Assembly (NCBI RefSeq): GCF_013911085.1
Contig: NZ_JACERN010000023.1
Coordinates: 1 to 64,000 of the forward strand
Length of the DNA stretch: 64,000 bases
From: Aquitalea aquatica
Lineage (GTDB): Bacteria > Pseudomonadota > Gammaproteobacteria > Burkholderiales > Chromobacteriaceae
Direction of reading: 5' to 3'
Part shown: in pieces, positions 1-64,000 of the stretch
Layout of the letters: every line of letters starts with the position of its first letter
Position numbering within the stretch: position 1 is the stretch's first letter
Translations under genes and position numbers: made by a program
Notes under the pieces: generated by a model
What the model was told of the DNA's origin: nothing
The model's database searches: none
What the model saw: only the letters and a program-made list of their open reading frames with translations

Positions 1-234
1 CCCACAGCGCGCTAAGTGACTGAGGGGAAAACAATTATGCCAGGGGCGTTTTATTACAGCTTTGCTGCGGATGCACAGCAATGCGTGGAGTAGCGGCTAC
101 GCCGGGTACTGAAAACCAGTCTGGCTGACGCAAAAGGGGGGGCACCGCACCGGCACCGGCAGCAAAAAGCCCGGCTGGGCCGGGCTTTTTGCATGCGGAA
201 CTCTATATAGAGGCAATACGCTTCTGCTGCGGGT
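1..234. other. Left-edge non-coding stretch downstream of pilR
   Basis: No gene is supported here. All three + frames reach a stop within the first 23 bases (TAA at 13, TGA at 17 and 21), so a rightward gene could end just at the window edge, but too little is left to identify it. The only clear element is the hairpin terminator at 162-192. Confidence 0.5.
162..192. terminator. Bidirectional terminator after pilR
   Basis: A perfect 13-base inverted repeat (gcaaaaagcccgg / ccgggctttttgc) with a 5-base loop. A-tracts and T-tracts on the two sides make it a factor-independent terminator readable in both directions. It closes the leftward parC-pilS-pilR operon. Confidence 0.9.
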
Positions 235-1572
235 CTATTTGATACCCAGCCTATCCATGCGGTAGCGCATGGAGCGGAAGGTGAGGCCCAACAGCTTGGC
301 CGCCTGGGTGCGGTTGAAGCGGGTGGCATCCAGCGCCTTGAGGATGGCCTCGCGCTCTACGCGGTCGAGGAAGTCCTGCAATGGTTCGCTGCCGGCGTAT
401 TCGGCATTCTGTTCATCGTCGGACTGCGAGCAGGGTGTCAGTTGCAGGTCGAGTACATCGACCTTGTCGTCGCCGGCCAGGGCGATGGCACGCTCCAGGA
501 TGTTTTCCAGTTCGCGGAAATTGCCGGGGTAGTTATACGCCAGCATGGCCTTGACGGCAGCCGGGGTCAGCCGGGGCCGACTGTCTGCGGTGGCGAAGCG
601 ATCCAGCAGTGCGCCGATGAAGCGGGGAATGTCGTCGCGCAGTTCGCGCAGCGGCGGCATGCGCAGTGGCAATACATTCAGCCGGTAATACAAGTCCTGG
701 CGGAACTGGCCGGCCTCGACCAGCGTGGCCAGGTCTTTGTGGGTAGCGCAGATGATGCGGACATCGACGGCTTCTTCTTGCGGGCTGCCCAGCTTGCGTA
801 CTTTCTTTTCCTGAATGGCACGCAGCAGCTTGACCTGCATGGCCAGCGGCAGGTCGGCGACTTCATCGAGAAACAGCGTGCCGCCATTGGCCTGCTGGAA
901 GAAGCCGTCGCGCTCGCTGTCGGCGCCGGTAAAAGCACCCTTGCGATAGCCGAAGAACTCGCTTTCCATCAGGTTTTCCGGAATGGCGCCGCAATTGACC
1001 GGCACGAAGGGGCGCTCGGCACGTGCACTGTGTTCGTGAACCAACCGGGCAGCCTGCTCCTTGCCAGTACCGGATTCGCCACTGATATAGACAGCCGCCT
1101 GACTGCGCGCCAGTTTGTCCACCATGCGGCGTACTTCCAGCATGGCCGCCGAATCGCCCACCAGCCGTTCGACAGTGAGCGGCTTGCCATTGCCTTCTAC
1201 CTTTAATACCGATTTCACCAGCGTGCGCAGCTGCGCCAGGCTGATGGGCTTGGACAGATAGTCAAAGGCTCCGGCTTTCATGGCACGGACGGCACTTTCG
1301 GTGCTGCCATAGGCGGTGATGATGGCACTGGGGATATCCAGCGACTGGTCGGCAATGAATTGCACCACCTCGATGCCTTCGCCATCCGGCATGCGCATGT
1401 CGGTGAGCACCAGGTCGAAGGGCTCGCGTGCCAGCCGGGCAGTGGCCTCGCCGACATTGCCGGCAGTGACCACTTCCAGCCCCATCTTGATGAGGGTGAG
1501 CTCCAGCAGTTCGCGAATATCCGGTTCGTCGTCGACGACCAGCACGCGCAAGACTTTCTTATTCATAGGCAT
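235..1572 (-). CDS. pilR: Type IV pilus sigma-54 response regulator PilR
   Basis: NtrC-class response regulator, 445 aa. The receiver domain (about residues 8-120) has the acidic pair DDE and the phospho-acceptor Asp58 in LVLTD. The central AAA+ domain carries Walker A GESGTGKE and the sigma-54 contact loop GAFTGA. The C-terminus is a Fis-type helix-turn-helix (NRTQAAKLLGL). In the family, PilR activates sigma-54 transcription of the major pilin gene after phosphorylation by PilS. The start overlaps the end of pilS by 14 bases, so translational coupling is likely; a second ATG two codons on (1566) is equally plausible. No pilA is in view. Confidence 0.93.
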   Translation of the reverse strand: MPMNKKVLRVLVVDDEPDIRELLELTLIKMGLEVVTAGNVGEATARLAREPFDLVLTDMRMPDGEGIEVVQFIADQSLDIPSAIITAYGSTESAVRAMKAGAFDYLSKPISLAQLRTLVKSVLKVEGNGKPLTVERLVGDSAAMLEVRRMVDKLARSQAAVYISGESGTGKEQAARLVHEHSARAERPFVPVNCGAIPENLMESEFFGYRKGAFTGADSERDGFFQQANGGTLFLDEVADLPLAMQVKLLRAIQEKKVRKLGSPQEEAVDVRIICATHKDLATLVEAGQFRQDLYYRLNVLPLRMPPLRELRDDIPRFIGALLDRFATADSRPRLTPAAVKAMLAYNYPGNFRELENILERAIALAGDDKVDVLDLQLTPCSQSDDEQNAEYAGSEPLQDFLDRVEREAILKALDATRFNRTQAAKLLGLTFRSMRYRMDRLGIK

Positions 1573-3111
1573 GATGACAGCTTAAACGGAAAACACCGCC
1601 CGGTGGGATGTAGTCGAGCCGTGCATCATTGGCCTCGGCCAGTTCACGGGCGATATACAGCCCCAGGCCGGTACCGCTGCTTTCCGTGGTAAAGAAGGGC
1701 TCGAACAGGTGTGATTGGGCATCCTCATTCATGCCGGGGCCATCGTCGATGACGCGAATCAGCACTTGTGACTCCAGCTGGCTGATTTCGATTTGCACCG
1801 CGCCATGCACGCGCGAGGAGTGTCGCCAGGCATTGGCTACCAGATTGGACAATATCTGCCCCAGATGGCCGCGGTCGAAATACACGCTGCTGCTGCTGTG
1901 AAAGGTGGTGAGGATGCGCCCGGCAGCTTCCGGCTGCGCCATGCCGAATTGTTCGAGAAAATCGGCCAGGAATTGCGACAGCTTGATGGTTTCGGTCTTG
2001 ACCCGGTCACGCCGGCCCAGCATCAGCACTTCTTCTACCAGCCCGTTGATACGCCTGGCGTTGTCACGCACGATGCGGGTCAGCCTTTGCGTGGCGGCAT
2101 CTTCCGCGCCTTCGGCCAGCAGGTCGCCGGCATGCGAGATGGCCGCCAGCGGGTTGCGGATTTCATGGGCGATATTGGCAGTGAGCCGACCCAGCGCGGC
2201 CAGCTTGATACGCTTGGCTTCTTCGGCCATATCGGCCATATCACGCAGGAACATCACCACGCCACGCAGATCGCCGGCCAGAATCGGCACCATGCGCCCG
2301 GCCAGCTGACGGCCCCGCACATTGCGTTCGACAAACACCGGCATGGGCGAATGGCTGTTCAGACGCCAGCGTTCGACGATGGGGGCCAGCTCCGGCAGCA
2401 GGATGCCACGCTGCATGCCAGGAAAATAACGGACGGCCTGGGCATTGAACTGGCGGACGGTGCCGGTTTCATCCAGCACGATGACAGCATCGCGCTGGCT
2501 TTGCAGTACCAGTTCGTTCAAGCGGTTGAGGTTGGCAATTTCTCCGCCACGACGCGAAGCCAGCTCTTCCGACTCGCGCGCCACCCGCGCCAGCTGGTAG
2601 GTGACCATGGAGGTCACGAAGCCAGCCAGTGACAGCAAGCCGGTCTGGAACAGGTCGGCAGTACTGCCAAACAGCACCTCGTGCCGGTAATGCTCGTAGC
2701 CCACATAACCGAACAGGCTGGCGGTGGCGATAGAGGCATAGAACAGGGCATAGCGACCGGAAGACAGCAGTCCGGCTACCGCCAGATAGGGCAGCAACAG
2801 CATGCCATAGCCGCTTTTCACCCCGCCGTTCAGGCCCATCAGCAACACAATCATCAGGATATCGGCAGCAATGGCCAGCGACAGCTGCAGGGTGTGGGCA
2901 ATCTTGCCGGTGCGCAGGGCAAACCAGCAAAGGATCAGCCCGCCATACACTGCCGACCACAGATAGAAACGCGCACCACCGTCGACTAGCGGCTGTCCTT
3001 CCGTGCCTTGCAGCATGGACATGAACAGCAGCACCAGCAACATCAGGGCGCGGAAGCCGTTGACGAAAGCCAGTGCCTTGCGCGGGGTCAGCGGCAGCGA
3101 GCGCTCCGGCA

Positions 3112-3112
<1 letters not shown>
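1559..3112 (-). CDS. pilS: Type IV pilus sensor histidine kinase PilS
   Basis: Membrane histidine kinase of 517 aa. The first ~190 residues contain several hydrophobic segments, as in PilS with its multi-pass N-terminal domain. A PAS-like region follows (about 200-300), then the H-box NIAHEIRNPLAA with the phosphorylated His, and a C-terminal HATPase with the G-box GTGLGLYIA. It pairs with PilR, encoded immediately downstream. The start codon overlaps the parC stop (TGATG), so the gene is coupled to topoisomerase IV subunit A. Confidence 0.92.
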
Positions 3113-5487
<2,375 letters not shown>

Positions 5488-5612
5488 GGGGCAGGGCTTG
5501 CTTGTGTGATAGGGTTTCAGCTTGTTCATTTGCAGTGCCGCCCAGCTGCACACCGGCCATCAGCCGGGCAGAGTGGGGCACTGCGCCATTCATTATCGAG
5601 GGCAATTCTACT

Positions 5613-6083
5613 ATGGCCAGCCTGTTGCAGTGGCAATGCCACCCGTTTGAGGGTTTTACCCCTCACGCACTGTATGAAATGCTGCAGTTGCGCGACCGTG
5701 TTTTTGTACTGGAACAACAATCCATCTACGGTGACGTTGACGGCATCGACCTGCATTGTCACCACCTGCTGGGGCGCGACGACCAGGGCCGCTTGCTGGG
5801 CTATGCCCGGCTGATTGCCCCCGGTGTCAAATACCCGGATGCCACCGCCATTGGCCGCGTGGTACTGGAACCCGCCGCACGCGGCAAGGGCCTGGGCAAC
5901 CAGTTGCTGGCCGAGGCCGTGGCGCACAGTCTGCGCCTGTATCCTGGCGCACCCATCATGCTGTCTGCCCAGACCGCCGCCCAGGGATTGTACGAACGCT
6001 TTGGCTTTGTCGCCGTGTCCGCGCCCTATGACGATGGCGGCATCCTGCATGTGGACATGCGTCGCAGCACGCTGGCCGCCTAA
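5613..6083 (+). CDS. elaA: ElaA-type GNAT N-acetyltransferase
   Basis: 156 aa from the ATG at 5613. It follows the ElaA pattern closely: LRDRVFVLEQQ near the N-terminus, DGIDLHCHHLLG, YARL, IGRVVLEPAARGKGLGNQLL (the acetyl-CoA pyrophosphate loop), AQTAAQGLYERFGF and a GGILHVDM ending. The substrate of this family is not established. It diverges from parC with about 125 bases between starts and converges on the next gene with 6 bases between stops. Confidence 0.88.
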   Translation: MASLLQWQCHPFEGFTPHALYEMLQLRDRVFVLEQQSIYGDVDGIDLHCHHLLGRDDQGRLLGYARLIAPGVKYPDATAIGRVVLEPAARGKGLGNQLLAEAVAHSLRLYPGAPIMLSAQTAAQGLYERFGFVAVSAPYDDGGILHVDMRRSTLAA

Positions 6084-6089
6084 TCCAGC

Positions 6090-6821
6090 TCAGGCTTGCC
6101 GTACGGCGAACAGGTCTTTCCAGCCGGTATAGGCCGTGACATACAGCACCGGAAACCACAGCAGCAGCCCAAGGCCCAGCGGCAACAGCGCCAGAAACAG
6201 CAGCAGCGCCAGCATGAAGGCCGACAGCAATACCGCCGGCCAGTTAGCGATACCGGCGCGGAAGCTGTCACGCAAAGCCTGCCACGGCCCCAGCCCGTTC
6301 AGCACCACCAGCGCCGGCGCAAACCAGTAACACAGGCTGAGCAGAAACATCAGCGCGGAAGTGAGCAGCATGAAGGGGGCAACGGGACCGCTGAGCTGTG
6401 GCAGCTCCTGCCCGGCCTGCGGGGCCGCCATATGGATGCCCAGCATGGGCATCAGCGCACTGAGCAGCATCATCGCCAGCAGTAGTAGCGCCAGATACAA
6501 CATCCCCACATTCAGCAAGGTCCGCAGCGCCAGCCGAAAACCGGCAAACAGCGCCGCCATTTTCAGCTCCACTCCCTGCTCGGCCTGTTGCGCCGCCAAC
6601 ACGAAACCGGCGGCAAAGATGGGCGCCAGAAAAAAGGTGAGCGGAGCGCCCAGCAGGGGAATAGCCGCCACGGCAAAGTGAATCAGCAAATAGCTGCCGG
6701 CCAGCAGCATCCAGGTCAGCGGCTGCTGCCGCACCAGATAAAAAGCCTGCACGATCCAGCGCCAGCCCTGTGTATAGCCAACTTTGCGTGCATCGACGCG
6801 TGCCGAGAAATCAGTCTGCAT
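6090..6821 (-). CDS. BPSS1780-family membrane protein
   Basis: 243 aa integral membrane protein. It begins with a short cytoplasmic segment ending GWRWIVQAFYLV, followed by five or six hydrophobic helices (about 35-55, 60-80, 105-130, 150-175, 200-235). The GW.WI..AF.L opening and helix layout match the BPSS1780 family of betaproteobacteria, whose function is unknown. It stands alone, converging with the acetyltransferase gene and divergent from tkt. Confidence 0.7.
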   Translation of the reverse strand: MQTDFSARVDARKVGYTQGWRWIVQAFYLVRQQPLTWMLLAGSYLLIHFAVAAIPLLGAPLTFFLAPIFAAGFVLAAQQAEQGVELKMAALFAGFRLALRTLLNVGMLYLALLLLAMMLLSALMPMLGIHMAAPQAGQELPQLSGPVAPFMLLTSALMFLLSLCYWFAPALVVLNGLGPWQALRDSFRAGIANWPAVLLSAFMLALLLFLALLPLGLGLLLWFPVLYVTAYTGWKDLFAVRQA

Positions 6822-7147
6822 GCTTGTCCCTGTCTGAATGGCTGGTGGTGAAATGTGAAAAACACCCGCCGACTGTCAATGAGGCGGGGGGGTGGCGTCA
6901 AGCCCGCACACCGGCGGCGTAGTGGCAGGGTGGGTCTGCCACCATGCCGTCACACAAGGACGGGGCATTGAAAATGCATGAAACTGGCGTACTACCTGCG
7001 CCGTGAAGGTTGCCGCAATGCGGCAAAATCAGGGATAATTCCATGATTTAGCGGCGGTTAATCCATGCCAGCGCCATGCGCAGGCCTGAAATCACTGCCG
7101 TACCGGTTCTGTCCCGCCCCCTTTACTGTTTTTGAGGTTTTCCCGAA
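6822..7147. promoter_or_regulatory. tkt upstream region with promoter and palindrome
   Basis: This 326-base gap holds no convincing ORF. A sigma-70-like promoter for tkt is visible: TTGCCG at 7010-7015, an 18-base spacer and GATAAT at 7034-7039, giving a leader of about 100 bases. A perfect 7-1-7 palindrome, TGCCGCA-A-TGCGGCA at 7011-7025, overlaps the -35 and the spacer and is well placed to be an operator. The regulator is not known. Confidence 0.6.
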
Positions 7148-9133
7148 ATGGTCACCCGAACCGAGCTAGCCAACGCCATTCGTTTCCTATCCATGGATGC
7201 AGTGGAAAAGGCCAAATCTGGTCACCCCGGCGCCCCGATGGGCATGGCTGATATCGCCGAAGTGCTGTGGCGCGATCACTTGAAGCACAATCCCGCCAAT
7301 CCTTCCTGGTCCAACCGTGACCGCTTCGTGCTCTCCAACGGGCACGGCTCCATGCTCATCTACAGCCTGCTGCACCTCACCGGCTACGATCTGTCCATTG
7401 ATGACCTCAAGAACTTCCGCCAGTTGCACTCCAAGACCCCGGGCCACCCGGAATACGGCTATGCACCCGGCGTGGAAACCACCACTGGCCCGCTAGGCCA
7501 GGGCATCACCAATGCGGTGGGCATGGCGCTGGCCGAAAAAATGCTGGCCGCCCAGTTCAACCGCGACGGCCACACCGTGGTCGATCACAACACCTGGGTA
7601 TTCCTGGGTGATGGTTGCCTGATGGAAGGCATCAGCCATGAAGCCTGCTCGCTGGCCGGCACCTGGGGCCTCAACAAGCTGATCGCCTTCTGGGACGACA
7701 ACGGCATCTCCATCGACGGCCACGTCGAAGGCTGGTTCACCGACAATACCCCGGCCCGCTTCGAAGCCTATGGCTGGCAGGTGATCAAGAACGTCAACGG
7801 CCACGATCCGGTGGAAATCGCCACCGCCATCGAAACCGCCAAGAAGGGCGACCGTCCGACGCTGATCTGCTGCAAGACCACCATCGGCTTTGGCTCGCCC
7901 AACAAGCAAGGCACCCACGATGTGCACGGCGCACCGCTGGGCGCGGCCGAAATTGCCGCCGCGCGCGAAACCCTGAGCTGGCCGCACGCGCCGTTCGAGA
8001 TTCCGGCCGACATCTACGCTGCCTGGAGCGCCCGCGACAAGGGTGCACTGGCCGAGATCGAATGGAACAAGCAGTTTGACGCCTACCGCGCCGCTTACCC
8101 GGAACTGGCAGCCGAATTCGCACGCCGCATGCAGGGCGAGCTGCCGGCAGCCTGGGCCGAAGCGCGCGATGCCGCCATCGCCAAGATCGTCGACGCTGCC
8201 CAGACCGTGGCCACCCGCAAGGCCAGCCAGATCGCACTGGAAGCTTTCTCGCCCAGCCTGCCGGAATTCGTCGGCGGTTCGGCTGACCTGACCGGCTCCA
8301 ACCTCACCAACTGGACGGGTTCCAAGTGGATTGATGCTGCCGGCAACGGCAACTACATCAGCTATGGCGTGCGCGAGTTCGGCATGGCCGCCATCATGAA
8401 CGGCATGACGCTGCACGGTGGCCTGCGCCCCTACGGCGGCACCTTCCTGATGTTCAGTGAATACGCCCGCAATGCACTGCGCATGGCCTCGCTGATGAAG
8501 ATCAACCCGGTATTCGTGTTTACCCACGACTCCATCGGCCTGGGTGAAGACGGCCCGACCCACCAGCCGGTCGAGCAGGTTGCCACGCTGCGCATGATCC
8601 CCAATCACCACACCTGGCGTCCGTGCGATACCACCGAAGCCGCCGTGGCCTGGGCCCATGCCATCGAGCAGAAGACCACCCCGAGCAGCCTGATCCTCAG
8701 CCGCCAGAACCTGCCTTTCGTGGCACGCGATGCCGGCCAGATCGCGGCCATCCGCCGTGGCGGCTATGTGCTGCGTGATGCCGCCGATGCCCGCGCCGTG
8801 CTGATTGCCACCGGTTCGGAAATCGAACTGGCGCTCAAGGCACAGGAAGCCTTGGCTGCCGAAGGCATCGCCGTGCGCGTGGTATCCATGCCCTGCACCA
8901 ATGTGTTCGACCAGCAGGACAAGGCCTGGCAGCAAAGCGTGTTGCCGGCCGGCCTGCCGCGTCTGGCCATCGAAGCCGGCGTGCCTGACTTCTGGCGCAA
9001 GTATGTCGGCCTGGAAGGCGATGTGGTCGGCATAGCCCACTTCGGCGAATCCGCTCCGGCAGGCGTACTGTTCAAGGAATTCGGCTTCACCGTCGACAAT
9101 GTCGTCGCCAAGACCAAGAACATCATCCAGTAA
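7148..9133 (+). CDS. tkt: Transketolase
   Basis: Transketolase, 661 aa, close to the family length of about 660-670. It transfers two-carbon ketol units between pentose- and hexose-phosphate pathway sugars using thiamine diphosphate. Visible are the N-terminal [12 protein letters not shown], the TPP/metal motif [13 protein letters not shown] followed by WDDN, and the PYR-domain [19 protein letters not shown]. It starts at the ATG at 7148. It is the first gene of a rightward central-carbon cluster but ends in its own terminator, so gap is probably transcribed separately. Confidence 0.97.
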
Positions 9134-9142
9134 ATAAAGCAC

Positions 9143-9187
9143 AGGCCACCCCATCCAAAAACAAAGCAGGGGTGGCCTTATTTTTGT
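9143..9187 (+). terminator. Terminator after tkt
   Basis: Ten-base arms aggccacccc (9143-9152) and ggggtggcct (9169-9178), followed by a T-rich tract (ttatttttg). A typical factor-independent terminator immediately behind the tkt stop codon. Confidence 0.9.
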
Positions 9188-9248
9188 GGTGTCTCCATTC
9201 TGACCCGCTCACGCGGGGAGGCACCAGACTTTCCGGGAGAGTAATAGC

Positions 9249-10262
9249 ATGACCATTCGCATCGCGATCAACGGCTATGGCCGTATTGGCCGACAGGTAC
9301 TGCGCGCCATTTACGAATACAACCTGCACAACGATTTCAAGGTTGTTGCCGTCAACGCTACTGGCGATCTGGCCACCAACGCCCACCTGACCAAGTTCGA
9401 CACCGTGCACGGTCGTTTTCCGGCAGACATCGCCCACGATGAAGAAAACCTGCTGATCAACGGCGAGAAGATTCCCTTCTTCTCCACCCGCAACCCGGCC
9501 GAACTGCCGTGGAAAGCGCTGGATGTAGACCTGGTACTGGAATGTACCGGTGCTTTCACCAGCAAGGAAAAGTGTCAGCTGCATCTGGATGCCGGCGCCA
9601 AGAAAGTGCTGATCTCGGCACCGGGTGGCGACGATGTTGACGCCACCATCGTCTACGGTGTGAACCACGACGTGCTGACCAGCGCCATGACCGTGGTCTC
9701 CAACGCCTCCTGCACCACCAACTGCCTGGCCCCGGTAGCCAAGGCACTGAACGACACCATTGGCGTGAGCAAGGGCCTGATGACCACCATCCACGCCTTT
9801 ACCAACGACCAGGTGCTGACCGACGTGCGTCACAAAGACCTGCGCCGCGCCCGTTCCGCCACCGAAAACATGATCCCGACCAAGACCGGTGCCGCCAAGG
9901 CCGTGGGCCTGGTGCTGCCGGAACTCAAGGGCAAGCTGGATGGCTTTGCCGTGCGCGTTCCTACCATCAATGTTTCGCTGGTTGACCTGACCTTCAAGTC
10001 TGGCCGTGACACCACCAAGGACGAAGTCAACGAAATCCTGCAGGCTGCTGCCGAAGGCCCGATGAAGGGCGTGCTGGGTTTCAACACCCTGCCGCTGGTT
10101 TCCTCCGACTTCAACCACAGCACCGAAGCCTCCACCTTTGACGCCACCCTGACCAAGGTGACTGGCGGCAATATGGTGAAGGTACTGGCCTGGTACGACA
10201 ACGAGTGGGGCTTCAGCAACCAGATGCTGAAAACCGCTCGTGCCATGTTCGAAGCCAAGTAA
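9249..10262 (+). CDS. gap: Glyceraldehyde-3-phosphate dehydrogenase, GapB-like cofactor site
   Basis: Type I phosphorylating GAPDH, 337 aa. It has the Rossmann motif INGYGRIGR, catalytic Cys155 in SNASCTTNC, His182 in TTIHAFTND and the C-terminal WYDNEWG. The residue after the second beta strand, usually Asp in NAD-specific enzymes (VAVND), is Ala37 (VAVNATGD). B. subtilis GapB, which prefers NADP and works in gluconeogenesis, has the same kind of substitution. NADP use or dual specificity is therefore inferred, not shown. A good ribosome site (gggagag) precedes the ATG. Confidence 0.95.
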
Positions 10263-10657
10263 TCCGCCGGCCCGACAGGGCCGTGCTGCTTGAAACCGGC
10301 AGGCAGGCCTGCGCCGCCCGGCCTGCCGGCATACCATGTCAGACCCGCTGAAGCGCCGGTAGAGCCATGTTCCCGACCAGCATCCGCCATGGTGAAAGCA
10401 AGAATTTTCGCTGCGGCTAACAGCCTGCGACCAGCCGCGCAAGCCCATACTGCTGTAATAAATACACTACTTGATCTGGTATCTGTTAAGCCTGCGGGCA
10501 GCCCGGTACAGTAGCTGGCAGCAACAACACCGCAGCAGGTCACTTCCCCCGGAATGGCCATGGCGGTGATGCTGTCACCGTCCTGAACAACGGTTGTACG
10601 GCCTTCCCCCACGAAGGCGGTCGCCAATTGCATCCAACAGATAAAAGCGAGCCACCG
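10263..10657. other. gap-pgk intergenic region with inverted repeats
   Basis: A 395-base gap, long for adjacent glycolytic genes. It holds two GC-rich inverted repeats near its left end: cggccc-gaca-gggccg just behind the gap stop, and ccggcaggc (10296-10304) with gcctgccgg (10321-10329). Neither has a T-tract. An AT-richer segment at about 10455-10490 could contain the pgk promoter, but I see no strong -10/-35 pair. A 74-codon TTG-started frame from 10290 has no recognisable features and is not called. Confidence 0.4.
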
Positions 10658-11833
10658 ATGAAATTCAACAAACTGACCGAACTGGATCTGGCCGGCAAAC
10701 GCGTGCTGATCCGTGTCGACATGAACGTGCCGGTGAAAAATGGCGTGATCGGCGACGACACCCGCATCCGCGCCAGCCTGCCGTCCATCGAACACAGCCT
10801 GAAGGCCGGTGCCGGCGTCATCCTGATGACTCACCTGGGCCGTCCGACCGAAGGCGAACCCAAGCCGGAAGACAGCCTGGCTCCGGTGGTGGAACGCCTG
10901 TCCACCCTGCTGGGCAAGCCGGTACGCCTGGTTGCCGACTGGCAAGCCGGCCTGAGCGTGGCCGCCGGTGAAGTGGTGATGCTGGAAAACGTGCGCCTGA
11001 ACAAGGGCGAGAAGAAGAACAACGCCGAGCTGGGCCAGGCCTACGCCAGCCTGTGCGACGTGTTCGTCAACGATGCCTTTGGCACCGCCCACCGCGCCGA
11101 AGCCTCCACCCACGCAGTGGCCCAGTTTGCCCCCACCGCCTGCGCCGGCATCCTGCTGGCGGCCGAGCTGGACGCACTGGGCAAGGCCCTGCTGGCTCCG
11201 GCACGTCCGCTGGTGGCTATCGTGGCTGGCTCCAAGGTTTCCACCAAGCTGACCATTCTGGAATCGCTGGCCGACAAGGTGGACCAGCTGATCGTTGGTG
11301 GCGGCATTGCCAACACCTTCCTGCTGGCCGAAGGCAAGAACATCGGCAAATCGCTGGCCGAGGCTGACCTGGTGGATGAAGCCAAGAAGGTCATCGCCAA
11401 GATTCGCGCCCGTGGTGGCAATGTGCCGCTGCCCAGCGACGTGGTGTGCGCCACCGAGTTTGCCGAAAGCGCCGTCGCCACCACCAAGAATGTGGCCGAG
11501 GTGAGCGCTGAGGACATGATTCTGGACATCGGCCCGGATTCCTCGGCAGAGCTGGCCGCCATCATCGCCAAGGCCGGCACCGTGGTGTGGAACGGCCCGG
11601 TTGGCGTCTTCGAATTCGACCAGTTCGGCAACGGCACCAAGACCCTGGCCCAGGCCATCGCCCAGTCGCCGGCCTTCTCCATTGCCGGCGGTGGCGATAC
11701 CCTGGCCGCCATTGCCAAATATGGCATTACCGACGACATCAGCTACATTTCCACCGGTGGTGGTGCTTTCCTGGAATTCCTCGAAGGCAAGGAGCTGCCG
11801 GCGGTAGCCATTCTGAGCGAACGCGCCGCCTGA
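10658..11833 (+). CDS. pgk: Phosphoglycerate kinase
   Basis: 391 aa from the ATG at 10658 ([25 protein letters not shown]), the family's normal length. It interconverts 1,3-bisphosphoglycerate and 3-phosphoglycerate with ADP/ATP. The substrate-binding RVDMNVP and THLGRP motifs, the central hinge and the nucleotide-loop GGGDT near the C-terminus are all present. An upstream in-frame start would add 10 unconserved residues. It acts next to the gap product. Confidence 0.97.
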
Positions 11834-11907
11834 TCACCCGAATCCTGTCTTGCAAGTGAATGGTGCGGCCACCGTGCCATTCTCCCCACCCTTGCCGGAG
11901 TGCTGTC

Positions 11908-12537
11908 ATGCCACTGAATACCTGGCTGTTGTTCATCACCACCGTGTTTTTCGTCTCGGCCACGCCCGGTCCCAACATGCTGCTGGCGATGACCCATGGC
12001 ATCCACCATGGCGTGCGCCGCACCGCCATTACCTGCCTGGGCTTGATGACCGGCCTGGGCATCATCATGCTGGGCTCGGCAGCCGGCCTGGGGGCATTGC
12101 TCGCCGCATCGGAACAGCTGTTTTCCATAGTAAAATACGCCGGTGCCGGCTATCTGATCTATCTGGGCATCAAGACCTGGCGCGCCACGCCGCAGCCGGT
12201 AGCGGAAGTGGCCGACGACAGCAGCAAGGTCCACACACCGTGGGTGATGTTCCGCACCGGTTTTCTGGTATCGATGAGCAATCCCAAGGCCTTTATCTTT
12301 TTTACCGCGCTGTTCCCACAATTCATGGACGCGCACCTGCCGCAGGGGCCACAGCTGGCCATCCTCGCGGCCACGTTTTACGTGATCGAAGCCTCCTGGC
12401 AGTTTGCCTATGCCAGTGGCGGAGCCCGCCTGGCCGGCTGGCTCAATAGCGCCCGTCGCCTGAAGCTGGTGAACCAGGTTTCCGGCGGGGCCTTTGTCGG
12501 TGCCGGGCTGTTGCTGTCCGGCATTTCCCGGCGCTAA
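11908..12537 (+). CDS. LysE/RhtB-family amino acid exporter
   Basis: 209 aa, about six membrane helices. The signature ATPGPNMLLAMTHGIHHGVRR near the N-terminus and GAGYLIYLGIKTWR in the third helix are typical of the LysE/RhtB family, which exports amino acids or homoserine lactone-like compounds; the substrate cannot be read from the sequence. The ATG at 11908 has ccggag 8 bases upstream. It lies between pgk and fba in the same direction, an unusual guest in a carbon-metabolism run. Confidence 0.9.
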   Translation: MPLNTWLLFITTVFFVSATPGPNMLLAMTHGIHHGVRRTAITCLGLMTGLGIIMLGSAAGLGALLAASEQLFSIVKYAGAGYLIYLGIKTWRATPQPVAEVADDSSKVHTPWVMFRTGFLVSMSNPKAFIFFTALFPQFMDAHLPQGPQLAILAATFYVIEASWQFAYASGGARLAGWLNSARRLKLVNQVSGGAFVGAGLLLSGISRR

Positions 12538-12650
12538 CGCAGCACACATCGCGTATCGGATCTGTTATCGGGCTGGCTCTCCACAAGAGGTCCCGGCCCT
12601 TGATTTAAACCCCGTGCCGCCAGCAGGCGGTGCGACCTGAGGAGATTTTC

Positions 12651-13715
12651 ATGGCACTCGTTTCCATGCGTCAGCTGCTGGACCATGCAGCCGAATTCAG
12701 CTACGGCCTGCCGGCTTTCAACGTCAACAACCTGGAACAGATGCGCGCCATCATGGAAGCCGCCGACAAGTGCGACGCTCCGGTGATCGTGCAAGCTTCG
12801 GCCGGTGCCCGCAAATACGCCGGTGCCCCCTTCCTGCGCCACATGATTCTGGCCGCCGTGGAAGAATTCCCGCATATCCCGGTGGTGATGCACCAGGATC
12901 ATGGCACCAGCCCGGACATCTGCCAGCGTTCCATCCAGCTGGGTTTCTCCTCGGTGATGATGGACGGCTCGCTGAAGAGCGACGGCAAGACCCCGGCCAA
13001 CTACGACTACAACGTGGATGTGACCCGCACCGTGGTCAACTTCGCCCATGCCTGCGGCGTGTCGGTGGAAGGTGAAATCGGCTGCCTGGGCAGCCTGGAA
13101 ACCGGCATGGCCGGTGAAGAAGACGGCGTGGGTGCTGAAGGCGTGCTGGACCACAGCCAGCTCTTGACCGACCCGGAAGAAGCCGCCCGCTTCGTCAAGG
13201 ACACCGGTGTGGATGCCCTGGCCATTGCCATCGGTACCAGCCACGGCGCCTACAAGTTCAGCAAGAAGCCCACCGGCGACGTGCTGCGCATCGACCGCAT
13301 CAAGGAAATCCACGCCCGCATCCCCAATACCCACCTGGTGATGCACGGTTCGTCTTCGGTACCGCAGGAATGGCTGCAGATCATCAATGAATTCGGCGGC
13401 GACCTGGGTGAAACCTATGGTGTGCCGGTAGAAGAAATCGTCGAAGGCATCAAGCACGGCGTACGCAAGGTGAATATCGACACCGACCTGCGTCTGGCTT
13501 CCACCGGTGCCATCCGCCGCTTCCTGGCGCAGAACCCGAAAGAGTTCGACCCGCGCAAATACCTGAAAGCCTCCACCGATGCCATGCGCGATATCTGTAT
13601 CGCCCGCTACGAGGCCTTCGGTGCCTGCGGTCAGGCCAGCAAGATCAAGGCGATCAACCTGGACACCATGGCCAATCTGTATCTGAAGGGCCAACTGGCG
13701 CAGATCGTCAAATAA
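12651..13715 (+). CDS. fba: Class II fructose-1,6-bisphosphate aldolase
   Basis: 354 aa from the ATG at 12651, preceded by gaggag. It cleaves or forms fructose 1,6-bisphosphate using a divalent metal. The zinc-binding HQDHG, the [11 protein letters not shown] stretch, ATSHGAYKF-like GTSHGAYKF and VMHGSSSVP segments, and the KVNIDTDLR phosphate loop mark the class II, Calvin-cycle-type (long) subfamily. It is followed directly by a strong terminator that ends the cluster. Confidence 0.96.
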
Positions 13716-13736
13716 GCGACCACCGCTGAATCGACC

Positions 13737-13762
13737 AACCCGCTGCCTGCAGCGGGTTTTTT
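13737..13762 (+). terminator. Terminator after fba
   Basis: Nine-base arms aacccgctg / cagcgggtt, 4-base loop, then a run of T. Positioned 21 bases after the fba stop. Confidence 0.92.
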
Positions 13763-13852
13763 CTTGCCCACGCCAGGCTGGCCAACCGCAGCATGGCCAT
13801 CTCCCCCATCAGCAGCATTGGCGCAGGCCACGCCATTGCTTACACTGCAGCC

Positions 13853-13993
13853 ATGGCCGATCTCTTATCTCCCCTGGAATGGTTTTTCGTCGTCCTGCTG
13901 GCCGTGGTGCCATTGCTGGGACTGGGTTTTCATCTGTGGATCATGCTGTTGGGGCATGGCAAGGCCAGCCCACAAGCGGAGGACAAGTCATGA
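13853..13993 (+). CDS. Small single-pass membrane protein coupled to moaD
   Basis: A 46-codon ORF, MADLLSPLEWFFVVLLAVVP onward, with one hydrophobic helix (about residues 10-31) and a short charged tail ending QAEDKS. Its stop overlaps the moaD start (ATGA), the arrangement seen between the other genes of this operon. I do not recognise the family. No clear ribosome site is seen; a TTGGCG-N17-TACACT promoter (13818-13846) would place transcription start at or next to the ATG, so the message may be leaderless. It could also be non-coding leader sequence. Confidence 0.5.
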   Translation: MADLLSPLEWFFVVLLAVVPLLGLGFHLWIMLLGHGKASPQAEDKS

Positions 13994-14241
13994 AACTGAA
14001 CATGGTGTATTTTGCCCGGCTGAAAGACAGCTTTGGCACCGGCCAGGAAAGCCTGGAAACCGACGCGACAAGCGTGGCCGAACTATTGGTGGAGCTGCGC
14101 CAGCGTGGTGGCAGCTGGGCCACCGAACTGGGCCATGGCAAGACATTCCGCGTGGCCTGCAATCAGGAGCTGGCCGGCCCGGACAGCGCACTGCGCGATG
14201 GTGACGAAGTCGCCATCTTTCCCCCTGTAACCGGGGGCTGA
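13990..14241 (+). CDS. moaD: Molybdopterin synthase small subunit MoaD
   Basis: 83 aa ubiquitin-fold sulfur carrier ending in the required Gly-Gly (FPPVTGG), which is adenylated and thiocarboxylated before sulfur transfer to precursor Z. The opening MKLNMVYFARLKD and DGDEVAIFPPV are typical. Starts inside the stop of the small membrane ORF; moaE begins 1 base after its stop. Confidence 0.94.
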   Translation: MKLNMVYFARLKDSFGTGQESLETDATSVAELLVELRQRGGSWATELGHGKTFRVACNQELAGPDSALRDGDEVAIFPPVTGG

Positions 14242-14242
14242 G

Positions 14243-14701
14243 ATGCAACCCTTTACCGTGCGGGTACAGACCGGGCGCTTTGATACTGGCGCAGAAATCG
14301 ACCGGCTGTCGTGCAATCCGGCCTGCGGTGCCGTAGTCAGTTTCAGCGGTCTGGTGCGCGATTATGGCGACCGCCAGGACGTGGCTGCGCTCGAGCTGGA
14401 ACACTATCCGGGCATGACGGAAAAAGCCCTGCACACCATCATCGAACAGGCCGGCCAGCGCTGGCAGCTACAGGCCGCCACTATCATCCACCGCGTCGGT
14501 TATCTCGCGCTGGGCGAGCCTATCGTGCTGGTGGTCACCGCCTGCAGCCATCGCAAGGACGCCTTTGCCGCCGCGGAATTCCTGATGGACTTTCTCAAGA
14601 CCGCCGCACCGTTCTGGAAGAAGGAAATCCTGCAGGATGGCAGCGCCCACTGGGTGGAGGCCAAACACAGCGATCAGGCCGCGATCGGGCGCTGGCAGTG
14701 A
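14243..14701 (+). CDS. moaE: Molybdopterin synthase catalytic subunit MoaE
   Basis: 152 aa. With MoaD it converts cyclic pyranopterin monophosphate to molybdopterin. Diagnostic segments are GAVVSFSGLVRD near the N-terminus, LELEHYPGM, HRVGYLALGE, and FWKKEIL containing the catalytic lysines. The stop overlaps the GTG start of mobA (GTGA). Confidence 0.95.
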   Translation: MQPFTVRVQTGRFDTGAEIDRLSCNPACGAVVSFSGLVRDYGDRQDVAALELEHYPGMTEKALHTIIEQAGQRWQLQAATIIHRVGYLALGEPIVLVVTACSHRKDAFAAAEFLMDFLKTAAPFWKKEILQDGSAHWVEAKHSDQAAIGRWQ

Positions 14702-15282
14702 TACCTTACACCGCACTGATTCTGGCTGGCGGCCAGGCCAGCCGCATGGGCGGGGTGGACAAGGGCCTGGTGAAGCTGGCTGGCCAGCCGCTGATTGCCC
14801 GCACCGTGCAGGCACTGGCCGCGCAAAGCCAGCCTCCACAACGCATACTGATTTCTGCCAATCGCCATCTGGATGAATACGCGGCGTACGGGCATGCGGT
14901 ATTGCCGGACACACTGCCTGATTATCCTGGTCCATTGGCAGGGCTGCTGGCGGGCATGCAGGCGGCACCGGACACCACCTTGCTGATGCTGCCCTGCGAT
15001 GCGCTTGTTCTGCCGGTAGATTTTGCTGCCCGCCTGCTGGCAGCCCTGCCCGGACAACAGGTAGTCAGCGCGAGCGACCCGGCCCAATGGCACCCCAGCC
15101 TGCTGGCCTTGCAGCCCGGGCTGGCCGCTGTGCTGGCGGCTTATCTGGTAAGCGGGGGCCGCTCCATCCGTGGCTGGCTGGCCACGCTGCAACACCAAAG
15201 CCTGCCTTTTGCGCAGAAGCTGCCCAATCTCAATACCCTGGAAGCTGTGCACCAGCTGGAACAGCAGTGGCCGGCTGACTGA
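14698..15282 (+). CDS. mobA: Molybdenum cofactor guanylyltransferase MobA
   Basis: 194 aa from a GTG start at 14698 that overlaps the moaE stop. It attaches GMP to molybdopterin to make the bis-MGD cofactor. The nucleotide-binding loop LILAGGQASRMGGVDKGL sits at residues 5-22 and the acidic metal site is in LPCDALVL. Its 3' end runs 53 bases into the opposing LysR gene. Together with moaD and moaE this implies that the organism makes at least one MGD-type molybdoenzyme. Confidence 0.92.
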   Translation: MIPYTALILAGGQASRMGGVDKGLVKLAGQPLIARTVQALAAQSQPPQRILISANRHLDEYAAYGHAVLPDTLPDYPGPLAGLLAGMQAAPDTTLLMLPCDALVLPVDFAARLLAALPGQQVVSASDPAQWHPSLLALQPGLAAVLAAYLVSGGRSIRGWLATLQHQSLPFAQKLPNLNTLEAVHQLEQQWPAD

Positions 15283-16171
15283 CGCTGTCCAGCAGCCAGC
15301 TTTTGAACAACCGGGCATTGTCGCTCAGTGATTTGTGGCGGGGATGAGCGAGAAAGTCCACCTTGCCGCTGACAAAGGCAAACGGCCCCAGCCGCTTAAG
15401 CACACCCTGCTGCAGCAAATCGTGCGCCATGAATTCCCAGCCCAGCCCTATGCCCATGCCTTGCAGCACGGCATTGAAAGCCAGCGTCACCTGATTGAAC
15501 ATCGGCACCCGTTCCGGCGGGCTATAAGTCAGGCCGAAATGGCCGAACCAGTCATGCCAGTTGATGCAGTTCCAGGCCGAGGAGTCCAGCTGGATCAGCG
15601 GCAGGGCAGCCAGTTGCTCCACCTGGGTGATGGCCGGGTAGTCGAGGTGGGCGCTGTACACCGGGTAAACAATCTCGGGAAACAAGGGCTCGGCCGCCAG
15701 CGAACTCCAGCGCCCGTCACCATAGAAAATGGCAAAGTCGTACTCCGCCACGCTGGCCTCGTCCATGCTGTTGCTGGCGTGGATATTAACGGTAATGTCG
15801 GGATGCTGCTGACTGAAGGCCACCAGACGCGGGAACAGCCAGAACTGCGCCACCGCGTGGGTGCAGTTCACGGTGAGCGTGTGGCGGTTATGCTCGGCCT
15901 GCAGCCGTGCCACGCTGTGCAGCAGCGATTGCAGCATGGGAGAGACCTCGCGCTGCAGCGCCAGCCCGGCCGGGGTGGGCTGAATGCCACGCACCAGCCG
16001 CTCGAACAGCGGCAGCTTGAGCCAGTCCTCCAGCGTACGGATCTGCTTGCTCACCGCGCTTTGCGTCACACACAGCTCGGTGGCTGCCTTGGTAAAGCTG
16101 CCATTGCGTAGCACGGCCTCGAAATGAATCAGGCTTTCCAGCGGTGGCAGATTTCTCAGATAGCGACTCAT
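15230..16171 (-). CDS. LysR-type transcriptional regulator (GcvA-like)
   Basis: 313 aa from the ATG at 16171. N-terminal winged helix-turn-helix (LIHFEAVLRNGSFTKAATELCVTQSAVSKQIRTLE, of the AAxxL..TQSAVS type) and a C-terminal effector-binding domain. The PPLESLIHFEAVLRNGSF opening resembles the GcvA subgroup. It is divergent from a DMT-family exporter 200 bases away, the usual layout for a LysR regulator and its target. Its last 53 bases overlap mobA on the other strand. Confidence 0.88.
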   Translation of the reverse strand: MSRYLRNLPPLESLIHFEAVLRNGSFTKAATELCVTQSAVSKQIRTLEDWLKLPLFERLVRGIQPTPAGLALQREVSPMLQSLLHSVARLQAEHNRHTLTVNCTHAVAQFWLFPRLVAFSQQHPDITVNIHASNSMDEASVAEYDFAIFYGDGRWSSLAAEPLFPEIVYPVYSAHLDYPAITQVEQLAALPLIQLDSSAWNCINWHDWFGHFGLTYSPPERVPMFNQVTLAFNAVLQGMGIGLGWEFMAHDLLQQGVLKRLGPFAFVSGKVDFLAHPRHKSLSDNARLFKSWLLDSVSQPATAVPAGAQLPGY

Positions 16172-16371
16172 GCAAGCTCCTTCCCCATTGTGTCCACCGC
16201 ATGGTGGCATTCCCAATCAGCATCGTGTCATTGCCATACCATTAACCCAGATAAGGCAAATACTGACAAGCCATTCCTACAGGGAATGCGTTAATGCCGA
16301 GATATCCTTTGTCGAACAAGCCCGGCCGGCTTAGCCTTGCCCTTGTTTAGCACAATGGCAGGGAGCAGCAG
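16172..16371. promoter_or_regulatory. Divergent LysR/DMT control region
   Basis: A 200-base divergent region. It contains ATTCC-TACAG-GGAAT (16273-16287), an interrupted palindrome of the T-N11-A type that LysR regulators commonly bind. Assignment to the adjacent LysR protein is inference from position and shape. Confidence 0.45.
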
Positions 16372-17334
16372 ATGAAACGGGGCATAAGCTATGCCGGCAT
16401 GGCCGGGGCAGTGTGGGGACTGGTGCTGATGGTGCCGCAGGTATTGCCGGAATTCAGCCCCTGGCTGCTGTGCGCCGTGCGCTTCAGCCTGTACGGGCTG
16501 ATTTCCCTGCTGCTGGCGCTGCCACTGGCTGCTCGCCTGCGCGCACGCTTGCAGCGCGAAGATATCCTGATGCTGGCGCGGCTATCGCTGGTGGGCAATC
16601 TGCTGTATTTCATCCTGCTGGCCGCCGCCATCCAGCTGGTGGGCATTGCCCCGGCTTCGCTGATTGTTGGTGTGCTGCCGGTCACCATCACCCTGCTGGG
16701 GCTGAAGGATGAGGGGGCACTGTCACTGCGTCAGTTGCGCTGGCCGCTGGCGATGGTGCTGGCCGGTATCATCTGCATCAATATCGATACCTTTGGCGGC
16801 AGCCATGGCAGCCAGAGCAGCTGGGTGCGGCTGAGCGGGGTGCTGGCCGCGCTGGGTGCGCTGGCCAGCTGGAGCTGGTTTGCTGCCAGCAACGCCCGCT
16901 ATCTGCGCCAGCGGCCTTGCTTCGATAGCCACGAGTGGTCCTGCCTGCTGGGTATGGTTACCGGGGTGATGGGCCTGCTGCTGTGGCTGGCTTGCCACTG
17001 GCTGGGCCTGCCCATGGTCAGCCATGCCACCACGGCCCAGCACTGGCAGCTGTTTTGGCTGGCGGCCGCTGGCTGCGCCCTGGGCGGCTCCTGGCTGGCC
17101 AATGCGCTGTGGTATGCCGCCGCCCGCCGTCTGCCGCCCACGCTGTCCGGCCAACTGATCGTATTTGAAACCGTCTTCGCCTTGCTCTATGGCTTTGTCT
17201 GGCTGCAACGCTGGCCCCGGCCGCTGGAGCTGGCCTCCATGCTGTTGTTGCTGGGTGGCGTGTGCTGGGCTGTGCGGCGCCATGCCGAACCGGAAACCAG
17301 TGTCCCAGACCAGGTGGTACTGCAAGGCAGCTGA
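16372..17334 (+). CDS. DMT-superfamily (EamA) transporter
   Basis: 320 aa with about ten hydrophobic helices in two repeats, as in EamA/RhaT-type drug/metabolite transporters. Characteristic are GMAGAVWGLVLMVPQ in helix 1, PLAMVLAGIICINID at the end of the first repeat and LIVFETVFALLYGFVWL in the second. The substrate is unknown. The ATG at 16372 follows a good ribosome site (agggagcag). Probably controlled by the divergent LysR protein. Confidence 0.85.
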   Translation: MKRGISYAGMAGAVWGLVLMVPQVLPEFSPWLLCAVRFSLYGLISLLLALPLAARLRARLQREDILMLARLSLVGNLLYFILLAAAIQLVGIAPASLIVGVLPVTITLLGLKDEGALSLRQLRWPLAMVLAGIICINIDTFGGSHGSQSSWVRLSGVLAALGALASWSWFAASNARYLRQRPCFDSHEWSCLLGMVTGVMGLLLWLACHWLGLPMVSHATTAQHWQLFWLAAAGCALGGSWLANALWYAAARRLPPTLSGQLIVFETVFALLYGFVWLQRWPRPLELASMLLLLGGVCWAVRRHAEPETSVPDQVVLQGS

Positions 17335-17360
17335 ACCTTGCGGTTTGGCTCTGACAATAA

Positions 17361-17386
17361 AAAAACGCTGCCGAGGCAGCGTTTTT
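17361..17386. terminator. Bidirectional terminator between DMT gene and aroG
   Basis: Twelve-base arms aaaaacgctgcc / ggcagcgttttt; the loop is tight, so the real stem is probably 10 bp. It lies between two convergent stop codons and serves both. Confidence 0.92.
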
Positions 17387-17405
17387 CTTGCGGGAAACAG
17401 CAGGC

Positions 17406-18482
17406 TTACTTGCCGCCAGCCGTACCCAGCTTGGCGCGACGCGCCTTGACTGCATCAGCCAGGGTAGTCAGCAGCGTCTCGGTATCATCCCAACCGATGC
17501 AGGCATCGGTGATGCTCTGACCATAATTCAGTTCACAGCCCGGCTTCAGATCCTGGCGACCCTCCACCAGGTGGCTTTCCACCATCACCCCGAAGATGTG
17601 CTGATCGCCGGCGGCCATTTGTGCTGCCACATCGTCGGCCACTTCCATCTGGCGGCGGTAGTCCTTGCGGCTGTTGGCGTGACTGAAGTCCACCATCAGC
17701 TTTTGCGGCAGGCCCACCGCTGCCAGTTCGGCCGCAGCGGCACGCACGTGCTCGGCGGAGTAGTTCGGCTCCTTGCCACCGCGCAGGATGACATGGCAAT
17801 CCGGATTGCCACCGGTGGAAACGATGGCGGAGTGGCCGGTCTTGGTGACCGACAGGAAATGGTGCGACACGCTGGCCGAGCGGATGGCATCCACGGCGAT
17901 CTTCAGATTGCCGTCGGTACCATTCTTGAAGCCCACCGGGCAGGACAGGCCGGAGGCCAGTTCGCGGTGAACCTGGCTTTCGGTGGTACGGGCGCCGATG
18001 GCACCCCAGCTGATCAGGTCGGCAAAATATTGCGGGGTGATCATGTCGAGGAATTCGGTAGCCGCCGGAATACCCATGTCGTTCAGGGTCAGCAGCAGGC
18101 GGCGCGCCAGGCGCAGGCCGGTATTGATATCGTAGGATTCGTTCAGGTGCGGGTCGTTGATCAGACCCTTCCAGCCCACCGTGGTACGCGGTTTTTCAAA
18201 GTAGACTCGCATCACCACCACCAGCTCGCCCGCCAGGCTGTTGCGCAGGGTGGAGAGCTTGCGCGCGTATTCGATGGCCGCTTCCGGATCGTGGATGGAA
18301 CAGGGGCCGATGACCACCAGCAGACGATCGTCCTCGCCGCGCAGCAGGGCTGCAATGTCCTTGCGCGTGGTGTAGATGACTTCGGAAGCGGTTTCGGTAA
18401 TCGGCAGTTCGTACAGATGGGCGATAGGAGGCAGTAACTCTTTGATTTCGCTGATTCTTACGTCGTCGGTCTGGCGTTGCAT
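17406..18482 (-). CDS. aroG: DAHP synthase, class I (AroG type)
   Basis: 358 aa. Condenses phosphoenolpyruvate and erythrose 4-phosphate to DAHP, the first step of aromatic amino acid biosynthesis. Seen are VVIGPCSIHDPEAA (metal-binding Cys), YFEKPRTTVGWKGLINDP, GARTTESQVHRELASGLS and a C-terminal DACIGWDDTE. The feedback-inhibited class I family fits; which amino acid inhibits it cannot be judged. Single gene, about 160 bases downstream of the dksA terminator region. Confidence 0.95.
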   Translation of the reverse strand: MQRQTDDVRISEIKELLPPIAHLYELPITETASEVIYTTRKDIAALLRGEDDRLLVVIGPCSIHDPEAAIEYARKLSTLRNSLAGELVVVMRVYFEKPRTTVGWKGLINDPHLNESYDINTGLRLARRLLLTLNDMGIPAATEFLDMITPQYFADLISWGAIGARTTESQVHRELASGLSCPVGFKNGTDGNLKIAVDAIRSASVSHHFLSVTKTGHSAIVSTGGNPDCHVILRGGKEPNYSAEHVRAAAAELAAVGLPQKLMVDFSHANSRKDYRRQMEVADDVAAQMAAGDQHIFGVMVESHLVEGRQDLKPGCELNYGQSITDACIGWDDTETLLTTLADAVKARRAKLGTAGGK

Positions 18483-18586
18483 GTTTGTCCCTAGCTGATA
18501 TCGTTTTTACCTTGCATAGCAGCAAGATACCCGTACCAGCCAAGGCCGACAAGCCCTTATGTACTTGGCAAGCTCCGGCAAAAAAA

Positions 18587-18619
18587 CAAAAAGCGCCATC
18601 GCAAGGCGATGACGCTTTG
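18587..18619 (-). terminator. Terminator after dksA
   Basis: Stem agcgccatcgc / gcgatgacgct, with one unpaired base, flanked by an A-rich tract that becomes the T-tract on the minus strand. Located 23 bases downstream of the dksA stop. Confidence 0.8.
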
Positions 18620-18641
18620 TTGGGCAGAACGCCGCAGCGGA

Positions 18642-19052
18642 TCAGTCTGCGTACTGACGCTTCATGCGTTCGCGGCGTTCCTGGGCTTCCACCGACAGGG
18701 TAGCGGTGGGACGGGCCATCAGGCGGCGCAGGCCGATGGGCTCACCGGTGTCTTCACAGAAGCCATAGGAACCATCGTCAATCTGACGGATGGAGGCCTG
18801 GATCTTCTGCAACAGCTTGCGCTCGCGATCGCGGGTGCGCAGCTCCAGTGCATACTCTTCTTCCAGCGTGGCCCGGTCCGCAGGGTCCGGGGTTGCTTCC
18901 TGCTCTTGCAAATGGTTGGCAGTGGCATTGGCGTTGATCAACAACTCCTGCTGCATCTGCAACAACCGGTCTTTGAAGAACTCAAGATGGTCGGCGTTCA
19001 TGTAATCATCGCCTTCCCAGTTGAGAATATCTTGTTCGGTCAGCTTGGCCAT
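18642..19052 (-). CDS. dksA: RNA polymerase-binding regulator DksA, cysteine-poor type
   Basis: 136 aa from the ATG at 19052 (MAKLTEQDILNWEGDDYMN). DksA binds in the RNA polymerase secondary channel and acts with ppGpp in the stringent response. The coiled coil (about 30-105) and the GEPIGLRRLMARPTATL segment are present. Of the four zinc-finger cysteines of E. coli DksA only the first remains (YGFCEDTGEP, then LSVEAQERR), so zinc is probably not bound. Such variants exist in several alpha- and betaproteobacteria. The longer upstream frame is not conserved. Confidence 0.93.
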   Translation of the reverse strand: MAKLTEQDILNWEGDDYMNADHLEFFKDRLLQMQQELLINANATANHLQEQEATPDPADRATLEEEYALELRTRDRERKLLQKIQASIRQIDDGSYGFCEDTGEPIGLRRLMARPTATLSVEAQERRERMKRQYAD

Positions 19053-19213
19053 AATTTTGGTGCTTCCAGCATGAGAGTTGGCAGACAGGCGAAGAAGATT
19101 ACCCACGGTATCGGATTTGTGCAACTGCCAACGACAATTCACCTTCTTCGGCGTCACCTGCTGCTGACACTCGGTATAGCGCCAATCCAGGCTGGTAACA
19201 AGCCTGTCACATG

Positions 19214-19237
19214 AAAAAGGCGGCCTCAGGCCGCCTT
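19214..19237 (-). terminator. Terminator after the cytochrome c gene
   Basis: Nine-base arms aaggcggcc / ggccgcctt around a 3-base loop, with aaaaa on the left giving the minus-strand T-tract. It starts 18 bases downstream of the stop codon. Confidence 0.85.
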
Positions 19238-19254
19238 GTGCTACTGCATGGCGC

Positions 19255-19560
19255 TTATTTTTGCGCCAGGACCCATTTGACCAGGGTCTTGATGTCGGCG
19301 TCGCTCACTTGAGCATTCGGCGGCATCGGGATCGGGCCCCACACACCGGAACCACCCGCCTTCACCTTGGCGATCAGCTTGGCTTCAGCGCCCTTGTCGC
19401 CAGCGTATTTCTTGGCAACATCCTTGTAGGCCGGGCCAACTACCTTGTGATCAACCGCATGACAGGACAGGCAGTTGTTCTTTTGTGCCAGTGCCAGATT
19501 GGCCATGGCCGGAGCAGCAGCAGTACCCAGCAGCAGGGCAGCAAGCAGCATTTTCTTCAT
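19255..19560 (-). CDS. Periplasmic monohaem cytochrome c (c551/c552 type)
   Basis: 101 aa from the ATG at 19560. A signal peptide (MKKMLLAALLLGTAAAPAMA) is followed by the haem motif CLSCH, and by IPMPP, which supplies the axial Met. Size and the C-terminal DIKTLVKWVLAQK helix are those of class I cytochromes c551/c552, soluble electron carriers to terminal oxidases or nitrite reductases. The redox partner is not in the window. Confidence 0.92.
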   Translation of the reverse strand: MKKMLLAALLLGTAAAPAMANLALAQKNNCLSCHAVDHKVVGPAYKDVAKKYAGDKGAEAKLIAKVKAGGSGVWGPIPMPPNAQVSDADIKTLVKWVLAQK

Positions 19561-19637
19561 CACGATTCTCCAGATCATTGAGGAAATTACACTACATCTT
19601 TTCAGATGCGGCAGAGCATGACAAATAAACATATTTG

Positions 19638-20216
19638 TTACATCGCCACCTTGAGTTGCATCAAGAAGCTGCTTTCCAGGAAATGAACCGGCAGCATCAA
19701 AATGACCTGGATGATCAGGAAGAGAATCAGCGGCGACAGGTCAACCCCGCCCACGGTGGCACGACGGAAGGGGCGGAGAAACGGGCGGGTCAGCGCATCC
19801 AGGATGGGACTGAGCGGATTATAGGGGCTCACCCAGCTGAGCACCGCCTGCACGATGACCGCACCCATCAGCAGCGTCAGCGATTGCTTGAACACATCCA
19901 GTACCGCCAGCAGTGTCAATGCCAGCCAGGTTTCCGGCGCGGCCAGGGTGTACATGGGATTGAGCGCCAGGATGATCACGCTGGAAACCATGCTGACCAG
20001 CCAGGCCAGCAACATGGTGGCACTGTCGTAACCGCGCAGCGAAGGCAGCAGCTTGCGCAGCGGCAGCACGGCGAAATTGGTAGCCGCCATGACAAACTGG
20101 CACAGGGGATGCTTGAATGGCGCCCGCGCCACCTGCAGGTAAAAACGCAGCAGCAATACCAGCACGAACAGGTCGGCGATGGTCTTGATCAGAAATTGCA
20201 CGGTTTCCAGAAACAT
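19638..20216 (-). CDS. yggT: YggT family membrane protein
   Basis: 192 aa with two similar halves, each a pair of hydrophobic helices. The second half shows the family pattern VLSWVSPYNPLSPILDALTRPFLRPFRR followed by DLSPLILFLIIQVI. YggT proteins are linked to osmotic tolerance and, by operon, to YggS and ProC, as here. Starts 6 bases downstream of the proC stop, so the two are very likely cotranscribed. Confidence 0.92.
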   Translation of the reverse strand: MFLETVQFLIKTIADLFVLVLLLRFYLQVARAPFKHPLCQFVMAATNFAVLPLRKLLPSLRGYDSATMLLAWLVSMVSSVIILALNPMYTLAAPETWLALTLLAVLDVFKQSLTLLMGAVIVQAVLSWVSPYNPLSPILDALTRPFLRPFRRATVGGVDLSPLILFLIIQVILMLPVHFLESSFLMQLKVAM

Positions 20217-20222
20217 GAAGCT

Positions 20223-21026
20223 TTAATCCTGACTGAGTTGTTGGCCCATTTCGATGGAGCGGTCACGGCAGTCCATGGCACCAGCGATGATGGCCGCCTT
20301 GACGCCTTCTGCCTCGAAGCGGCCAATAGCGCGCTCGGTGGTACCGCCCTTGGACATGACATTGGTGCGCAGGGTGGCCACCGGCAGCGGACTCTGGCGG
20401 GCCAGCTCCACCGCACCGTCAAAGGTGGCCAGCACCAGCCGGCGTGCTTCGTCGGCGGCAAAACCGGCCTGCTCGGCGGCTTCGATCATGCTTTCGATGA
20501 AATAGAAGACATAAGCCGGGCCACTACCGGAAACGCAGGTAATGTCGTCGATGCCCTCTTCCTTGTCCAGCCATACCGTGATGCCGGCGGCCTGCATGAT
20601 GGTCTCGGCATGCTCACGGTCGGCGGCGCTGGCACCACCCGCGGCATACAGGCCGGAAACGCCCTTGCCCACCATGGCCGGGGTATTGGGCATCACACGC
20701 ACGATGCGCTCGCTACCCAGCCAGCGCGCCATGGCGTCACAGCGGATGCCGGCGGCGATGGACAGCACCATGCCGCCGTTCAGACGCGGAGCCAGTGCCT
20801 GGCACACTTCCTTGAGCTGCTGCGGCTTGACCGCCAGCAGCACGATATCGTCGGCCGACAGTTGCTCCGGCAGGCTGCTCGCTGTGCTCACGCCAAAATC
20901 ACGGGCCAGCTCGGCCAGCTTGGCGGCATTCGGGTCCACTACATGGAGGTGATGGCCGCCCTGCTGGTGAAGCCCGCCGATAATGGCCGTGGCCATATTG
21001 CCGCCGCCGATGAAGGTAATCTGCAT
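20223..21026 (-). CDS. proC: Pyrroline-5-carboxylate reductase
   Basis: 267 aa from the ATG at 21026 (MQITFIGGGNMATAIIGGLH). Reduces pyrroline-5-carboxylate to proline with NAD(P)H. The Rossmann loop GGGNMA, VKPQQ, and the C-terminal SGSGPAYVFYFIESM and VMSKGGTTERAI motifs are all present. The longer upstream frame lacks conserved sequence. Part of yggS-proC-yggT. Confidence 0.96.
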   Translation of the reverse strand: MQITFIGGGNMATAIIGGLHQQGGHHLHVVDPNAAKLAELARDFGVSTASSLPEQLSADDIVLLAVKPQQLKEVCQALAPRLNGGMVLSIAAGIRCDAMARWLGSERIVRVMPNTPAMVGKGVSGLYAAGGASAADREHAETIMQAAGITVWLDKEEGIDDITCVSGSGPAYVFYFIESMIEAAEQAGFAADEARRLVLATFDGAVELARQSPLPVATLRTNVMSKGGTTERAIGRFEAEGVKAAIIAGAMDCRDRSIEMGQQLSQD

Positions 21027-21102
21027 TGCCTGTTTTTCCTCTTTGACTCTTGTATGCGGTCCGGCGGTGCTGCATGCCGGCTGTCCGCTTATGAATGTCT
21101 GC

Positions 21103-21798
21103 TTATGAATGATAGTGGCGTGCGCCGAAAATGGCAGTACCAACGCGCACCATGGTGCTGCCCGCGACAATGGCTTGTACCATGTCAGCGGACATCCCCA
21201 TGGATACAGTATCCAATGCCAGGCCTGCCGTGCGCAATTCCTGCTGCAACTGCTGTAATAAAGCAAACTGGCCAGCCAGCTTTTGCGCATCTTGGGTTGG
21301 CTCGGGAATGCACATCAGCCCGCGCAGCTGCAGGCGTGGCAGTGCTGCCACCGCCAGTGCCAGCGCCCTGGCCTCATGCGGGGCACAGCCGCTCTTGCTG
21401 GCTTCGCCAGACACGTTCACCTGCACGCACACCTGCAAGGGCGGCAGGCTGTCTGGCCGCTGCTCGGACAGACGCTGGGCGATCTTCAGCCGCTCAATGG
21501 AATGTACCCAATGCGCTGCCTCTGCCACGATGCGGGTCTTGTTGGATTGCAGCGGCCCGATGAAGTGCCACTCGATGTCCAGCGCAGCCAGCTCGGCGGC
21601 CTTGTCCTGCAGCTCTTGCACATAGTTTTCGCCAAAGGCCCGCTGGCCGGCAGCATAAGCCTGTTGCACGGCGCTGGCGGGAAAGGTCTTGCTCACCGCC
21701 AGCAGGCGAACGCTGCCGGCCTCGCGCCCGGCGGCGGCTTCGGCGGCGTGGATCTGCTGGCGGACGTGTTCGATGGCTTGTGCGATGGAATCGCTCAT
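21103..21798 (-). CDS. yggS: PLP homeostasis protein YggS
   Basis: 231 aa. Binds pyridoxal phosphate and keeps free PLP and some amino and keto acids in balance; no catalytic reaction is established. It has the PLP lysine in LLAVSKTFP, FGENYVQE, WHFIGPLQSNK and SMGMSADM. It begins the leftward yggS-proC-yggT group and is divergent from pilT, 160 bases away. Confidence 0.95.
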   Translation of the reverse strand: MSDSIAQAIEHVRQQIHAAEAAAGREAGSVRLLAVSKTFPASAVQQAYAAGQRAFGENYVQELQDKAAELAALDIEWHFIGPLQSNKTRIVAEAAHWVHSIERLKIAQRLSEQRPDSLPPLQVCVQVNVSGEASKSGCAPHEARALALAVAALPRLQLRGLMCIPEPTQDAQKLAGQFALLQQLQQELRTAGLALDTVSMGMSADMVQAIVAGSTMVRVGTAIFGARHYHS

Positions 21799-21958
21799 GG
21801 TGCTCCTTGTGGCGATGGCGGGCTGTCTCTACAAAGAAAACAGCAGGACCTGCCGCTTAGATTGCTGTCCACATATCCTTTTGCAACAGCTTGCGCTTAC
21901 AATCGCAAAAAAACGTTAGCGTCATGCCCACCGCCGGGTAATCGTGGAGAAATTATAA

Positions 21959-22996
21959 ATGGAAATTTCCGAGCTCTTGGCTTTTACCGTCAAGAACAAG
22001 GCATCGGACCTGCACCTGTCTGCGGGTCTGCCACCCATGATCCGGGTGCATGGCGACGTGCGGCGCATCAATCTGCCGCCACTGGATCATCATGATGTGC
22101 ACGATATGGTGTACGACATCATGAACGACTACCAGCGCAAGATTTTCGAGGACGAGTTCGAATGCGACTTCTCGTTCGAACTGCCGGGCATCGCACGCTT
22201 CCGGGTGAATGCCTTCGTGCAGAACCGTGGCATGGGTGCGGTGTTCCGGGTAATTCCATCCAAGGTGCTGACGCTGGAGCAACTGGGCGCACCGAAGATC
22301 TTCCAGGATATCTCCAGCTATCCGCGCGGCCTGGTGCTGGTAACCGGCCCGACCGGCTCGGGTAAATCGACCACGCTGGCGGCGATGGTCGATTTCGTCA
22401 ACGAGAACAATTATTCGCACATCCTGACGGTGGAAGACCCAATCGAATTCGTGCATGACAGCAAGAAATCGCTGATCAACCAGCGTGAAGTCGGCTTGCA
22501 GACCCACAGCTTTTCCAATGCCCTGCGCTCGGCGCTGCGTGAAGACCCGGATGTGATCCTGGTGGGCGAATTGCGTGATCTGGAAACCATCCGCCTGGCG
22601 CTGACTGCAGCGGAAACCGGCCACCTGGTATTTGGCACGCTGCATACCAGTTCGGCTGCCAAGACCATCGACCGTATCGTCGACGTGTTCCCGGCCGGGG
22701 AAAAGGAAATGGTACGCTCCATGCTGTCCGAATCGGTGCGGGCGGTGATTTCACAGACCTTGCTGAAAACCAAGGACGGCAATGGCCGGGTCGCTGCCCA
22801 TGAAATCATGATCGGCACCGCCGCCATCCGTAACCTGATCCGCGAAAACAAGATCGCCCAGATCAATTCGATGATCCAAACCGGCCAGCAGCACGGCATG
22901 CAGACACTGGACCAGTGCCTGCAGGAGCTGGTGCGGCGCAATATCGTGGCCCCGAACGAGGCACGCCAGAAGGCGGCATCCAAGGATGCGTTCTAA
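21959..22996 (+). CDS. pilT: Type IV pilus retraction ATPase PilT
   Basis: 345 aa, the usual PilT length. Hexameric ATPase that depolymerises the pilus and powers twitching and DNA uptake. N-terminal PAS-like domain with ASDLHLSAGLPPM, Walker A GPTGSGKST, Asp box, Walker B-like VILVGELRDLET, His box HLVFGTLHTSSA, and the AIRNLIRE motif (AIRNLIRENK) typical of PilT. Ribosome site gtggagaa precedes the ATG. Confidence 0.97.
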   Translation: MEISELLAFTVKNKASDLHLSAGLPPMIRVHGDVRRINLPPLDHHDVHDMVYDIMNDYQRKIFEDEFECDFSFELPGIARFRVNAFVQNRGMGAVFRVIPSKVLTLEQLGAPKIFQDISSYPRGLVLVTGPTGSGKSTTLAAMVDFVNENNYSHILTVEDPIEFVHDSKKSLINQREVGLQTHSFSNALRSALREDPDVILVGELRDLETIRLALTAAETGHLVFGTLHTSSAAKTIDRIVDVFPAGEKEMVRSMLSESVRAVISQTLLKTKDGNGRVAAHEIMIGTAAIRNLIRENKIAQINSMIQTGQQHGMQTLDQCLQELVRRNIVAPNEARQKAASKDAF

Positions 22997-23024
22997 ACTT
23001 CAGCAGGCAAGCTAGCCAGCCCGG

Positions 23025-24170
23025 ATGGCCATCATGGAAAAAGACCAGGCATCAAAATTCATTCACGATCTGCTCAAGCATGCGGTGGGCAAAAACGCCT
23101 CCGACATTTTCATTTCCGCCGAATTTCCCCCGGCCATGAAAATCGACGGCAAGATCACCCCGGTGGCACCGCAGCCGCTGTCGGCCCAGCACACCAAGGA
23201 GCTGGTGCGTTCGGTGATGAACGACCGCCAGACCGAAGAGTTCGAGTCGAAAAAGGAAGCCAACTTCGCCATCAACCCGCCGGGGCTGGGCCGTTTCCGC
23301 GTCAGCGCCTTTATCCAGCAGGGCTGTGCCGGCATGGTGATGCGCAAGATCAATACCGAGATTCCCACCTTCGACAAGCTGAACCTGCCGGAGGTGTTGC
23401 AGGACATCGCGCTGATCAAGCGCGGCCTGGTGATTTTCGTCGGCGGTACCGGCTCGGGTAAATCCACCTCGCTGGCGGCACTGGTTGACTGGCGCAACAG
23501 CCACAATCAGGACCACATCATCACCATCGAGGATCCCATCGAATACGTGCATCAGCACAAGAAGTGCATCGTGACCCAGCGCGAGGTGGGCGTGGATACC
23601 GAAGACTGGGAAATCGCGCTGAAAAACACCCTGCGCCAGGCGCCGGACGTGATTCTGATGGGGGAAATCCGCGACCGCGAAACCATGGGCTACGCCCTGC
23701 AGTTTGCCGAAACCGGCCACCTGTGCCTGGCTACGCTGCACGCCAACAATGCCAACCAGGCGCTGGACCGCATTCTCAACTTCTTCCCGGAAGAGCGGCA
23801 CCAGCAGGTGCTGATGGATTTGTCGCTGAATATGCGCTCCATCATTTCGCAGCGACTGTTGCCGATCAAGACCGGCCGTGGCCGGGTGGCGGCGGTGGAA
23901 ATCCTGCTGAACACACCGCTGATTTCCGACATGGTGTTCAAGGGGGAAATTGCCGGCCTGAAGGAAGTCATGGGCCGTTCGCGCGAGTCCGGCATGCAAA
24001 CCTTCGACCAGTCGCTGTTCGACCTGTTCGAAGCAGGCTATATCAGTTATGAAGATGCGCTGCGCAATGCCGACTCGATCAACGACCTGCGTCTGAAAAT
24101 CAAGTTGTACAGTGAAAGCTCCAAGGGCCGCGATCCGCTGGAAGGCATCGATCATCTGGATATCGTCTGA
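23025..24170 (+). CDS. pilU: PilT-dependent retraction ATPase PilU
   Basis: 381 aa PilT paralogue. Opens with KNASDIFISAEFPPAMKI, then Walker A GGTGSGKST, VILMGEIRDRETM, and GHLCLATLHANNANQALDRI, the pattern that separates PilU from PilT. The C-terminal YEDALRNADSINDLRLKIKL matches Pseudomonas PilU. An alternative ATG lies three codons on (23034). It starts 28 bases after pilT, so cotranscription is likely; in studied species PilU adds force to PilT-driven retraction. Confidence 0.95.
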   Translation: MAIMEKDQASKFIHDLLKHAVGKNASDIFISAEFPPAMKIDGKITPVAPQPLSAQHTKELVRSVMNDRQTEEFESKKEANFAINPPGLGRFRVSAFIQQGCAGMVMRKINTEIPTFDKLNLPEVLQDIALIKRGLVIFVGGTGSGKSTSLAALVDWRNSHNQDHIITIEDPIEYVHQHKKCIVTQREVGVDTEDWEIALKNTLRQAPDVILMGEIRDRETMGYALQFAETGHLCLATLHANNANQALDRILNFFPEERHQQVLMDLSLNMRSIISQRLLPIKTGRGRVAAVEILLNTPLISDMVFKGEIAGLKEVMGRSRESGMQTFDQSLFDLFEAGYISYEDALRNADSINDLRLKIKLYSESSKGRDPLEGIDHLDIV

Positions 24171-24234
24171 GATATGCCGCACAACGCTTGCCCATCCGCA
24201 CCCGTGGTGCGGCGCGCCGGCTGGAAAATAGCTG

Positions 24235-25860
24235 ATGTATTTTGACGAAAACACCACCGTCCTCATCATCGAGGACTCCCTCACGGTACGCCAGAGCCTG
24301 CGCACCATGCTGTCCATGGCCGGCATTACCCGCTCCGATGCCGTCAGCAGCGCGGCAGAAGGGCGGGCACGCCTGAAAGGGCGGCGTTTTGATGTCGTGT
24401 TGTGCGACTACAATCTGGGCGACGGCATGGATGGCCAGGAGCTACTGGAAGCCCTGCGCAAGACCGGCACCCTGCCGCTGTCCACCATCTGGATCATGAT
24501 TACCGGCGAGCGCAAATACGAAAGGGTGGTGGCCGCAGCGGAAATGGCGCCGGACGACTACATCCTCAAACCCTTCAATTCCAATCTGCTGCTGACCCGC
24601 ATGAACAGCGCACACCGGCGCAAATCCTTCCTGGCACCGGCGCACGAGCAACTGGAAAAGGGTAACCGTAGCGGAGCCATCAGCACCCTGCAGCAACTGG
24701 TAGCCGCCGCCCCCGGCCCGATGAATCGCATTGATGCCAACCGGCTCTGCGCCGAGCTGCTGGTCACCGAAGGACGGCAGGGTGAAGCACTGCACATCTA
24801 CCAGGCCCTGCTGGAAAGCAAGGTGATTCCCTGGGCCAAGATGGGCGTGGCGCGCATCCAGGCCGACCAGGGCATGCAGGGCGAGTCCAGCGAGCTGCTA
24901 CGCGAAATCATCCAGGATGCCCCGCTCTATACCGATGCCTACGACCTGCTGGCGCAGAACCTGATCGACGAGGGGCAATATGCCCAGGCGGTGGACGTGC
25001 TGGAAAAGGCGGTGAACATCTCGCCGCGCAATTTTCATCGGCTGAAAAGCTGTGGCACGGCGGCACTGCGCTCGGGCGACCCGGAAAAAGGGGCGCAATA
25101 CCTGCAGCGCGCAGTGGAAATCGGCCGCAACAATAATTTCTTTGGCCCGGAAGTACTGGTTGACCTGCTGCAAGCCTATTCCGAAACCGGCAACACCCAG
25201 TATATCGACCGCCTGCAGGCCGATATCAGTGCCAGCCTGGCCGAGCGCCCGGAAGCGCAATTCACCCTGTTGACCTGCAAGGCGCTGACCGCGCTGGTGC
25301 AGCAAAGAGCCGAAGAAGCGCTGATGCAGTTGAAGCTGGCGGCAGACGACCTGCTCAAGTCCTTTGTCCATTTCGAATCGGCCCAGCGCTTTATGGGGGC
25401 CGTGGTGCGCCTGCCGGAAGAGCTGATCGATCCGGCATTGCTGGAAAGCTGGACCCGCACCATCACCATGCGCTTTGCCTATAGCCGCCATGAACTGGCC
25501 ACGCTACTGGAAATCGCCCGCAAGCATGTCCGCTGCAGCGAGCTGATCGAACACGCTTATGCCGAACTGCAGGAACAGAGCAACAAGGCCGTGGAACTGA
25601 CCACCGAGGGCCGCGCAGCAGAGGCTGGGCGCATGCTACATGAGATGGCAATGCGCCTGTACAACGAGCGCACCGGCATGAACGCCTGCGCCATTCTGTT
25701 GCGGGTGCGGGAGCAGTTGCGCAAGAAAAACCAGGAAACCAGCGAATACGACCAGATGCTGCGCGAGATGCTGGACTGGCTGCCCAGAGACAATGAGCGG
25801 GTACAGGGCTTACTCAGCCGGCTGCACGATCAGGATGGCACAGAAGCCAGATCGGGCTAA
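24235..25860 (+). CDS. Response regulator receiver protein with C-terminal TPR repeats
   Basis: 541 aa. Residues 7-125 form a receiver domain: acidic pair E13/D14, phospho-acceptor Asp58 in VLCDYNLGDGMDG, and the conserved Lys in ILKPF. No DNA-binding or enzymatic output domain follows. The rest is helical with tetratricopeptide-like repeats, clearest at about 180-300 (AVDVLEKAVNISPRNFHRLKS). Such proteins are expected to work through protein contacts. It lies 64 bases after pilU in the same direction, so a role in pilus motility or chemosensory signalling is a reasonable guess only. Confidence 0.82.
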   Translation: MYFDENTTVLIIEDSLTVRQSLRTMLSMAGITRSDAVSSAAEGRARLKGRRFDVVLCDYNLGDGMDGQELLEALRKTGTLPLSTIWIMITGERKYERVVAAAEMAPDDYILKPFNSNLLLTRMNSAHRRKSFLAPAHEQLEKGNRSGAISTLQQLVAAAPGPMNRIDANRLCAELLVTEGRQGEALHIYQALLESKVIPWAKMGVARIQADQGMQGESSELLREIIQDAPLYTDAYDLLAQNLIDEGQYAQAVDVLEKAVNISPRNFHRLKSCGTAALRSGDPEKGAQYLQRAVEIGRNNNFFGPEVLVDLLQAYSETGNTQYIDRLQADISASLAERPEAQFTLLTCKALTALVQQRAEEALMQLKLAADDLLKSFVHFESAQRFMGAVVRLPEELIDPALLESWTRTITMRFAYSRHELATLLEIARKHVRCSELIEHAYAELQEQSNKAVELTTEGRAAEAGRMLHEMAMRLYNERTGMNACAILLRVREQLRKKNQETSEYDQMLREMLDWLPRDNERVQGLLSRLHDQDGTEARSG

Positions 25861-25900
25861 TGGCATAGGCAGCAGGCCGGTACGGCGGGCTGCCCAGTCT

Positions 25901-27112
25901 TTACTTCCACATGCTGTTGACCCAGTCCAGCGCCTGGGTTTCCACCCGCATCAGCACTTCCGGGTCATAGCCTGCCGGATGCGGGGTGGCATCGTCTTCC
26001 AGACTCAGCGTCACCCGCAGTAATTCACCCAGTACATGGCGGCCTTCCAGCACCGCCTCTTTCAGGCAGTCCTCAATGGGCAGGCTGGCAATCACCTCGG
26101 CCTTGGGCTGCTGTACCAGCACATCCACCAGCGACAGCATGCCGATCATGAAGGCACTTTCCCTGACATCGCGCCGCTCCGGGTAACAGGCTTCGGCCAG
26201 CAGCTCCATGATGCGACCGCGCGTGGCCGCCAGCTCCAGCAGCGGATTGCGCTGTGGCTGGACATCGGTGGCATTGCTGGCAAACAGCAACAGCATCGAC
26301 CAGCGCTTGATCTTGGCCCGCCCCAGCAACATGATGGCCTCGTTCACCGAGGACACCGGCCGGCGGGTGGCGGCCGAGGCGGTCGAGCTGAGCTTCATCA
26401 GCATCAGTACCACGTCTGGTGCCAGTTTCAGAGCCTGGGATAGCTCGTCATTGTCAGCATCACTCATCAACAAGCCCAGCAGGCTGAGCATGGCATGCTG
26501 GCTGGCATTGGCCTGACGGGTGGACAGCACGGTAGGGCGGGCAAAGAAATAACCCTGGAACCACTGGATGCCCAGCTCGCGGCATAGTTCAAACTGCTCC
26601 ACCGTGTCGACCTTCTCCGCCAGCAGAATGCCGGGGAAGCTGGCCAGATCGGCCACCAACTGGCGCAATTGCAGCAAGTTGAGTGCCACCAGGTCGATCT
26701 TGACGATATCCACCAGCGGCAGCAGGGCCAGCCGGTCGGCATCCAGTTCCACCACATCGTCCATTGCCAGCCGGAAACCCTTGCGCCGCAGCTCGGCCAG
26801 CCGCTCCAGCAAGGGCGGCGTCACCTTCACCGTTTCCAGGATTTCCAGCACTACCTTGTCACAGGGCAATACATCCAGCAGATCATCCATCAGCAGGGTA
26901 TCGCTGACATTGATGAAACCCAGACGGTCACCCAGCACCTCACCCACGCCCAGATCGACAAAGGCATGCCGGATCACCGCCGTCGTCGCCATGACGTCGT
27001 CGTCAACCCTGGCGACATTGGCCTGGCTGGAGCGGAACAACAGTTCGTAAGCCACCAACTGCTGGTTGGCATCAACGATGGGCTGACGCCCAAGATAGCG
27101 GGTTGAATACAT
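25901..27112 (-). CDS. EAL-HDOD (YuxH-type) signalling protein
   Basis: 403 aa. The N-terminal half is an EAL-like domain opening RYLGRQPIVDANQQLVAYELLFR, where the catalytic EAL becomes ELL; MDDVV and VDIVKIDL remain. The second half is a HDOD domain (about 200-390). Family members such as Vibrio CdgJ are thought not to hydrolyse cyclic-di-GMP but to bind partners that control motility. It converges with the pilus-linked receiver-TPR gene. The upstream region is AT-rich and likely holds its promoter. Confidence 0.85.
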   Translation of the reverse strand: MYSTRYLGRQPIVDANQQLVAYELLFRSSQANVARVDDDVMATTAVIRHAFVDLGVGEVLGDRLGFINVSDTLLMDDLLDVLPCDKVVLEILETVKVTPPLLERLAELRRKGFRLAMDDVVELDADRLALLPLVDIVKIDLVALNLLQLRQLVADLASFPGILLAEKVDTVEQFELCRELGIQWFQGYFFARPTVLSTRQANASQHAMLSLLGLLMSDADNDELSQALKLAPDVVLMLMKLSSTASAATRRPVSSVNEAIMLLGRAKIKRWSMLLLFASNATDVQPQRNPLLELAATRGRIMELLAEACYPERRDVRESAFMIGMLSLVDVLVQQPKAEVIASLPIEDCLKEAVLEGRHVLGELLRVTLSLEDDATPHPAGYDPEVLMRVETQALDWVNSMWK

Positions 27113-27332
27113 GGACTGGTCTGGCTGGAATAGTTAGCGCTATCGTCAGTTTAGGCGCGGTGCAGAGAGGTTAGCAGGTAATTTTCTCCAATGATAATAC
27201 ACCAGCGTTTACATCATTTGTAAGTATTATCAACTAATAACAATAACAATGTCATGCGCACGGTGCTATTAAGCAATATGGGGAAAATATCTGTGGTCAT
27301 CGCCTTAAGCAGCCCACCAGCCCGACATAAAA

Positions 27333-27354
27333 AAACCCGGCCGGAGCCGGGTTT
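27333..27354 (-). terminator. Terminator of the glt operon
   Basis: Nine-base arms aaacccggc / gccgggttt with a 4-base loop, preceded on the + strand by a run of A that gives the minus-strand T-tract. Just downstream of the gltL stop. Confidence 0.88.
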
Positions 27355-27371
27355 CTGCTTGGCGGTGCTGC

Positions 27372-28115
27372 TCAGTGTTGCAGAATTTTCGACAGGAACT
27401 GGCGAGCACGCTCGGAGCGGGCATTGATATCGCCAAAAAAGGCATCCTTGTCGCAATCCTCGACGATGGCCCCCTGGTCCATGAAAATAACCCGGTGTGC
27501 CACACGACGGGCAAAACCCATTTCGTGAGTAACGCACATCATGGTCATGCCTTCCTGGGCCAGCTCGGTCATCACGTCCAGTACTTCGTTGATCATTTCC
27601 GGGTCCAGCGCGCTGGTCGGCTCATCAAACAGCATGGCAATCGGGTCCATCGCCAGCGCACGGGCAATAGCCACGCGCTGTTGCTGGCCACCGGACAGCT
27701 GGCCGGGGAATTTGTGCGCATGGGCTTTCAGGCCAACGCGATCCAGCAGCTTCAGGCCTTTTTCCCGCGCTTCATCCTGGCTGCGGCCCAGCACCTTGAC
27801 CTGGGCGATGGCCAGGTTTTCGGTAATGGACAGATGCGGGAACAGCTCGAAATGCTGGAACACCATGCCAACCCGGCTGCGCAACTTGGGCAAGTCGGTT
27901 TTCGGATCGCCCACCGCGATGCCGTCGACAATGATTTCACCTTTCTGGAAAGGCTCCAGCGCATTGACGCACTTGATCAGGGTGGACTTGCCGGAACCGG
28001 AGGGCCCGCACACCACCACCACCTCGCCTTTTTTGACGCCGGTGGTGCAGTCGGTCAGCACCTGAAAGTCGCCATACCACTTGCTTACATTGTTGATGCT
28101 AATCATCGCGCTCAT
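27372..28115 (-). CDS. gltL: Glutamate/aspartate ABC transporter ATPase GltL
   Basis: 247 aa from the ATG at 28115, whose first bases overlap the gltK stop (ATGA). Walker [11 protein letters not shown]-loop [12 protein letters not shown], signature LSGGQQQR, Walker [16 protein letters not shown] and the H-loop THEMGF are complete. The VFQ.FELFPHL and [10 protein letters not shown] patterns are those of polar amino acid importers. Last gene of gltI-J-K-L. Confidence 0.93.
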
Positions 28116-28783
28116 ACAGCAAACCTTTTTTGCAGACGCTTCACCCATTGCGACGCGCCGAAACTGATCACGAAGTAAACCGCACCGGCAAACAGCAGGA
28201 ATTCATGCGGCAAACCAACGACATCGCCCTTGGAGCGGGCGGTATTGAGGAAGTCCATCAAGCCCACCGCATACACCAGCGAGGTGTCCTGGAACAGGAT
28301 GATACTTTGCTGCAACAAGAGCGGCATCATTTTGCGGAAAGCCTGCGGCAGGATCACCAGCCGCATGGCCTGGCTGTAAGTCATGCCCAGTGCGTAGGCG
28401 GCATTGATCTGCCCGCGCGAAATGGACTGGATACCGGCGCGGACGATTTCGGAGAAATACGCCGCCTCGAACATCACGAAGGCCACCAGGCAGGAGGTGA
28501 ATGCACCGACCGGGGTCAGGTCGCCGGTGATCCAGCTCAGTACCATGGGCACGACCAGGTAGAACCAGGAAATGACCAGCAGCAGGGGGATGGAACGGAA
28601 GTAATTGACATACCACTTGGCCAACCGCGACAGCAGCAGGTTGTCCGAGAGTCGCGCCAGCGCCAACAGGGTGCCCAGTACTACGCCGCCGCCCACTGCC
28701 ATCACCAGCAGTTTGAGTGTCAGCAGCATGCCATCGGCCAGGCCGGGCAGGGCGGGAATGATCTGACTGAAATCGAGGGCCAT
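28112..28783 (-). CDS. gltK: Glutamate/aspartate ABC transporter permease GltK
   Basis: 223 aa inner membrane permease with about five helices. The EAA loop region (YFSEIVRAGIQSISRGQINAAYALGMT) contacts the ATPase. It is of the HisM/GlnP type and forms a heterodimer with GltJ. The start overlaps the gltJ stop by one base. Confidence 0.92.
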   Translation of the reverse strand: MALDFSQIIPALPGLADGMLLTLKLLVMAVGGGVVLGTLLALARLSDNLLLSRLAKWYVNYFRSIPLLLVISWFYLVVPMVLSWITGDLTPVGAFTSCLVAFVMFEAAYFSEIVRAGIQSISRGQINAAYALGMTYSQAMRLVILPQAFRKMMPLLLQQSIILFQDTSLVYAVGLMDFLNTARSKGDVVGLPHEFLLFAGAVYFVISFGASQWVKRLQKRFAV

Positions 28784-29526
28784 TATTTGCTACCTCCCAT
28801 CATGCCGGGAATGCGCACCCGCTTTTCCACCCAGGCCATGAAGCCCATCAGGCTCATGTTGAGGACAAAGTAGATCAGCGTGGCCAGGGTGAAGGCTTCG
28901 AAAATATTGGCGGAAAACTCGGCGGTTTGCTTGGTTTGCGCCAACAGCTCCATCAGGCCAATCAGCGAGGCGACCGAGGAGTTCTTGAAAATGTTCAGGA
29001 ACTCGCTGGTGAGCGGCGGAATGATGATGCGGAAAGCCTGCGGCAGCAGCACGAAGCGGTAGGTCTGCGCCGTGGAAAAACCCATGGCCAGCGCCGCGTT
29101 GTTCTGACCGCGTGGCAGCGCCTGAATGCCGGTCCGCACCTGCTCGCACACGCGGGCGGCGGTAAACAGGCCCAGGCACACCACTACCGACAGATAAGCG
29201 GATGCCGCCGGGCTGATGCCCTGCTTGAACCACATCTCCAGCGGTGTGGGCAGCAGATCCGGCACCAGAAAGTACCAGATGAATAACTGCACCAACAGCG
29301 GCACGTTACGGAACAACTCGACATAGGTGGTGGCAATGGTAGGCAGCAGCTTGCCCGGCAGGGTGCGCATGACACCCAGCACCGAGCCCAGCAGCAGGGC
29401 AATGGCCCAGCCAGCCAGCGCCACGGCAATGGTCCAGCCCAGACCGGAAACAAACCAGTTCAGGTAGATTTCACTGCCGACACCGGTGGACTTGAAGAAG
29501 ATGCCCCAGTCCCAGTGGTAATTCAT
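28783..29526 (-). CDS. gltJ: Glutamate/aspartate ABC transporter permease GltJ
   Basis: 247 aa from the ATG at 29526 (MNYHWDWGIFFKSTGVG), preceded by ggag. Five to six helices, EAA-type loop ARVCEQVRTGIQALPRGQNNAALAMGFS. The opening YHWDWG is typical of GltJ. It is 239 bases downstream of gltI with a hairpin between them. Confidence 0.92.
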   Translation of the reverse strand: MNYHWDWGIFFKSTGVGSEIYLNWFVSGLGWTIAVALAGWAIALLLGSVLGVMRTLPGKLLPTIATTYVELFRNVPLLVQLFIWYFLVPDLLPTPLEMWFKQGISPAASAYLSVVVCLGLFTAARVCEQVRTGIQALPRGQNNAALAMGFSTAQTYRFVLLPQAFRIIIPPLTSEFLNIFKNSSVASLIGLMELLAQTKQTAEFSANIFEAFTLATLIYFVLNMSLMGFMAWVEKRVRIPGMMGGSK

Positions 29527-29765
29527 GTTTTTCTCCTGATGCAAGCAGACGCAAGCGCCTGCTGCCGACAGCCGCATGCCTCCCGGTCAGGGGACGCCAT
29601 GGCAGTCGGATGAAGTCCCTGCCTACCCTTGGGCAGACAGCAAAGGCAGATGCACCGCCACCGCCCCGTGCTGCCGTTATAGCCGCCAGCACGAGGGGAA
29701 AACAGGCAGGCAGCAATTGAGCCGGCATCTGCCGGCTCATCATCTGCACTACAGGAAGGAATCGC
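29527..29765 (-). promoter_or_regulatory. gltI-gltJ spacer with strong hairpin
   Basis: A 239-base spacer without an ORF of its own. It contains a perfect inverted repeat gagccggca / tgccggctc (29719-29738) 28 bases after the gltI stop. There is no long T-tract, so it is more likely a partial terminator or mRNA-stabilising hairpin that keeps binding-protein levels above permease levels, as in other importer operons. That function is inferred. Confidence 0.6.
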
Positions 29766-30665
29766 TTATTCGGCGGCCTTGTCGGTCGGCTTGGCAATCA
29801 GTTCCTTCACCACTTCGGACATCGGGAAGTTCAGGTTCAGGCCTTTCGGCGGTACCGGGCTGGTGAACCACTTGGCGTAGATCTTGTTTACTTCGCCAGA
29901 CTTGTAGGTAGCCTTGATGGCATCGTCCACTACCTTCTTGAAGGCAGCGTCATCCTTGCGCAGCATGCAGCCGTAGATTTCGAAGGACTGCGGCTTGCCG
30001 GTCACCACCCAGTTGGCCGGACTCTTGGCCTTGGCCATTTCGCCGTACAGCAGGGCATCGTCCATCATGAAGGCGACGGCGCGGCCGGATTCCAGCATCA
30101 GGAAGGATTCGCCATGATCCTTGGCGGAGATGATGCTCATGCCCAGTTGCTTGTCAGCATTCATGGCCTTGAGCAGACGCTCGGAAGTGGTACCAGCGGT
30201 GGTGACGACGTTCTTGCCTTTCAGATCGGCAAAGTCTTTCACGCCGGAGGTCTTGGCCGTCAGCAGGCGGGTGCCGATTTCGAAGATGCCCACTGAGAAG
30301 GCCACTTGCTTCTGGCGCTCGACGTTATTGGTGGTGGAGCCACATTCCAGATCGACAGTACCGTTCTGTACCAGCGGGATACGGGTCTGCGAGGTCACCA
30401 GATTGTATTTGACCTGCAGGTTCGGCATTTTCAGCTCTTTCTTCACTTCTTCGACAACCTTGTTGGCCAGATCGACCGAGTAGCCAATGGGCTTCTGGTT
30501 ATTGTCGTAGTAGGAGAAAGGAATGGAGGCATCGCGGTTGCCCAGTACGATGACGCCGGACTCCTTTATTTTCTTCAGAGTGCCGGTCAGTTCGGCGGCA
30601 AATACCGGGGTGCTGGCCAGAGCGGCCAGGGTTGCTGCAGAGATAAGACGGGTGCAAAGCTTCAT
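29766..30665 (-). CDS. gltI: Glutamate/aspartate periplasmic binding protein GltI
   Basis: 299 aa. Signal peptide to about residue 23 (ATLAALASTPVFA-AE), then an SBP family 3 domain: GVIVLGNRDASIPFSYYDNNQKPIGYSVDL, and LVQNGTVDLECGSTTNN that forms the ligand pocket. Overall pattern and length match the E. coli GltI/DEBP family, which binds L-glutamate and L-aspartate. First gene of the operon. Confidence 0.94.
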   Translation of the reverse strand: MKLCTRLISAATLAALASTPVFAAELTGTLKKIKESGVIVLGNRDASIPFSYYDNNQKPIGYSVDLANKVVEEVKKELKMPNLQVKYNLVTSQTRIPLVQNGTVDLECGSTTNNVERQKQVAFSVGIFEIGTRLLTAKTSGVKDFADLKGKNVVTTAGTTSERLLKAMNADKQLGMSIISAKDHGESFLMLESGRAVAFMMDDALLYGEMAKAKSPANWVVTGKPQSFEIYGCMLRKDDAAFKKVVDDAIKATYKSGEVNKIYAKWFTSPVPPKGLNLNFPMSEVVKELIAKPTDKAAE

Positions 30666-30998
30666 ATAAGTTTCTCCTGGGGTCCTTGATCGATCACTGC
30701 CCTTAGCCCGAAGACCGCGGACACTGCTGTTATAGGCTGGATTATCCAGCAGCAGGTAACCGGCACAGCCAGGCTGGCTCTACTAGGTAAACCCCCGTTT
30801 ACCTGCCAACCGGACGCTGCCGGATGTCCTGCTTACAGTCACCGCCTCTTTATGCGGGCGGCTCTCCCTGTATTACTGCACACCCCGACCAGGCCGGGGT
30901 GAAAAGTTTGCGATTCTGCGGCCAGTGGCGACAGTATGCAAGCGGCACTGCAACAAGTGCGGCCGGCAGGACAGCACTTGTCAATTTGTTGCGACAGT
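30666..30998. promoter_or_regulatory. gltI upstream region and rsmA downstream region
   Basis: A 333-base gap with three inverted repeats. GCTGGAT-T-ATCCAGC at 30736-30750 and AGGTAAAC-CCCC-GTTTACCT at 30785-30804 lie about 70-140 bases before the gltI start and look like operators. caccccg / cggggtg at 30881-30901 lies beyond the rsmA stop and may be its (T-poor) terminator. No ORF is supported. Confidence 0.5.
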
Positions 30999-31772
30999 TC
31001 AGGCGGACAGGTGGTTCGCCATGCGGACAAAATCCTCCACCGCCAGGTTTTCCGGCCGCAGGCCCGGGTCTATGCCCAGGGCTTCGAAATCGGCCAGCTC
31101 CAGCACCCCCTTCAGATTATTGCGCAGGGTCTTGCGGCGTTGCGAGAAGGCCTTGGTCACCAGTTCTTCCAGGGCTTTCTCATCCTTGGCCACACCGCAG
31201 CGGCCCGGGGCCGGAATCATGCGCACCACGGCCGAATCCACCTTCGGTGGCGGCCAGAAGGCATCTGGCGGCACGTTTAGCACCAACTCCATTTCGAAGC
31301 GGTACTGCAGCATCACCGTCAGGCGGCCGAAATCGGTGGTGGAGGGCTCCGCCAGCATGCGGTCCACCACCTCTTTTTGCAGCATGAAGTGCATGTCGGT
31401 CACCCGCAGGCCGAAACTGGCCAGGTGAAACAGCAGCGGGGTGGAGATGTTGTAGGGCAGGTTACCGACAATCTTGAACGCGCCATCGGTAATCGAGCCG
31501 AAGTCGAACTTGAGCGCATCGCCTTCGTGGATGGTCAGGCGTTCCGGCGGAAATTCCTTTTTCAGCCGGGCAATGATGTCGCGGTCGATTTCCGCCACAT
31601 GCAGATGCGGCAGGCGGTCCAGCAACGGCTTGGTAATGGCACCCAGACCGGGGCCGATTTCGATCACCACATCGTCCGGCTGCGGGTTGACCGCGTGCAC
31701 GATGTTTTCAATCACGCTGGCATCTTGCAGAAAATTCTGGCCAAAGCGTTTGCGGGGAATATGTTGGCTCAT
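30999..31772 (-). CDS. rsmA: 16S rRNA dimethyladenosine transferase RsmA/KsgA
   Basis: 257 aa from the ATG at 31772 ([15 protein letters not shown]). Dimethylates two adjacent adenosines in the 3'-terminal helix of 16S rRNA during 30S maturation. SAM-binding [12 protein letters not shown], motif IV NLPYNIS, and the C-terminal [13 protein letters not shown] are diagnostic. The upstream extension of the frame is not conserved. It appears to be monocistronic. Confidence 0.96.
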
Positions 31773-31844
31773 GGAAGCTCGAGATAAGAATTGCCTGAAT
31801 TGTAAACCCTCAGCGCCAGCACATGCCAATCCGCTGTCGCATAA

Positions 31845-32261
31845 TCAGGCATGCAGCGCTGCCAGCACGCCCCAGGCCAGTATCAGATAGCGCACAGCCT
31901 TGCCCACGGTCAGCCACAATAAGCTGGGCAGCCAGGGCAAGCGCAGCCAGCCGGCAGCCAGGGGCAGGGCATCGCCGAGCAGCGGCACCCAGCTGAGCAA
32001 GAGCACGGCCGGGCCATAGCGCTGAAACCAGCGCTGGATGCGTGGTGATACTTCCTTTTTGGGTGCCACCCGTCCCAGCCACAGGCTGGTGGCGCTGCCG
32101 GCACTGTTGGCCACGGTGGCCAGCAACAGGGCCGGCCATAGCCAGCCCGGCCATTTGTAAAGAAAGGCCGCCAGCACCAGCTCGGAGTTGCCGGGCAGGA
32201 TGGTGGCCGAAGTAAAGGCCGACACCGCCAGCCCGCCCAGCGCCAGCCACTCGGCCTGCAT
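31845..32261 (-). CDS. yqaA: YqaA-family small membrane protein
   Basis: 138 aa with four hydrophobic helices, resembling the short YqaA branch of the DedA/SNARE-associated (VTT) family: SATILPGNSELVLAAF, ANSAGSATSLWLGR, WVPLLGDALPLAAGWLR. DedA-type proteins handle lipid or ion homeostasis, but YqaA has no settled function. The start overlaps the cyaY stop (TGATG). Confidence 0.82.
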   Translation of the reverse strand: MQAEWLALGGLAVSAFTSATILPGNSELVLAAFLYKWPGWLWPALLLATVANSAGSATSLWLGRVAPKKEVSPRIQRWFQRYGPAVLLLSWVPLLGDALPLAAGWLRLPWLPSLLWLTVGKAVRYLILAWGVLAALHA

Positions 32262-32581
32262 CAGATATCCAGCTCCAGGTCAGGCTCACCACACGCCTGG
32301 GCGATGGCGGTTTTCAGCGTGGCAAAGAATTCGGCACCGTCACGCGCGGCCAGCCACTGGCCATCCTTGAAGGCAAAGTGGTAACCGCCGCTCTTGGCGG
32401 CGATCCACAGTTCCTGATTGGCCGCATGGCGGTTGACCACGATCTTGCCACCATCGTCGAATTCGATTTCCAGCACATTGCCATTGCTGACAAAGTCGGC
32501 ATCCACACCGGCATCGTCGATAGCATCTTCGATCCGGCTGAAAATGCGGTCGGTCACATCCAGAAATTCGCTCTCGTTCAT
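32261..32581 (-). CDS. cyaY: Frataxin-like iron donor CyaY
   Basis: 106 aa. Binds iron and modulates Fe-S cluster assembly on IscS/IscU. The N-terminal acidic helix (FSRIEDAIDDAGVDADF), the EIEFDDGGKIVVNRH strand pair and QELWIAAKSGGYHF are typical. Divergent from lptM over about 60 bases, the same neighbourhood as in E. coli. Confidence 0.94.
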   Translation of the reverse strand: MNESEFLDVTDRIFSRIEDAIDDAGVDADFVSNGNVLEIEFDDGGKIVVNRHAANQELWIAAKSGGYHFAFKDGQWLAARDGAEFFATLKTAIAQACGEPDLELDI

Positions 32582-32643
32582 GTCGTCTCTTCCTTGAATC
32601 GCGTGTGCTAGACTCGGGATTTTGCCACACCGGACTGCTTTTT

Positions 32644-32787
32644 ATGCTGCGAACCATGCTGACCTGCCTTGCCCTGAGCCTTGTCGTGACTGCCTGTGGC
32701 TATAAAGGCAACCTGTATCTTCCCAAGCCGGACCAAACCCGCAGCCATGCCTCGGCACCGGCGGCAGAGGCCAAACCAGCGCCCTGA
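32644..32787 (+). CDS. lptM: LPS translocon maturation lipoprotein LptM (YifL)
   Basis: 47 aa from the ATG at 32644. Signal peptide with lipobox VTAC (Cys18) directly followed by GYKGNLYLPKP, the hallmark of LptM/YifL, then a Pro/Ala-rich tail. In E. coli the lipoprotein helps form disulfides in LptD. Commonly followed by lysA and dapF; here a HisC-like gene follows instead. Confidence 0.85.
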   Translation: MLRTMLTCLALSLVVTACGYKGNLYLPKPDQTRSHASAPAAEAKPAP

Positions 32788-32911
32788 GCGGCCGCTTTAC
32801 CGGTTTTTACCCCTGGCACAGCAGCGCCGGCCCATGCCAGCGCTACACTGCCGTGCCGCCGGTCTTGGCTGGCTTATCCTGCGGGATGCTATCGTTAGCT
32901 GATCTGCTGAT

Positions 32912-32939
32912 TTGTCGCCGCCCCGTCGCCATCTAGAAT
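32912..32939 (+). promoter_or_regulatory. Candidate promoter of the HisC-like gene
   Basis: TTGTCG (32912-32917), 16-base spacer, TAGAAT (32934-32939), ending 26 bases before the ATG at 32966. Reasonable sigma-70 match with a ribosome site (aaggac) behind it. Confidence 0.45.
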
Positions 32940-32965
32940 GTTCTGCTGCAAGGACGAAAGCCGCC

Positions 32966-34066
32966 ATGACCCGTTTTGCCCGTCATCTCGAACACCACAC
33001 CATCGTCAACCCCTTTCCCGGCATCGTGAAGCTGGAAACGGCGCTGGGGCATCGCATCAAGACCCGCATCGGCTCCAACGAGAGCCTGCCGGATCCGGTA
33101 TCGCCGCTGGCTGGTGAACTGGGCAAGGCACTGGCGGAAATGGCCAGGCTGTATCCCGACCCCTATGCCCATGCCTTGCGTGAGCGGGCAGCCAAGCTCA
33201 ACGGCGTCAGCCCAACGGAAATCCTGTTCGACACCGGGGCCGACAGCCTGATCCTGCTGGCACTGCGCCTGACCTGTAATCCGGGCGATGCCGTGGTCAC
33301 CACCGCTGGCACTTATCCCACCTTCCGTTACTTTGCCGAAGGCGTGGGTGCCCGCGTACTGGAGGTGCCCTATTGCCAGCGCGGCCAGCACATGCAGCCG
33401 GATCTGGCGCGGCTAGCCGAAGTGGCCCGTGCCGAGCATGCCTCGGTGCTGTATCTGGCCAACCCCGACAATCCCACCGGCCATTACTGGCAGGCCGAAG
33501 ACATCCGCACCCTGCGCGCCGCACTGCCGCCGCATACCCTGCTGCTGCTCGACGAGGCCTATGTCGATTTCTGCACTGATGCCGCCGATGCGCCGCCCAC
33601 CGGCATCCTGCCGCACACCCTGCGCCTGCGCACCCTGTCCAAGGCCTATGCGCTGGCCGGGCTGCGCGTGGGCTATGCCATCGCCAGCGCCGACATCATT
33701 GCCAAGGCCGACCAGATCCGGCCGCAATACGCGCTGTCCAGCATTGCCCAGGCGGCAGCGCAAATCGTGCTGGACGACCCGGACTACTCGCGCAAGCTGG
33801 TGGCGCAAACCATCACCCTGCGCCATCACCTGAGCCATGCGCTGTACGACCAGGGCCTGACACCGCTACCCTCGCACACCAATTTCGTCTGCGTGGCCTA
33901 CCCGGATGCGCTACAGGCTGAGGCCATCCAGCGCCATCTCTTGCAATGCGGCATCGCCATTCATCGCCCGCAACACCCGGCCGTGCGCCACATGCTGCGC
34001 ATCACCGCCCACCCGCAGGCCACCAGCGCCCGCGTGCTGGCCGCGCTGGCCGGCCAGCTGGACTGA
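32966..34066 (+). CDS. HisC-like PLP aminotransferase
   Basis: 366 aa from the ATG at 32966. Fold type I aminotransferase: NPDNPTGHYW, LLLDEAYVDFC (Asp for the pyridine nitrogen) and the Schiff-base Lys in LSKAYALAGLRVGY. YPDPYAHALRERAA and SNESLP resemble histidinol-phosphate aminotransferases, but no his gene is near and an aromatic or other imidazole-type substrate is possible. A his-operon HisC may exist elsewhere in the genome. Confidence 0.82.
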   Translation: MTRFARHLEHHTIVNPFPGIVKLETALGHRIKTRIGSNESLPDPVSPLAGELGKALAEMARLYPDPYAHALRERAAKLNGVSPTEILFDTGADSLILLALRLTCNPGDAVVTTAGTYPTFRYFAEGVGARVLEVPYCQRGQHMQPDLARLAEVARAEHASVLYLANPDNPTGHYWQAEDIRTLRAALPPHTLLLLDEAYVDFCTDAADAPPTGILPHTLRLRTLSKAYALAGLRVGYAIASADIIAKADQIRPQYALSSIAQAAAQIVLDDPDYSRKLVAQTITLRHHLSHALYDQGLTPLPSHTNFVCVAYPDALQAEAIQRHLLQCGIAIHRPQHPAVRHMLRITAHPQATSARVLAALAGQLD

Positions 34067-34357
34067 GCGCGGCTGACAAAACCCATGTTGCGGCCTTGCG
34101 CCGCCTTGCCCTAATCCTTGTTCTGTTTACGTCGGCACTGCTTACCCCGGGGACGCTGCGCTCTTGTCAGCCGCTCCACGTCCACGCTCCGGATCAGACA
34201 GGCTCCGGGCCGCTCCATCAGCCACCGCTTAGCAAACGCGGTGGTTTTTTTACGCCTACAGCCCACGATGCCACCGGCTACTGACACTATGCTGTCAGCA
34301 GGGGGCGTGCATGCTGTGAACACGGCAAGCCCGCCGTAGCCCTTTCCGGAGCCATCC
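34067..34357 (+). ncRNA. Intergenic region with terminator; possible small RNA
   Basis: 291 bases without a convincing ORF. A strong terminator stands at 34222-34251, 155 bases after the preceding stop and 106 bases before the next start, so it closes either a long 3' UTR or an independent RNA. A weak promoter-like pair, TTGCGG (34088-34093) and CCTAAT (34110-34115), would yield a transcript of about 130 bases. The segment also contains the small stem gcggc-cttgc-gccgc. I do not recognise a known RNA family. Confidence 0.3.
34222..34251 (+). terminator. Factor-independent terminator
   Basis: Seven-base arms ccaccgc / gcggtgg, loop of nine bases, followed by seven T. Textbook rightward terminator. 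Confidence 0.9.
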
Positions 34358-34711
34358 ATGTCGCTGATTCACTGGTTTGAAATCCCCGCCACCAATTTTG
34401 ACCGTGCCGTTGCCTTTTACCAGCAGGTATTGCAGCTGCAACTGAAGCAGGAAGACTTCATGACGGATCGTATTGCCGTGTTTCCCGACAGCTCCGGCTG
34501 CATCATGGCCAGCCCACGCCTGCCGGCTGGTGGTCAGGGTTGTCGCATCTATCTGGATGGCGGGCCGGACCTGGCCGCGACGCTGGAACGGGTTAAGGCC
34601 GCTGGCGGCAAGGTATTGCTGCCCATCACCACGCTGGAAGACGGCAATGGCGATATCGCACTGATAGCAGACAGCGAAGGCAATAGCATCGGCCTGCATC
34701 TGCAAGCCTGA
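34358..34711 (+). CDS. VOC-family (glyoxalase-like) protein
   Basis: 117 aa. One glyoxalase/bleomycin-resistance-type domain built of two babab units: IHWFEIPATNFDRAVAFYQQVL opens the first and IALIADSEGNSIGLHL ends the second (the Glu-bearing metal-ligand position of some members reads GLH here). The substrate is unknown; related small proteins are annotated as PhnB- or YdcJ-like without proof. First of four same-direction genes. Confidence 0.85.
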   Translation: MSLIHWFEIPATNFDRAVAFYQQVLQLQLKQEDFMTDRIAVFPDSSGCIMASPRLPAGGQGCRIYLDGGPDLAATLERVKAAGGKVLLPITTLEDGNGDIALIADSEGNSIGLHLQA

Positions 34712-34801
34712 AGCGGGCAAGTCCGCTAGCGGATATCATGTCCCTTCCTGGCTGGCAGCCGTCTTAGGCCACTTGCCAGCCAGCCCACCAGGAGCAGACC
34801 C

Positions 34802-35068
34802 ATGTCGTTTTCCGCACAGGAACGCCAGCAACTGCTGGCACTCAAGGGGGTTGGCCCCACGGTGATCTCCCGCCTGGAGCAGATCGGCTTTAGCAGCCTG
34901 AGCCAGCTGGCCGGCCAGGAGGCCGCCGACATCACCTGGCAAGTGGCACAAGCACTTGGCTCCAGCTGCTGGCATAACAGCCCGCAGGCACGGCAGGCCA
35001 TCACCAGCGTCATCGCACTGGCGCGGGAGCAACAGGCCCGCGCCACATCAGGAAAGGAAGCAGGATGA
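34802..35068 (+). CDS. Small helix-hairpin-helix protein
   Basis: 88 aa, helical. LLALKGVGPTVISRLEQIGFSSLSQLAGQ is a helix-hairpin-helix motif of the non-specific DNA-binding type found in small single-domain proteins. The rest (residues 45-80) continues helical. The stop overlaps the start of the next gene (ATGA), so it is translated with a VOC protein. DNA binding is inferred only from the motif. Confidence 0.75.
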   Translation: MSFSAQERQQLLALKGVGPTVISRLEQIGFSSLSQLAGQEAADITWQVAQALGSSCWHNSPQARQAITSVIALAREQQARATSGKEAG

Positions 35069-35457
35069 AATTTGCCTACACCATTGTCTATGTGGCGGAT
35101 GTCGCCAGTTCGCTGGCCTTTTTTGAAGAGGCATTCGGCTTCTCGCGACGCTTTCTCACTCCAGAGGGCGACTATGGCGAGCTGGATACCGGCGACACCA
35201 CGCTGTCCTTTGCCAGCAAGGCGCTGGCCCTGAGCAATCATCCCGAGGGCTTTCGCTTTGCCGATGATGGCGCGCTGCCACTAGGTGTGGAAATTGCCCT
35301 GGCTACTGATGATGTCGCTGCCGCACATCAGGCAGCACTGGCTGCCGGTGCTCGCGAACTGGCCGCACCGCAGGTCAAACCCTGGGGGCAGACCGTGTCT
35401 TTCCTGCGCTGCCCGGACGGCATGCTGCTGGAGCTGTGCAGCCCGCTGCCGCACTAA
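35065..35457 (+). CDS. VOC-family (glyoxalase-like) protein
   Basis: 130 aa. Single VOC domain: FAYTIVYVADVASSLAFFEEAFGF at the start and VSFLRCPDGMLLELCSPL at the end, with the Glu of LLELCSP at the usual metal-ligand position. Substrate unknown. Overlaps the helix-hairpin-helix gene upstream and is 15 bases from the WYL regulator downstream. Confidence 0.88.
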   Translation: MKFAYTIVYVADVASSLAFFEEAFGFSRRFLTPEGDYGELDTGDTTLSFASKALALSNHPEGFRFADDGALPLGVEIALATDDVAAAHQAALAAGARELAAPQVKPWGQTVSFLRCPDGMLLELCSPLPH

Positions 35458-35472
35458 AACCGGACCCGTACC

Positions 35473-36186
35473 ATGCGCCGAGCCGACCGCCTGCTGCAAA
35501 TCCTCCACCTGCTGCGTGGCCGCCGCCGCACCACGGCTGCCCAGCTGGCCGCCTGGCTGGAAGTGTCGGTACGCACCGTCTACCGCGACATGGCCGATTT
35601 GCTGGCCAGTGGCTCTCCGGTCAATGGCGAGGCCGGCGAGGGCTACTGGCTGGAACAGGGTTTTAACCCGCCGCCATTGAGTTTCTCCGCCGAAGAACTG
35701 GCCGCGCTGGAAGTGGGTGCGCGCATGCTGGCCGGCTGGACCGACCCCGCCACCGCCAGCGCAGCCGCCAGTGCGCTGGCCAAGATTCACGCGGTGCTGG
35801 GCTCGGCCGGGCTGACACCGGCACCACTGTTTGTGCCGCAGCATCATGACTATCCCTGTGAGCGGCTGGCCACATTACGCGAGGCGATACTGGCCGGCCA
35901 GGCGCTGGCCATCGACTATCAGGATGAACTGGGCCACGCCAGTCAGCGTTGCGTATTGCCACTGGGCCTGTTTTTCTGGGGGGATCGCTGGACGCTGGCG
36001 GCCTGGTGCCTGCTGCGCCAGGACTATCGCCATTTCCGTATCGACCGCCTGCAGCACTGGCAGCCGGTCACGGCCAGCTGGCCACCACACATTTCCCTGG
36101 ATGGCTTTTTGCAGGCTGCACAGGCCGGCGAGGCCAATCGCCGGCAGCTGGCCCAGACCACCCACCAGTCCTGGCACCACAGCTAG
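35473..36186 (+). CDS. YafY-type HTH/WYL transcriptional regulator
   Basis: 237 aa. N-terminal winged helix-turn-helix of the HTH_11/DeoR type (TAAQLAAWLEVSVRTVYRDMADL) and a C-terminal WYL-like domain, with AIDYQDELG and GLFFWGDRWTLAAWCLLRQDYRHFRIDRL. WYL domains sense ligands, often nucleic acid or nucleotide related. It is the last gene of the VOC-HhH-VOC cluster and the likely regulator of it. Confidence 0.88.
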   Translation: MRRADRLLQILHLLRGRRRTTAAQLAAWLEVSVRTVYRDMADLLASGSPVNGEAGEGYWLEQGFNPPPLSFSAEELAALEVGARMLAGWTDPATASAAASALAKIHAVLGSAGLTPAPLFVPQHHDYPCERLATLREAILAGQALAIDYQDELGHASQRCVLPLGLFFWGDRWTLAAWCLLRQDYRHFRIDRLQHWQPVTASWPPHISLDGFLQAAQAGEANRRQLAQTTHQSWHHS

Positions 36187-36273
36187 CGGCTTGCCGGATG
36201 ACAATTCCCATCACAACAACATAGTGGCTGGCTATAGTAAAAAATCGGGAGAAGTGTTGTCGGGGAAATAGGC

Positions 36274-36642
36274 ATGAATCTAGAAGATGCCCTGCTGCTC
36301 CATTTCGAATTGAAGCTGGAACTACGCACGGCCATGCTGGAGGGCAGACAGCTGGATGCCGCGCAGATTGGCGACTGTTGTGGCTGCGAGCTGGGCCGCT
36401 GGCTACACGGCGAGGGTATGGTCAATTGCGGCCACAATAGCGTGTTTGTACAGCTGGTGGAAAACCACCGCCAATTCCATCTGGAAGCCGCGCGCGTGGC
36501 CGAGCTGATCAACCAGGGCCAGTTCGATGCCGCACGCGAGGCGTTGGCGGTGGGGCCGTCCCGCTACAGCCAGCTGTCCTCTGCCGTAGGCAGCGGTATT
36601 GCCGAACTACGCAAGCGGCTGTTCCAGCAGTTCAGCCACTAA
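36274..36642 (+). CDS. Stand-alone CZB (chemoreceptor zinc-binding) domain protein
   Basis: 122 aa, all helical. Matches the CZB pattern: His10 in the first helix, CELGRWLHGEG with Cys38, and HRQFH with His65 and His69, together the expected 3His/1Cys zinc site. CZB domains usually sit at the ends of chemoreceptors or diguanylate cyclases (DgcZ) and sense zinc or hypochlorite. Here there is no signalling domain attached. Its own promoter may include TATAGT at 36233-36238. Confidence 0.8.
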   Translation: MNLEDALLLHFELKLELRTAMLEGRQLDAAQIGDCCGCELGRWLHGEGMVNCGHNSVFVQLVENHRQFHLEAARVAELINQGQFDAAREALAVGPSRYSQLSSAVGSGIAELRKRLFQQFSH

Positions 36643-36657
36643 CACAGTGCGGCAGGC

Positions 36658-37476
36658 TCAGAAGCGGCGCGCTTGCGGGCCGGGCAGTTCGATGATTTTC
36701 CAGCCTTCATTGCGTTCATCGAAAAAGTGGATGATGGAATCCACCGATACCGTCTGGATGCGGTCGTTATAACGCAATTCATTAGGATGATCGTCAAATG
36801 CCACATTGGCCTTGAACATGCGGCCACCCAGCCGGGTCATCGGGCCGATATTCATTTCACTTGGCTGATAGCCGTTCAGCTTCAGCCACATCTGCGCCTG
36901 TTCGCGACTACTGATGCGTGTTTCGGTGGTGGAAGCCGCTGCCAGCGTTTCCAGTACCCAGGTATTGGAATTCGCATAACGGGTGGAGAAGGGATAGGCC
37001 ACCATGTTGTAGCGGGGTGAGTGCAGGGCGCGCAGGGGACGGCCAGCCCGCAAGTTTGGCAACAGCCGGTCAACAACAGCCGGCGGCGGTACCAGCAGCA
37101 CGGCATCGAAGCGGAACATGTCGTCGAGGAAGAAATTGCCCAAACCCTCGTACCACAAGTCGGAGCGATCGGTTCCGCACTCGTTCAGCAAATGTGCCAC
37201 CCGCCAGCGCCCGCCGCTTTCCGGCCGGAACATGATGCCAAAATGCGTATAGCGCAGGCCGTATTTGGACAGATCCTGGCCCATGCGCCCCACTACCACC
37301 ACATTGCTGTCCACTTCATTGAGCTTGGTCTGCAGCTGTTCGGCGGTTTGCATGGCCAGCCGGAAGGTTTCCGGCGTCAGCGGTTTTTCTTCACACGCCT
37401 GGCCGGCATGAGCCAGCAAAGGCAGGCAGCAGGCCGCTACCAGCAGCCATTTCCAGCAAGTTTTACGACGGGACAC
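36658..37476 (-). CDS. DUF2145 family secreted protein
   Basis: 272 aa from a GTG at 37476; no ATG is available before the signal peptide (WLLVAACCLPLLAHA). The mature part has the family's conserved GLRYTHFGIMFR, WRVAHLLNECG, LYEGLGNFFLDDMF-like WYEGLGNFFLDDMFRFDAVLLVP and a Tyr/Asn-rich middle. The set of conserved His, Cys and Asp suggests a hydrolase of the NlpC/P60-like sort, but DUF2145 has no proven function. It overlaps the upstream small gene by 14 bases. Confidence 0.8.
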   Translation of the reverse strand: MSRRKTCWKWLLVAACCLPLLAHAGQACEEKPLTPETFRLAMQTAEQLQTKLNEVDSNVVVVGRMGQDLSKYGLRYTHFGIMFRPESGGRWRVAHLLNECGTDRSDLWYEGLGNFFLDDMFRFDAVLLVPPPAVVDRLLPNLRAGRPLRALHSPRYNMVAYPFSTRYANSNTWVLETLAAASTTETRISSREQAQMWLKLNGYQPSEMNIGPMTRLGGRMFKANVAFDDHPNELRYNDRIQTVSVDSIIHFFDERNEGWKIIELPGPQARRF

Positions 37477-37921
37477 GGCTATGCTCCAGCAGGGCTTCGC
37501 CCAGTTTGTTGGGGATAAAAGCCAGCACCTTGCCAGACACCACCAGCAGGGTACCGCTGGCGGTGGCCGTTACCTGCACCGCGCTGCCGATGGCCGCGCC
37601 GGAAGCCTTGACCGTGCTGCGCGACAATTCCACCAAGAGTTTAGCCCCGCCCTGCACTGATTCGAGCGTCAGCTTGATGACATCGCCCGAGCCTTCAACC
37701 AGGCCAACAATCACATAACCACTCCCCGTCACCGCCAGCACCGGCCCCAGGGCCGACTCGCCACGCCCGGTAGCACTACCGGCGATGCTGACCACCGGTG
37801 CAGCCAGTACCGAAACCGCCCCTACCGAAATTTTCTCAGACGCCGTATTGCCAATGGAATCGGCAATGGCTGATCCGGCCAGCGTAGTCAGCAATCCGGC
37901 AAGCAATAATCTACTCAACAT
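37463..37921 (-). CDS. Conserved secreted partner of the DUF2145 protein
   Basis: 152 aa. Signal peptide (LLLAGLLTTLAGSAIA), then a low-complexity Gly/Ala/Ser/Val-rich region with alternating hydrophobic residues, ending VLAFIPNKLGEALLEHSRVP. Charged residues are few. I recall similar small proteins beside DUF2145 genes in other betaproteobacteria, but not a named family. Overlap with the next gene indicates coupled expression. An AT-rich 61-base leader with a CCAAAT/ATTTGG stem precedes the ATG. Confidence 0.7.
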   Translation of the reverse strand: MLSRLLLAGLLTTLAGSAIADSIGNTASEKISVGAVSVLAAPVVSIAGSATGRGESALGPVLAVTGSGYVIVGLVEGSGDVIKLTLESVQGGAKLLVELSRSTVKASGAAIGSAVQVTATASGTLLVVSGKVLAFIPNKLGEALLEHSRVPS

Positions 37922-37982
37922 TTTATTATTCCAAATAGATACGAATTTGGATATTCACATAGGATGTTGAGCAAAACAAGCA

Positions 37983-40721
37983 TCAGTGGTCCTGCAACAA
38001 GGCCAGCAAAGCCGCACCGTCCAGTTGCGCTGCCAGGTCGCCACCTTGCAGCAAGCTGTCGGCCAGTGCGCGTTTTTCCGCATGCAGGGCGACTATTTTT
38101 TCTTCGATGGTGTTTTCCGCCACCAGCCGGTACACGGTGACTGGCCGCTGCTGGCCCATGCGGTAGGCGCGGTCGCTGGCCTGGTCTTCCACCGCCGGGT
38201 TCCACCACGGGTCCAGATGAATCACATAGTCCGCGGCGGTGAGGTTCAGCCCGGTGCCGCCGGCTTTCAGGCTGATCAGGAAGACCTCGCCCTCGCCAGC
38301 CTGAAAGGCGTCCATGCGCGCCTTGCGCTGCTTGCCCGGCGTGGCGCCATCCAGATACTGGTAGGCAATGCCTTGTTCATCCAGCCATTGCCGCGCCAAG
38401 GCCAGATGATCGACAAACTGGCTGAACACCAGCGCCTTGTGGCCGTTGTCCAGCAGTTCGGTCATCAGCTGGCAGAAGAAGACAAACTTGCTGGCCGGCA
38501 GGGCAGTGTCTGGCTGCAACAGGGCCGGGTGACAACAGAAACGGCGCAAGCGGGTCAGCTCGGCCAGCACCTGCATGGTTTTCTTGTCCTGGCTATCCAC
38601 CTCGGCCAGCTTTTGCAGCGCTTGCTGGCGCATGGCCTCGTACACATGCAGCTCCTGCTCGGACAGGGGAATGCGGCGGGTGATGTCGGTGCGCGGTGGC
38701 AGCTCGGTCAGCACCTCGGCCTTGGTACGGCGTAGCAGATAGGGCTGGATCAGCGCCTTGAGCGTGGTACGGGCCTCTTCATCACCCTCGGCGATAGGCT
38801 GGGCAAAACGCTGCTGGAACTTGTCCTCATTGCCCAGCAAACCCGGCGTGACAAAGCGGAACAAACTCCACAATTCACCCAGATGGTTTTCCACCGGCGT
38901 GCCACTGGCGGCCAGGCGAAAATCTGCCCGCAGGCTTTGTGCCGCCTGTGCGCGTTTGGTAGCGGCATTCTTGATGGCCTGCGCCTCGTCCAGCACCACG
39001 CTGGCCCAGTGCACCTCGGCAAAATCATCGGCCTGCAATTGCAGCAGGCCGTAACTGGCAATCACCAGGTCCTGCGGCCCGACTGTGGATAAGTCGCGCT
39101 GCTGTTGATAAGGGCGCAAGCGCAGGCTGGGGGCGAAGCGGGCGGCCTCGGCCAGCCAGTTGAGCGCCACCGAGGTGGGGGCCACCACCAGCTGCGGCCC
39201 CAGATGTGCACGGTCCAGCAGCACGGCCAGCGTTTGCACCGTCTTGCCCAGGCCCATGTCGTCGGCCAGACAGGCGCCGGCCCCGATATGCGCCAGCCGC
39301 GACAACCAGGCAAAACCTTGCAATTGATAGGGCCGCAAGCTGGCCTGCAGGGTGGCCGGCACCTCAGGTTGAAACACGCGCAGGCTGTTCCGCTGTGCCA
39401 GCAATTGCTGCCAGCCGGCATCGCCCTCCATGCGATCGATGTCGCCTGCCAGTTCTGCCAGCGCCGGTGCCGCCAGCAGGCTCAAGCGCAGCCCGTCGGG
39501 CAGGGCGTGGTCGGCCAGCATGGCTAGCTGCTGCAGCCGGGCGACCAGGCTATCGGACAAGGCCAGCCAGTCCTGCTCGGACAGACGCAGATACTGACCG
39601 GGCTGATGGGCCAAGGCTTCCAGCAACTGGCGCAGCTGCAGCACACGGTCTTCGTCCACCTGCACCTCGCCGGTCACTTCCAGCCAGCCGTTCTTGCGCT
39701 TGGTCTTCAACCGCAGCTGCGGCAGGCCGGCCTGGGCCTGGATGCGCATGCGCTGTCCCTGCGGCCAGACGCACTCCAGCCGCTGCGGGGCGATGGCGTG
39801 TAGTTGCTGCACCACTTGCAAGGCCTGCTGCTGATCGGCCAGCAGCCATTGCAGTACCCCATCGGGGTCGGCCCGGGCTGCCGCCAGTGCCGGACAATCC
39901 TGCAACAAAGCTGCCAGCGCCTGTTTCTCCTCGCTCAACTGGCGCTGAAAGCGGATGGGCTGGCCTTGCTCCAGCGCCACTTGCTGCCATGGCCCGCGCC
40001 CCGGCGGATACCAGGCGGCCTGCTCGGCCACCCGGCAGCGCAGTTGCAGGCGCAAGCCTTCCGGCAGCGGTACCAGCACAGCAAACAGCCGTGGGTCGGC
40101 CGGCATGGCAGGCAGGTCCGCACCATCATCTGCCTCCACTAGCTCGACCGGCAGCCACGGCACCATGTCGCCTATCGCCTCCAGCAGTTTTTTGCGCGCG
40201 GCCAGTGGCACGGTCAGGCTGTGACCAAGCAAGGCTGCCAGCTGGCGAATCTCCGGCCCCGGCCAGTACACCAGCAGGCTGTTTGGGCCGCTACGCTGCC
40301 ACAGGCAATGCTGGCAGGCGGCAATGCCGGGCGGGCTCAGTTGCAGCACCATCTGCTGTTGCTGACGCTGCAGCAACAGGCTGATCTGGCCCGCTTCCAG
40401 CATGACCGGCTGTGCCGGCTGTTCTTCCCAGAACAAGGCCGGATGACCCAGCAGCAAGGGCAGGGCGGCTTCGCCTTCCAGCTCGGCCAGGCTGCTGCCA
40501 TCCGCCAGCTGATGGGTGCGCTCAAGCTGGCCGATCACCAGCCGGTCCTGCGCACTCAGCCAGTCCCACTGCGCAGCCTGATCCAGCAAACGCCCCAGCG
40601 GCAGCATGCGGCCACGGCTCCAGCCGCTGCCTTCAGGCTGCTGGATGCATGGAGTGAGGCGGATGCCGGCTTCATTGGCCAGAATGCGCCAGGCCAGGCG
40701 CTGGGAGGTGGTGGTTTGCAT
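37983..40721 (-). CDS. SNF2/RapA-family DEAD-like helicase
   Basis: 912 aa. The C-terminal ~450 residues are a complete Swi2/Snf2 motor: Walker A DDMGLGKT, LVVAPTSVALNW, DEAQ box LDEAQAIKN, SGTPVENHLGELWSL, and in the second lobe VFSQFVDHL, LISLKAGGTGLNLTAADYVIHLDPWWNP and DRAYRMGQ. The N-terminal half lacks a recognisable SWIM zinc finger and is Gln/Leu-rich. Bacterial members move on double-stranded DNA; the role of this orphan form is unclear. Single gene. Confidence 0.9.
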   Translation of the reverse strand: MQTTTSQRLAWRILANEAGIRLTPCIQQPEGSGWSRGRMLPLGRLLDQAAQWDWLSAQDRLVIGQLERTHQLADGSSLAELEGEAALPLLLGHPALFWEEQPAQPVMLEAGQISLLLQRQQQQMVLQLSPPGIAACQHCLWQRSGPNSLLVYWPGPEIRQLAALLGHSLTVPLAARKKLLEAIGDMVPWLPVELVEADDGADLPAMPADPRLFAVLVPLPEGLRLQLRCRVAEQAAWYPPGRGPWQQVALEQGQPIRFQRQLSEEKQALAALLQDCPALAAARADPDGVLQWLLADQQQALQVVQQLHAIAPQRLECVWPQGQRMRIQAQAGLPQLRLKTKRKNGWLEVTGEVQVDEDRVLQLRQLLEALAHQPGQYLRLSEQDWLALSDSLVARLQQLAMLADHALPDGLRLSLLAAPALAELAGDIDRMEGDAGWQQLLAQRNSLRVFQPEVPATLQASLRPYQLQGFAWLSRLAHIGAGACLADDMGLGKTVQTLAVLLDRAHLGPQLVVAPTSVALNWLAEAARFAPSLRLRPYQQQRDLSTVGPQDLVIASYGLLQLQADDFAEVHWASVVLDEAQAIKNAATKRAQAAQSLRADFRLAASGTPVENHLGELWSLFRFVTPGLLGNEDKFQQRFAQPIAEGDEEARTTLKALIQPYLLRRTKAEVLTELPPRTDITRRIPLSEQELHVYEAMRQQALQKLAEVDSQDKKTMQVLAELTRLRRFCCHPALLQPDTALPASKFVFFCQLMTELLDNGHKALVFSQFVDHLALARQWLDEQGIAYQYLDGATPGKQRKARMDAFQAGEGEVFLISLKAGGTGLNLTAADYVIHLDPWWNPAVEDQASDRAYRMGQQRPVTVYRLVAENTIEEKIVALHAEKRALADSLLQGGDLAAQLDGAALLALLQDH

Positions 40722-40803
40722 TGGTGGGAACAGGAAAATTCAGCGGGCTATTGTGCCTGAGCCTGACTGTTTGCGGCAGTTTGCAGGCGCTACAGACAAA
40801 CAA

Positions 40804-40830
40804 AAACCGCCCACCAAGGGTGGGCGGTTT
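40804..40830. terminator. Terminator downstream of hemL
   Basis: Eleven-base arms aaaccgcccac / gtgggcggttt and a 5-base loop, with A before and T after, 50 bases downstream of the hemL stop. On the + strand side there is no rightward gene to terminate, so it serves hemL. Confidence 0.88.
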
Positions 40831-40879
40831 GTCTTGCGGGCTGCCAGACGGATGCAGTCCTTGAACGTGAGCCGTGAAC

Positions 40880-42157
40880 TCAGATGCGCGCCAGCGCACG
40901 GCGGGCGGCGGCGATGGTCTGTTCGATGATGTCGTCGGTATGGGCGATGGAGACAAAACCGGCTTCGTAGGCCGACGGCGCCAGGTACACGCCTTCTTCC
41001 AGCATGGCGTGGAAGAAGCGGTTGAAGCGTTCGCGGTCCGAGGCTGTTACCTGGGCGTAGCTGGTGGGCACGGCGTCGCAGAAATAGATGCCGAACATGC
41101 CGCCTACGCTGTCAGTGGCCATCGGCACACCGGCTTCCTTGGCCGCTTCGGCCAGGCCTTGCGCCAGACGCGCAGTGCGACGGCTGAGGGTGGCATGGAA
41201 GCCCGGCTCCTGAATCAGCTTGAGCGTGGTGAGGCCAGCTGCCACGGCCACCGGGTTACCAGACAGGGTGCCGGCCTGATACACATTACCCAGCGGCGAG
41301 ATGCAGCCCATGATGTCGGCACGACCACCGAAAGCAGCCAGCGGCATGCCGCCGCCAATCACCTTGCCCAGTGTGGTGAGGTCCGGCTTGACGCCGTGCA
41401 GCGCCTGGGCGCAGCCCAGATCGACACGGAAACCGGTCATCACTTCGTCGTAGATCAACACCGTGCCGTGCTTTTCGGTAAGCGCACGCAGGGTTTGCAC
41501 GAACTCTGCCGACGGCTTGATCAGGTTCATATTGCCGGCAATCGGCTCCAGGATGACGCAGGCGATCTGCTCGCCGATTTCCTGGAAGGTGCGTTCCAGC
41601 TGCTCGACGTTGTTGTACTCCAGCACCAGGGTGTGCTTGGTGAAGTCGGCCGGCACGCCACCGGAAGAGGGGTTGCCGAAGGTGAGCAGGCCGGAACCGG
41701 CCTTCACCAGCAGGCTGTCGGAGTGGCCGTGGTAGCAGCCTTCAAACTTGACGATGGCGTCACGGCCAGTAAAGCCACGTGCCAGACGAATGGCGCTCAT
41801 GGTGGCTTCGGTGCCGGACGATACCAGCCGCACTTGCTCCACCGAGGGCAGCAGCTTGCAGATTTCTTCGGCAATATCCAGCTCGGCTTCGGTGGGCGCG
41901 CCAAAGGACAGGCCGTCCACTGCGGCATCCTGTACCGCCTTGATCACGGTAGGGTGGGCATGGCCAACAATGGCCGGGCCCCAGGAACCGATGTAGTCGA
42001 TGTACTGCTTGTCGTCGGCATCCCAGAAATGTGCACCCAGCGCCTTTTTGACAAAGCGCGGCGTACCGCCAACCGAGCCGAAGGCCCGTACCGGCGAATT
42101 GACGCCACCGGGGATGGTTTTCTTGCCACGTTCAAACAGTTCGAGATTGCGGGACAT
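40880..42157 (-). CDS. hemL: Glutamate-1-semialdehyde 2,1-aminomutase
   Basis: 425 aa. Converts glutamate-1-semialdehyde to 5-aminolevulinate, the committed haem precursor, with [20 protein letters not shown] at the N-terminus, YDEVMTGFR (PLP Asp-side) and the Schiff-base Lys in [18 protein letters not shown] are diagnostic. A CYTH gene and hemJ lie upstream on the same strand. Confidence 0.97.
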
Positions 42158-42301
42158 GCTGTTTCCTTATGACGGGTAGGGCGCAAACCGGTCTGGTTTG
42201 CTGCCTGAATCTGGTTTGCCGGCAAAGCAGGGCCTGCGCCACTGAATCCATGCTGGCGAAAGCGTTATTTTTTCACAGCTGGGCGGGGCAGTGTTGGCAT
42301 T
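42158..42301 (-). promoter_or_regulatory. hemL leader with stem and direct repeat
   Basis: 144 bases between the CYTH stop and hemL start. GCAAACC-GGTCT-GGTTTGC (42183-42201) forms a stem just upstream of the hemL ribosome site, and its TCTGGTTTGC half recurs as a direct repeat at 42210-42219. Could be a leader structure or a protein site; nothing further can be concluded. Confidence 0.4.
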
Positions 42302-42772
42302 TCAGCGCTGCGGCCAGCTGGTGTAAGGGTTCTTCGACAGATAGGCATTGGTGTAGCGCCCGTCCTGGGTGACTTCCGCGCCCACCCAGTGCGGCTTTTC
42401 AAACGGCGTGTCTTCGGCGGGCAGTTCGATTTCCGCCAGCACCAGCCCGGCATTCTCACCGAAGAATTCGTCCACTTCCCAGACAAAGCCGCCAAATTCG
42501 ATGCGGTGACGCAGCTTGTCCACCACCATCGGACACATGGCGTCCATGATGGTTTGGGCATCGGCCAGCGGGATGGCGTATTCGAATTCGTGGCGGCTGA
42601 TCTCGCTGATATTGCCCTTGAGGGTGAGCCAGGCCTGCTCGCCGACAATGCGCACCCGCACGGTACGTTCCTTTTCCACCGACAGATAGCCCTGGCGGTA
42701 TTGCACGCCCTCGGCCAGGCCACGCCAGCTGTCATCGCTGATCACAAAGCGGCGTTCGATTTCCAGTCCCAT
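42302..42772 (-). CDS. CYTH-domain protein (short triphosphate tunnel metalloenzyme)
   Basis: 156 aa. Opens with the signature EIERRF (ExExR form of the ExExK metal/phosphate motif), followed by alternating basic and acidic strands (RVRIVGEQAWLTLKG, EFEYAIP, RHRIEFGGFVWEVDEF, LVLAEIELP) that build a beta tunnel. Small bacterial members such as NeuTTM from Nitrosomonas hydrolyse inorganic tripolyphosphate; that activity is expected but unproven here. Confidence 0.88.
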   Translation of the reverse strand: MGLEIERRFVISDDSWRGLAEGVQYRQGYLSVEKERTVRVRIVGEQAWLTLKGNISEISRHEFEYAIPLADAQTIMDAMCPMVVDKLRHRIEFGGFVWEVDEFFGENAGLVLAEIELPAEDTPFEKPHWVGAEVTQDGRYTNAYLSKNPYTSWPQR

Positions 42773-42860
42773 GCTGTTGTTTCCCGTTCAGGGCGCTCGG
42801 CCCTGCATTCATTCATAAGGTCGGCGCGGCGACACACGCCACACCGACAGCAAAACAGCT

Positions 42861-43289
42861 TCAAAACGGCTTCACCACCACCAGAATCACCACTGCACAC
42901 AGCGCCAGCACCGGGATTTCATTGAAATAGCGGTACCAGACATGGCTGTGGCGATTGCTGCCGGCGACAAAGTCGCGGTAGAGCTTGCCGCAGTACAGGT
43001 GGTAGGCAATCAGCAGCGCCACCAGGGTGAGCTTGGCGTGCAGCCAGCCACCGCTAATACCAAAGCCCTGCCACAGCCACATGCCCAGTGCCAGTGCCAG
43101 CACCGCCAGCGGCGTCATGAAGCGATACAGTTTGCGTGCCATCAGCAACAGGCGGTCGTATTCCGCACCCGGTGCAGCCATGGCCAGATTGACGAAAATG
43201 CGCGGCAGGTAAAACAGCCCGGCAAACCACGAGGTGACAAAAATGATGTGGAAAGCCTTGAGATACAGGTAAGCCAATTCAGACTCCAT
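42861..43289 (-). CDS. hemJ: Protoporphyrinogen IX oxidase HemJ
   Basis: 142 aa membrane protein with four helices. KAFHIIFVTSWFAGLFYLPRIFV contains the conserved His and Trp of HemJ; GWLHAKLTLVALLIAYH supplies the second conserved His and Lys; YRYFNEIPVLAL closes the family pattern. HemJ is the haem b-containing oxidase used by bacteria lacking HemG/HemY. Lies two genes upstream of hemL on the same strand, making a small haem group. Confidence 0.9.
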   Translation of the reverse strand: MESELAYLYLKAFHIIFVTSWFAGLFYLPRIFVNLAMAAPGAEYDRLLLMARKLYRFMTPLAVLALALGMWLWQGFGISGGWLHAKLTLVALLIAYHLYCGKLYRDFVAGSNRHSHVWYRYFNEIPVLALCAVVILVVVKPF

Positions 43290-43308
43290 TCAGACGATTA
43301 GCGGACGG

Positions 43309-43324
43309 CGTTTCACGTGAAACA
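43309..43324. other. parS: Candidate parS site (ParB/Spo0J binding)
   Basis: A 14-base perfect palindrome GTTTCACGTGAAAC at 43310-43323 in the 41-base gap between hemJ and the M48 gene. With flanks it reads CGTTTCACGTGAAACA, matching the widely conserved chromosomal parS consensus TGTTTCACGTGAAACA at 15 of 16 positions. ParB loads at parS and spreads to organise origin segregation; parS sites usually cluster near oriC. I found no second copy in the window. Confidence 0.85.
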
Positions 43325-43330
43325 CGCGAT

Positions 43331-44149
43331 TCAACCACGCTTGGCCTGCAGATAAAGCGGCATCACTTGCGGGATATGCGCCTGCAAATCGCTGATGCGC
43401 GTTGGCCCGGACGGGTGAGTGGAGAGGAACTCTGGCCCGTTGCTACCACCGCTGCTCATCATTTTTTTCCACACATTCACGGCGGCATTGGGGTTGTAGC
43501 CGGCGCGTGCCATCAGCTCCAGGCCAATGATGTCGGCTTCCGATTCCATGGTGCGGCTGTGCGGCTTGCTCAGGGCAACATCCGCCGCCATGCCGGCCAG
43601 ATTAAGCTGACTCTGGTTCAGCCCGGCCACCGCACCCACCACCGACAGGCCCATTTGCTGCGCATAGGCCTGGCTCATGGTTTCCCGGCTGTGTTCGCGC
43701 AGCGCATGGGCGATTTCGTGGCCGATGACGGCCGACATTTCGTCATCCGTCAGCTGCAGCCGCGTCACCAGGCCGGAATACACCATGATCTTGCCCCCCG
43801 CCATCGCATAGGCATTCAGCTCCTGCGTCTGCGCCACATTGACCTCCCACTTCCAGCGCGCCGCATCGGGGCGGAACACCGGGGTCTGGGCAATCAGCCG
43901 CTGCGCCACACGCCGGACTCTTGCCGTGAGTGCCTTGTCGGTATTGAGCTTGCCCGCACCCCGCGCCTGACTGAGCTGCCCGGCATAGGATTTGGCCGAG
44001 GACTGCTCCACCTCCTGCGCACTCAGCCACATGTTCTGGCTGCGATTAATCCCCACCGCACCACTATTGGTGGTGTTGACCTGAGCACAGCTGACCAGCG
44101 CCAGTACCAGTGCCGCGTGGGAAAAGACTTTTCTGCAAACTTGTTTCAT
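43331..44149 (-). CDS. M48-family metalloprotease lipoprotein
   Basis: 272 aa. Lipoprotein signal with lipobox LVSC (Cys21), then an M48 catalytic domain: zinc motif HEIAH at 144-148 and the downstream glutamate ligand in ESEADIIGLEL. MAGGKIMVYSGLV precedes the helix as in LoiP and YcaL of E. coli, outer-membrane-associated proteases involved in envelope quality control. Appears to be a single gene. Confidence 0.9.
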   Translation of the reverse strand: MKQVCRKVFSHAALVLALVSCAQVNTTNSGAVGINRSQNMWLSAQEVEQSSAKSYAGQLSQARGAGKLNTDKALTARVRRVAQRLIAQTPVFRPDAARWKWEVNVAQTQELNAYAMAGGKIMVYSGLVTRLQLTDDEMSAVIGHEIAHALREHSRETMSQAYAQQMGLSVVGAVAGLNQSQLNLAGMAADVALSKPHSRTMESEADIIGLELMARAGYNPNAAVNVWKKMMSSGGSNGPEFLSTHPSGPTRISDLQAHIPQVMPLYLQAKRG

Positions 44150-44203
44150 GCCACATTCCTTGCCACGGCCTGCAGGCCATGATGATGCACTGCTGCCCGC
44201 AGC

Positions 44204-44368
44204 TTAGATTTCCACCATTTCGAAATCGTCCTTGCGGGCATCACAATCGGGACAGGTCCAGTTGGGCGGCACATCTTCCCACGGCGTTCCCGGCGCGATG
44301 CCGTCTTCCGGTCGCCCGGCTTCTTCGTCGTAGATGAAACCGCAGATCAGACACATCCAGGTGCGCAT
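44204..44368 (-). CDS. Rubredoxin
   Basis: 54 aa from the ATG at 44368: MRTWMCLICGFIYDEEAGRP and onward. Two iron-binding Cys pairs, CLICG and CPDCD, with the conserved YDEEAG, DGIAPGTPWEDVP and the acidic C-terminus DDFEMVEI. Rubredoxin is a one-electron Fe(Cys)4 carrier in the cytoplasm. The gene is divergent from thiD with 73 bases between the chosen starts, the neighbourhood usual in betaproteobacteria. Its redox partner is not visible here. Confidence 0.93.
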   Translation of the reverse strand: MRTWMCLICGFIYDEEAGRPEDGIAPGTPWEDVPPNWTCPDCDARKDDFEMVEI

Positions 44369-44441
44369 ACGTTTATCCCAAGCTCGGTTAAAATAGTCAT
44401 TCTAATTGCTGCTGCACGATCTGACCAAAGAGGTTACCGCC

Positions 44442-45281
44442 TTGTCCACATTGCCCCCCCCGCCAGCCGTACTGACCCTGGCCGGTTCCGATCCCTCCGG
44501 CGGCGCCGGCATCCAGGCCGACATCCTTACCCTGGCCAGTCTGGGCTGCCATCCCTTGTCGGTCATTACCGCCATCACCGTGCAGGATACCGTGGGGGTG
44601 GATGACTTCATGGTGCTGGATTCCGACCTGGTCAACGACCAGGCGCGCTTTCTGCTGGAAGACATTCCGGTGCTGGTGTTCAAGATCGGCATGCTGGGCA
44701 GCGTGGAAAACGTCGCTGTGGTAGCGCAGCTGATTGCCGACTATCCGGACGTGCCGGTGGTACTGGACCCCGTGCTGCGCAGCGGCGGCGGCCACGAGCT
44801 GGCCGATGACGACCTGATCGCCGCCATGCGCGACCTGTTGATTCCGCAAGTGTCCATCATCACCCCCAACAGCATGGAAGCACGCCGGCTGGCGATGAAC
44901 GACCCGGACGAAGACGAAGAACTGAGCCTGGACGAATGCGCCAAGCGTCTGCTGGCGCTGGGTTGCCCGCATGTGTTGATTACCGGCACACACGAAAATA
45001 CCAAAGAAGTCATAAACAGTCTGTACAGTCCCAACGGCATCGTACGTGCCGACCGCTGGGAACGGCTGCCCGCCAGCTATCACGGCTCCGGTTGCACCCT
45101 GGCATCGGCCATTGCCGGCATGCTGGCCACCGGCCTGATGCTGCCGGAGGCGGTACGCGAAGCACAGGAATATACCTATCAAAGCCTGGTGGCGGGTTTC
45201 CGCCCGGGCATGGGCCAATACATCCCGGACCGGATGTTCTGGGCCCGCGAAGACGAAGGAGCAGAGGGTGACAGTGATTAA
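44442..45281 (+). CDS. thiD: Hydroxymethylpyrimidine (phosphate) kinase ThiD
   Basis: 279 aa from a TTG at 44442, preferred because aaagagg stands 8 bases before it and SSTLPPPPAVLTLAGSDPSGG-type sequence begins there; a second TTG at 44406 would add 12 residues. Phosphorylates HMP and HMP-P for thiamine synthesis. AGSDPSGGAGIQADI, VLDPVLRSGGGHEL and the GSGCTLASAIAG anion hole are typical. It overlaps thiE by 14 bases. No TPP riboswitch fits in the short leader. Confidence 0.92.
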   Translation: MSTLPPPPAVLTLAGSDPSGGAGIQADILTLASLGCHPLSVITAITVQDTVGVDDFMVLDSDLVNDQARFLLEDIPVLVFKIGMLGSVENVAVVAQLIADYPDVPVVLDPVLRSGGGHELADDDLIAAMRDLLIPQVSIITPNSMEARRLAMNDPDEDEELSLDECAKRLLALGCPHVLITGTHENTKEVINSLYSPNGIVRADRWERLPASYHGSGCTLASAIAGMLATGLMLPEAVREAQEYTYQSLVAGFRPGMGQYIPDRMFWAREDEGAEGDSD

Positions 45282-45882
45282 GGGCTTGTATGCGGTATCG
45301 CCGGAGGCGGATGACAGCGAGCAACTGCTGGCCAAAGTCAGTCGCGTGCTGGACAACGGCGTGGCCATCCTGCAATACCGCAACAAGAGCGACAACACCG
45401 TGCGCCGCCTGCGCCAGGCCAGCCTGTTGGCCAGCCTGTGCAAGAGCCGGCAGGTGCTGTTCCTGATCAACGACGATGTCACCCTGGCCCGCGCCGTGGA
45501 AGCCGATGGCGTGCATCTGGGCAAGACTGACGGCTCGGTGGCCGATGCCCGTGCGGTGCTGGGCCCGAATGCCATCATCGGCGTGTCCTGTTACAACGAC
45601 ATCGCCTTGGCCGAACAGGCGGCCCGCGACGGTGCCAGCTATGTGGCCTTTGGCGCGGTGTTTCCCTCGCGCACCAAGCCCCATGCCGTGGCAGCGCCGC
45701 TATCGCTGTTTGCCGAGGCCAAAAAGCTGGGCCTGCCCAGTGTGGCCATCGGTGGCATCACCCCGGACAATGCCGCCGAGGTAGTCGCTGCCGGTGCCAG
45801 TGCCATCGCCGTCATCGGTGGCCTGTTCGATGCCGCCGACCCCGCCGCCGCTGCCCGCCAGATGGCGGCACTGTTCGACTAG
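45268..45882 (+). CDS. thiE: Thiamine-phosphate synthase ThiE
   Basis: 204 aa from the GTG at 45268 (ggag 6 bases before); another GTG two codons on is possible. Joins HMP-PP and thiazole phosphate to thiamine phosphate. QYRNKSD, FLINDDVTLARAVEADGVHLGK, FGAVFPSRTK and AIGGITPDN are the conserved TIM-barrel loops. It overlaps thiD, so both are made together. Confidence 0.94.
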   Translation: MTVIKGLYAVSPEADDSEQLLAKVSRVLDNGVAILQYRNKSDNTVRRLRQASLLASLCKSRQVLFLINDDVTLARAVEADGVHLGKTDGSVADARAVLGPNAIIGVSCYNDIALAEQAARDGASYVAFGAVFPSRTKPHAVAAPLSLFAEAKKLGLPSVAIGGITPDNAAEVVAAGASAIAVIGGLFDAADPAAAARQMAALFD

Positions 45883-45945
45883 CATCCCGTAGCCTTCCCC
45901 CAACCTTGCAGACTACGCCGGTATGTCCGGCAGCCAGGAGTGAGC

Positions 45946-46395
45946 ATGACAGCCTTTCACTTTGCGCCGGCCTGTGCCGCTGATTTTGACGAATTGCTGG
46001 CGCTGCGCCTGCGCGCCTTGCGGGTCAGTCTGGAGGCCTTGGGGCGCTACGACCCGGTGCGGGCACGCCAGCGCTTTACCGAACAGTTCCAGCCGGCATA
46101 CTGTCGCCACATCGTGGTGGAGGGCCGCCGCGTGGGCTGTGTCTCGCTCAAGCCGGCCGCAGATGGCCTGCTGATTGACCAGTTCTACCTGCAGCCGGCC
46201 TGGCATGGCCGTGGCCTGGGCAGCCAGGTATTGCTGGCCTTGCTGGCCGAGGCCGACGAAATGGGCCTGCCGGTACAGGTGGAAGTGCTCAAGGGCAGCC
46301 GGGCCAATGGCTTTTACCAGCGCCAGGGCTTTGTGCTGCAGTCCGACGGCCCTTACGACAACTACTACCGCCGTGCCGCCTGTGTAGCCGCCTGA
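45946..46395 (+). CDS. GNAT-family N-acetyltransferase
   Basis: 149 aa from the ATG at 45946, which has caggag 5 bases upstream. A typical acetyl-CoA fold: DQFYLQPAWHGRGLGSQVL is the pyrophosphate-binding loop, and FYQRQGFVLQSDGPYDNYY ends the domain. The substrate is unknown. It follows thiE by 63 bases and may be read through from it. Confidence 0.85.
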   Translation: MTAFHFAPACAADFDELLALRLRALRVSLEALGRYDPVRARQRFTEQFQPAYCRHIVVEGRRVGCVSLKPAADGLLIDQFYLQPAWHGRGLGSQVLLALLAEADEMGLPVQVEVLKGSRANGFYQRQGFVLQSDGPYDNYYRRAACVAA

Positions 46396-46445
46396 GCCAG
46401 CCTGCCTGGCTGGTGTGGCTGCCAGGCCGCATCAGCCAACCTTCC

Positions 46446-46466
46446 TTCCCGGCACTACGCCGGGAA
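46446..46466. terminator. Hairpin between convergent genes
   Basis: Eight-base arms ttcccggc / gccgggaa with a 5-base loop lie between the stops of the GNAT gene and the outer membrane factor gene. The flanking T content is modest, so termination strength is uncertain. Confidence 0.6.
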
Positions 46467-46468
46467 AT

Positions 46469-47881
46469 TCATTTCACGTCCCCGCCCAGCGCCTTGAACA
46501 AGGCCACCAGGTTTTCCGCCTGCGCCTGCTGCGATGCCAGCCATTGCTCCTTTACCAGCGCCAGTTGCTGACTTTGTCCCAGCACTTCAGTCTGTGCCGC
46601 TTCGCCCACCCGTAGCCGCTGCCGCGCAATGTCCAGCTGGCGGCCAGCCAATTGCAGGCTGCCATACAAGGCTTGCTGGCGCTGCCCCTCCTGCTGGTAA
46701 CGCAACAGGGCGGTTTCGGTATCGGCCAGCGCGCCCAGCACTTTTTGCCGATAAGCCGCCAGGGCGGCATCGCGGGCTGCTTCACGGCCACTGACCTGGT
46801 TTTTCAGCCGGCCACCATTCAGCAAGGGCAGGCTCAGTTGCGGGCCGACATTCCAGAAACGGCTGGCAGCTGCAGTCAGATTGCCCTCGTGAATGGAATC
46901 CCAGCCACCACTGCCCACCAGCACCAGCCGTGGGTATTGCTCGGCCACTGCTACGCCGATATCGGCGGTGGCGGCCGCCAGCTCGCGCTCGGCCTGGCGG
47001 ATGTCGGCGCGGCGGCGCAGCAAATCTGCCGGCAGGCCGATAGGCGGCTGTGCCAGCGTGGCCGGTATCGGCCGCTCACCGGCCAGCCGCGCTTCCACCA
47101 CCGCCAGTGGCTGATCCAGCAACACACTCAAGGCGGTCAGCGCCGCACCCTGCGCCGTCTGCAAGGGCGGTAGCGTGGCTTGCAGGCTGGCCACGCTAGC
47201 GGCGGCCTGGTTCAGCTCGCTGTCGGACACTTCGCCGCTCTGCCGCAACAAGCGTGTCAGGCGCAAGGTTTCCTGTGCGTCGGCCAGCTGGATTTGGGCA
47301 TTGCGCTGGCGTGCTGCCCAGCCGCGATAGTCGATCACATTGCGTGCCACCTCGGCTGCCACCCTTAAGGCGATATCCGCTTGTTGTTGCTGCAGGCTGT
47401 CCAGCCTTGCCGCCGCTGCTTCGCGACTGCGCGCAGTATGGCCGAACAGGTCGATTTCCCAGCTGGCATCCAGCCCCAGCCGGTAGTCGTTGAAACCGGT
47501 TTTGGGATTGGCCAGCGGGATATTGGCAAAGTTTTCGCTATTGCGGCTGAACTGGTCACGGCCGCTACGCGCGCCGGCACTCAGTTGCGGCCACAAGGCA
47601 CTATCCACCTGGCCCAGGCTGGCGCGGGCCTGGCGCACCCTTGCTTCGGCCTGGGCCAGATCCAGATTGGCCTGCAATGCCTGCTCCACCAGCTGGCTGA
47701 GTGCGGCATCGTCAAACACCGTCCACCACTGCTGCTGCACCGTCTGGCTGGTCGCGCTGGCGGGCTGGAAATGGTAGTGCGCAGGCAGGCTGGTGGCTGG
47801 TGGCTGGTAATCCGGCCCCACCGCGCAGGCGCTTAACGCCGCGCTGGCCATGAAAAGGAAAATCCGCTGGCGAGATGACAT
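46469..47881 (-). CDS. Outer membrane efflux factor (NodT/OprM family lipoprotein)
   Basis: 470 aa from the ATG at 47881. Lipoprotein signal with lipobox SAC (Cys19) and CAVGPDYQPP, the usual start of NodT/OprM proteins. Two TolC-like repeats with long coiled coils follow, e.g. LRLTRLLRQSGEVSDSELNQ and LDIARQRLRVGEAAQTEVLG. It is the last gene of the exporter operon and provides the outer membrane channel that the E. coli ybhGFSR operon lacks. Its start overlaps the preceding stop. Confidence 0.92.
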   Translation of the reverse strand: MSSRQRIFLFMASAALSACAVGPDYQPPATSLPAHYHFQPASATSQTVQQQWWTVFDDAALSQLVEQALQANLDLAQAEARVRQARASLGQVDSALWPQLSAGARSGRDQFSRNSENFANIPLANPKTGFNDYRLGLDASWEIDLFGHTARSREAAAARLDSLQQQQADIALRVAAEVARNVIDYRGWAARQRNAQIQLADAQETLRLTRLLRQSGEVSDSELNQAAASVASLQATLPPLQTAQGAALTALSVLLDQPLAVVEARLAGERPIPATLAQPPIGLPADLLRRRADIRQAERELAAATADIGVAVAEQYPRLVLVGSGGWDSIHEGNLTAAASRFWNVGPQLSLPLLNGGRLKNQVSGREAARDAALAAYRQKVLGALADTETALLRYQQEGQRQQALYGSLQLAGRQLDIARQRLRVGEAAQTEVLGQSQQLALVKEQWLASQQAQAENLVALFKALGGDVK

Positions 47882-48990
47882 CAGTGACTCCTGCGCAAGA
47901 ACATCAGATAGGCCAGTGCCAGCGTGCTGGCGGCAATGGCCAGCAGCGGCCACAGCTGCGGCCAGGCTTCGGCAAAGCCATAGCCCTTCAGGAAAATGCC
48001 CTTGACGATGATGATGAAGTGGCTGAGCGGGTCCACCGCGCTGACCAGCCGCAGCGGCAAGGGCATGTTTTCCACCGGAGCCATGTAGCCGGACAAAATC
48101 ACTGCTGGCGACATGAAGGCAAACGACCCTAAAAACGCCTGTTGCTGATTGCTGCTGAGGGCGGAAATCAGCAGGCCGAAGCCCACCAGCGACAGGCCGT
48201 AGCACAGCATGGACACAATCAGCAGCCCCACCGTACCGCTGAACGGCACGTGGTACACCCATACTGCGGCTGCGGCAATGATGCAGCCCTGCACCAGCGC
48301 CACCAGCATGCCAGGCAGGGCCTTGCCGGCCATGATGTAGCCTGGTGTCAGCGGCGACACCAGCAGTTGCTCGAAGGTACCTTCCTCGCGTTCGCGGGCC
48401 AGCGACAGCGCCGTCACCATCAGGCAGCCGATGGTGGTGATGATGGCCACCAGGCTGGGCAGCACGAACCAGCGGTATTCCAGATTGGGGTTGTACAGGT
48501 TCTGCACCACCAGCCTGGCCGGCGGCAACTGATGGCTGCGCTCGGCAGCAAACTGCTGGATCACCTGCAGGGCATAGCCATAGGCGATTTGCGCGCTATT
48601 GCTGCGCCGCCCGTCGATGATGGCCTGGGCGGCCACGCTCTGGCCAGCCGCCAGCTTGCGCGACAGATCCTGCGGCAGGCTGATGGCCAGCAGCGCCTGC
48701 TGGCGGTCGATCACCTGCTGCATTTCTTGCTGGCTGTGCAGCATCAGCACTTGCGGAAAGGCCTGGGTGGCCGCCAGCCGCTGTACCAGTTCGATGGAGG
48801 CCGCGCCGCCATCCTGGTTGAACACCGCCAGCGTGCTGTTTTTCACTTCCAGCGTGGCGGCAAAGGGAAACAGCAGCAGTTGCAGCAGCACCGGGGCGAT
48901 CAGCAGGCGGCGGCTTTGCGGGCTGCGCAGCAGGGCCTGCATTTCTTTGCGGATGAGGGTGAACAGGCGTTGCCACATCTCAGTTGCCAT
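47881..48990 (-). CDS. ybhR: ABC-2 type permease, YbhR-like
   Basis: 369 aa. One N-terminal helix (about 25-45), a large periplasmic domain, then five helices. LIRKEMQALLRSPQSRRLLIAPVLLQLLLFPFAATLEV, LAREREEGTFEQLLVSPLTPG and LSGYMAPVENMP align well with E. coli YbhR. It forms the membrane part of the exporter with the YbhS-like permease, whose gene it overlaps by 11 bases. Confidence 0.9.
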   Translation of the reverse strand: MATEMWQRLFTLIRKEMQALLRSPQSRRLLIAPVLLQLLLFPFAATLEVKNSTLAVFNQDGGAASIELVQRLAATQAFPQVLMLHSQQEMQQVIDRQQALLAISLPQDLSRKLAAGQSVAAQAIIDGRRSNSAQIAYGYALQVIQQFAAERSHQLPPARLVVQNLYNPNLEYRWFVLPSLVAIITTIGCLMVTALSLAREREEGTFEQLLVSPLTPGYIMAGKALPGMLVALVQGCIIAAAAVWVYHVPFSGTVGLLIVSMLCYGLSLVGFGLLISALSSNQQQAFLGSFAFMSPAVILSGYMAPVENMPLPLRLVSAVDPLSHFIIIVKGIFLKGYGFAEAWPQLWPLLAIAASTLALAYLMFLRRSH

Positions 48991-50104
48991 CCAGTCGGCG
49001 CGGCGTCCGCCAGGCGGTCAGCCCCAGCCAGAAGGCGGCAGACAGCAGCAGAAACAGCAGGTTGATCAGCAGCACCGGCCAGATTTCACCAGCCTGGAAT
49101 AAGGTCTGCAGGGCGCTGACAAAATAGCGTGCCGGAATCAGGTAAGTCACCGCCTGTACCGCCAGCGGCATGCTGCGGATTTCAAACACGAAACCGGACA
49201 GCATGATGGCCGGCAGAAAAGCTGCGGTCAGCGCAAACTGGGCGGCGATGAACTGGTTGCGCGTGGTGGTGGACAGCAACAGGCCCAGCCCCAGCGCACT
49301 GCCCAGAAACAGGCTGGTCACCAGGAACAATACCCACAGCGAACCGCGTAGCGGCACGCCCATTACCAGCGTGGCCACCAGCACGCACATGGCCATGGCA
49401 GCCATGCCCAGCAGGTAGTAGGGAATGATCTTGGACAGCAGCAGCTCGGCCCGGGTCACCGGGGTGGATAGCAGCGCTTCCATGGTGCCGCGTTCCCATT
49501 CACGTGCCACCACCAGCGAAGTAAGCAGTGCGCCGATGATGGTCATGATCACCGAAATGGAACCCGGCACCAGGTAGTTGCGGCTGACCGTGGTGGGATT
49601 GAACCAGTAGCGCGCCTGCAGCGTCAGCCCGGCGGGCTCTGCCTGGCCTGGCAGGCGCTGGGCCTGCCACAGCTGCCACACGCCCTGCACATAGCTGGCG
49701 ACAAAATTGGCGGTATTCGGTTCGGCACCATCGGTCAGCAACTGGATGGCGGCCGCGCCCTGGCCTTGCCTGACCTTGGCCGAGAAATCGCTGCGCAGGA
49801 TTACCACCCCACGCACACTGCCCAGCTGCAATTGCTGGCGCATGGCTGTTTCGGAGTTCGACAGGCTGGCGGCGATATAGGGCGAGGCTTGCAGGGTTTG
49901 CACCAGACGGCTGGCTTCCACCCCTCCATCCTGCTGCACGATGCCAAGGCGCACCCGGTTGGCATCCAGATTGATGCCATAGCCGTAGATGAACAGCAGC
50001 AACACTGGCAGCACAAAGGCAATCAGGATGCTGCTGGGGTCACGCACGATCTGATAGCTTTCCTTGCGGCACAGCGCGGCAAGGCGACGCAGGCTGAGGC
50101 TCAT
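48980..50104 (-). CDS. ybhS: ABC-2 type permease, YbhS-like
   Basis: 374 aa with the same topology as its neighbour. ESYQIVRDPSSILIAFVLPVLLLFIYGYGINLD, ITDGAEPNTANF-like LLTDGAEPNTANFVASYVQGVW, and VVAREWERGTMEALLSTPVTR match E. coli YbhS closely. It overlaps the ATPase gene stop (ATGA). Confidence 0.92.
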   Translation of the reverse strand: MSLSLRRLAALCRKESYQIVRDPSSILIAFVLPVLLLFIYGYGINLDANRVRLGIVQQDGGVEASRLVQTLQASPYIAASLSNSETAMRQQLQLGSVRGVVILRSDFSAKVRQGQGAAAIQLLTDGAEPNTANFVASYVQGVWQLWQAQRLPGQAEPAGLTLQARYWFNPTTVSRNYLVPGSISVIMTIIGALLTSLVVAREWERGTMEALLSTPVTRAELLLSKIIPYYLLGMAAMAMCVLVATLVMGVPLRGSLWVLFLVTSLFLGSALGLGLLLSTTTRNQFIAAQFALTAAFLPAIMLSGFVFEIRSMPLAVQAVTYLIPARYFVSALQTLFQAGEIWPVLLINLLFLLLSAAFWLGLTAWRTPRRLDGN

Positions 50105-51864
50105 GTGGCCTCCCGCTGCCGGTCGTCGCGCTCCACCAGCGCGATGAAGGCATCTTCCATGCTGGGGTCGGGCAGTTCAGCACTGGCCACCATGGTCTTG
50201 AGTGCATCCGGTGTGCCGGCGGCGATCATGCGCCCACGGTAAACCAGCCCGATGCGATCACAATATTCGGCTTCGTCCATGAAATGGGTGGTCACCATCA
50301 CCGTTACCCCCTTGTCGACCAGGCCATTGATATGGCTCCAGAATTCACGCCGGCTGACCGGGTCCACCCCGGAGGTGGGCTCGTCCAGAAACAATAGCGG
50401 CGGCTGGTGCATCAGCGCGCAGGACAGCGCCAGCCGCTGCTTGAAACCCAGCGGCAATTCGCCGGCATTCATGGCAAGAAAAGGCTGCAGGCCGAATACC
50501 CGCACCATGTCGGCCACCGCCGCGCGCTGACTAGCACCGGACAGGCCATAGATGCCGGCAAAAAAACCCAGGTTCTGCGCCACGCTCAGATTGCCGTACA
50601 GGGCGAATTTCTGTGCCATATAGCCGATTTGCTGCCGTGCCTGGCTGGCGGATTTTTTCAGGTCCAGCCCCATCACCCGCGCCTCGCCGCTGCTGACCGG
50701 CAACAGGCCGCACATCATCTTGAAGGTGGTGGATTTGCCCGCGCCATTGGGGCCGAGCAAGCCGAATATTTCGCCACGGCGGATGCGGAAATCCACATGA
50801 TCGGTGGCGACAAAATCGCCAAAGCGGCGGGTAAGCTGCTCGGCCACGATAACGGCTTCAGCATCCACCCCAGCAGGTAGCCGCACGGGAGGCATGTGTT
50901 CGGTAAGTGGTGAATCGCCACCCGGCCCGCCACCCAGCAGATCGATAAAGGCATCTTCCAGCCGCGGTTTCACCCGTTGCAAGCTGGCATCCGGCCCGGC
51001 TTGCAGGCTGGCCAGATCAGGCAATACCCCGGCCTCGCGCAACACCAGCCGCACCGCATGGCCTTGCAAAGCGCCATCAATCACCGCAGGGCTGCGCAGC
51101 GCACGCTGCAGCACCTGCCGCCGGTTGCCGACAATGTCCTGCAACAACATGCTGCGCCCTTGCATGCTGTCCATCAGCGCCTGCGGACTGCCGCTGTATT
51201 GCAGCCGGCCTTCGTGCATCAGCAGCACTTCGCCGCACAGTTCGGCCTCGTCCAGATAGGAGGTGCTCCACAACACCGCCATGCCGCCATCCGCCAGACT
51301 GCTGACCATGCGCCACAACTCACGGCGCGAAATGGGATCGACACCGACACAGGGTTCGTCCAGCAACAGGATGCGCGGCGAGCCGAGCAGGGTGCAGGCC
51401 AGCCCCAGTTTCTGTTTCATGCCGCCGGACAGCTTGCCGGCCAGCCGGTCGGTAAAGCGGGCCAGATCAGTAAACGCCAGTAGGCGCTCGAAGCTATCCG
51501 CCCTGGCCTGGCCGGTGACACCACGCAGATCGGCATACAGCCTGAGGTTTTCCAGCACGGTGAGGTCTTCGTACAGGCCGAATTTCTGCGGCATATAGCC
51601 CAGCTGCAGCCGTAGCGTATCGCCGGCGCTCACCGGGTCCAGCCCCTCTACGCAGATGCTGCCGGCGCTGGCCTTGAGCAGGCCTGCCATCAGCCGCATC
51701 AGGGTGGTTTTGCCGGCACCATCCGGCCCCACCAGCCCGGTAATCACACCGCGGCGGATGTCCGCACTCAGCTCGCACAGTGCCGGCCGCCCGGCAAAGG
51801 TGTGGCTGACCGCCTGCAGGCGGATGGCGATGGCGTCCGTGCTGGCGGTCATGGCCGGATTCAT
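50101..51864 (-). CDS. ybhF: Double ABC ATPase, YbhF-like
   Basis: 587 aa carrying two ATPase domains in one chain. First: Walker A GPDGAGKTT, signature LSGGMKQKL, Walker B ILLLDEPCVGVDP. Second: GPNGAGKST, LFLDEPTSGVDP, with the signature reduced to LPLGFKQRL instead of LSGGQ. The first H-loop reads STSYLDEAE, without the usual His, while the second keeps TTHFMDEAE. This complementary loss suggests one full and one degenerate ATP site, as is common in asymmetric transporters. It overlaps the stop of the adaptor gene. Confidence 0.92.
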   Translation of the reverse strand: MNPAMTASTDAIAIRLQAVSHTFAGRPALCELSADIRRGVITGLVGPDGAGKTTLMRLMAGLLKASAGSICVEGLDPVSAGDTLRLQLGYMPQKFGLYEDLTVLENLRLYADLRGVTGQARADSFERLLAFTDLARFTDRLAGKLSGGMKQKLGLACTLLGSPRILLLDEPCVGVDPISRRELWRMVSSLADGGMAVLWSTSYLDEAELCGEVLLMHEGRLQYSGSPQALMDSMQGRSMLLQDIVGNRRQVLQRALRSPAVIDGALQGHAVRLVLREAGVLPDLASLQAGPDASLQRVKPRLEDAFIDLLGGGPGGDSPLTEHMPPVRLPAGVDAEAVIVAEQLTRRFGDFVATDHVDFRIRRGEIFGLLGPNGAGKSTTFKMMCGLLPVSSGEARVMGLDLKKSASQARQQIGYMAQKFALYGNLSVAQNLGFFAGIYGLSGASQRAAVADMVRVFGLQPFLAMNAGELPLGFKQRLALSCALMHQPPLLFLDEPTSGVDPVSRREFWSHINGLVDKGVTVMVTTHFMDEAEYCDRIGLVYRGRMIAAGTPDALKTMVASAELPDPSMEDAFIALVERDDRQREAT

Positions 51865-52835
51865 GGCTGTGCCAGCTTCACCGTTACCGGCATGCCCTGA
51901 CGCAGGGCGGCGTCCGGCTGGCTAACAATCAGCCGCAGCCGGTAGACCTGGGCGGTGCGCAGGTCGGTGGTTTCCACATTCTTGGGGGTGAATTCCGCGG
52001 TGGGTGAGACAAAGCCCACCACTGCGGCATAAGGCTGGCTGCGCCCATCGCGGTAAATCCACACCTTGCGTCCCGGCTGGGCCTGGCCCAGTTGTGGCTC
52101 GGCCACATAGGCACGCACCCATACCGGCTGGCTCAGCGACAGGGTGAGTACCGTGCTGCCGGCAGCCAGCATACTGCCCGGCTCCACCGCCCGGGTGAGG
52201 ATGATGCCGTTGGCCGGCGCGGTGAGCACGGTATCGGCCAGTTGCAGGCGGGCAGCCGCCAGCTGCGCCTGGGCACGTTGGACATTGGCGTCCACCTCGG
52301 CCACTTCCTGCGGCCGGTAGCCCTTGCTCAGTGCCTGGTATTGCTGCTGCGCCGCCTGGTACTGCGCCTGCGCCTGATCATGGGCAGAACGGGCGGCATC
52401 CAGTGCCTTGACTGCCGCAGCACCACTGCCGGCCAGCTCTTGCTGGCGCTGCCAGGCGGCACGGGCATCGGTCAGCACGGCCTGGCGGGCATCCAGTGCG
52501 GCGCGGGCCTGGGCCACGTCTTCGGCCCGGTAGCCCTGATGCATCAGCGATTGTCTGGCCTGGAGTGCCGCCAGTGCCGCGGCAGCATCGGCCACGGCAT
52601 TGCGCTGTGGCGCATCGTCCAGCCGGCCCAGCACCTGTCCGGCCTTGATCTGTGCGCCTTCGTCCACCAGTACTTGCTGCAGACGGCCGCCCACGCGGAA
52701 AGACAGGTTTACCTCGCGGATATCCACATTGCCGGACAACACCAGCTCAGCGGCCGTCTGCTGCTGCTGCCACCACAGATAAGTACCACCTGCCAGCAGC
52801 AAAAGGGCAATGCCAAACAGTACGCGCTTGTTCAT
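51861..52835 (-). CDS. ybhG: HlyD-family periplasmic adaptor, YbhG-like
   Basis: 324 aa from the ATG at 52835 with aggag 8 bases upstream. One N-terminal membrane anchor (VLFGIALLLLAGGTYLWW), a biotinyl-lipoyl-like segment (VDIREVNLSFRVGGRL), an extended coiled coil (about 85-205, Ala/Gln rich) and a beta-barrel domain. It bridges the inner membrane permeases to the outer membrane factor. It follows the tetR gene by 5 bases. Confidence 0.9.
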   Translation of the reverse strand: MNKRVLFGIALLLLAGGTYLWWQQQQTAAELVLSGNVDIREVNLSFRVGGRLQQVLVDEGAQIKAGQVLGRLDDAPQRNAVADAAAALAALQARQSLMHQGYRAEDVAQARAALDARQAVLTDARAAWQRQQELAGSGAAAVKALDAARSAHDQAQAQYQAAQQQYQALSKGYRPQEVAEVDANVQRAQAQLAAARLQLADTVLTAPANGIILTRAVEPGSMLAAGSTVLTLSLSQPVWVRAYVAEPQLGQAQPGRKVWIYRDGRSQPYAAVVGFVSPTAEFTPKNVETTDLRTAQVYRLRLIVSQPDAALRQGMPVTVKLAQP

Positions 52836-52840
52836 ACAGA

Positions 52841-53476
52841 TCACTCCTGGCAACTGAGGCCCTTGAGCGCCCAGTGCAATCGCTGTTGCAGATGAGCCGG
52901 TTCCAGCGCATAGCTGGCCAGCGCTTGTTGCAGCATGTCCGGCAGCATGGCTTTGCCGCTGCTCAATTGCTGCAGCAAGACCGGAAAACCCAGTGCCGAC
53001 ATCAGGAACATCAGCTGGTGCATGGGTGGGGCGGAGCATATCTGGCCGGCTTGCTGCGCTTCGCTCAAACATTGCAGCAGCAGCTGCGGATGGCGTGGTG
53101 CCAGATTGCGGATGAACTCCCCTGCGGCCACCTCGCCCGAGCTGGCATCCAGCAGTAGCTGGCTGATGAAGCCGCGCTGCTCACGCAGGAAATCCATCAG
53201 TTGCAACAACATGGCGGACAAGCGGCTGAGCGCTGCACCTTCTTGCTGTTGCACTGCCTGCAGTTGCTGGTAGAGCGGCACATACCAGCACTCCAGCAGT
53301 TCGGCGGCAAATTGCTGGCGATTGCCAAAGTGATAAACGAAGCTGCCGGGATTCACCCCGGCCTGCTGGCAGACACCGCGCACGGTCAGCTGGCGCAGGC
53401 CGTGCTGACGCATCAGTTGCAAGCCGTGTTGCAGCAGCAGGGTACGCGTGGGATGCAGGGCGGGTTCATTGTTCAT
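52841..53476 (-). CDS. TetR-family repressor, CecR-like
   Basis: 211 aa. N-terminal helix-turn-helix (LRQLTVRGVCQQAGVNPGSFVYHFGNRQQFAAELLE) and a helical ligand-binding part. It heads the exporter operon in the same order as E. coli cecR-ybhGFSR. A perfect inverted repeat lies 8 bases before its ATG, so autorepression of the whole operon is the likely mode. The inducer is unknown. Confidence 0.9.
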   Translation of the reverse strand: MNNEPALHPTRTLLLQHGLQLMRQHGLRQLTVRGVCQQAGVNPGSFVYHFGNRQQFAAELLECWYVPLYQQLQAVQQQEGAALSRLSAMLLQLMDFLREQRGFISQLLLDASSGEVAAGEFIRNLAPRHPQLLLQCLSEAQQAGQICSAPPMHQLMFLMSALGFPVLLQQLSSGKAMLPDMLQQALASYALEPAHLQQRLHWALKGLSCQE

Positions 53477-53484
53477 GCCTTCAA

Positions 53485-53502
53485 TTTATACATGCGTATA
53501 AA
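53485..53502. promoter_or_regulatory. Probable operator of the TetR-controlled exporter operon
   Basis: TTTATAC-ATGC-GTATAAA, a perfect 7-4-7 inverted repeat starting 9 bases upstream of the tetR start codon. AT-rich in a GC-rich setting and of the size bound by a TetR dimer; it also resembles a -10 element (TATAAA), so binding would block transcription. Confidence 0.7.
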
Positions 53503-53600
53503 AATGGCAAAGCAATATTTGGCAATGATTGATGCAGGACAGGAAATGGCTGGCCCGGCGTGGCGGGCAGGCAACAGCGGCCCATGGTCAGGCCGCTGCA

Positions 53601-54857
53601 TCAGGCAGGCAGATGCGCCTGCAGTAACTGGACAATGCGCTGGCTGGCACCACGGTGTGCTGCCGTAAATGCCAGCGCGGCGCTGTGCATCTGCTGACGA
53701 CGGGCTTCATCCTGCAACAGGCCCAGCGCCTGCTGCGCCAGGGCTGCAGCATCTGCCACTTGCCAGGCAGCGCCTGCCTCCAGCGCCAATTCACTGGCCT
53801 GGGCAAAATTGAACATGGACGGGCCAAACAGTACCGGCAAGCCCAGGCTGGCCGGCTCGATCAGATTCTGGCCACCCAAGGGCAGCAGGCTGCCACCAAC
53901 AAATGCCACATCGGCACAGCCGTAATAGGCGAACAGCTCGCCCATGCTGTCTCCCAGCCACAGGCTGGTGTCGGCAGCAATGGCGGCGTTGTCGCTGCGC
54001 CGCTGCACGGCCAGACCCATGTCCTGCGCCAGTGTGGCCACCGCGTCGAAGCGCTCGGGGTGGCGCGGCACCAACACGAGCAGGGTATTGCCGGCATTCG
54101 CCTGTTGCCAGGCCTGCAAGATGAGCGCTTCTTCGCCGTCGCGGGTACTGGCGCAGATGAATACCGGGCGCTGGCCGATGCGCTGGCGGAAAGCCTGCGC
54201 CAGCGTCTGCATGGCGGCGGGCGGGGTGAAATCGTATTTGGTATTGCCACAGACTTGCGGATCAACTGCACCCAACTGCTGCAAACGATCAGCATCTTGC
54301 GGACTTTGTGCAGCAATGGCAGTCAAACTGCGCAGGGCAGGCGCAATCAGCCCCTGAATGCGGCGATAGCCGCGCAATGATTTTTCCGACAACCGGGCAT
54401 TGGCCAGAAACAACGGCACCCCTTGCTGCTGTGCCGCATGCAGCAGATTGGGCCAGATTTCGGTTTCCATCAGCACACCAAAGCGCGGCTGCCAGCAGGC
54501 CAGAAAATCACGCACCGCAGCGGGATAGTCGTAGGGCAGGTAACGCACTTCGGCATCCGGATAAAGCTGGCGTGCGGTGTCGCGGCCGGTGGGCGTCATC
54601 TGGGTCAGCAGCAGCGGTGCATCCGGCCATTGCTGGCGCAGCGCCTGGATCAGCGGCAGGGCGGCGCGGGTTTCGCCTACCGACACGGCATGAATCCAGA
54701 TCGCACCGGTTGCCTGTGGCTGGCGGGCCTCACCGAAACGTTCATCCCAGTGTTGCAGATAGGCAGGCGCCTTGCGTGCGCGCTTTTTCAGGTAACGACG
54801 AATCAGCGGCATGGCAGCCCACCACAACAGCGAGTACAGCCCGCGCCGCCAGTTCAT
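53601..54857 (-). CDS. waaA: Kdo transferase WaaA (KdtA)
   Basis: 418 aa. Adds Kdo residues to lipid IVA at the inner membrane. An N-terminal anchor (LYSLLWWAAMPLIRRYL), IWIHAVSVGETRAALPLI, MTPTGRDTA, METEIWPNLL, NARLSEKSLRGY and the C-terminal GGSLLPLGGQNLIEPA are family hallmarks. The start overlaps the waaC stop (ATGA). Its end lies 124 bases before tetR. Confidence 0.95.
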   Translation of the reverse strand: MNWRRGLYSLLWWAAMPLIRRYLKKRARKAPAYLQHWDERFGEARQPQATGAIWIHAVSVGETRAALPLIQALRQQWPDAPLLLTQMTPTGRDTARQLYPDAEVRYLPYDYPAAVRDFLACWQPRFGVLMETEIWPNLLHAAQQQGVPLFLANARLSEKSLRGYRRIQGLIAPALRSLTAIAAQSPQDADRLQQLGAVDPQVCGNTKYDFTPPAAMQTLAQAFRQRIGQRPVFICASTRDGEEALILQAWQQANAGNTLLVLVPRHPERFDAVATLAQDMGLAVQRRSDNAAIAADTSLWLGDSMGELFAYYGCADVAFVGGSLLPLGGQNLIEPASLGLPVLFGPSMFNFAQASELALEAGAAWQVADAAALAQQALGLLQDEARRQQMHSAALAFTAAHRGASQRIVQLLQAHLPA

Positions 54858-55813
54858 GCCATGTCCTTGCGCGCCAGCAGGGCCTGCATCACCTCATCCA
54901 CCACCGGGCATTGGCCGATGCCGCCCAGATTAGTGGCCCAGGCGGTTTCCACCACGCCGGTCTTGCTGGGGTCGGTATCGGTATAAATGGCCACCAGCGG
55001 CACATTCAGCGCATTGGCCAGATGCGACAGGCCGGTATCCACCCCGATCACCGCACGGGCGTGGCCAAGCAAACCGCAGGCTTCCACCAGATTCATGCGC
55101 GGCGCCACCATGGCTTGTGGCATGGCAGCCGCCAGCCGCTCAGCCCGTTGCTGTTCTGCGGCATTGCCCCAGGGGATGATCAATTGCAGTCCATGCTCTG
55201 CCACCAAGCGTTCACCCAGCGCAATCCAGTGCGGTTCCGGCCATTCCTTGGAAGCGCGGCTGGTGGCATGCAGCAATACGGCGTATTGCCCTGCCGGCAG
55301 CCACTGCGGCCGCAGCGCCGCTGGTACGCCAAATTGCGGACTGCCTTGCGACTGGTAGCCAAATACCTTGGATAGCAGCAAGCGACAGCGCTCGACCGCG
55401 GACAGCGACCAATCGACACGGTGGGTCTTGTCATACAGCAGGCAGGCCAGCGGTTCGCGAATGCTCTGGCGGTCGTAACCGGTCAGTGGGGCCCCGCTGA
55501 GCTTGGCCGGCAGCGCACTTTTCAACAGCCCCTGGCAATCCACCACCAGCTCCCAGCGCGTAGCGCGCAGCTTGCCGCGCATGGCCTTGATTTCTGCCCA
55601 GGTAGCTGCGGACAGCAGGTTTTTGCGCCAGCGCCGCCAGGCCAGGGTAATGACTTCATCCACCGCCGGGTGCAAACGGGCGATGTCAGCGAAGTTTTCC
55701 TCGGCCAGCCAGCTGATACGAAGGTTGGGGTAGTGCGTTTTCAGCTCGGTAATGGCAGGCCAGGTGTGGATAAGGTCGCCCATCGACGAGGTACGCACGA
55801 TCAGTACGTTCAT
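54854..55813 (-). CDS. waaC: Heptosyltransferase I WaaC (RfaC)
   Basis: 319 aa from the ATG at 55813 (MNVLIVRTSSMGDLIHTWPA), which fits the E. coli WaaC start MRVLIVKTSSMGD; ATGs at 55816 and 55825 are also in frame. It transfers the first L,D-heptose to Kdo2-lipid A. HATSRASKEWPEPHW, WGNAAEQQRAERLA and IGVDTGLSHLANALNVP are diagnostic GT9 motifs. It forms a pair with waaA, and its upstream side is the DnaA-box-rich gap. Confidence 0.94.
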   Translation of the reverse strand: MNVLIVRTSSMGDLIHTWPAITELKTHYPNLRISWLAEENFADIARLHPAVDEVITLAWRRWRKNLLSAATWAEIKAMRGKLRATRWELVVDCQGLLKSALPAKLSGAPLTGYDRQSIREPLACLLYDKTHRVDWSLSAVERCRLLLSKVFGYQSQGSPQFGVPAALRPQWLPAGQYAVLLHATSRASKEWPEPHWIALGERLVAEHGLQLIIPWGNAAEQQRAERLAAAMPQAMVAPRMNLVEACGLLGHARAVIGVDTGLSHLANALNVPLVAIYTDTDPSKTGVVETAWATNLGGIGQCPVVDEVMQALLARKDMA

Positions 55814-55825
55814 CATGGCGCGCAT

Positions 55826-56312
55826 TGTAACCGAGCGTCGCTGTGGTTAACCACGTAAAATCCACAGGCAGCATTTGTGGATAAACTGCTGTGAATAATT
55901 TCGTCCATATTTATCCACAATCTGCCAGCCCTCCCGCCACCCGATTAATCCCAGTGCCATCAACAGGGCAAGCTACTGAGCAGATAACGGTTTTTCAGGG
56001 TTATCAACAGAAAAGCGCTGCTCTCATTAGTCTCTTCATAATAAAATTGGGCTTAAGATAACTAATTAGGACACGGCAAAAATGCGTATGCACAGACCGG
56101 AGTGGTCAAGTCTCTGACAGCATGTGGATAAACCCAGTCTGCAGCACATGACTAAAGTTATCCACAAAGGATCATGTCTTCAGCAATAGACTGACCAACA
56201 CCTTTCAAGCTGCAATAATTCATTGAATAAACTGGTAAATAAGGACTTATCCACAGAAAGTGGGCCTCTTCTACTAGTTTCTTCCATATACATATGGGAA
56301 TAACAAGAAAAG
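55826..56312. other. DnaA-box cluster, oriC-like intergenic region
   Basis: Six exact TTWTNCACA sites: reverse at 55876-55884, 55890-55898 and 56123-56131; forward at 55911-55919, 56158-56166 and 56247-56255. One-mismatch copies lie at 55842-55850, 56001-56009 and 56086-56094. An AT-rich stretch with TAAAATT, TTAAGATAACTAATTA and similar runs (about 56026-56072) could be an unwinding element. GTGGTTAACCAC (55843-55854) is a perfect palindrome. The region is markedly AT-richer than its surroundings, encodes nothing, and both flanking genes point away from it. Function as origin or DnaA-binding control locus is inferred. Confidence 0.75.
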
Positions 56313-57071
56313 ATGCGAGAACCGCTCAGCGTTGTGCTCATCACCAAAAACGCCGCTCTCCAGCTGGAAAAAACACTGGCCAGCGTGCAGTGGGCTGATG
56401 AAATCGTGGTGGTGGATTCGGGAAGTACGGATGAAACCGTAGCGATAGCTTCTGCCTATAAGGCGAAAGTTATCCACCAGGACTGGCTGGGATTCGGTCC
56501 GCAGAAGCAATTTGCGGTCGCTGCTGCCAGTCATGACTGGGTATTGTGTCTGGATGCAGACGAATGGCCATCGCCAGAATTGGTATTGCAAATCAAAGAG
56601 ATACTGAACAATCCACAGGCAGATGCCTACCGCTTTGCCCGCAGCAACCGTTTCATGGGCCGTTTTCTCAAGCATGGCGAAGGCTATCCGGACTGGAGCT
56701 TGCGGCTGTTTGATCGGCGCCGTGCTCGCTGGTCGGACGACCTGGTACACGAGACGGTGCAGACAGATTGCTCGGTGGAAAAACTGTCCGGCGACCTGAT
56801 GCACGAGTCGGGTGAGGACATCGCGCTGTATCTGACCAAGCAGAACCGCTACACCAGCCTGCAGGCGGAATTACTGTATAAACGCGGGAAAAAGGCGGGA
56901 TGGGCCAAGCTGGTGTTCAGCCCGCTGCTGCGCTTTGCCAAGTTTTACCTGGTACGCCGTGGTTTTCAGGATGGTTTGCCTGGTCTTGTCCACATCAGCA
57001 TTGGTTGCTTCAACAGCTATATCAAATACGCCAAGCTCAATGAGCTGCATCGTTTGGGAAACAGGAAATGA
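56313..57071 (+). CDS. WaaE/KdtX-type LPS core glycosyltransferase (GT2)
   Basis: 252 aa. GT-A fold: LSVVLITKNAALQLEKTLASVQWADEIVVVDSGSTDET and the metal motif in CLDADEWPS. SNRFMGRFLKHGEGYPDWSLRLFDR and DLVHETV are typical of WaaE/KdtX, which adds glucose to heptose I of the LPS inner core. Location next to waaC and waaA, on the other side of the intergenic cluster, supports this. The stop overlaps the next gene (ATGA). Confidence 0.88.
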   Translation: MREPLSVVLITKNAALQLEKTLASVQWADEIVVVDSGSTDETVAIASAYKAKVIHQDWLGFGPQKQFAVAAASHDWVLCLDADEWPSPELVLQIKEILNNPQADAYRFARSNRFMGRFLKHGEGYPDWSLRLFDRRRARWSDDLVHETVQTDCSVEKLSGDLMHESGEDIALYLTKQNRYTSLQAELLYKRGKKAGWAKLVFSPLLRFAKFYLVRRGFQDGLPGLVHISIGCFNSYIKYAKLNELHRLGNRK

Positions 57072-58045
57072 AGATTTTGCTCACCGGCGTGGCCGGTTTC
57101 ATTGGCCGGGCCGTGGCCGAACGCCTGTTGCAACAGACGGGAATCGAGGTGGTGGGGGTGGATAATCTGAATGATTACTACCCGGTGAGCCTGAAACAGG
57201 CCCGCCTTGCCACGCTGGAGGGCCGTGACGGCTTTCGCTTCGTGCAACTGGACCTGGCTGACTGGACGGCGCTGAACGCGCTGTGTGGGGCGGAAAGCTT
57301 CGATTACGTGATTCATCTGGCAGCACAGGCCGGCGTGCGCTATTCCATCGACAATCCGCATGTCTACGCCCAGAGCAATCTCTTGGGCATGACCAATGTG
57401 CTGGAAGCCTGCCGTCGTCACTCGGTCAAGCACCTGGTGTATGCCAGCTCCAGTAGCGTGTATGGCCAGAATGCCAAGGTGCCGTTTGCCGAAGACGACC
57501 GGGTGGATGCGCCGGTGAGCTTTTATGCCGCCACCAAGAAGGCCAACGAGGTGATGGCGCACAGCTATGCCCACCTGTATGACCTGCCTTGTACCGGCCT
57601 GCGCTTTTTCACCGTGTATGGCCCGTGGGGCCGGCCGGACATGGCGCCATGGCTGTTTACCGAGGCCATCCTGCAAGGCCGGCCGATCAAGGTGTTCAAC
57701 CACGGCCAGATGCAACGCGATTTCACCTACATCGACGATATTGTCGAAGGCGTGGTGCGGGTGATGCAGCATGTGCCAGTGGCAGGCAAGGGTCAGCCGC
57801 CGTATGCCCTGTTCAATATCGGCAATCACAACCCGGTGGCGCTTATGGATTTCATCCACAGCATCGAAGCGGCCTGCGGTCGTGAAGCGGTGAAGGAGTA
57901 CTACCCGATGCAGGATGGCGATGTGCCGGTGACCTATGCCGATACCAGCCGGCTGCGTGCTGCCGTGGGTTTTTCCCCGGACACACCGCTCCAGACCGGC
58001 ATGCAGGCCTTTGTCGACTGGTATCGCGCTTATCACCAGTGCTGA
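57068..58045 (+). CDS. NAD-dependent sugar-nucleotide epimerase (UDP-glucuronate 4-epimerase-like)
   Basis: 325 aa short-chain extended dehydrogenase. Rossmann TGVAGFIGRAVAERLL, then DNLNDYYPVSLKQARL, HLAAQAGVRYSIDNPHVYAQSN, SSSSVYG, catalytic Tyr/Lys YAATKKANE, and RFFTVYGPWGRPDMA. DNLNDYY and GVRYSI.NP are typical of UDP-GlcA 4-epimerases making UDP-galacturonate. It is translated with the upstream glycosyltransferase, so it likely supplies a core or surface sugar. Confidence 0.88.
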   Translation: MKILLTGVAGFIGRAVAERLLQQTGIEVVGVDNLNDYYPVSLKQARLATLEGRDGFRFVQLDLADWTALNALCGAESFDYVIHLAAQAGVRYSIDNPHVYAQSNLLGMTNVLEACRRHSVKHLVYASSSSVYGQNAKVPFAEDDRVDAPVSFYAATKKANEVMAHSYAHLYDLPCTGLRFFTVYGPWGRPDMAPWLFTEAILQGRPIKVFNHGQMQRDFTYIDDIVEGVVRVMQHVPVAGKGQPPYALFNIGNHNPVALMDFIHSIEAACGREAVKEYYPMQDGDVPVTYADTSRLRAAVGFSPDTPLQTGMQAFVDWYRAYHQC

Positions 58046-58208
58046 AGGCCATGATCTGGCCACTTGCTGCGGCGTAGAGGCGCTGTGACGCGCTGCTGGC
58101 GCTTTTTTGCCATACCGGCTGGTCGGGATGGCTGGCGCAGCGTGGCGGGTGGTTTACGGGCCGCTTCTGGCCAGGTCGGTTTTTCAATCGCGAATGACAG
58201 GGACTGCC

Positions 58209-58706
58209 ATGCAGATACGCCCCGTACTTGGCGCGGATGTGGCCGCGCTCCAGCAACTGATACTGAACGATGGGCCGAACGACTGGAATTATTTGCCGGC
58301 TGATGGCGTGGTGGCGACGCTGCAGCAATTGGTGGCAGGCCAGGTGCAGGGCTTGCTGGCAGAACAGCAAGGCAGGGTGATCGGCGTCATGCTGTTTGCC
58401 TGTGACGACCCTTATCCGCAGTACCGTCCGGCCGATATCGCGCCAGCGCAGGCGGCTTTTCTGATCGAGGCGGTGATCAGCCGCGACTGTGCCGGGCAGG
58501 GCCTGGGCAGCCGGCTATTGCTGGCGGTATGTGCCGCCTTGGCTGAACAGGGCTGTGGCTGGCTGTGTGCTGACCGCCATCAGGAAAATGCCGGCTCGGC
58601 CGGGATGATGCGCAAGTCGGGCTTGGTCGAGCTGGGCAGTTATCCGGATGCCGAACGGCGCTGGAGTGGTTCGCGCCGTACCACGGTGTGCGGCCGCCGT
58701 TTGTAG
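58209..58706 (+). CDS. GNAT-family N-acetyltransferase
   Basis: 165 aa from the ATG at 58209 with aggga 5 bases upstream. MQIRPVLGADVAALQQLI opens a GNAT fold; IEAVISRDCAGQGLGSRLLLAV is the acetyl-CoA loop and ENAGSAGMMRKSGLVELG the end of the domain. The tail is Arg-rich. Substrate unknown. Converges with the next gene, 25 bases between stops. Confidence 0.78.
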   Translation: MQIRPVLGADVAALQQLILNDGPNDWNYLPADGVVATLQQLVAGQVQGLLAEQQGRVIGVMLFACDDPYPQYRPADIAPAQAAFLIEAVISRDCAGQGLGSRLLLAVCAALAEQGCGWLCADRHQENAGSAGMMRKSGLVELGSYPDAERRWSGSRRTTVCGRRL

Positions 58707-58731
58707 CCGCCGCGAGCTGGCTCAGCCCAGT

Positions 58732-59406
58732 TCAGTACAGCTTGGCATTGAGACTGAACACCGCCTGCCAGCCGGCGGTGTGCTGCGCTTGCTGATCGGC
58801 CATCCAGCGCGAACCAGCGCCGACATCCAGCGACCAGCGCGGGTTGAAGGGATGATTCAGCATCAGCAGCAGATTGCTTTGCTCGAGGTGGCGGCCATTG
58901 CCATCTGCCTGATGCCCCAGGCTGCTGGCGCGTTGGGTATCGGCCAGGCTGCCCCAGCCTAGCAGGCTGATGCGCTGGTTCTGCCAGTGGCCCAGGGTGA
59001 TGTCCAGATTGAGCAACAACAAACTGCCCGGGCTGGCATGACCCAGCCGGTCGGCATAGCCGATGGAGACCGACCCATCCTGCGGCAGATCCAGCCCGTA
59101 GCGCGCCACCCCCATCCAGTGGCTGGAGTTGGCCCCCAGCTCCCACTGGCTTTCATTGGCCGCGGCCAGTGATACCCAGCCGCCAGGAGCGGGCAGGCCA
59201 ACACCGGCTTCGCCTTCCTGCACAAACAGGCTGCCATAGGGCGTATCGTGGCGCAGATCGATATTCGGCTGCAGGCGGGAGCCGCTGCCGGCACTGGTCT
59301 GGTAGACATTGCCGGCCAGGCTGAGCGTCATGCTGCGTACCGCTTCCTCGGCCAGGCAAGGCTGAGCGAGCAGCAGGATGGGCAACAGGGGAAGAATACG
59401 GGCCAT
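58732..59406 (-). CDS. Putative outer membrane beta-barrel protein
   Basis: 224 aa from the ATG at 59406. Signal peptide (ILPLLPILLLAQPCLA), then about eight to ten amphipathic strands alternating polar and hydrophobic residues (e.g. SVSIGYADRLGH, SLLLLNLDITLGHW, WQAVFSLNAKLY). The C-terminal Tyr fits a Bam-dependent barrel. I do not recognise the family; MipA/OmpV was considered but its motifs are not seen. Confidence 0.65.
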   Translation of the reverse strand: MARILPLLPILLLAQPCLAEEAVRSMTLSLAGNVYQTSAGSGSRLQPNIDLRHDTPYGSLFVQEGEAGVGLPAPGGWVSLAAANESQWELGANSSHWMGVARYGLDLPQDGSVSIGYADRLGHASPGSLLLLNLDITLGHWQNQRISLLGWGSLADTQRASSLGHQADGNGRHLEQSNLLLMLNHPFNPRWSLDVGAGSRWMADQQAQHTAGWQAVFSLNAKLY

Positions 59407-59962
59407 GGCGACTCCAGGGGCAGGGTGATGAGACTTGATTCCGGCTGCATGGAAACCATTTTCCGCGGCCAGCTGTCGTTGTCGGCAGAGAATACGCCGA
59501 GGCTGCCTTCCTGCAAACCGCATGGCGCTTGTTTGCAGGCGCGCGCGCCAGGGTGAGACAAGGCCAAAACAAGCGAAAATAACTGGGCAAGCGGAGTTTG
59601 CCTGGCATCAATGTGCATTCGGCAGGCCTTGTTTACGCCCGGGCACCGCCGGCCATGACCAGTCTCTACCGTCATCCATTCCCGCAGCCTGCACCCGCCA
59701 TTCCCCCCGCGATGGACACTTGCCATACCGACGCACATATTTTTTTCCACCCAGCCACGCCGGATGGACCGGCTGGCATAGCGGTGCGCTCAAGCTGATG
59801 AATTCATGTCGTAATTTGTAGTTGCCTGCTGGCCGGAGGCGGTACATTTTTATGCATTATTAATTATTTGTGTTTTTTAATACAAAATTCAATATTAAGC
59901 GGAACTACCACGACTTTTTTGCTATCAGTCATTGCATCAAGACTTTGCCGGAGGGCTGCGCC
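59407..59962. other. Divergent gap with AT-rich stretch
   Basis: 556 bases between the outer membrane gene and the antiporter gene. No ORF is supported. The part nearest the antiporter, about 59845-59900, is strikingly AT-rich (runs such as attattaattatttg) and probably contains its promoter; a TTGTGT-N17-AATATT pair at 59868-59896 is possible but weak. The AT-richness may also attract H-NS-type proteins. Confidence 0.45.
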
Positions 59963-61177
59963 ATGCTTCATCATTCGCCCCTGATTGCCACCATTGTCGG
60001 CAGTCTGGTGTTTGCTTTCATGCTGGGAACGCTGGCTTTCCGCCTGCGCCTGCCGCCGTTGATCGGCTATCTGTGTGCCGGCATCGTGGCCGGTCCCTTC
60101 ACCCCCGGCTTTACTGCGGACGGCCAGATTGCACCGCAACTGGCCGAGATGGGCGTCATCCTGCTGATGTTCGGCGTCGGCCTGCATTTTTCGGTGCGCG
60201 ATCTGCTGTCGGTCAAGGCCATTGCCTTGCCGGGAGCCATCGGCCAGATCCTGCTGGCCACCGTGCTGGGGCTGGGCATGTCGCAGCTGTTGGGCTGGCC
60301 GCTGGGCGAGGGCGTGGTATTCGGCCTGGCCTTGTCCACCGCCAGTACCGTGGTCTTGCTCAAGGCCTTGCAGGAAAAGAATCTGGAACAGACGGATGAC
60401 GGCAAGATCGCCATCGGCTGGCTGGTGGTGGAAGACCTGGTGATGGTGCTGACGCTGGTATTGCTGCCGATCTTTGCCGGGGTGTTGGGCGGCAAGGGTG
60501 CGGCCACCGCCATCAGCGGTAGCGCGGTACTGTGGACCATCGTGCTGACGCTGGGCAAGGTGGCGGCTTTTGTGGCGCTGATGCTGGTGTTTGGCCGCCG
60601 TTTCATTCCGTGGATGCTGGAGCGCATTGTGTATACCGGCAGCCGCGAGCTGTTCCGGCTGGCAGTGCTGTCCACGGCGCTGGGCGTGGCTTACGGCGCG
60701 TCCTTGCTGTTTGACGTGTCGTTTGCGCTGGGGGCTTTCTTTGCCGGCATGGTGCTGGCCGAATCGCCGCTCAGCCACCGTGCGGCAGAAGAATCACTGC
60801 CGCTGCGCGATGCCTTTTCCGTACTGTTTTTCGTGTCGGTCGGCATGTTGCTCAATCCAAGTGTGCTGTTGCACAACTTCTGGGAAGTGCTGGGCACGCT
60901 GCTGATCATCGTGGTGGGCAAGTCGCTGGGGGCTTATGGCATTGTGCGCCTGTTTGGCCGCAGCCCGGCCACTGCGCTGACCATTGCCGCCAGTCTGGCG
61001 CAGATCGGCGAATTTTCCTTCATTCTGGCCGGCTTGGGCATTGCCTTGGGTTTGATGAGCGAGCACAGCCATTCGCTGATTCTGGCCGGTGCCATTCTGT
61101 CCATCCTGCTTAATCCGCTGCTGTTTGTCTGGACCGAGCGCTATCGCCAGCGCCAGCAGCAGGTGCTGGACAGCTGA
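59963..61177 (+). CDS. KefB/YbaL-type CPA2 antiporter lacking the TrkA-N domain
   Basis: 404 aa from the ATG at 59963 (ccggaggg upstream). Twelve or so helices of the Na+/H+ exchanger fold: LAFRLRLPPLIGYLCAGIVAGP, LLMFGVGLHFSVRDLL, LSTASTVVLLKALQE, ALGAFFAGMVLAESPLSHRAAE and AASLAQIGEFSFILAGLG are typical of YbaL/KefB. E. coli YbaL (about 560 aa) carries a C-terminal nucleotide-binding (RCK) domain; this protein ends after the membrane part, so gating must differ or be supplied by another protein. Confidence 0.88.
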   Translation: MLHHSPLIATIVGSLVFAFMLGTLAFRLRLPPLIGYLCAGIVAGPFTPGFTADGQIAPQLAEMGVILLMFGVGLHFSVRDLLSVKAIALPGAIGQILLATVLGLGMSQLLGWPLGEGVVFGLALSTASTVVLLKALQEKNLEQTDDGKIAIGWLVVEDLVMVLTLVLLPIFAGVLGGKGAATAISGSAVLWTIVLTLGKVAAFVALMLVFGRRFIPWMLERIVYTGSRELFRLAVLSTALGVAYGASLLFDVSFALGAFFAGMVLAESPLSHRAAEESLPLRDAFSVLFFVSVGMLLNPSVLLHNFWEVLGTLLIIVVGKSLGAYGIVRLFGRSPATALTIAASLAQIGEFSFILAGLGIALGLMSEHSHSLILAGAILSILLNPLLFVWTERYRQRQQQVLDS

Positions 61178-61304
61178 CGCAAGGACTGTCTTGCCGCTGC
61201 TAAAAAATATAGCGTAGGGTGCCTGGGGCAAGGCACGCTGCCGCAGACAGTACAAGGGTAGGGCTAGGCGGCGCAACGCCGTAGTTGGAATGTGTTAGCC
61301 GCTC

Positions 61305-62624
61305 TCAGTTGTCGTTATGCTCGAGCCGGCTGGATGGCAGGCGGCAGAGCATGATCTTGTCCACCCGCGTCTTGTCCATGTCGACCACTTCGAAGCTGAA
61401 GCCCTGCCAGTCGAAACGGTCGGTTACTGCCGGTACCCGGCCCAGCTGATACATCATCACGCCGCCCAGGGTGTGGATGTTGCCGGTGTTTTCACCTGGT
61501 AATGCGGAATCGATGTCGAAATACTGGCGGAAGGCATCCAGCGTCACCATGCCATCCAGCAGATAGCTGCCATCCTCGCGCCGTACGATGTCGTCTTCTT
61601 CGCCGATAGCGTGAACGGACGGCAGATCGCCCATCACCGTTTCCAGCACGTCGTTCATGGTCACCAGCCCTTCCAGCTCACCGTACTCGTCCACCACCAG
61701 CGCCAGATGGGTGCGTGCCAGCCTGAACTGTTCCATCAGCTGCATCAGGCTCACCGTGGCCGGGATGTAGAGCGGGATCTCCAGGTCAGCGATGAAATCC
61801 ACGTTCTGGCCGGACAGTACCCGGTCCAGCATGCGCTTGGTGTCCAGAATACCCAGCACATGTTCCATGCCACCCTTGCACACCGGAAAACGGCTATAGC
61901 CGTGTGCGATCAGCAACTGGCGGTTGTCGTGCTGCTGGTCCTCGATATCGATGGAAACGATGTCCTTGCGCGGGGTCATTACCGCGGCCACCTTGCGGTC
62001 GTCCAGGCGGAAGATGTTTTCCACCAGTTCCTGTTCGGCACGGTCGAACACGCCTTCATCCGCCCCCTGTTCCATCAGCACGCGGATTTCTTCTTCGGTA
62101 ATTGATGGCTCGCTGCTCTTGCGTGCGCCAATCAGCCGCAACAGGGTATCGGTCAGCCGCGACAGCAGGCGTACCAGCGGAGCGGCGGCACGTGACAGCA
62201 GCAGCATCGGTGGTGCCAGGGTACTGGCGATGCCTTCCGGATTGAGCATGGCCAGCCGTTTGGGTACCAGCTCGCCAAAGATCAGCGACAACATGGTGAT
62301 GGCAGCCACCATCAGTGCCACCGACAGGGGTTTGTTATAGGCATGCAGTTGCGGCAGGCTCAGTTCCAGCCAGTCGCGCAGGTGATCGGATAAGGCGGCT
62401 TCGCCATACACCCCGGAAAAAATGCTGATGCTGGTGATGCCGATCTGTACGGTGGACAGGAAACGGGTGGGCTCCTCTGCCAGCCGCAGCGCCGAACGCG
62501 CACCGCGACGACCTTCTTCAGCCCATTGTTGCAGCCGTATCTTGCGTGAGGACACGATGGCGATTTCCGACATGGCAAATACGCCATTCAGAATGATCAG
62601 AATCAGCAGAAAGAAAATATCCAC
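61305..62624 (-). CDS. CorC/HlyC-family DUF21-CBS membrane protein (PaeA/YtfL-like)
   Basis: 439 aa from a GTG at 62624, needed to include the first helix (IFFLLILIILNGVFAMSEIAIVSSRKIRLQ). DUF21 membrane domain with four helices to about residue 150, a CBS pair (MTPRKDIVSIDIED..., YIPATVSLMQLMEQF) and a C-terminal CorC_HlyC domain (FSFEVVDMDKTRVDKIM). The nearest relative is PaeA of E. coli, reported to affect polyamine export. Single gene; no ribosome site is obvious before the GTG. Confidence 0.88.
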   Translation of the reverse strand: MDIFFLLILIILNGVFAMSEIAIVSSRKIRLQQWAEEGRRGARSALRLAEEPTRFLSTVQIGITSISIFSGVYGEAALSDHLRDWLELSLPQLHAYNKPLSVALMVAAITMLSLIFGELVPKRLAMLNPEGIASTLAPPMLLLSRAAAPLVRLLSRLTDTLLRLIGARKSSEPSITEEEIRVLMEQGADEGVFDRAEQELVENIFRLDDRKVAAVMTPRKDIVSIDIEDQQHDNRQLLIAHGYSRFPVCKGGMEHVLGILDTKRMLDRVLSGQNVDFIADLEIPLYIPATVSLMQLMEQFRLARTHLALVVDEYGELEGLVTMNDVLETVMGDLPSVHAIGEEDDIVRREDGSYLLDGMVTLDAFRQYFDIDSALPGENTGNIHTLGGVMMYQLGRVPAVTDRFDWQGFSFEVVDMDKTRVDKIMLCRLPSSRLEHNDN

Positions 62625-62736
62625 GATGCGGGAGAGGCGGGAAGATAACCCCTGCTAGCTTAGGGCAATGCGGCGCGGCTGCAAAGCAGGGTTTTGCTGA
62701 GCAAGGCTGCCGCAGCAACCCCACTTTGCCGGCGGC

Positions 62737-63465
62737 TCAGAACAGGCTGTTCTGGCTGGCGGCGGGCATCCAGTGAATCGTGCCGCGGCCATGGGCGGCC
62801 AGCCAGGCATTCACCTGCGAGAAATGACGACAGCCGTGAAAGCCGCGGCTGGCTGACAGGGGAGAGGGATGGGCGGCGGTCAGCACCAGATGACGGCTGC
62901 TATCGATGCGCTCGGCCTTGGTCTGGGCCCAGTTGCCCCACAGCAGGAAGACGCAGCCGGGATTTTTCTGATTGACGGCGTCGATCAGCGCGTCGGTCAC
63001 CGCTTGCCAGCCCAGCTTGCCATGGCTGCCGGCCTTGTCCATTTCCACCGTCAGCACACTATTCAGCAGCAGCACACCCTGTTCGGCCCAGTGCGTCAGA
63101 TCGCCGCTGGCCGGCATGCCACCGCCCAGGTCTGCCACCAGTTCCTTGTAGATATTGCGCAGGCTGGGCGGGATACGCACACCCGGCGGCACGGAAAACG
63201 ACAGGCCCATGGCTTCGCCCTGACCGTGATACGGGTCCTGGCCCAGGATCACGACCTTGATGTCGGCCGGCGCCATGGTGCGCAGGGCATTGAAGATGTC
63301 GGCGCGTGGCGGAAACAGGGTTTTGCCCTGGGCAGCTTGCTGGCTGAGCTGCTGATCAATCTGTACCAGACGAGCAAACACGGCGGGTGATTTCAGCACA
63401 TCCTCCCAGGCGGGATGGACCGGAGCCAGGGCGGGAGCAAGATATTGCAGTTGTTTCAGACTCAA
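62737..63465 (-). CDS. ung: Uracil-DNA glycosylase
   Basis: 242 aa from a TTG at 63465. The in-frame extension to 63603 would run through the rhodanese terminator and is not conserved, so the start is placed here; a nearby alternative is possible. Family 1 enzyme: catalytic GQDPYHGQGEAMGLSFSV, LLLNSVLTVE, LLWGNWAQ and the DNA-intercalating HPSPLSASRGFHGCRHFS. It removes uracil from DNA in base excision repair. Confidence 0.95.
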   Translation of the reverse strand: MSLKQLQYLAPALAPVHPAWEDVLKSPAVFARLVQIDQQLSQQAAQGKTLFPPRADIFNALRTMAPADIKVVILGQDPYHGQGEAMGLSFSVPPGVRIPPSLRNIYKELVADLGGGMPASGDLTHWAEQGVLLLNSVLTVEMDKAGSHGKLGWQAVTDALIDAVNQKNPGCVFLLWGNWAQTKAERIDSSRHLVLTAAHPSPLSASRGFHGCRHFSQVNAWLAAHGRGTIHWMPAASQNSLF

Positions 63466-63533
63466 GACAGATACCGTTTCGGATTGGTTTTGCTGCGTTT
63501 TTGGACGCAGGCAGCAGGGACAAGTTGCAAAAC

Positions 63534-63558
63534 AAAAGCCATTCCGCGAGGGAATGGC
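63534..63558 (-). terminator. Terminator after the rhodanese gene
   Basis: Eight-base arms gccattcc / ggaatggc with a 5-base loop (63538-63558), then a T-rich tract on the minus strand. It separates the rhodanese gene from ung. Confidence 0.88.
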
Positions 63559-63599
63559 CTTGTCAGGGTACGGCTTGCCGGCAGCGAGGGCTGCTGGTC

Positions 63600-63926
63600 T
63601 CAATAATGGGCCATGGCCAGATCTACATCACAGGCCCAGGCTTCTACTCCACCACGCAGGCTCAGCACCTGCTCGAAACCGGCATTGGCCAGATACAGGC
63701 CAACCTGATAGCTGCGTACCCCATGATGACAGACGGTGACGATGGTCTGGTCGTCCGGCAGCTCGCTCATGCGCAGCGGTATCAGGTTCATCGGAATGTG
63801 CAGTGAGCCCGGAATGCTGGCTAGCTGCACTTCCCAGTCTTCCCTTACATCCAGCAGCACGGGCTGTTCTGCGCCGGCATCGGCCAGCCACGCCGCCAGA
63901 TCGCTGGCAGTGATTTCCCGCAGCAT
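63600..63926 (-). CDS. Rhodanese-like sulfurtransferase
   Basis: 108 aa single rhodanese domain. LLDVREDWEVQLASIPGSLHIPMNLIP leads to the active-site loop VCHHGVRS, with the persulfide-forming Cys followed by HHGVRS rather than the KGGRS type. Single-domain forms such as GlpE transfer sulfane sulfur. The start overlaps the stop of the gene upstream (TGATG). Confidence 0.92.
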   Translation of the reverse strand: MLREITASDLAAWLADAGAEQPVLLDVREDWEVQLASIPGSLHIPMNLIPLRMSELPDDQTIVTVCHHGVRSYQVGLYLANAGFEQVLSLRGGVEAWACDVDLAMAHY

Positions 63927-64000
63927 CAGAAAACGAAGCGTTCCGGCTCGATGGCTTCTGCCTTGGCCAGACGGGAAATACAGGTTTCGAACAGATTGGT
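63926..64000 (-). CDS. pcm: C-terminal end of a probable protein-L-isoaspartate O-methyltransferase
   Basis: Only the last 24 codons are in the window, ending FETCISRLAKAEAIEPERFV-Phe. The FET...L ... FVF ending resembles betaproteobacterial Pcm-like methyltransferases, which often precede a rhodanese gene. This is a weak identification from a short tail; the frame itself is supported by the stop-start overlap with the rhodanese gene. The gene continues beyond the right edge. Confidence 0.45.
   Translation of the reverse strand, partial: TNLFETCISRLAKAEAIEPERFVF

Follow-up and report, generated by a model that had tools for sequence, protein, structure and literature searches.

A tandemly doubled DnaA-box module beside waaC is very probably the chromosomal replication origin of Aquitalea aquatica

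The replication origin of Escherichia coli, oriC, is separate from dnaA and carries a TTATCCACA DnaA box that faces the unwinding element, with an IHF site nearby. DnaA boxes also occur away from the origin in sinks of the datA type. For the basal unwinding system a simple rule has been published: a DnaA box, a spacer of no more than 16 bp and at least three NAN trios (PMC8287927). In the parts of the accounts drawn on here, the incC region of Bacillus subtilis combines a box, a short spacer, a repeated trinucleotide tract and a distal box region (PMC6669920; PMC8287927). A study of basal unwinding published in 2023 describes the arrangement of dual helicase loading as not understood (PMC10721633). 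Closer to the present organism, an oriC with eight DnaA boxes has been predicted by Ori-Finder in its relative Laribacter hongkongensis, according to the portion of the report considered here (PMC3135505).

The DNA analysed here, which we call the window, is a stretch of 64,000 nucleotides from A. aquatica that makes up the leftmost part of the 209 kb contig C46. In our view there is little doubt that its interval 55876–56312 is the oriC of the chromosome. As shown in Table 1, the interval lies between divergent genes: waaC and waaA run leftward, while a family 2 glycosyltransferase gene, an epimerase gene and a GNAT gene run rightward, a layout already given correctly in the first-pass annotation of this DNA. 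That annotation had left three roles open, namely an origin separated from dnaA, a datA-like DnaA sink and a DnaA-controlled promoter for the lipopolysaccharide (LPS) genes; the first is strongly supported by the GC skew, the parS sites and the comparison of genomes.

Table 1. Features of the putative origin region and its surroundings (coordinates of the window or, equivalently, of C46).
Feature	Coordinates	Strand	Basis or remark
parS-like site CGTTTCACGTGAAACA	43309..43324	.	parS search; only one left of the origin site
waaC, LPS heptosyltransferase I, left neighbour	54854..55825	-	TIGR02193
One-mismatch DnaA box TTAACCACA	55842..55850	-	site scan; directly upstream of waaC, within conserved TGTGGTTAACCA
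Left module, box L1 (TTATCCACA)	55876..55884	-	exact
Left module, extra box TTATTCACA	55890..55898	-	exact; 14 bp past L1; no exact counterpart in right module
Left module, box L2	55911..55919	+	exact; 35 bp from L1
Left module, box L3, TTATCAACA	56001..56009	+	one mismatch; 90 bp from L2
Left module, trio-like tract (TCATTAGTCTCTTC) plus AT-rich DNA; candidate for unwinding	56022..56072	+	weak pairing
Right module, box R1	56123..56131	-	exact; 247 bp from L1
Right module, box R2	56158..56166	+	exact; 35 bp from R1
IHF-like site between R2 and R3	56216..56228	-	one mismatch to WATCAANNNNTTR; function inferred
Right module, box R3	56247..56255	+	exact; 89 bp from R2
Right DnaA-trio tract CTTCTACTAGTT	56268..56279	+	12 bp past R3; complement 3'-GAA GAT GAT CAA-5'
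AT-rich DNA from the trios to the glycosyltransferase start codon; probably the main site of unwinding	56280..56312	+	weak pairing
Family 2 glycosyltransferase, right neighbour	56313..57071	+	PF00535
Other parS-like sites on C46	64485, 77537, 102608, 109338, 170280		right of the origin site

DnaA boxes are clustered at this site far above chance. The six exact TTWTNCACA sites reported previously (L1, the extra left box, L2, R1, R2 and R3) all stand at the positions claimed and are packed into 380 bp. The accompanying statement that the window holds no other exact site was incorrect, as five more occur at 6854, 39084, 42269, 43465 and 55765. The last of these falls within the start of waaC, where it may be kept by the WaaC protein sequence; we leave it out of the modules. 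Likewise, the interval 55826–56312 contains four one-mismatch copies (55842, 56001, 56086 and 56295) rather than three. The 11 exact sites in the whole window compare with 2.15 (s.d. 1.40) in shuffled sequences, and a count of 11 or more was reached in none of 100 shuffles. Across the 4.46 Mb genome, six of the 33 exact TTATCCACA sites fall within the 491 bp from 55765 to 56255, for which a Poisson estimate assuming a uniform rate gives approximately 2e-13.

The region consists of two direct copies of one unit, 246–247 bp apart. The first-pass annotation missed this doubling, as well as the box–spacer–trio tract at 56247–56279 and the 35 bp box pair that is found beside dnaA elsewhere. Each module runs in the order box (-), 35 bp, box (+), 90 bp (89 bp in the right copy), box (+), a spacer of 12–14 bp, a trio-like CTTC-rich tract and AT-rich DNA. 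At an offset of 247 the two halves are identical at 81 of 196 positions, compared with a mean of 47 (s.d. 6.3) for offsets within 3 kb, and 247 is the best among all of the offsets tried, from -20,000 to +7,000. The imperfect box L3 of the left module is TTATCCACA in several relatives. The IHF-like site of the right module was recognized by comparison with WATCAANNNNTTR, which we take to be the IHF consensus; 0.17 such sites are expected in the 621 bp scanned.

Both modules are conserved. With up to three mismatches allowed per triple of boxes, both triples were found at 28 of 29 loci, comprising the window, 27 further loci (L013–L039) and the closed genome G016 from another genus; the 28 loci are related and include some near-duplicates. 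The only locus without the modules, L036, belongs to a metagenome-assembled genome labelled Methylococcales, with a glycosyltransferase identity of 55%, and is excluded from the 28-locus counts given below; its label places it outside the family. Both triples were also present at all 30 family loci of a second set (L091–L120), which overlaps the first. A stretch of 300–400 kb from each of five closed genomes contained exactly two triples apiece, all at the origin site. The distance between the copies is larger in some relatives, at 255–258, 309 or 337–340 bp.

Two candidate AT-rich unwinding elements adjoin DnaA boxes, predicted at 56022–56072 and 56268–56312. The AT-rich stretch at 56026–56072 to which unwinding had been ascribed is real (72% AT) and is kept as a candidate, but we reject it as the sole site, as a second weakly paired stretch sits behind the better trio tract. 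The 50 bp stretches starting at 56021 and 56265 are the fourth and fifth weakest-paired of the window, respectively. In the window, the right module satisfies the published trio rule with a 12 bp spacer and four trios, whereas the left tract does not. A trio scan of the whole window, allowing one mismatch in the box, returned two hits, of which the right-module tract is the better; the other, at 39092 (-), has zero GAT-like trios. The strict rule is satisfied by the right module at 11 of 28 loci and by the left module at 5 of 28, compared with 10–13% at random positions. The exact run of trios is therefore not what is conserved, and since strict conservation fails in most relatives we propose a candidate basal unwinding system for the right module of the window only. 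A box followed after 12 bp by [CG]TTCTAC is found at 23 of 28 loci; a relaxed version of this pattern matches at 27 of 28. The pattern of a box plus CTTCTACYA was matched in 13 of 399 genomes of the order, 11 of them within the family, which is weak evidence; of the two remaining matches, that in G386 resembled the box cluster of another genome and that in G244 a chance match.

The origin reading led the first-pass annotation to name a cumulative GC-skew minimum at about 56.0 kb as a check, and the minimum is found at 56,361. As the assembly comprises 48 contigs, this skew was computed over the first 164 kb of the contig (C46:1–164000), in which 8 kb bins are mainly negative to the left of the minimum and mainly positive to the right. 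Closed genomes of relatives were treated in the same way, each minimum being that of the stretch fetched. In G001, from the same genus, the minimum over 400 kb is at 1,155,390, approximately 120 bp from the cluster (1,155,513–1,156,003) and 132 kb from dnaA (1,287,005); the best single change point is at 1,155 kb (block bootstrap, 1,147–1,175 kb). Nineteen sparse 20 kb samples of this genome give one positive and one negative half, with a sign flip at 3.20–3.40 Mb, opposite the site, and a skew near zero in the sample at 3.84 Mb. The minimum in G016 (3,643,634) is 1 kb from the cluster (3,644,610–3,645,108) and 171 kb from dnaA (3,814,548), and that in G038 (146,035) is within 0.3 kb of the modules at 146,299 and 146,555, with dnaA at 1,129. 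In G059 the minimum is about 13 kb off the modules. G033 does not agree with an origin beside waaC: its skew is weak, and the minimum at 1,236,828 lies 88 kb away from the modules but within 14 kb of dnaA.

In the A. aquatica genome dnaA was located on another contig, C12, in the canonical order rpmH–dnaA–dnaN and away from the cluster. An origin at this position was considered and rejected: dnaA is accompanied by one exact box (51,327), the dnaA–dnaN gap of 53 bp holds no exact box, and the skew of C12 does not switch lastingly anywhere from 20 to 100 kb. Among 14 closed or nearly closed relatives, the site could be placed in 13, and between 76 and about 236 kb separate it from dnaA there; the glycosyltransferase orthologue served as its marker in twelve of these genomes and the boxes did so in G016. 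The distances for G022 and G041 cross the record end and are based on rounded lengths. In the remaining relative, G024, the site was left unplaced. Of the 13 placed relatives, ten were confirmed to carry both modules, with G017, G022 and G041 outside that check.

The distribution of parS-like sites points to the same region. When up to two mismatches were tolerated, a genome search for TGTTTCACGTGAAACA, which we take to be the parS consensus, matched at eight places, of which six carry the GTTTCACGTGAAAC core. All six of these are on C46, between 43,309 and 170,280 (Table 1), and the same search found zero on the dnaA contig; a reversed control pattern gave one match per strand. A stricter pattern was matched in five of the 14 closed or nearly closed relatives (G038, G041, G002, G004 and G024). 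G038 has three exact-pattern sites 8–20 kb from the glycosyltransferase gene, none of them closer than 125 kb to dnaA, and G041 has one strict site 10.5 kb from the glycosyltransferase gene. In G002 and G004 one strict site each is about 108 kb from the glycosyltransferase gene and more than 200 kb from dnaA, while that of G024 was not placed relative to the site.

Comparison across the order indicates where this arrangement may have come from. The exact inverted pair TGTGGATAA-N25..27-TTATCCACA occurs in 26 of 399 genomes, beside waaC in 13 and beside dnaA in 13; the reversed control had zero matches in the 399. The waaC-side pairs come from the family of the window (eight, from 13 genomes sampled) and from family f51 (five, from six sampled); the pattern is exact and 5 of 13 and 1 of 6 genomes, respectively, lack a match, so absence says little. 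The f51 pairs adjoin waaC in five of five cases and the glycosyltransferase gene in three of five (tblastn). The dnaA-side pairs come from three families (f42, f34 and f16) and lie within the dnaA–dnaN gap in all 12 measurable genomes of the 13, the gap being 185–226 bp in 11 of them, with a single longer one of 1,668 bp. In the two waaC families the gap is 22–105 bp and holds no exact box (12 genomes of the family of the window and six of f51, one of the latter, G289, having no exact pair). Two tandem triples are present at four of five f51 loci versus none of the 13 dnaA loci, among which L263 has two symmetric triples with one pair in common. As the box pair occupies the dnaA–dnaN gap elsewhere and the waaC families have a short, box-free gap, the most economical interpretation is that the origin seems to have left dnaA–dnaN for waaC in an ancestor of both families and doubled; we infer the direction of the move.

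The dnaA–dnaN origin site of f42, f34 and f16 thus shares with the present locus the inverted TTATCCACA pair 35–36 bp apart, in some cases with a third box about 88 bp further on, but is a single copy in the dnaA–dnaN gap, whereas here there are two tandem copies beside waaC. The locus resembles E. coli oriC in being apart from dnaA, in having a TTATCCACA box facing the unwinding element and in its IHF-like site; it differs in its doubled module and its neighbours and in not being rich in GATC (487 bp contain one, against 1.8 expected). With a single GATC in the interval, E. coli-like control by SeqA and Dam seems unlikely. With B. subtilis incC, as portrayed in the parts of the sources used, it shares the box, short spacer, repeated trinucleotide tract and distal box region (PMC6669920; PMC8287927), but boxes and a trio-like tract are present in each of the two copies here, and strict trio runs are not maintained in most relatives. 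The likeness to L. hongkongensis is to a prediction with DnaA boxes in a relative; the part of that report considered mentions no location, doubling or relation to dnaA (PMC3135505).

The alternative that the cluster is a datA-like DnaA-titrating locus, with replication starting elsewhere, is in our view very improbable. It would account for dense high-affinity boxes away from dnaA, and the only other cluster of four or more exact boxes in the genome, 11 kb to the right, shows that such clusters need not be origins. Titration as the only role does not explain why the site coincides with the skew minimum, the skew switching here and not at dnaA in C46, G001, G016 and G038, nor why a parS-like site is found on both sides; moreover, the identical box pair adjoins dnaA in other families, and a second cluster of four or more exact boxes is found nowhere but 11 kb away. 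Even less probable is a region that serves only the DnaA-controlled regulation of waaC and the glycosyltransferase gene, with no origin role. The boxes do lie between divergent LPS genes, and the conserved one-mismatch box is directly upstream of waaC, overlapping TGTGGTTAACCA (55842–55853; TGTG[GA]TTAACCA), an element strongly conserved at 25 of 28 loci. DnaA control of waaC is possible on this sequence evidence, as is a side effect of the origin on waaC expression. A consensus promoter scan, however, found one site versus 1.1 in shuffles, and regulation alone leaves the skew and the parS sites unexplained. The glycosyltransferase itself gives a further comparison. It is 98% identical to its Aquitalea palustris counterpart, and a relative is present in 61 of 61 family genomes searched, although only a distant one in several. 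In G016 the best match is 42% identical and located elsewhere in the genome, and a GNAT-like gene (named by eye) adjoins the cluster in its place. Both modules, the trio tract and the skew switch are nevertheless still present in G016 without the glycosyltransferase orthologue, which makes a promoter-only role unlikely.

If the site is the origin, initiation might proceed as follows. DnaA would occupy the high-affinity boxes, and a DnaA filament would nucleate at R3 (56247) and extend across the trio tract at 56268–56279. The AT-rich DNA at 56280–56312, before the glycosyltransferase gene, would then open, assisted by R1, R2 and a bend at the IHF-like site. Two DnaB helicases would load and forks would leave both ways. 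The left copy (55876–56072), in the same orientation, could serve as the half that loads DnaA, could itself be another site of opening, or could do both. We give about even weight to the view that the right module alone opens and that the left is purely a DnaA-recruiting half, by analogy with B. subtilis incC, which needs its distal box, thought in the part of the study consulted to act via a DNA loop (PMC6669920). That the right tract satisfies the trio rule in the window and the left does not speaks for this view. Against it, the left copy retains a box in the corresponding position, together with AT-rich DNA and a CTTC-rich tract related to the right one, and in the 32 bp after the third box the two copies are identical at a mean of 17.5 of 32 positions versus 12.8 (s.d. 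1.65) in shuffles, a statistic that is indicative only, as small shifts were allowed and the 28 loci are related. We suggest more tentatively, and with some doubt, that an old tandem duplication produced two functional unwinding modules facing the same way, which were kept in two families after the origin left the dnaA–dnaN gap; each may open DNA and help to load one helicase, or the two may back each other up.

An origin beside waaC would place that of the family (Aquitalea, Chromobacterium, Vogesella and kin) where a 'next to dnaA' rule would miss it, and would offer a natural case of a seemingly moved origin, whose former place shows a shortened gap, and of a doubled module. A two-unit origin could be used to test how the two replication machines are loaded and whether one module suffices. 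We found no description of the location beside waaC or of the doubling in the titles and abstract openings of the papers listed; DoriC may already predict the location.

Several further box arrangements were noted. The cluster 11 kb to the right (C46:66840–67089; L003:2840–3089) comprises four exact TTATCCACA boxes immediately downstream of thiC and is possibly a DnaA-titrating or reactivating site; box clusters or pairs are also present about 8–12 kb to the right of the site in several Aquitalea and Chromobacterium relatives. Same-orientation TTATCCACA pairs 29–30 bp apart occur in L017 (approximately +7970 to +8008 after the glycosyltransferase start), at G016:3636201 and G016:3619294 and elsewhere, and in some of these the first box, judged by eye, occupies the loop of a hairpin rich in G+C, with T-rich DNA after it, resembling a terminator that carries a DnaA box. 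In another family, L180 (G386:C13, about 157.4 kb) has a box with a CTTCTACTATTACTT tract and a second box 87 bp away, located in a gap; no waaC-like gene was recognized nearby by eye, and the site is maybe another displaced origin. Well away from the A. aquatica origin site, C6:80013–80048 (L009:5013–5048) holds two exact boxes in convergent orientation, separated by 27 bp, between genes that by eye are D-lactate-dehydrogenase-like and ABC-F-like ATPase genes. The same convergent pair is found in at least five of the 14 relatives (G001, G002, G004, G016 and G017) and may be a DnaA regulatory site.
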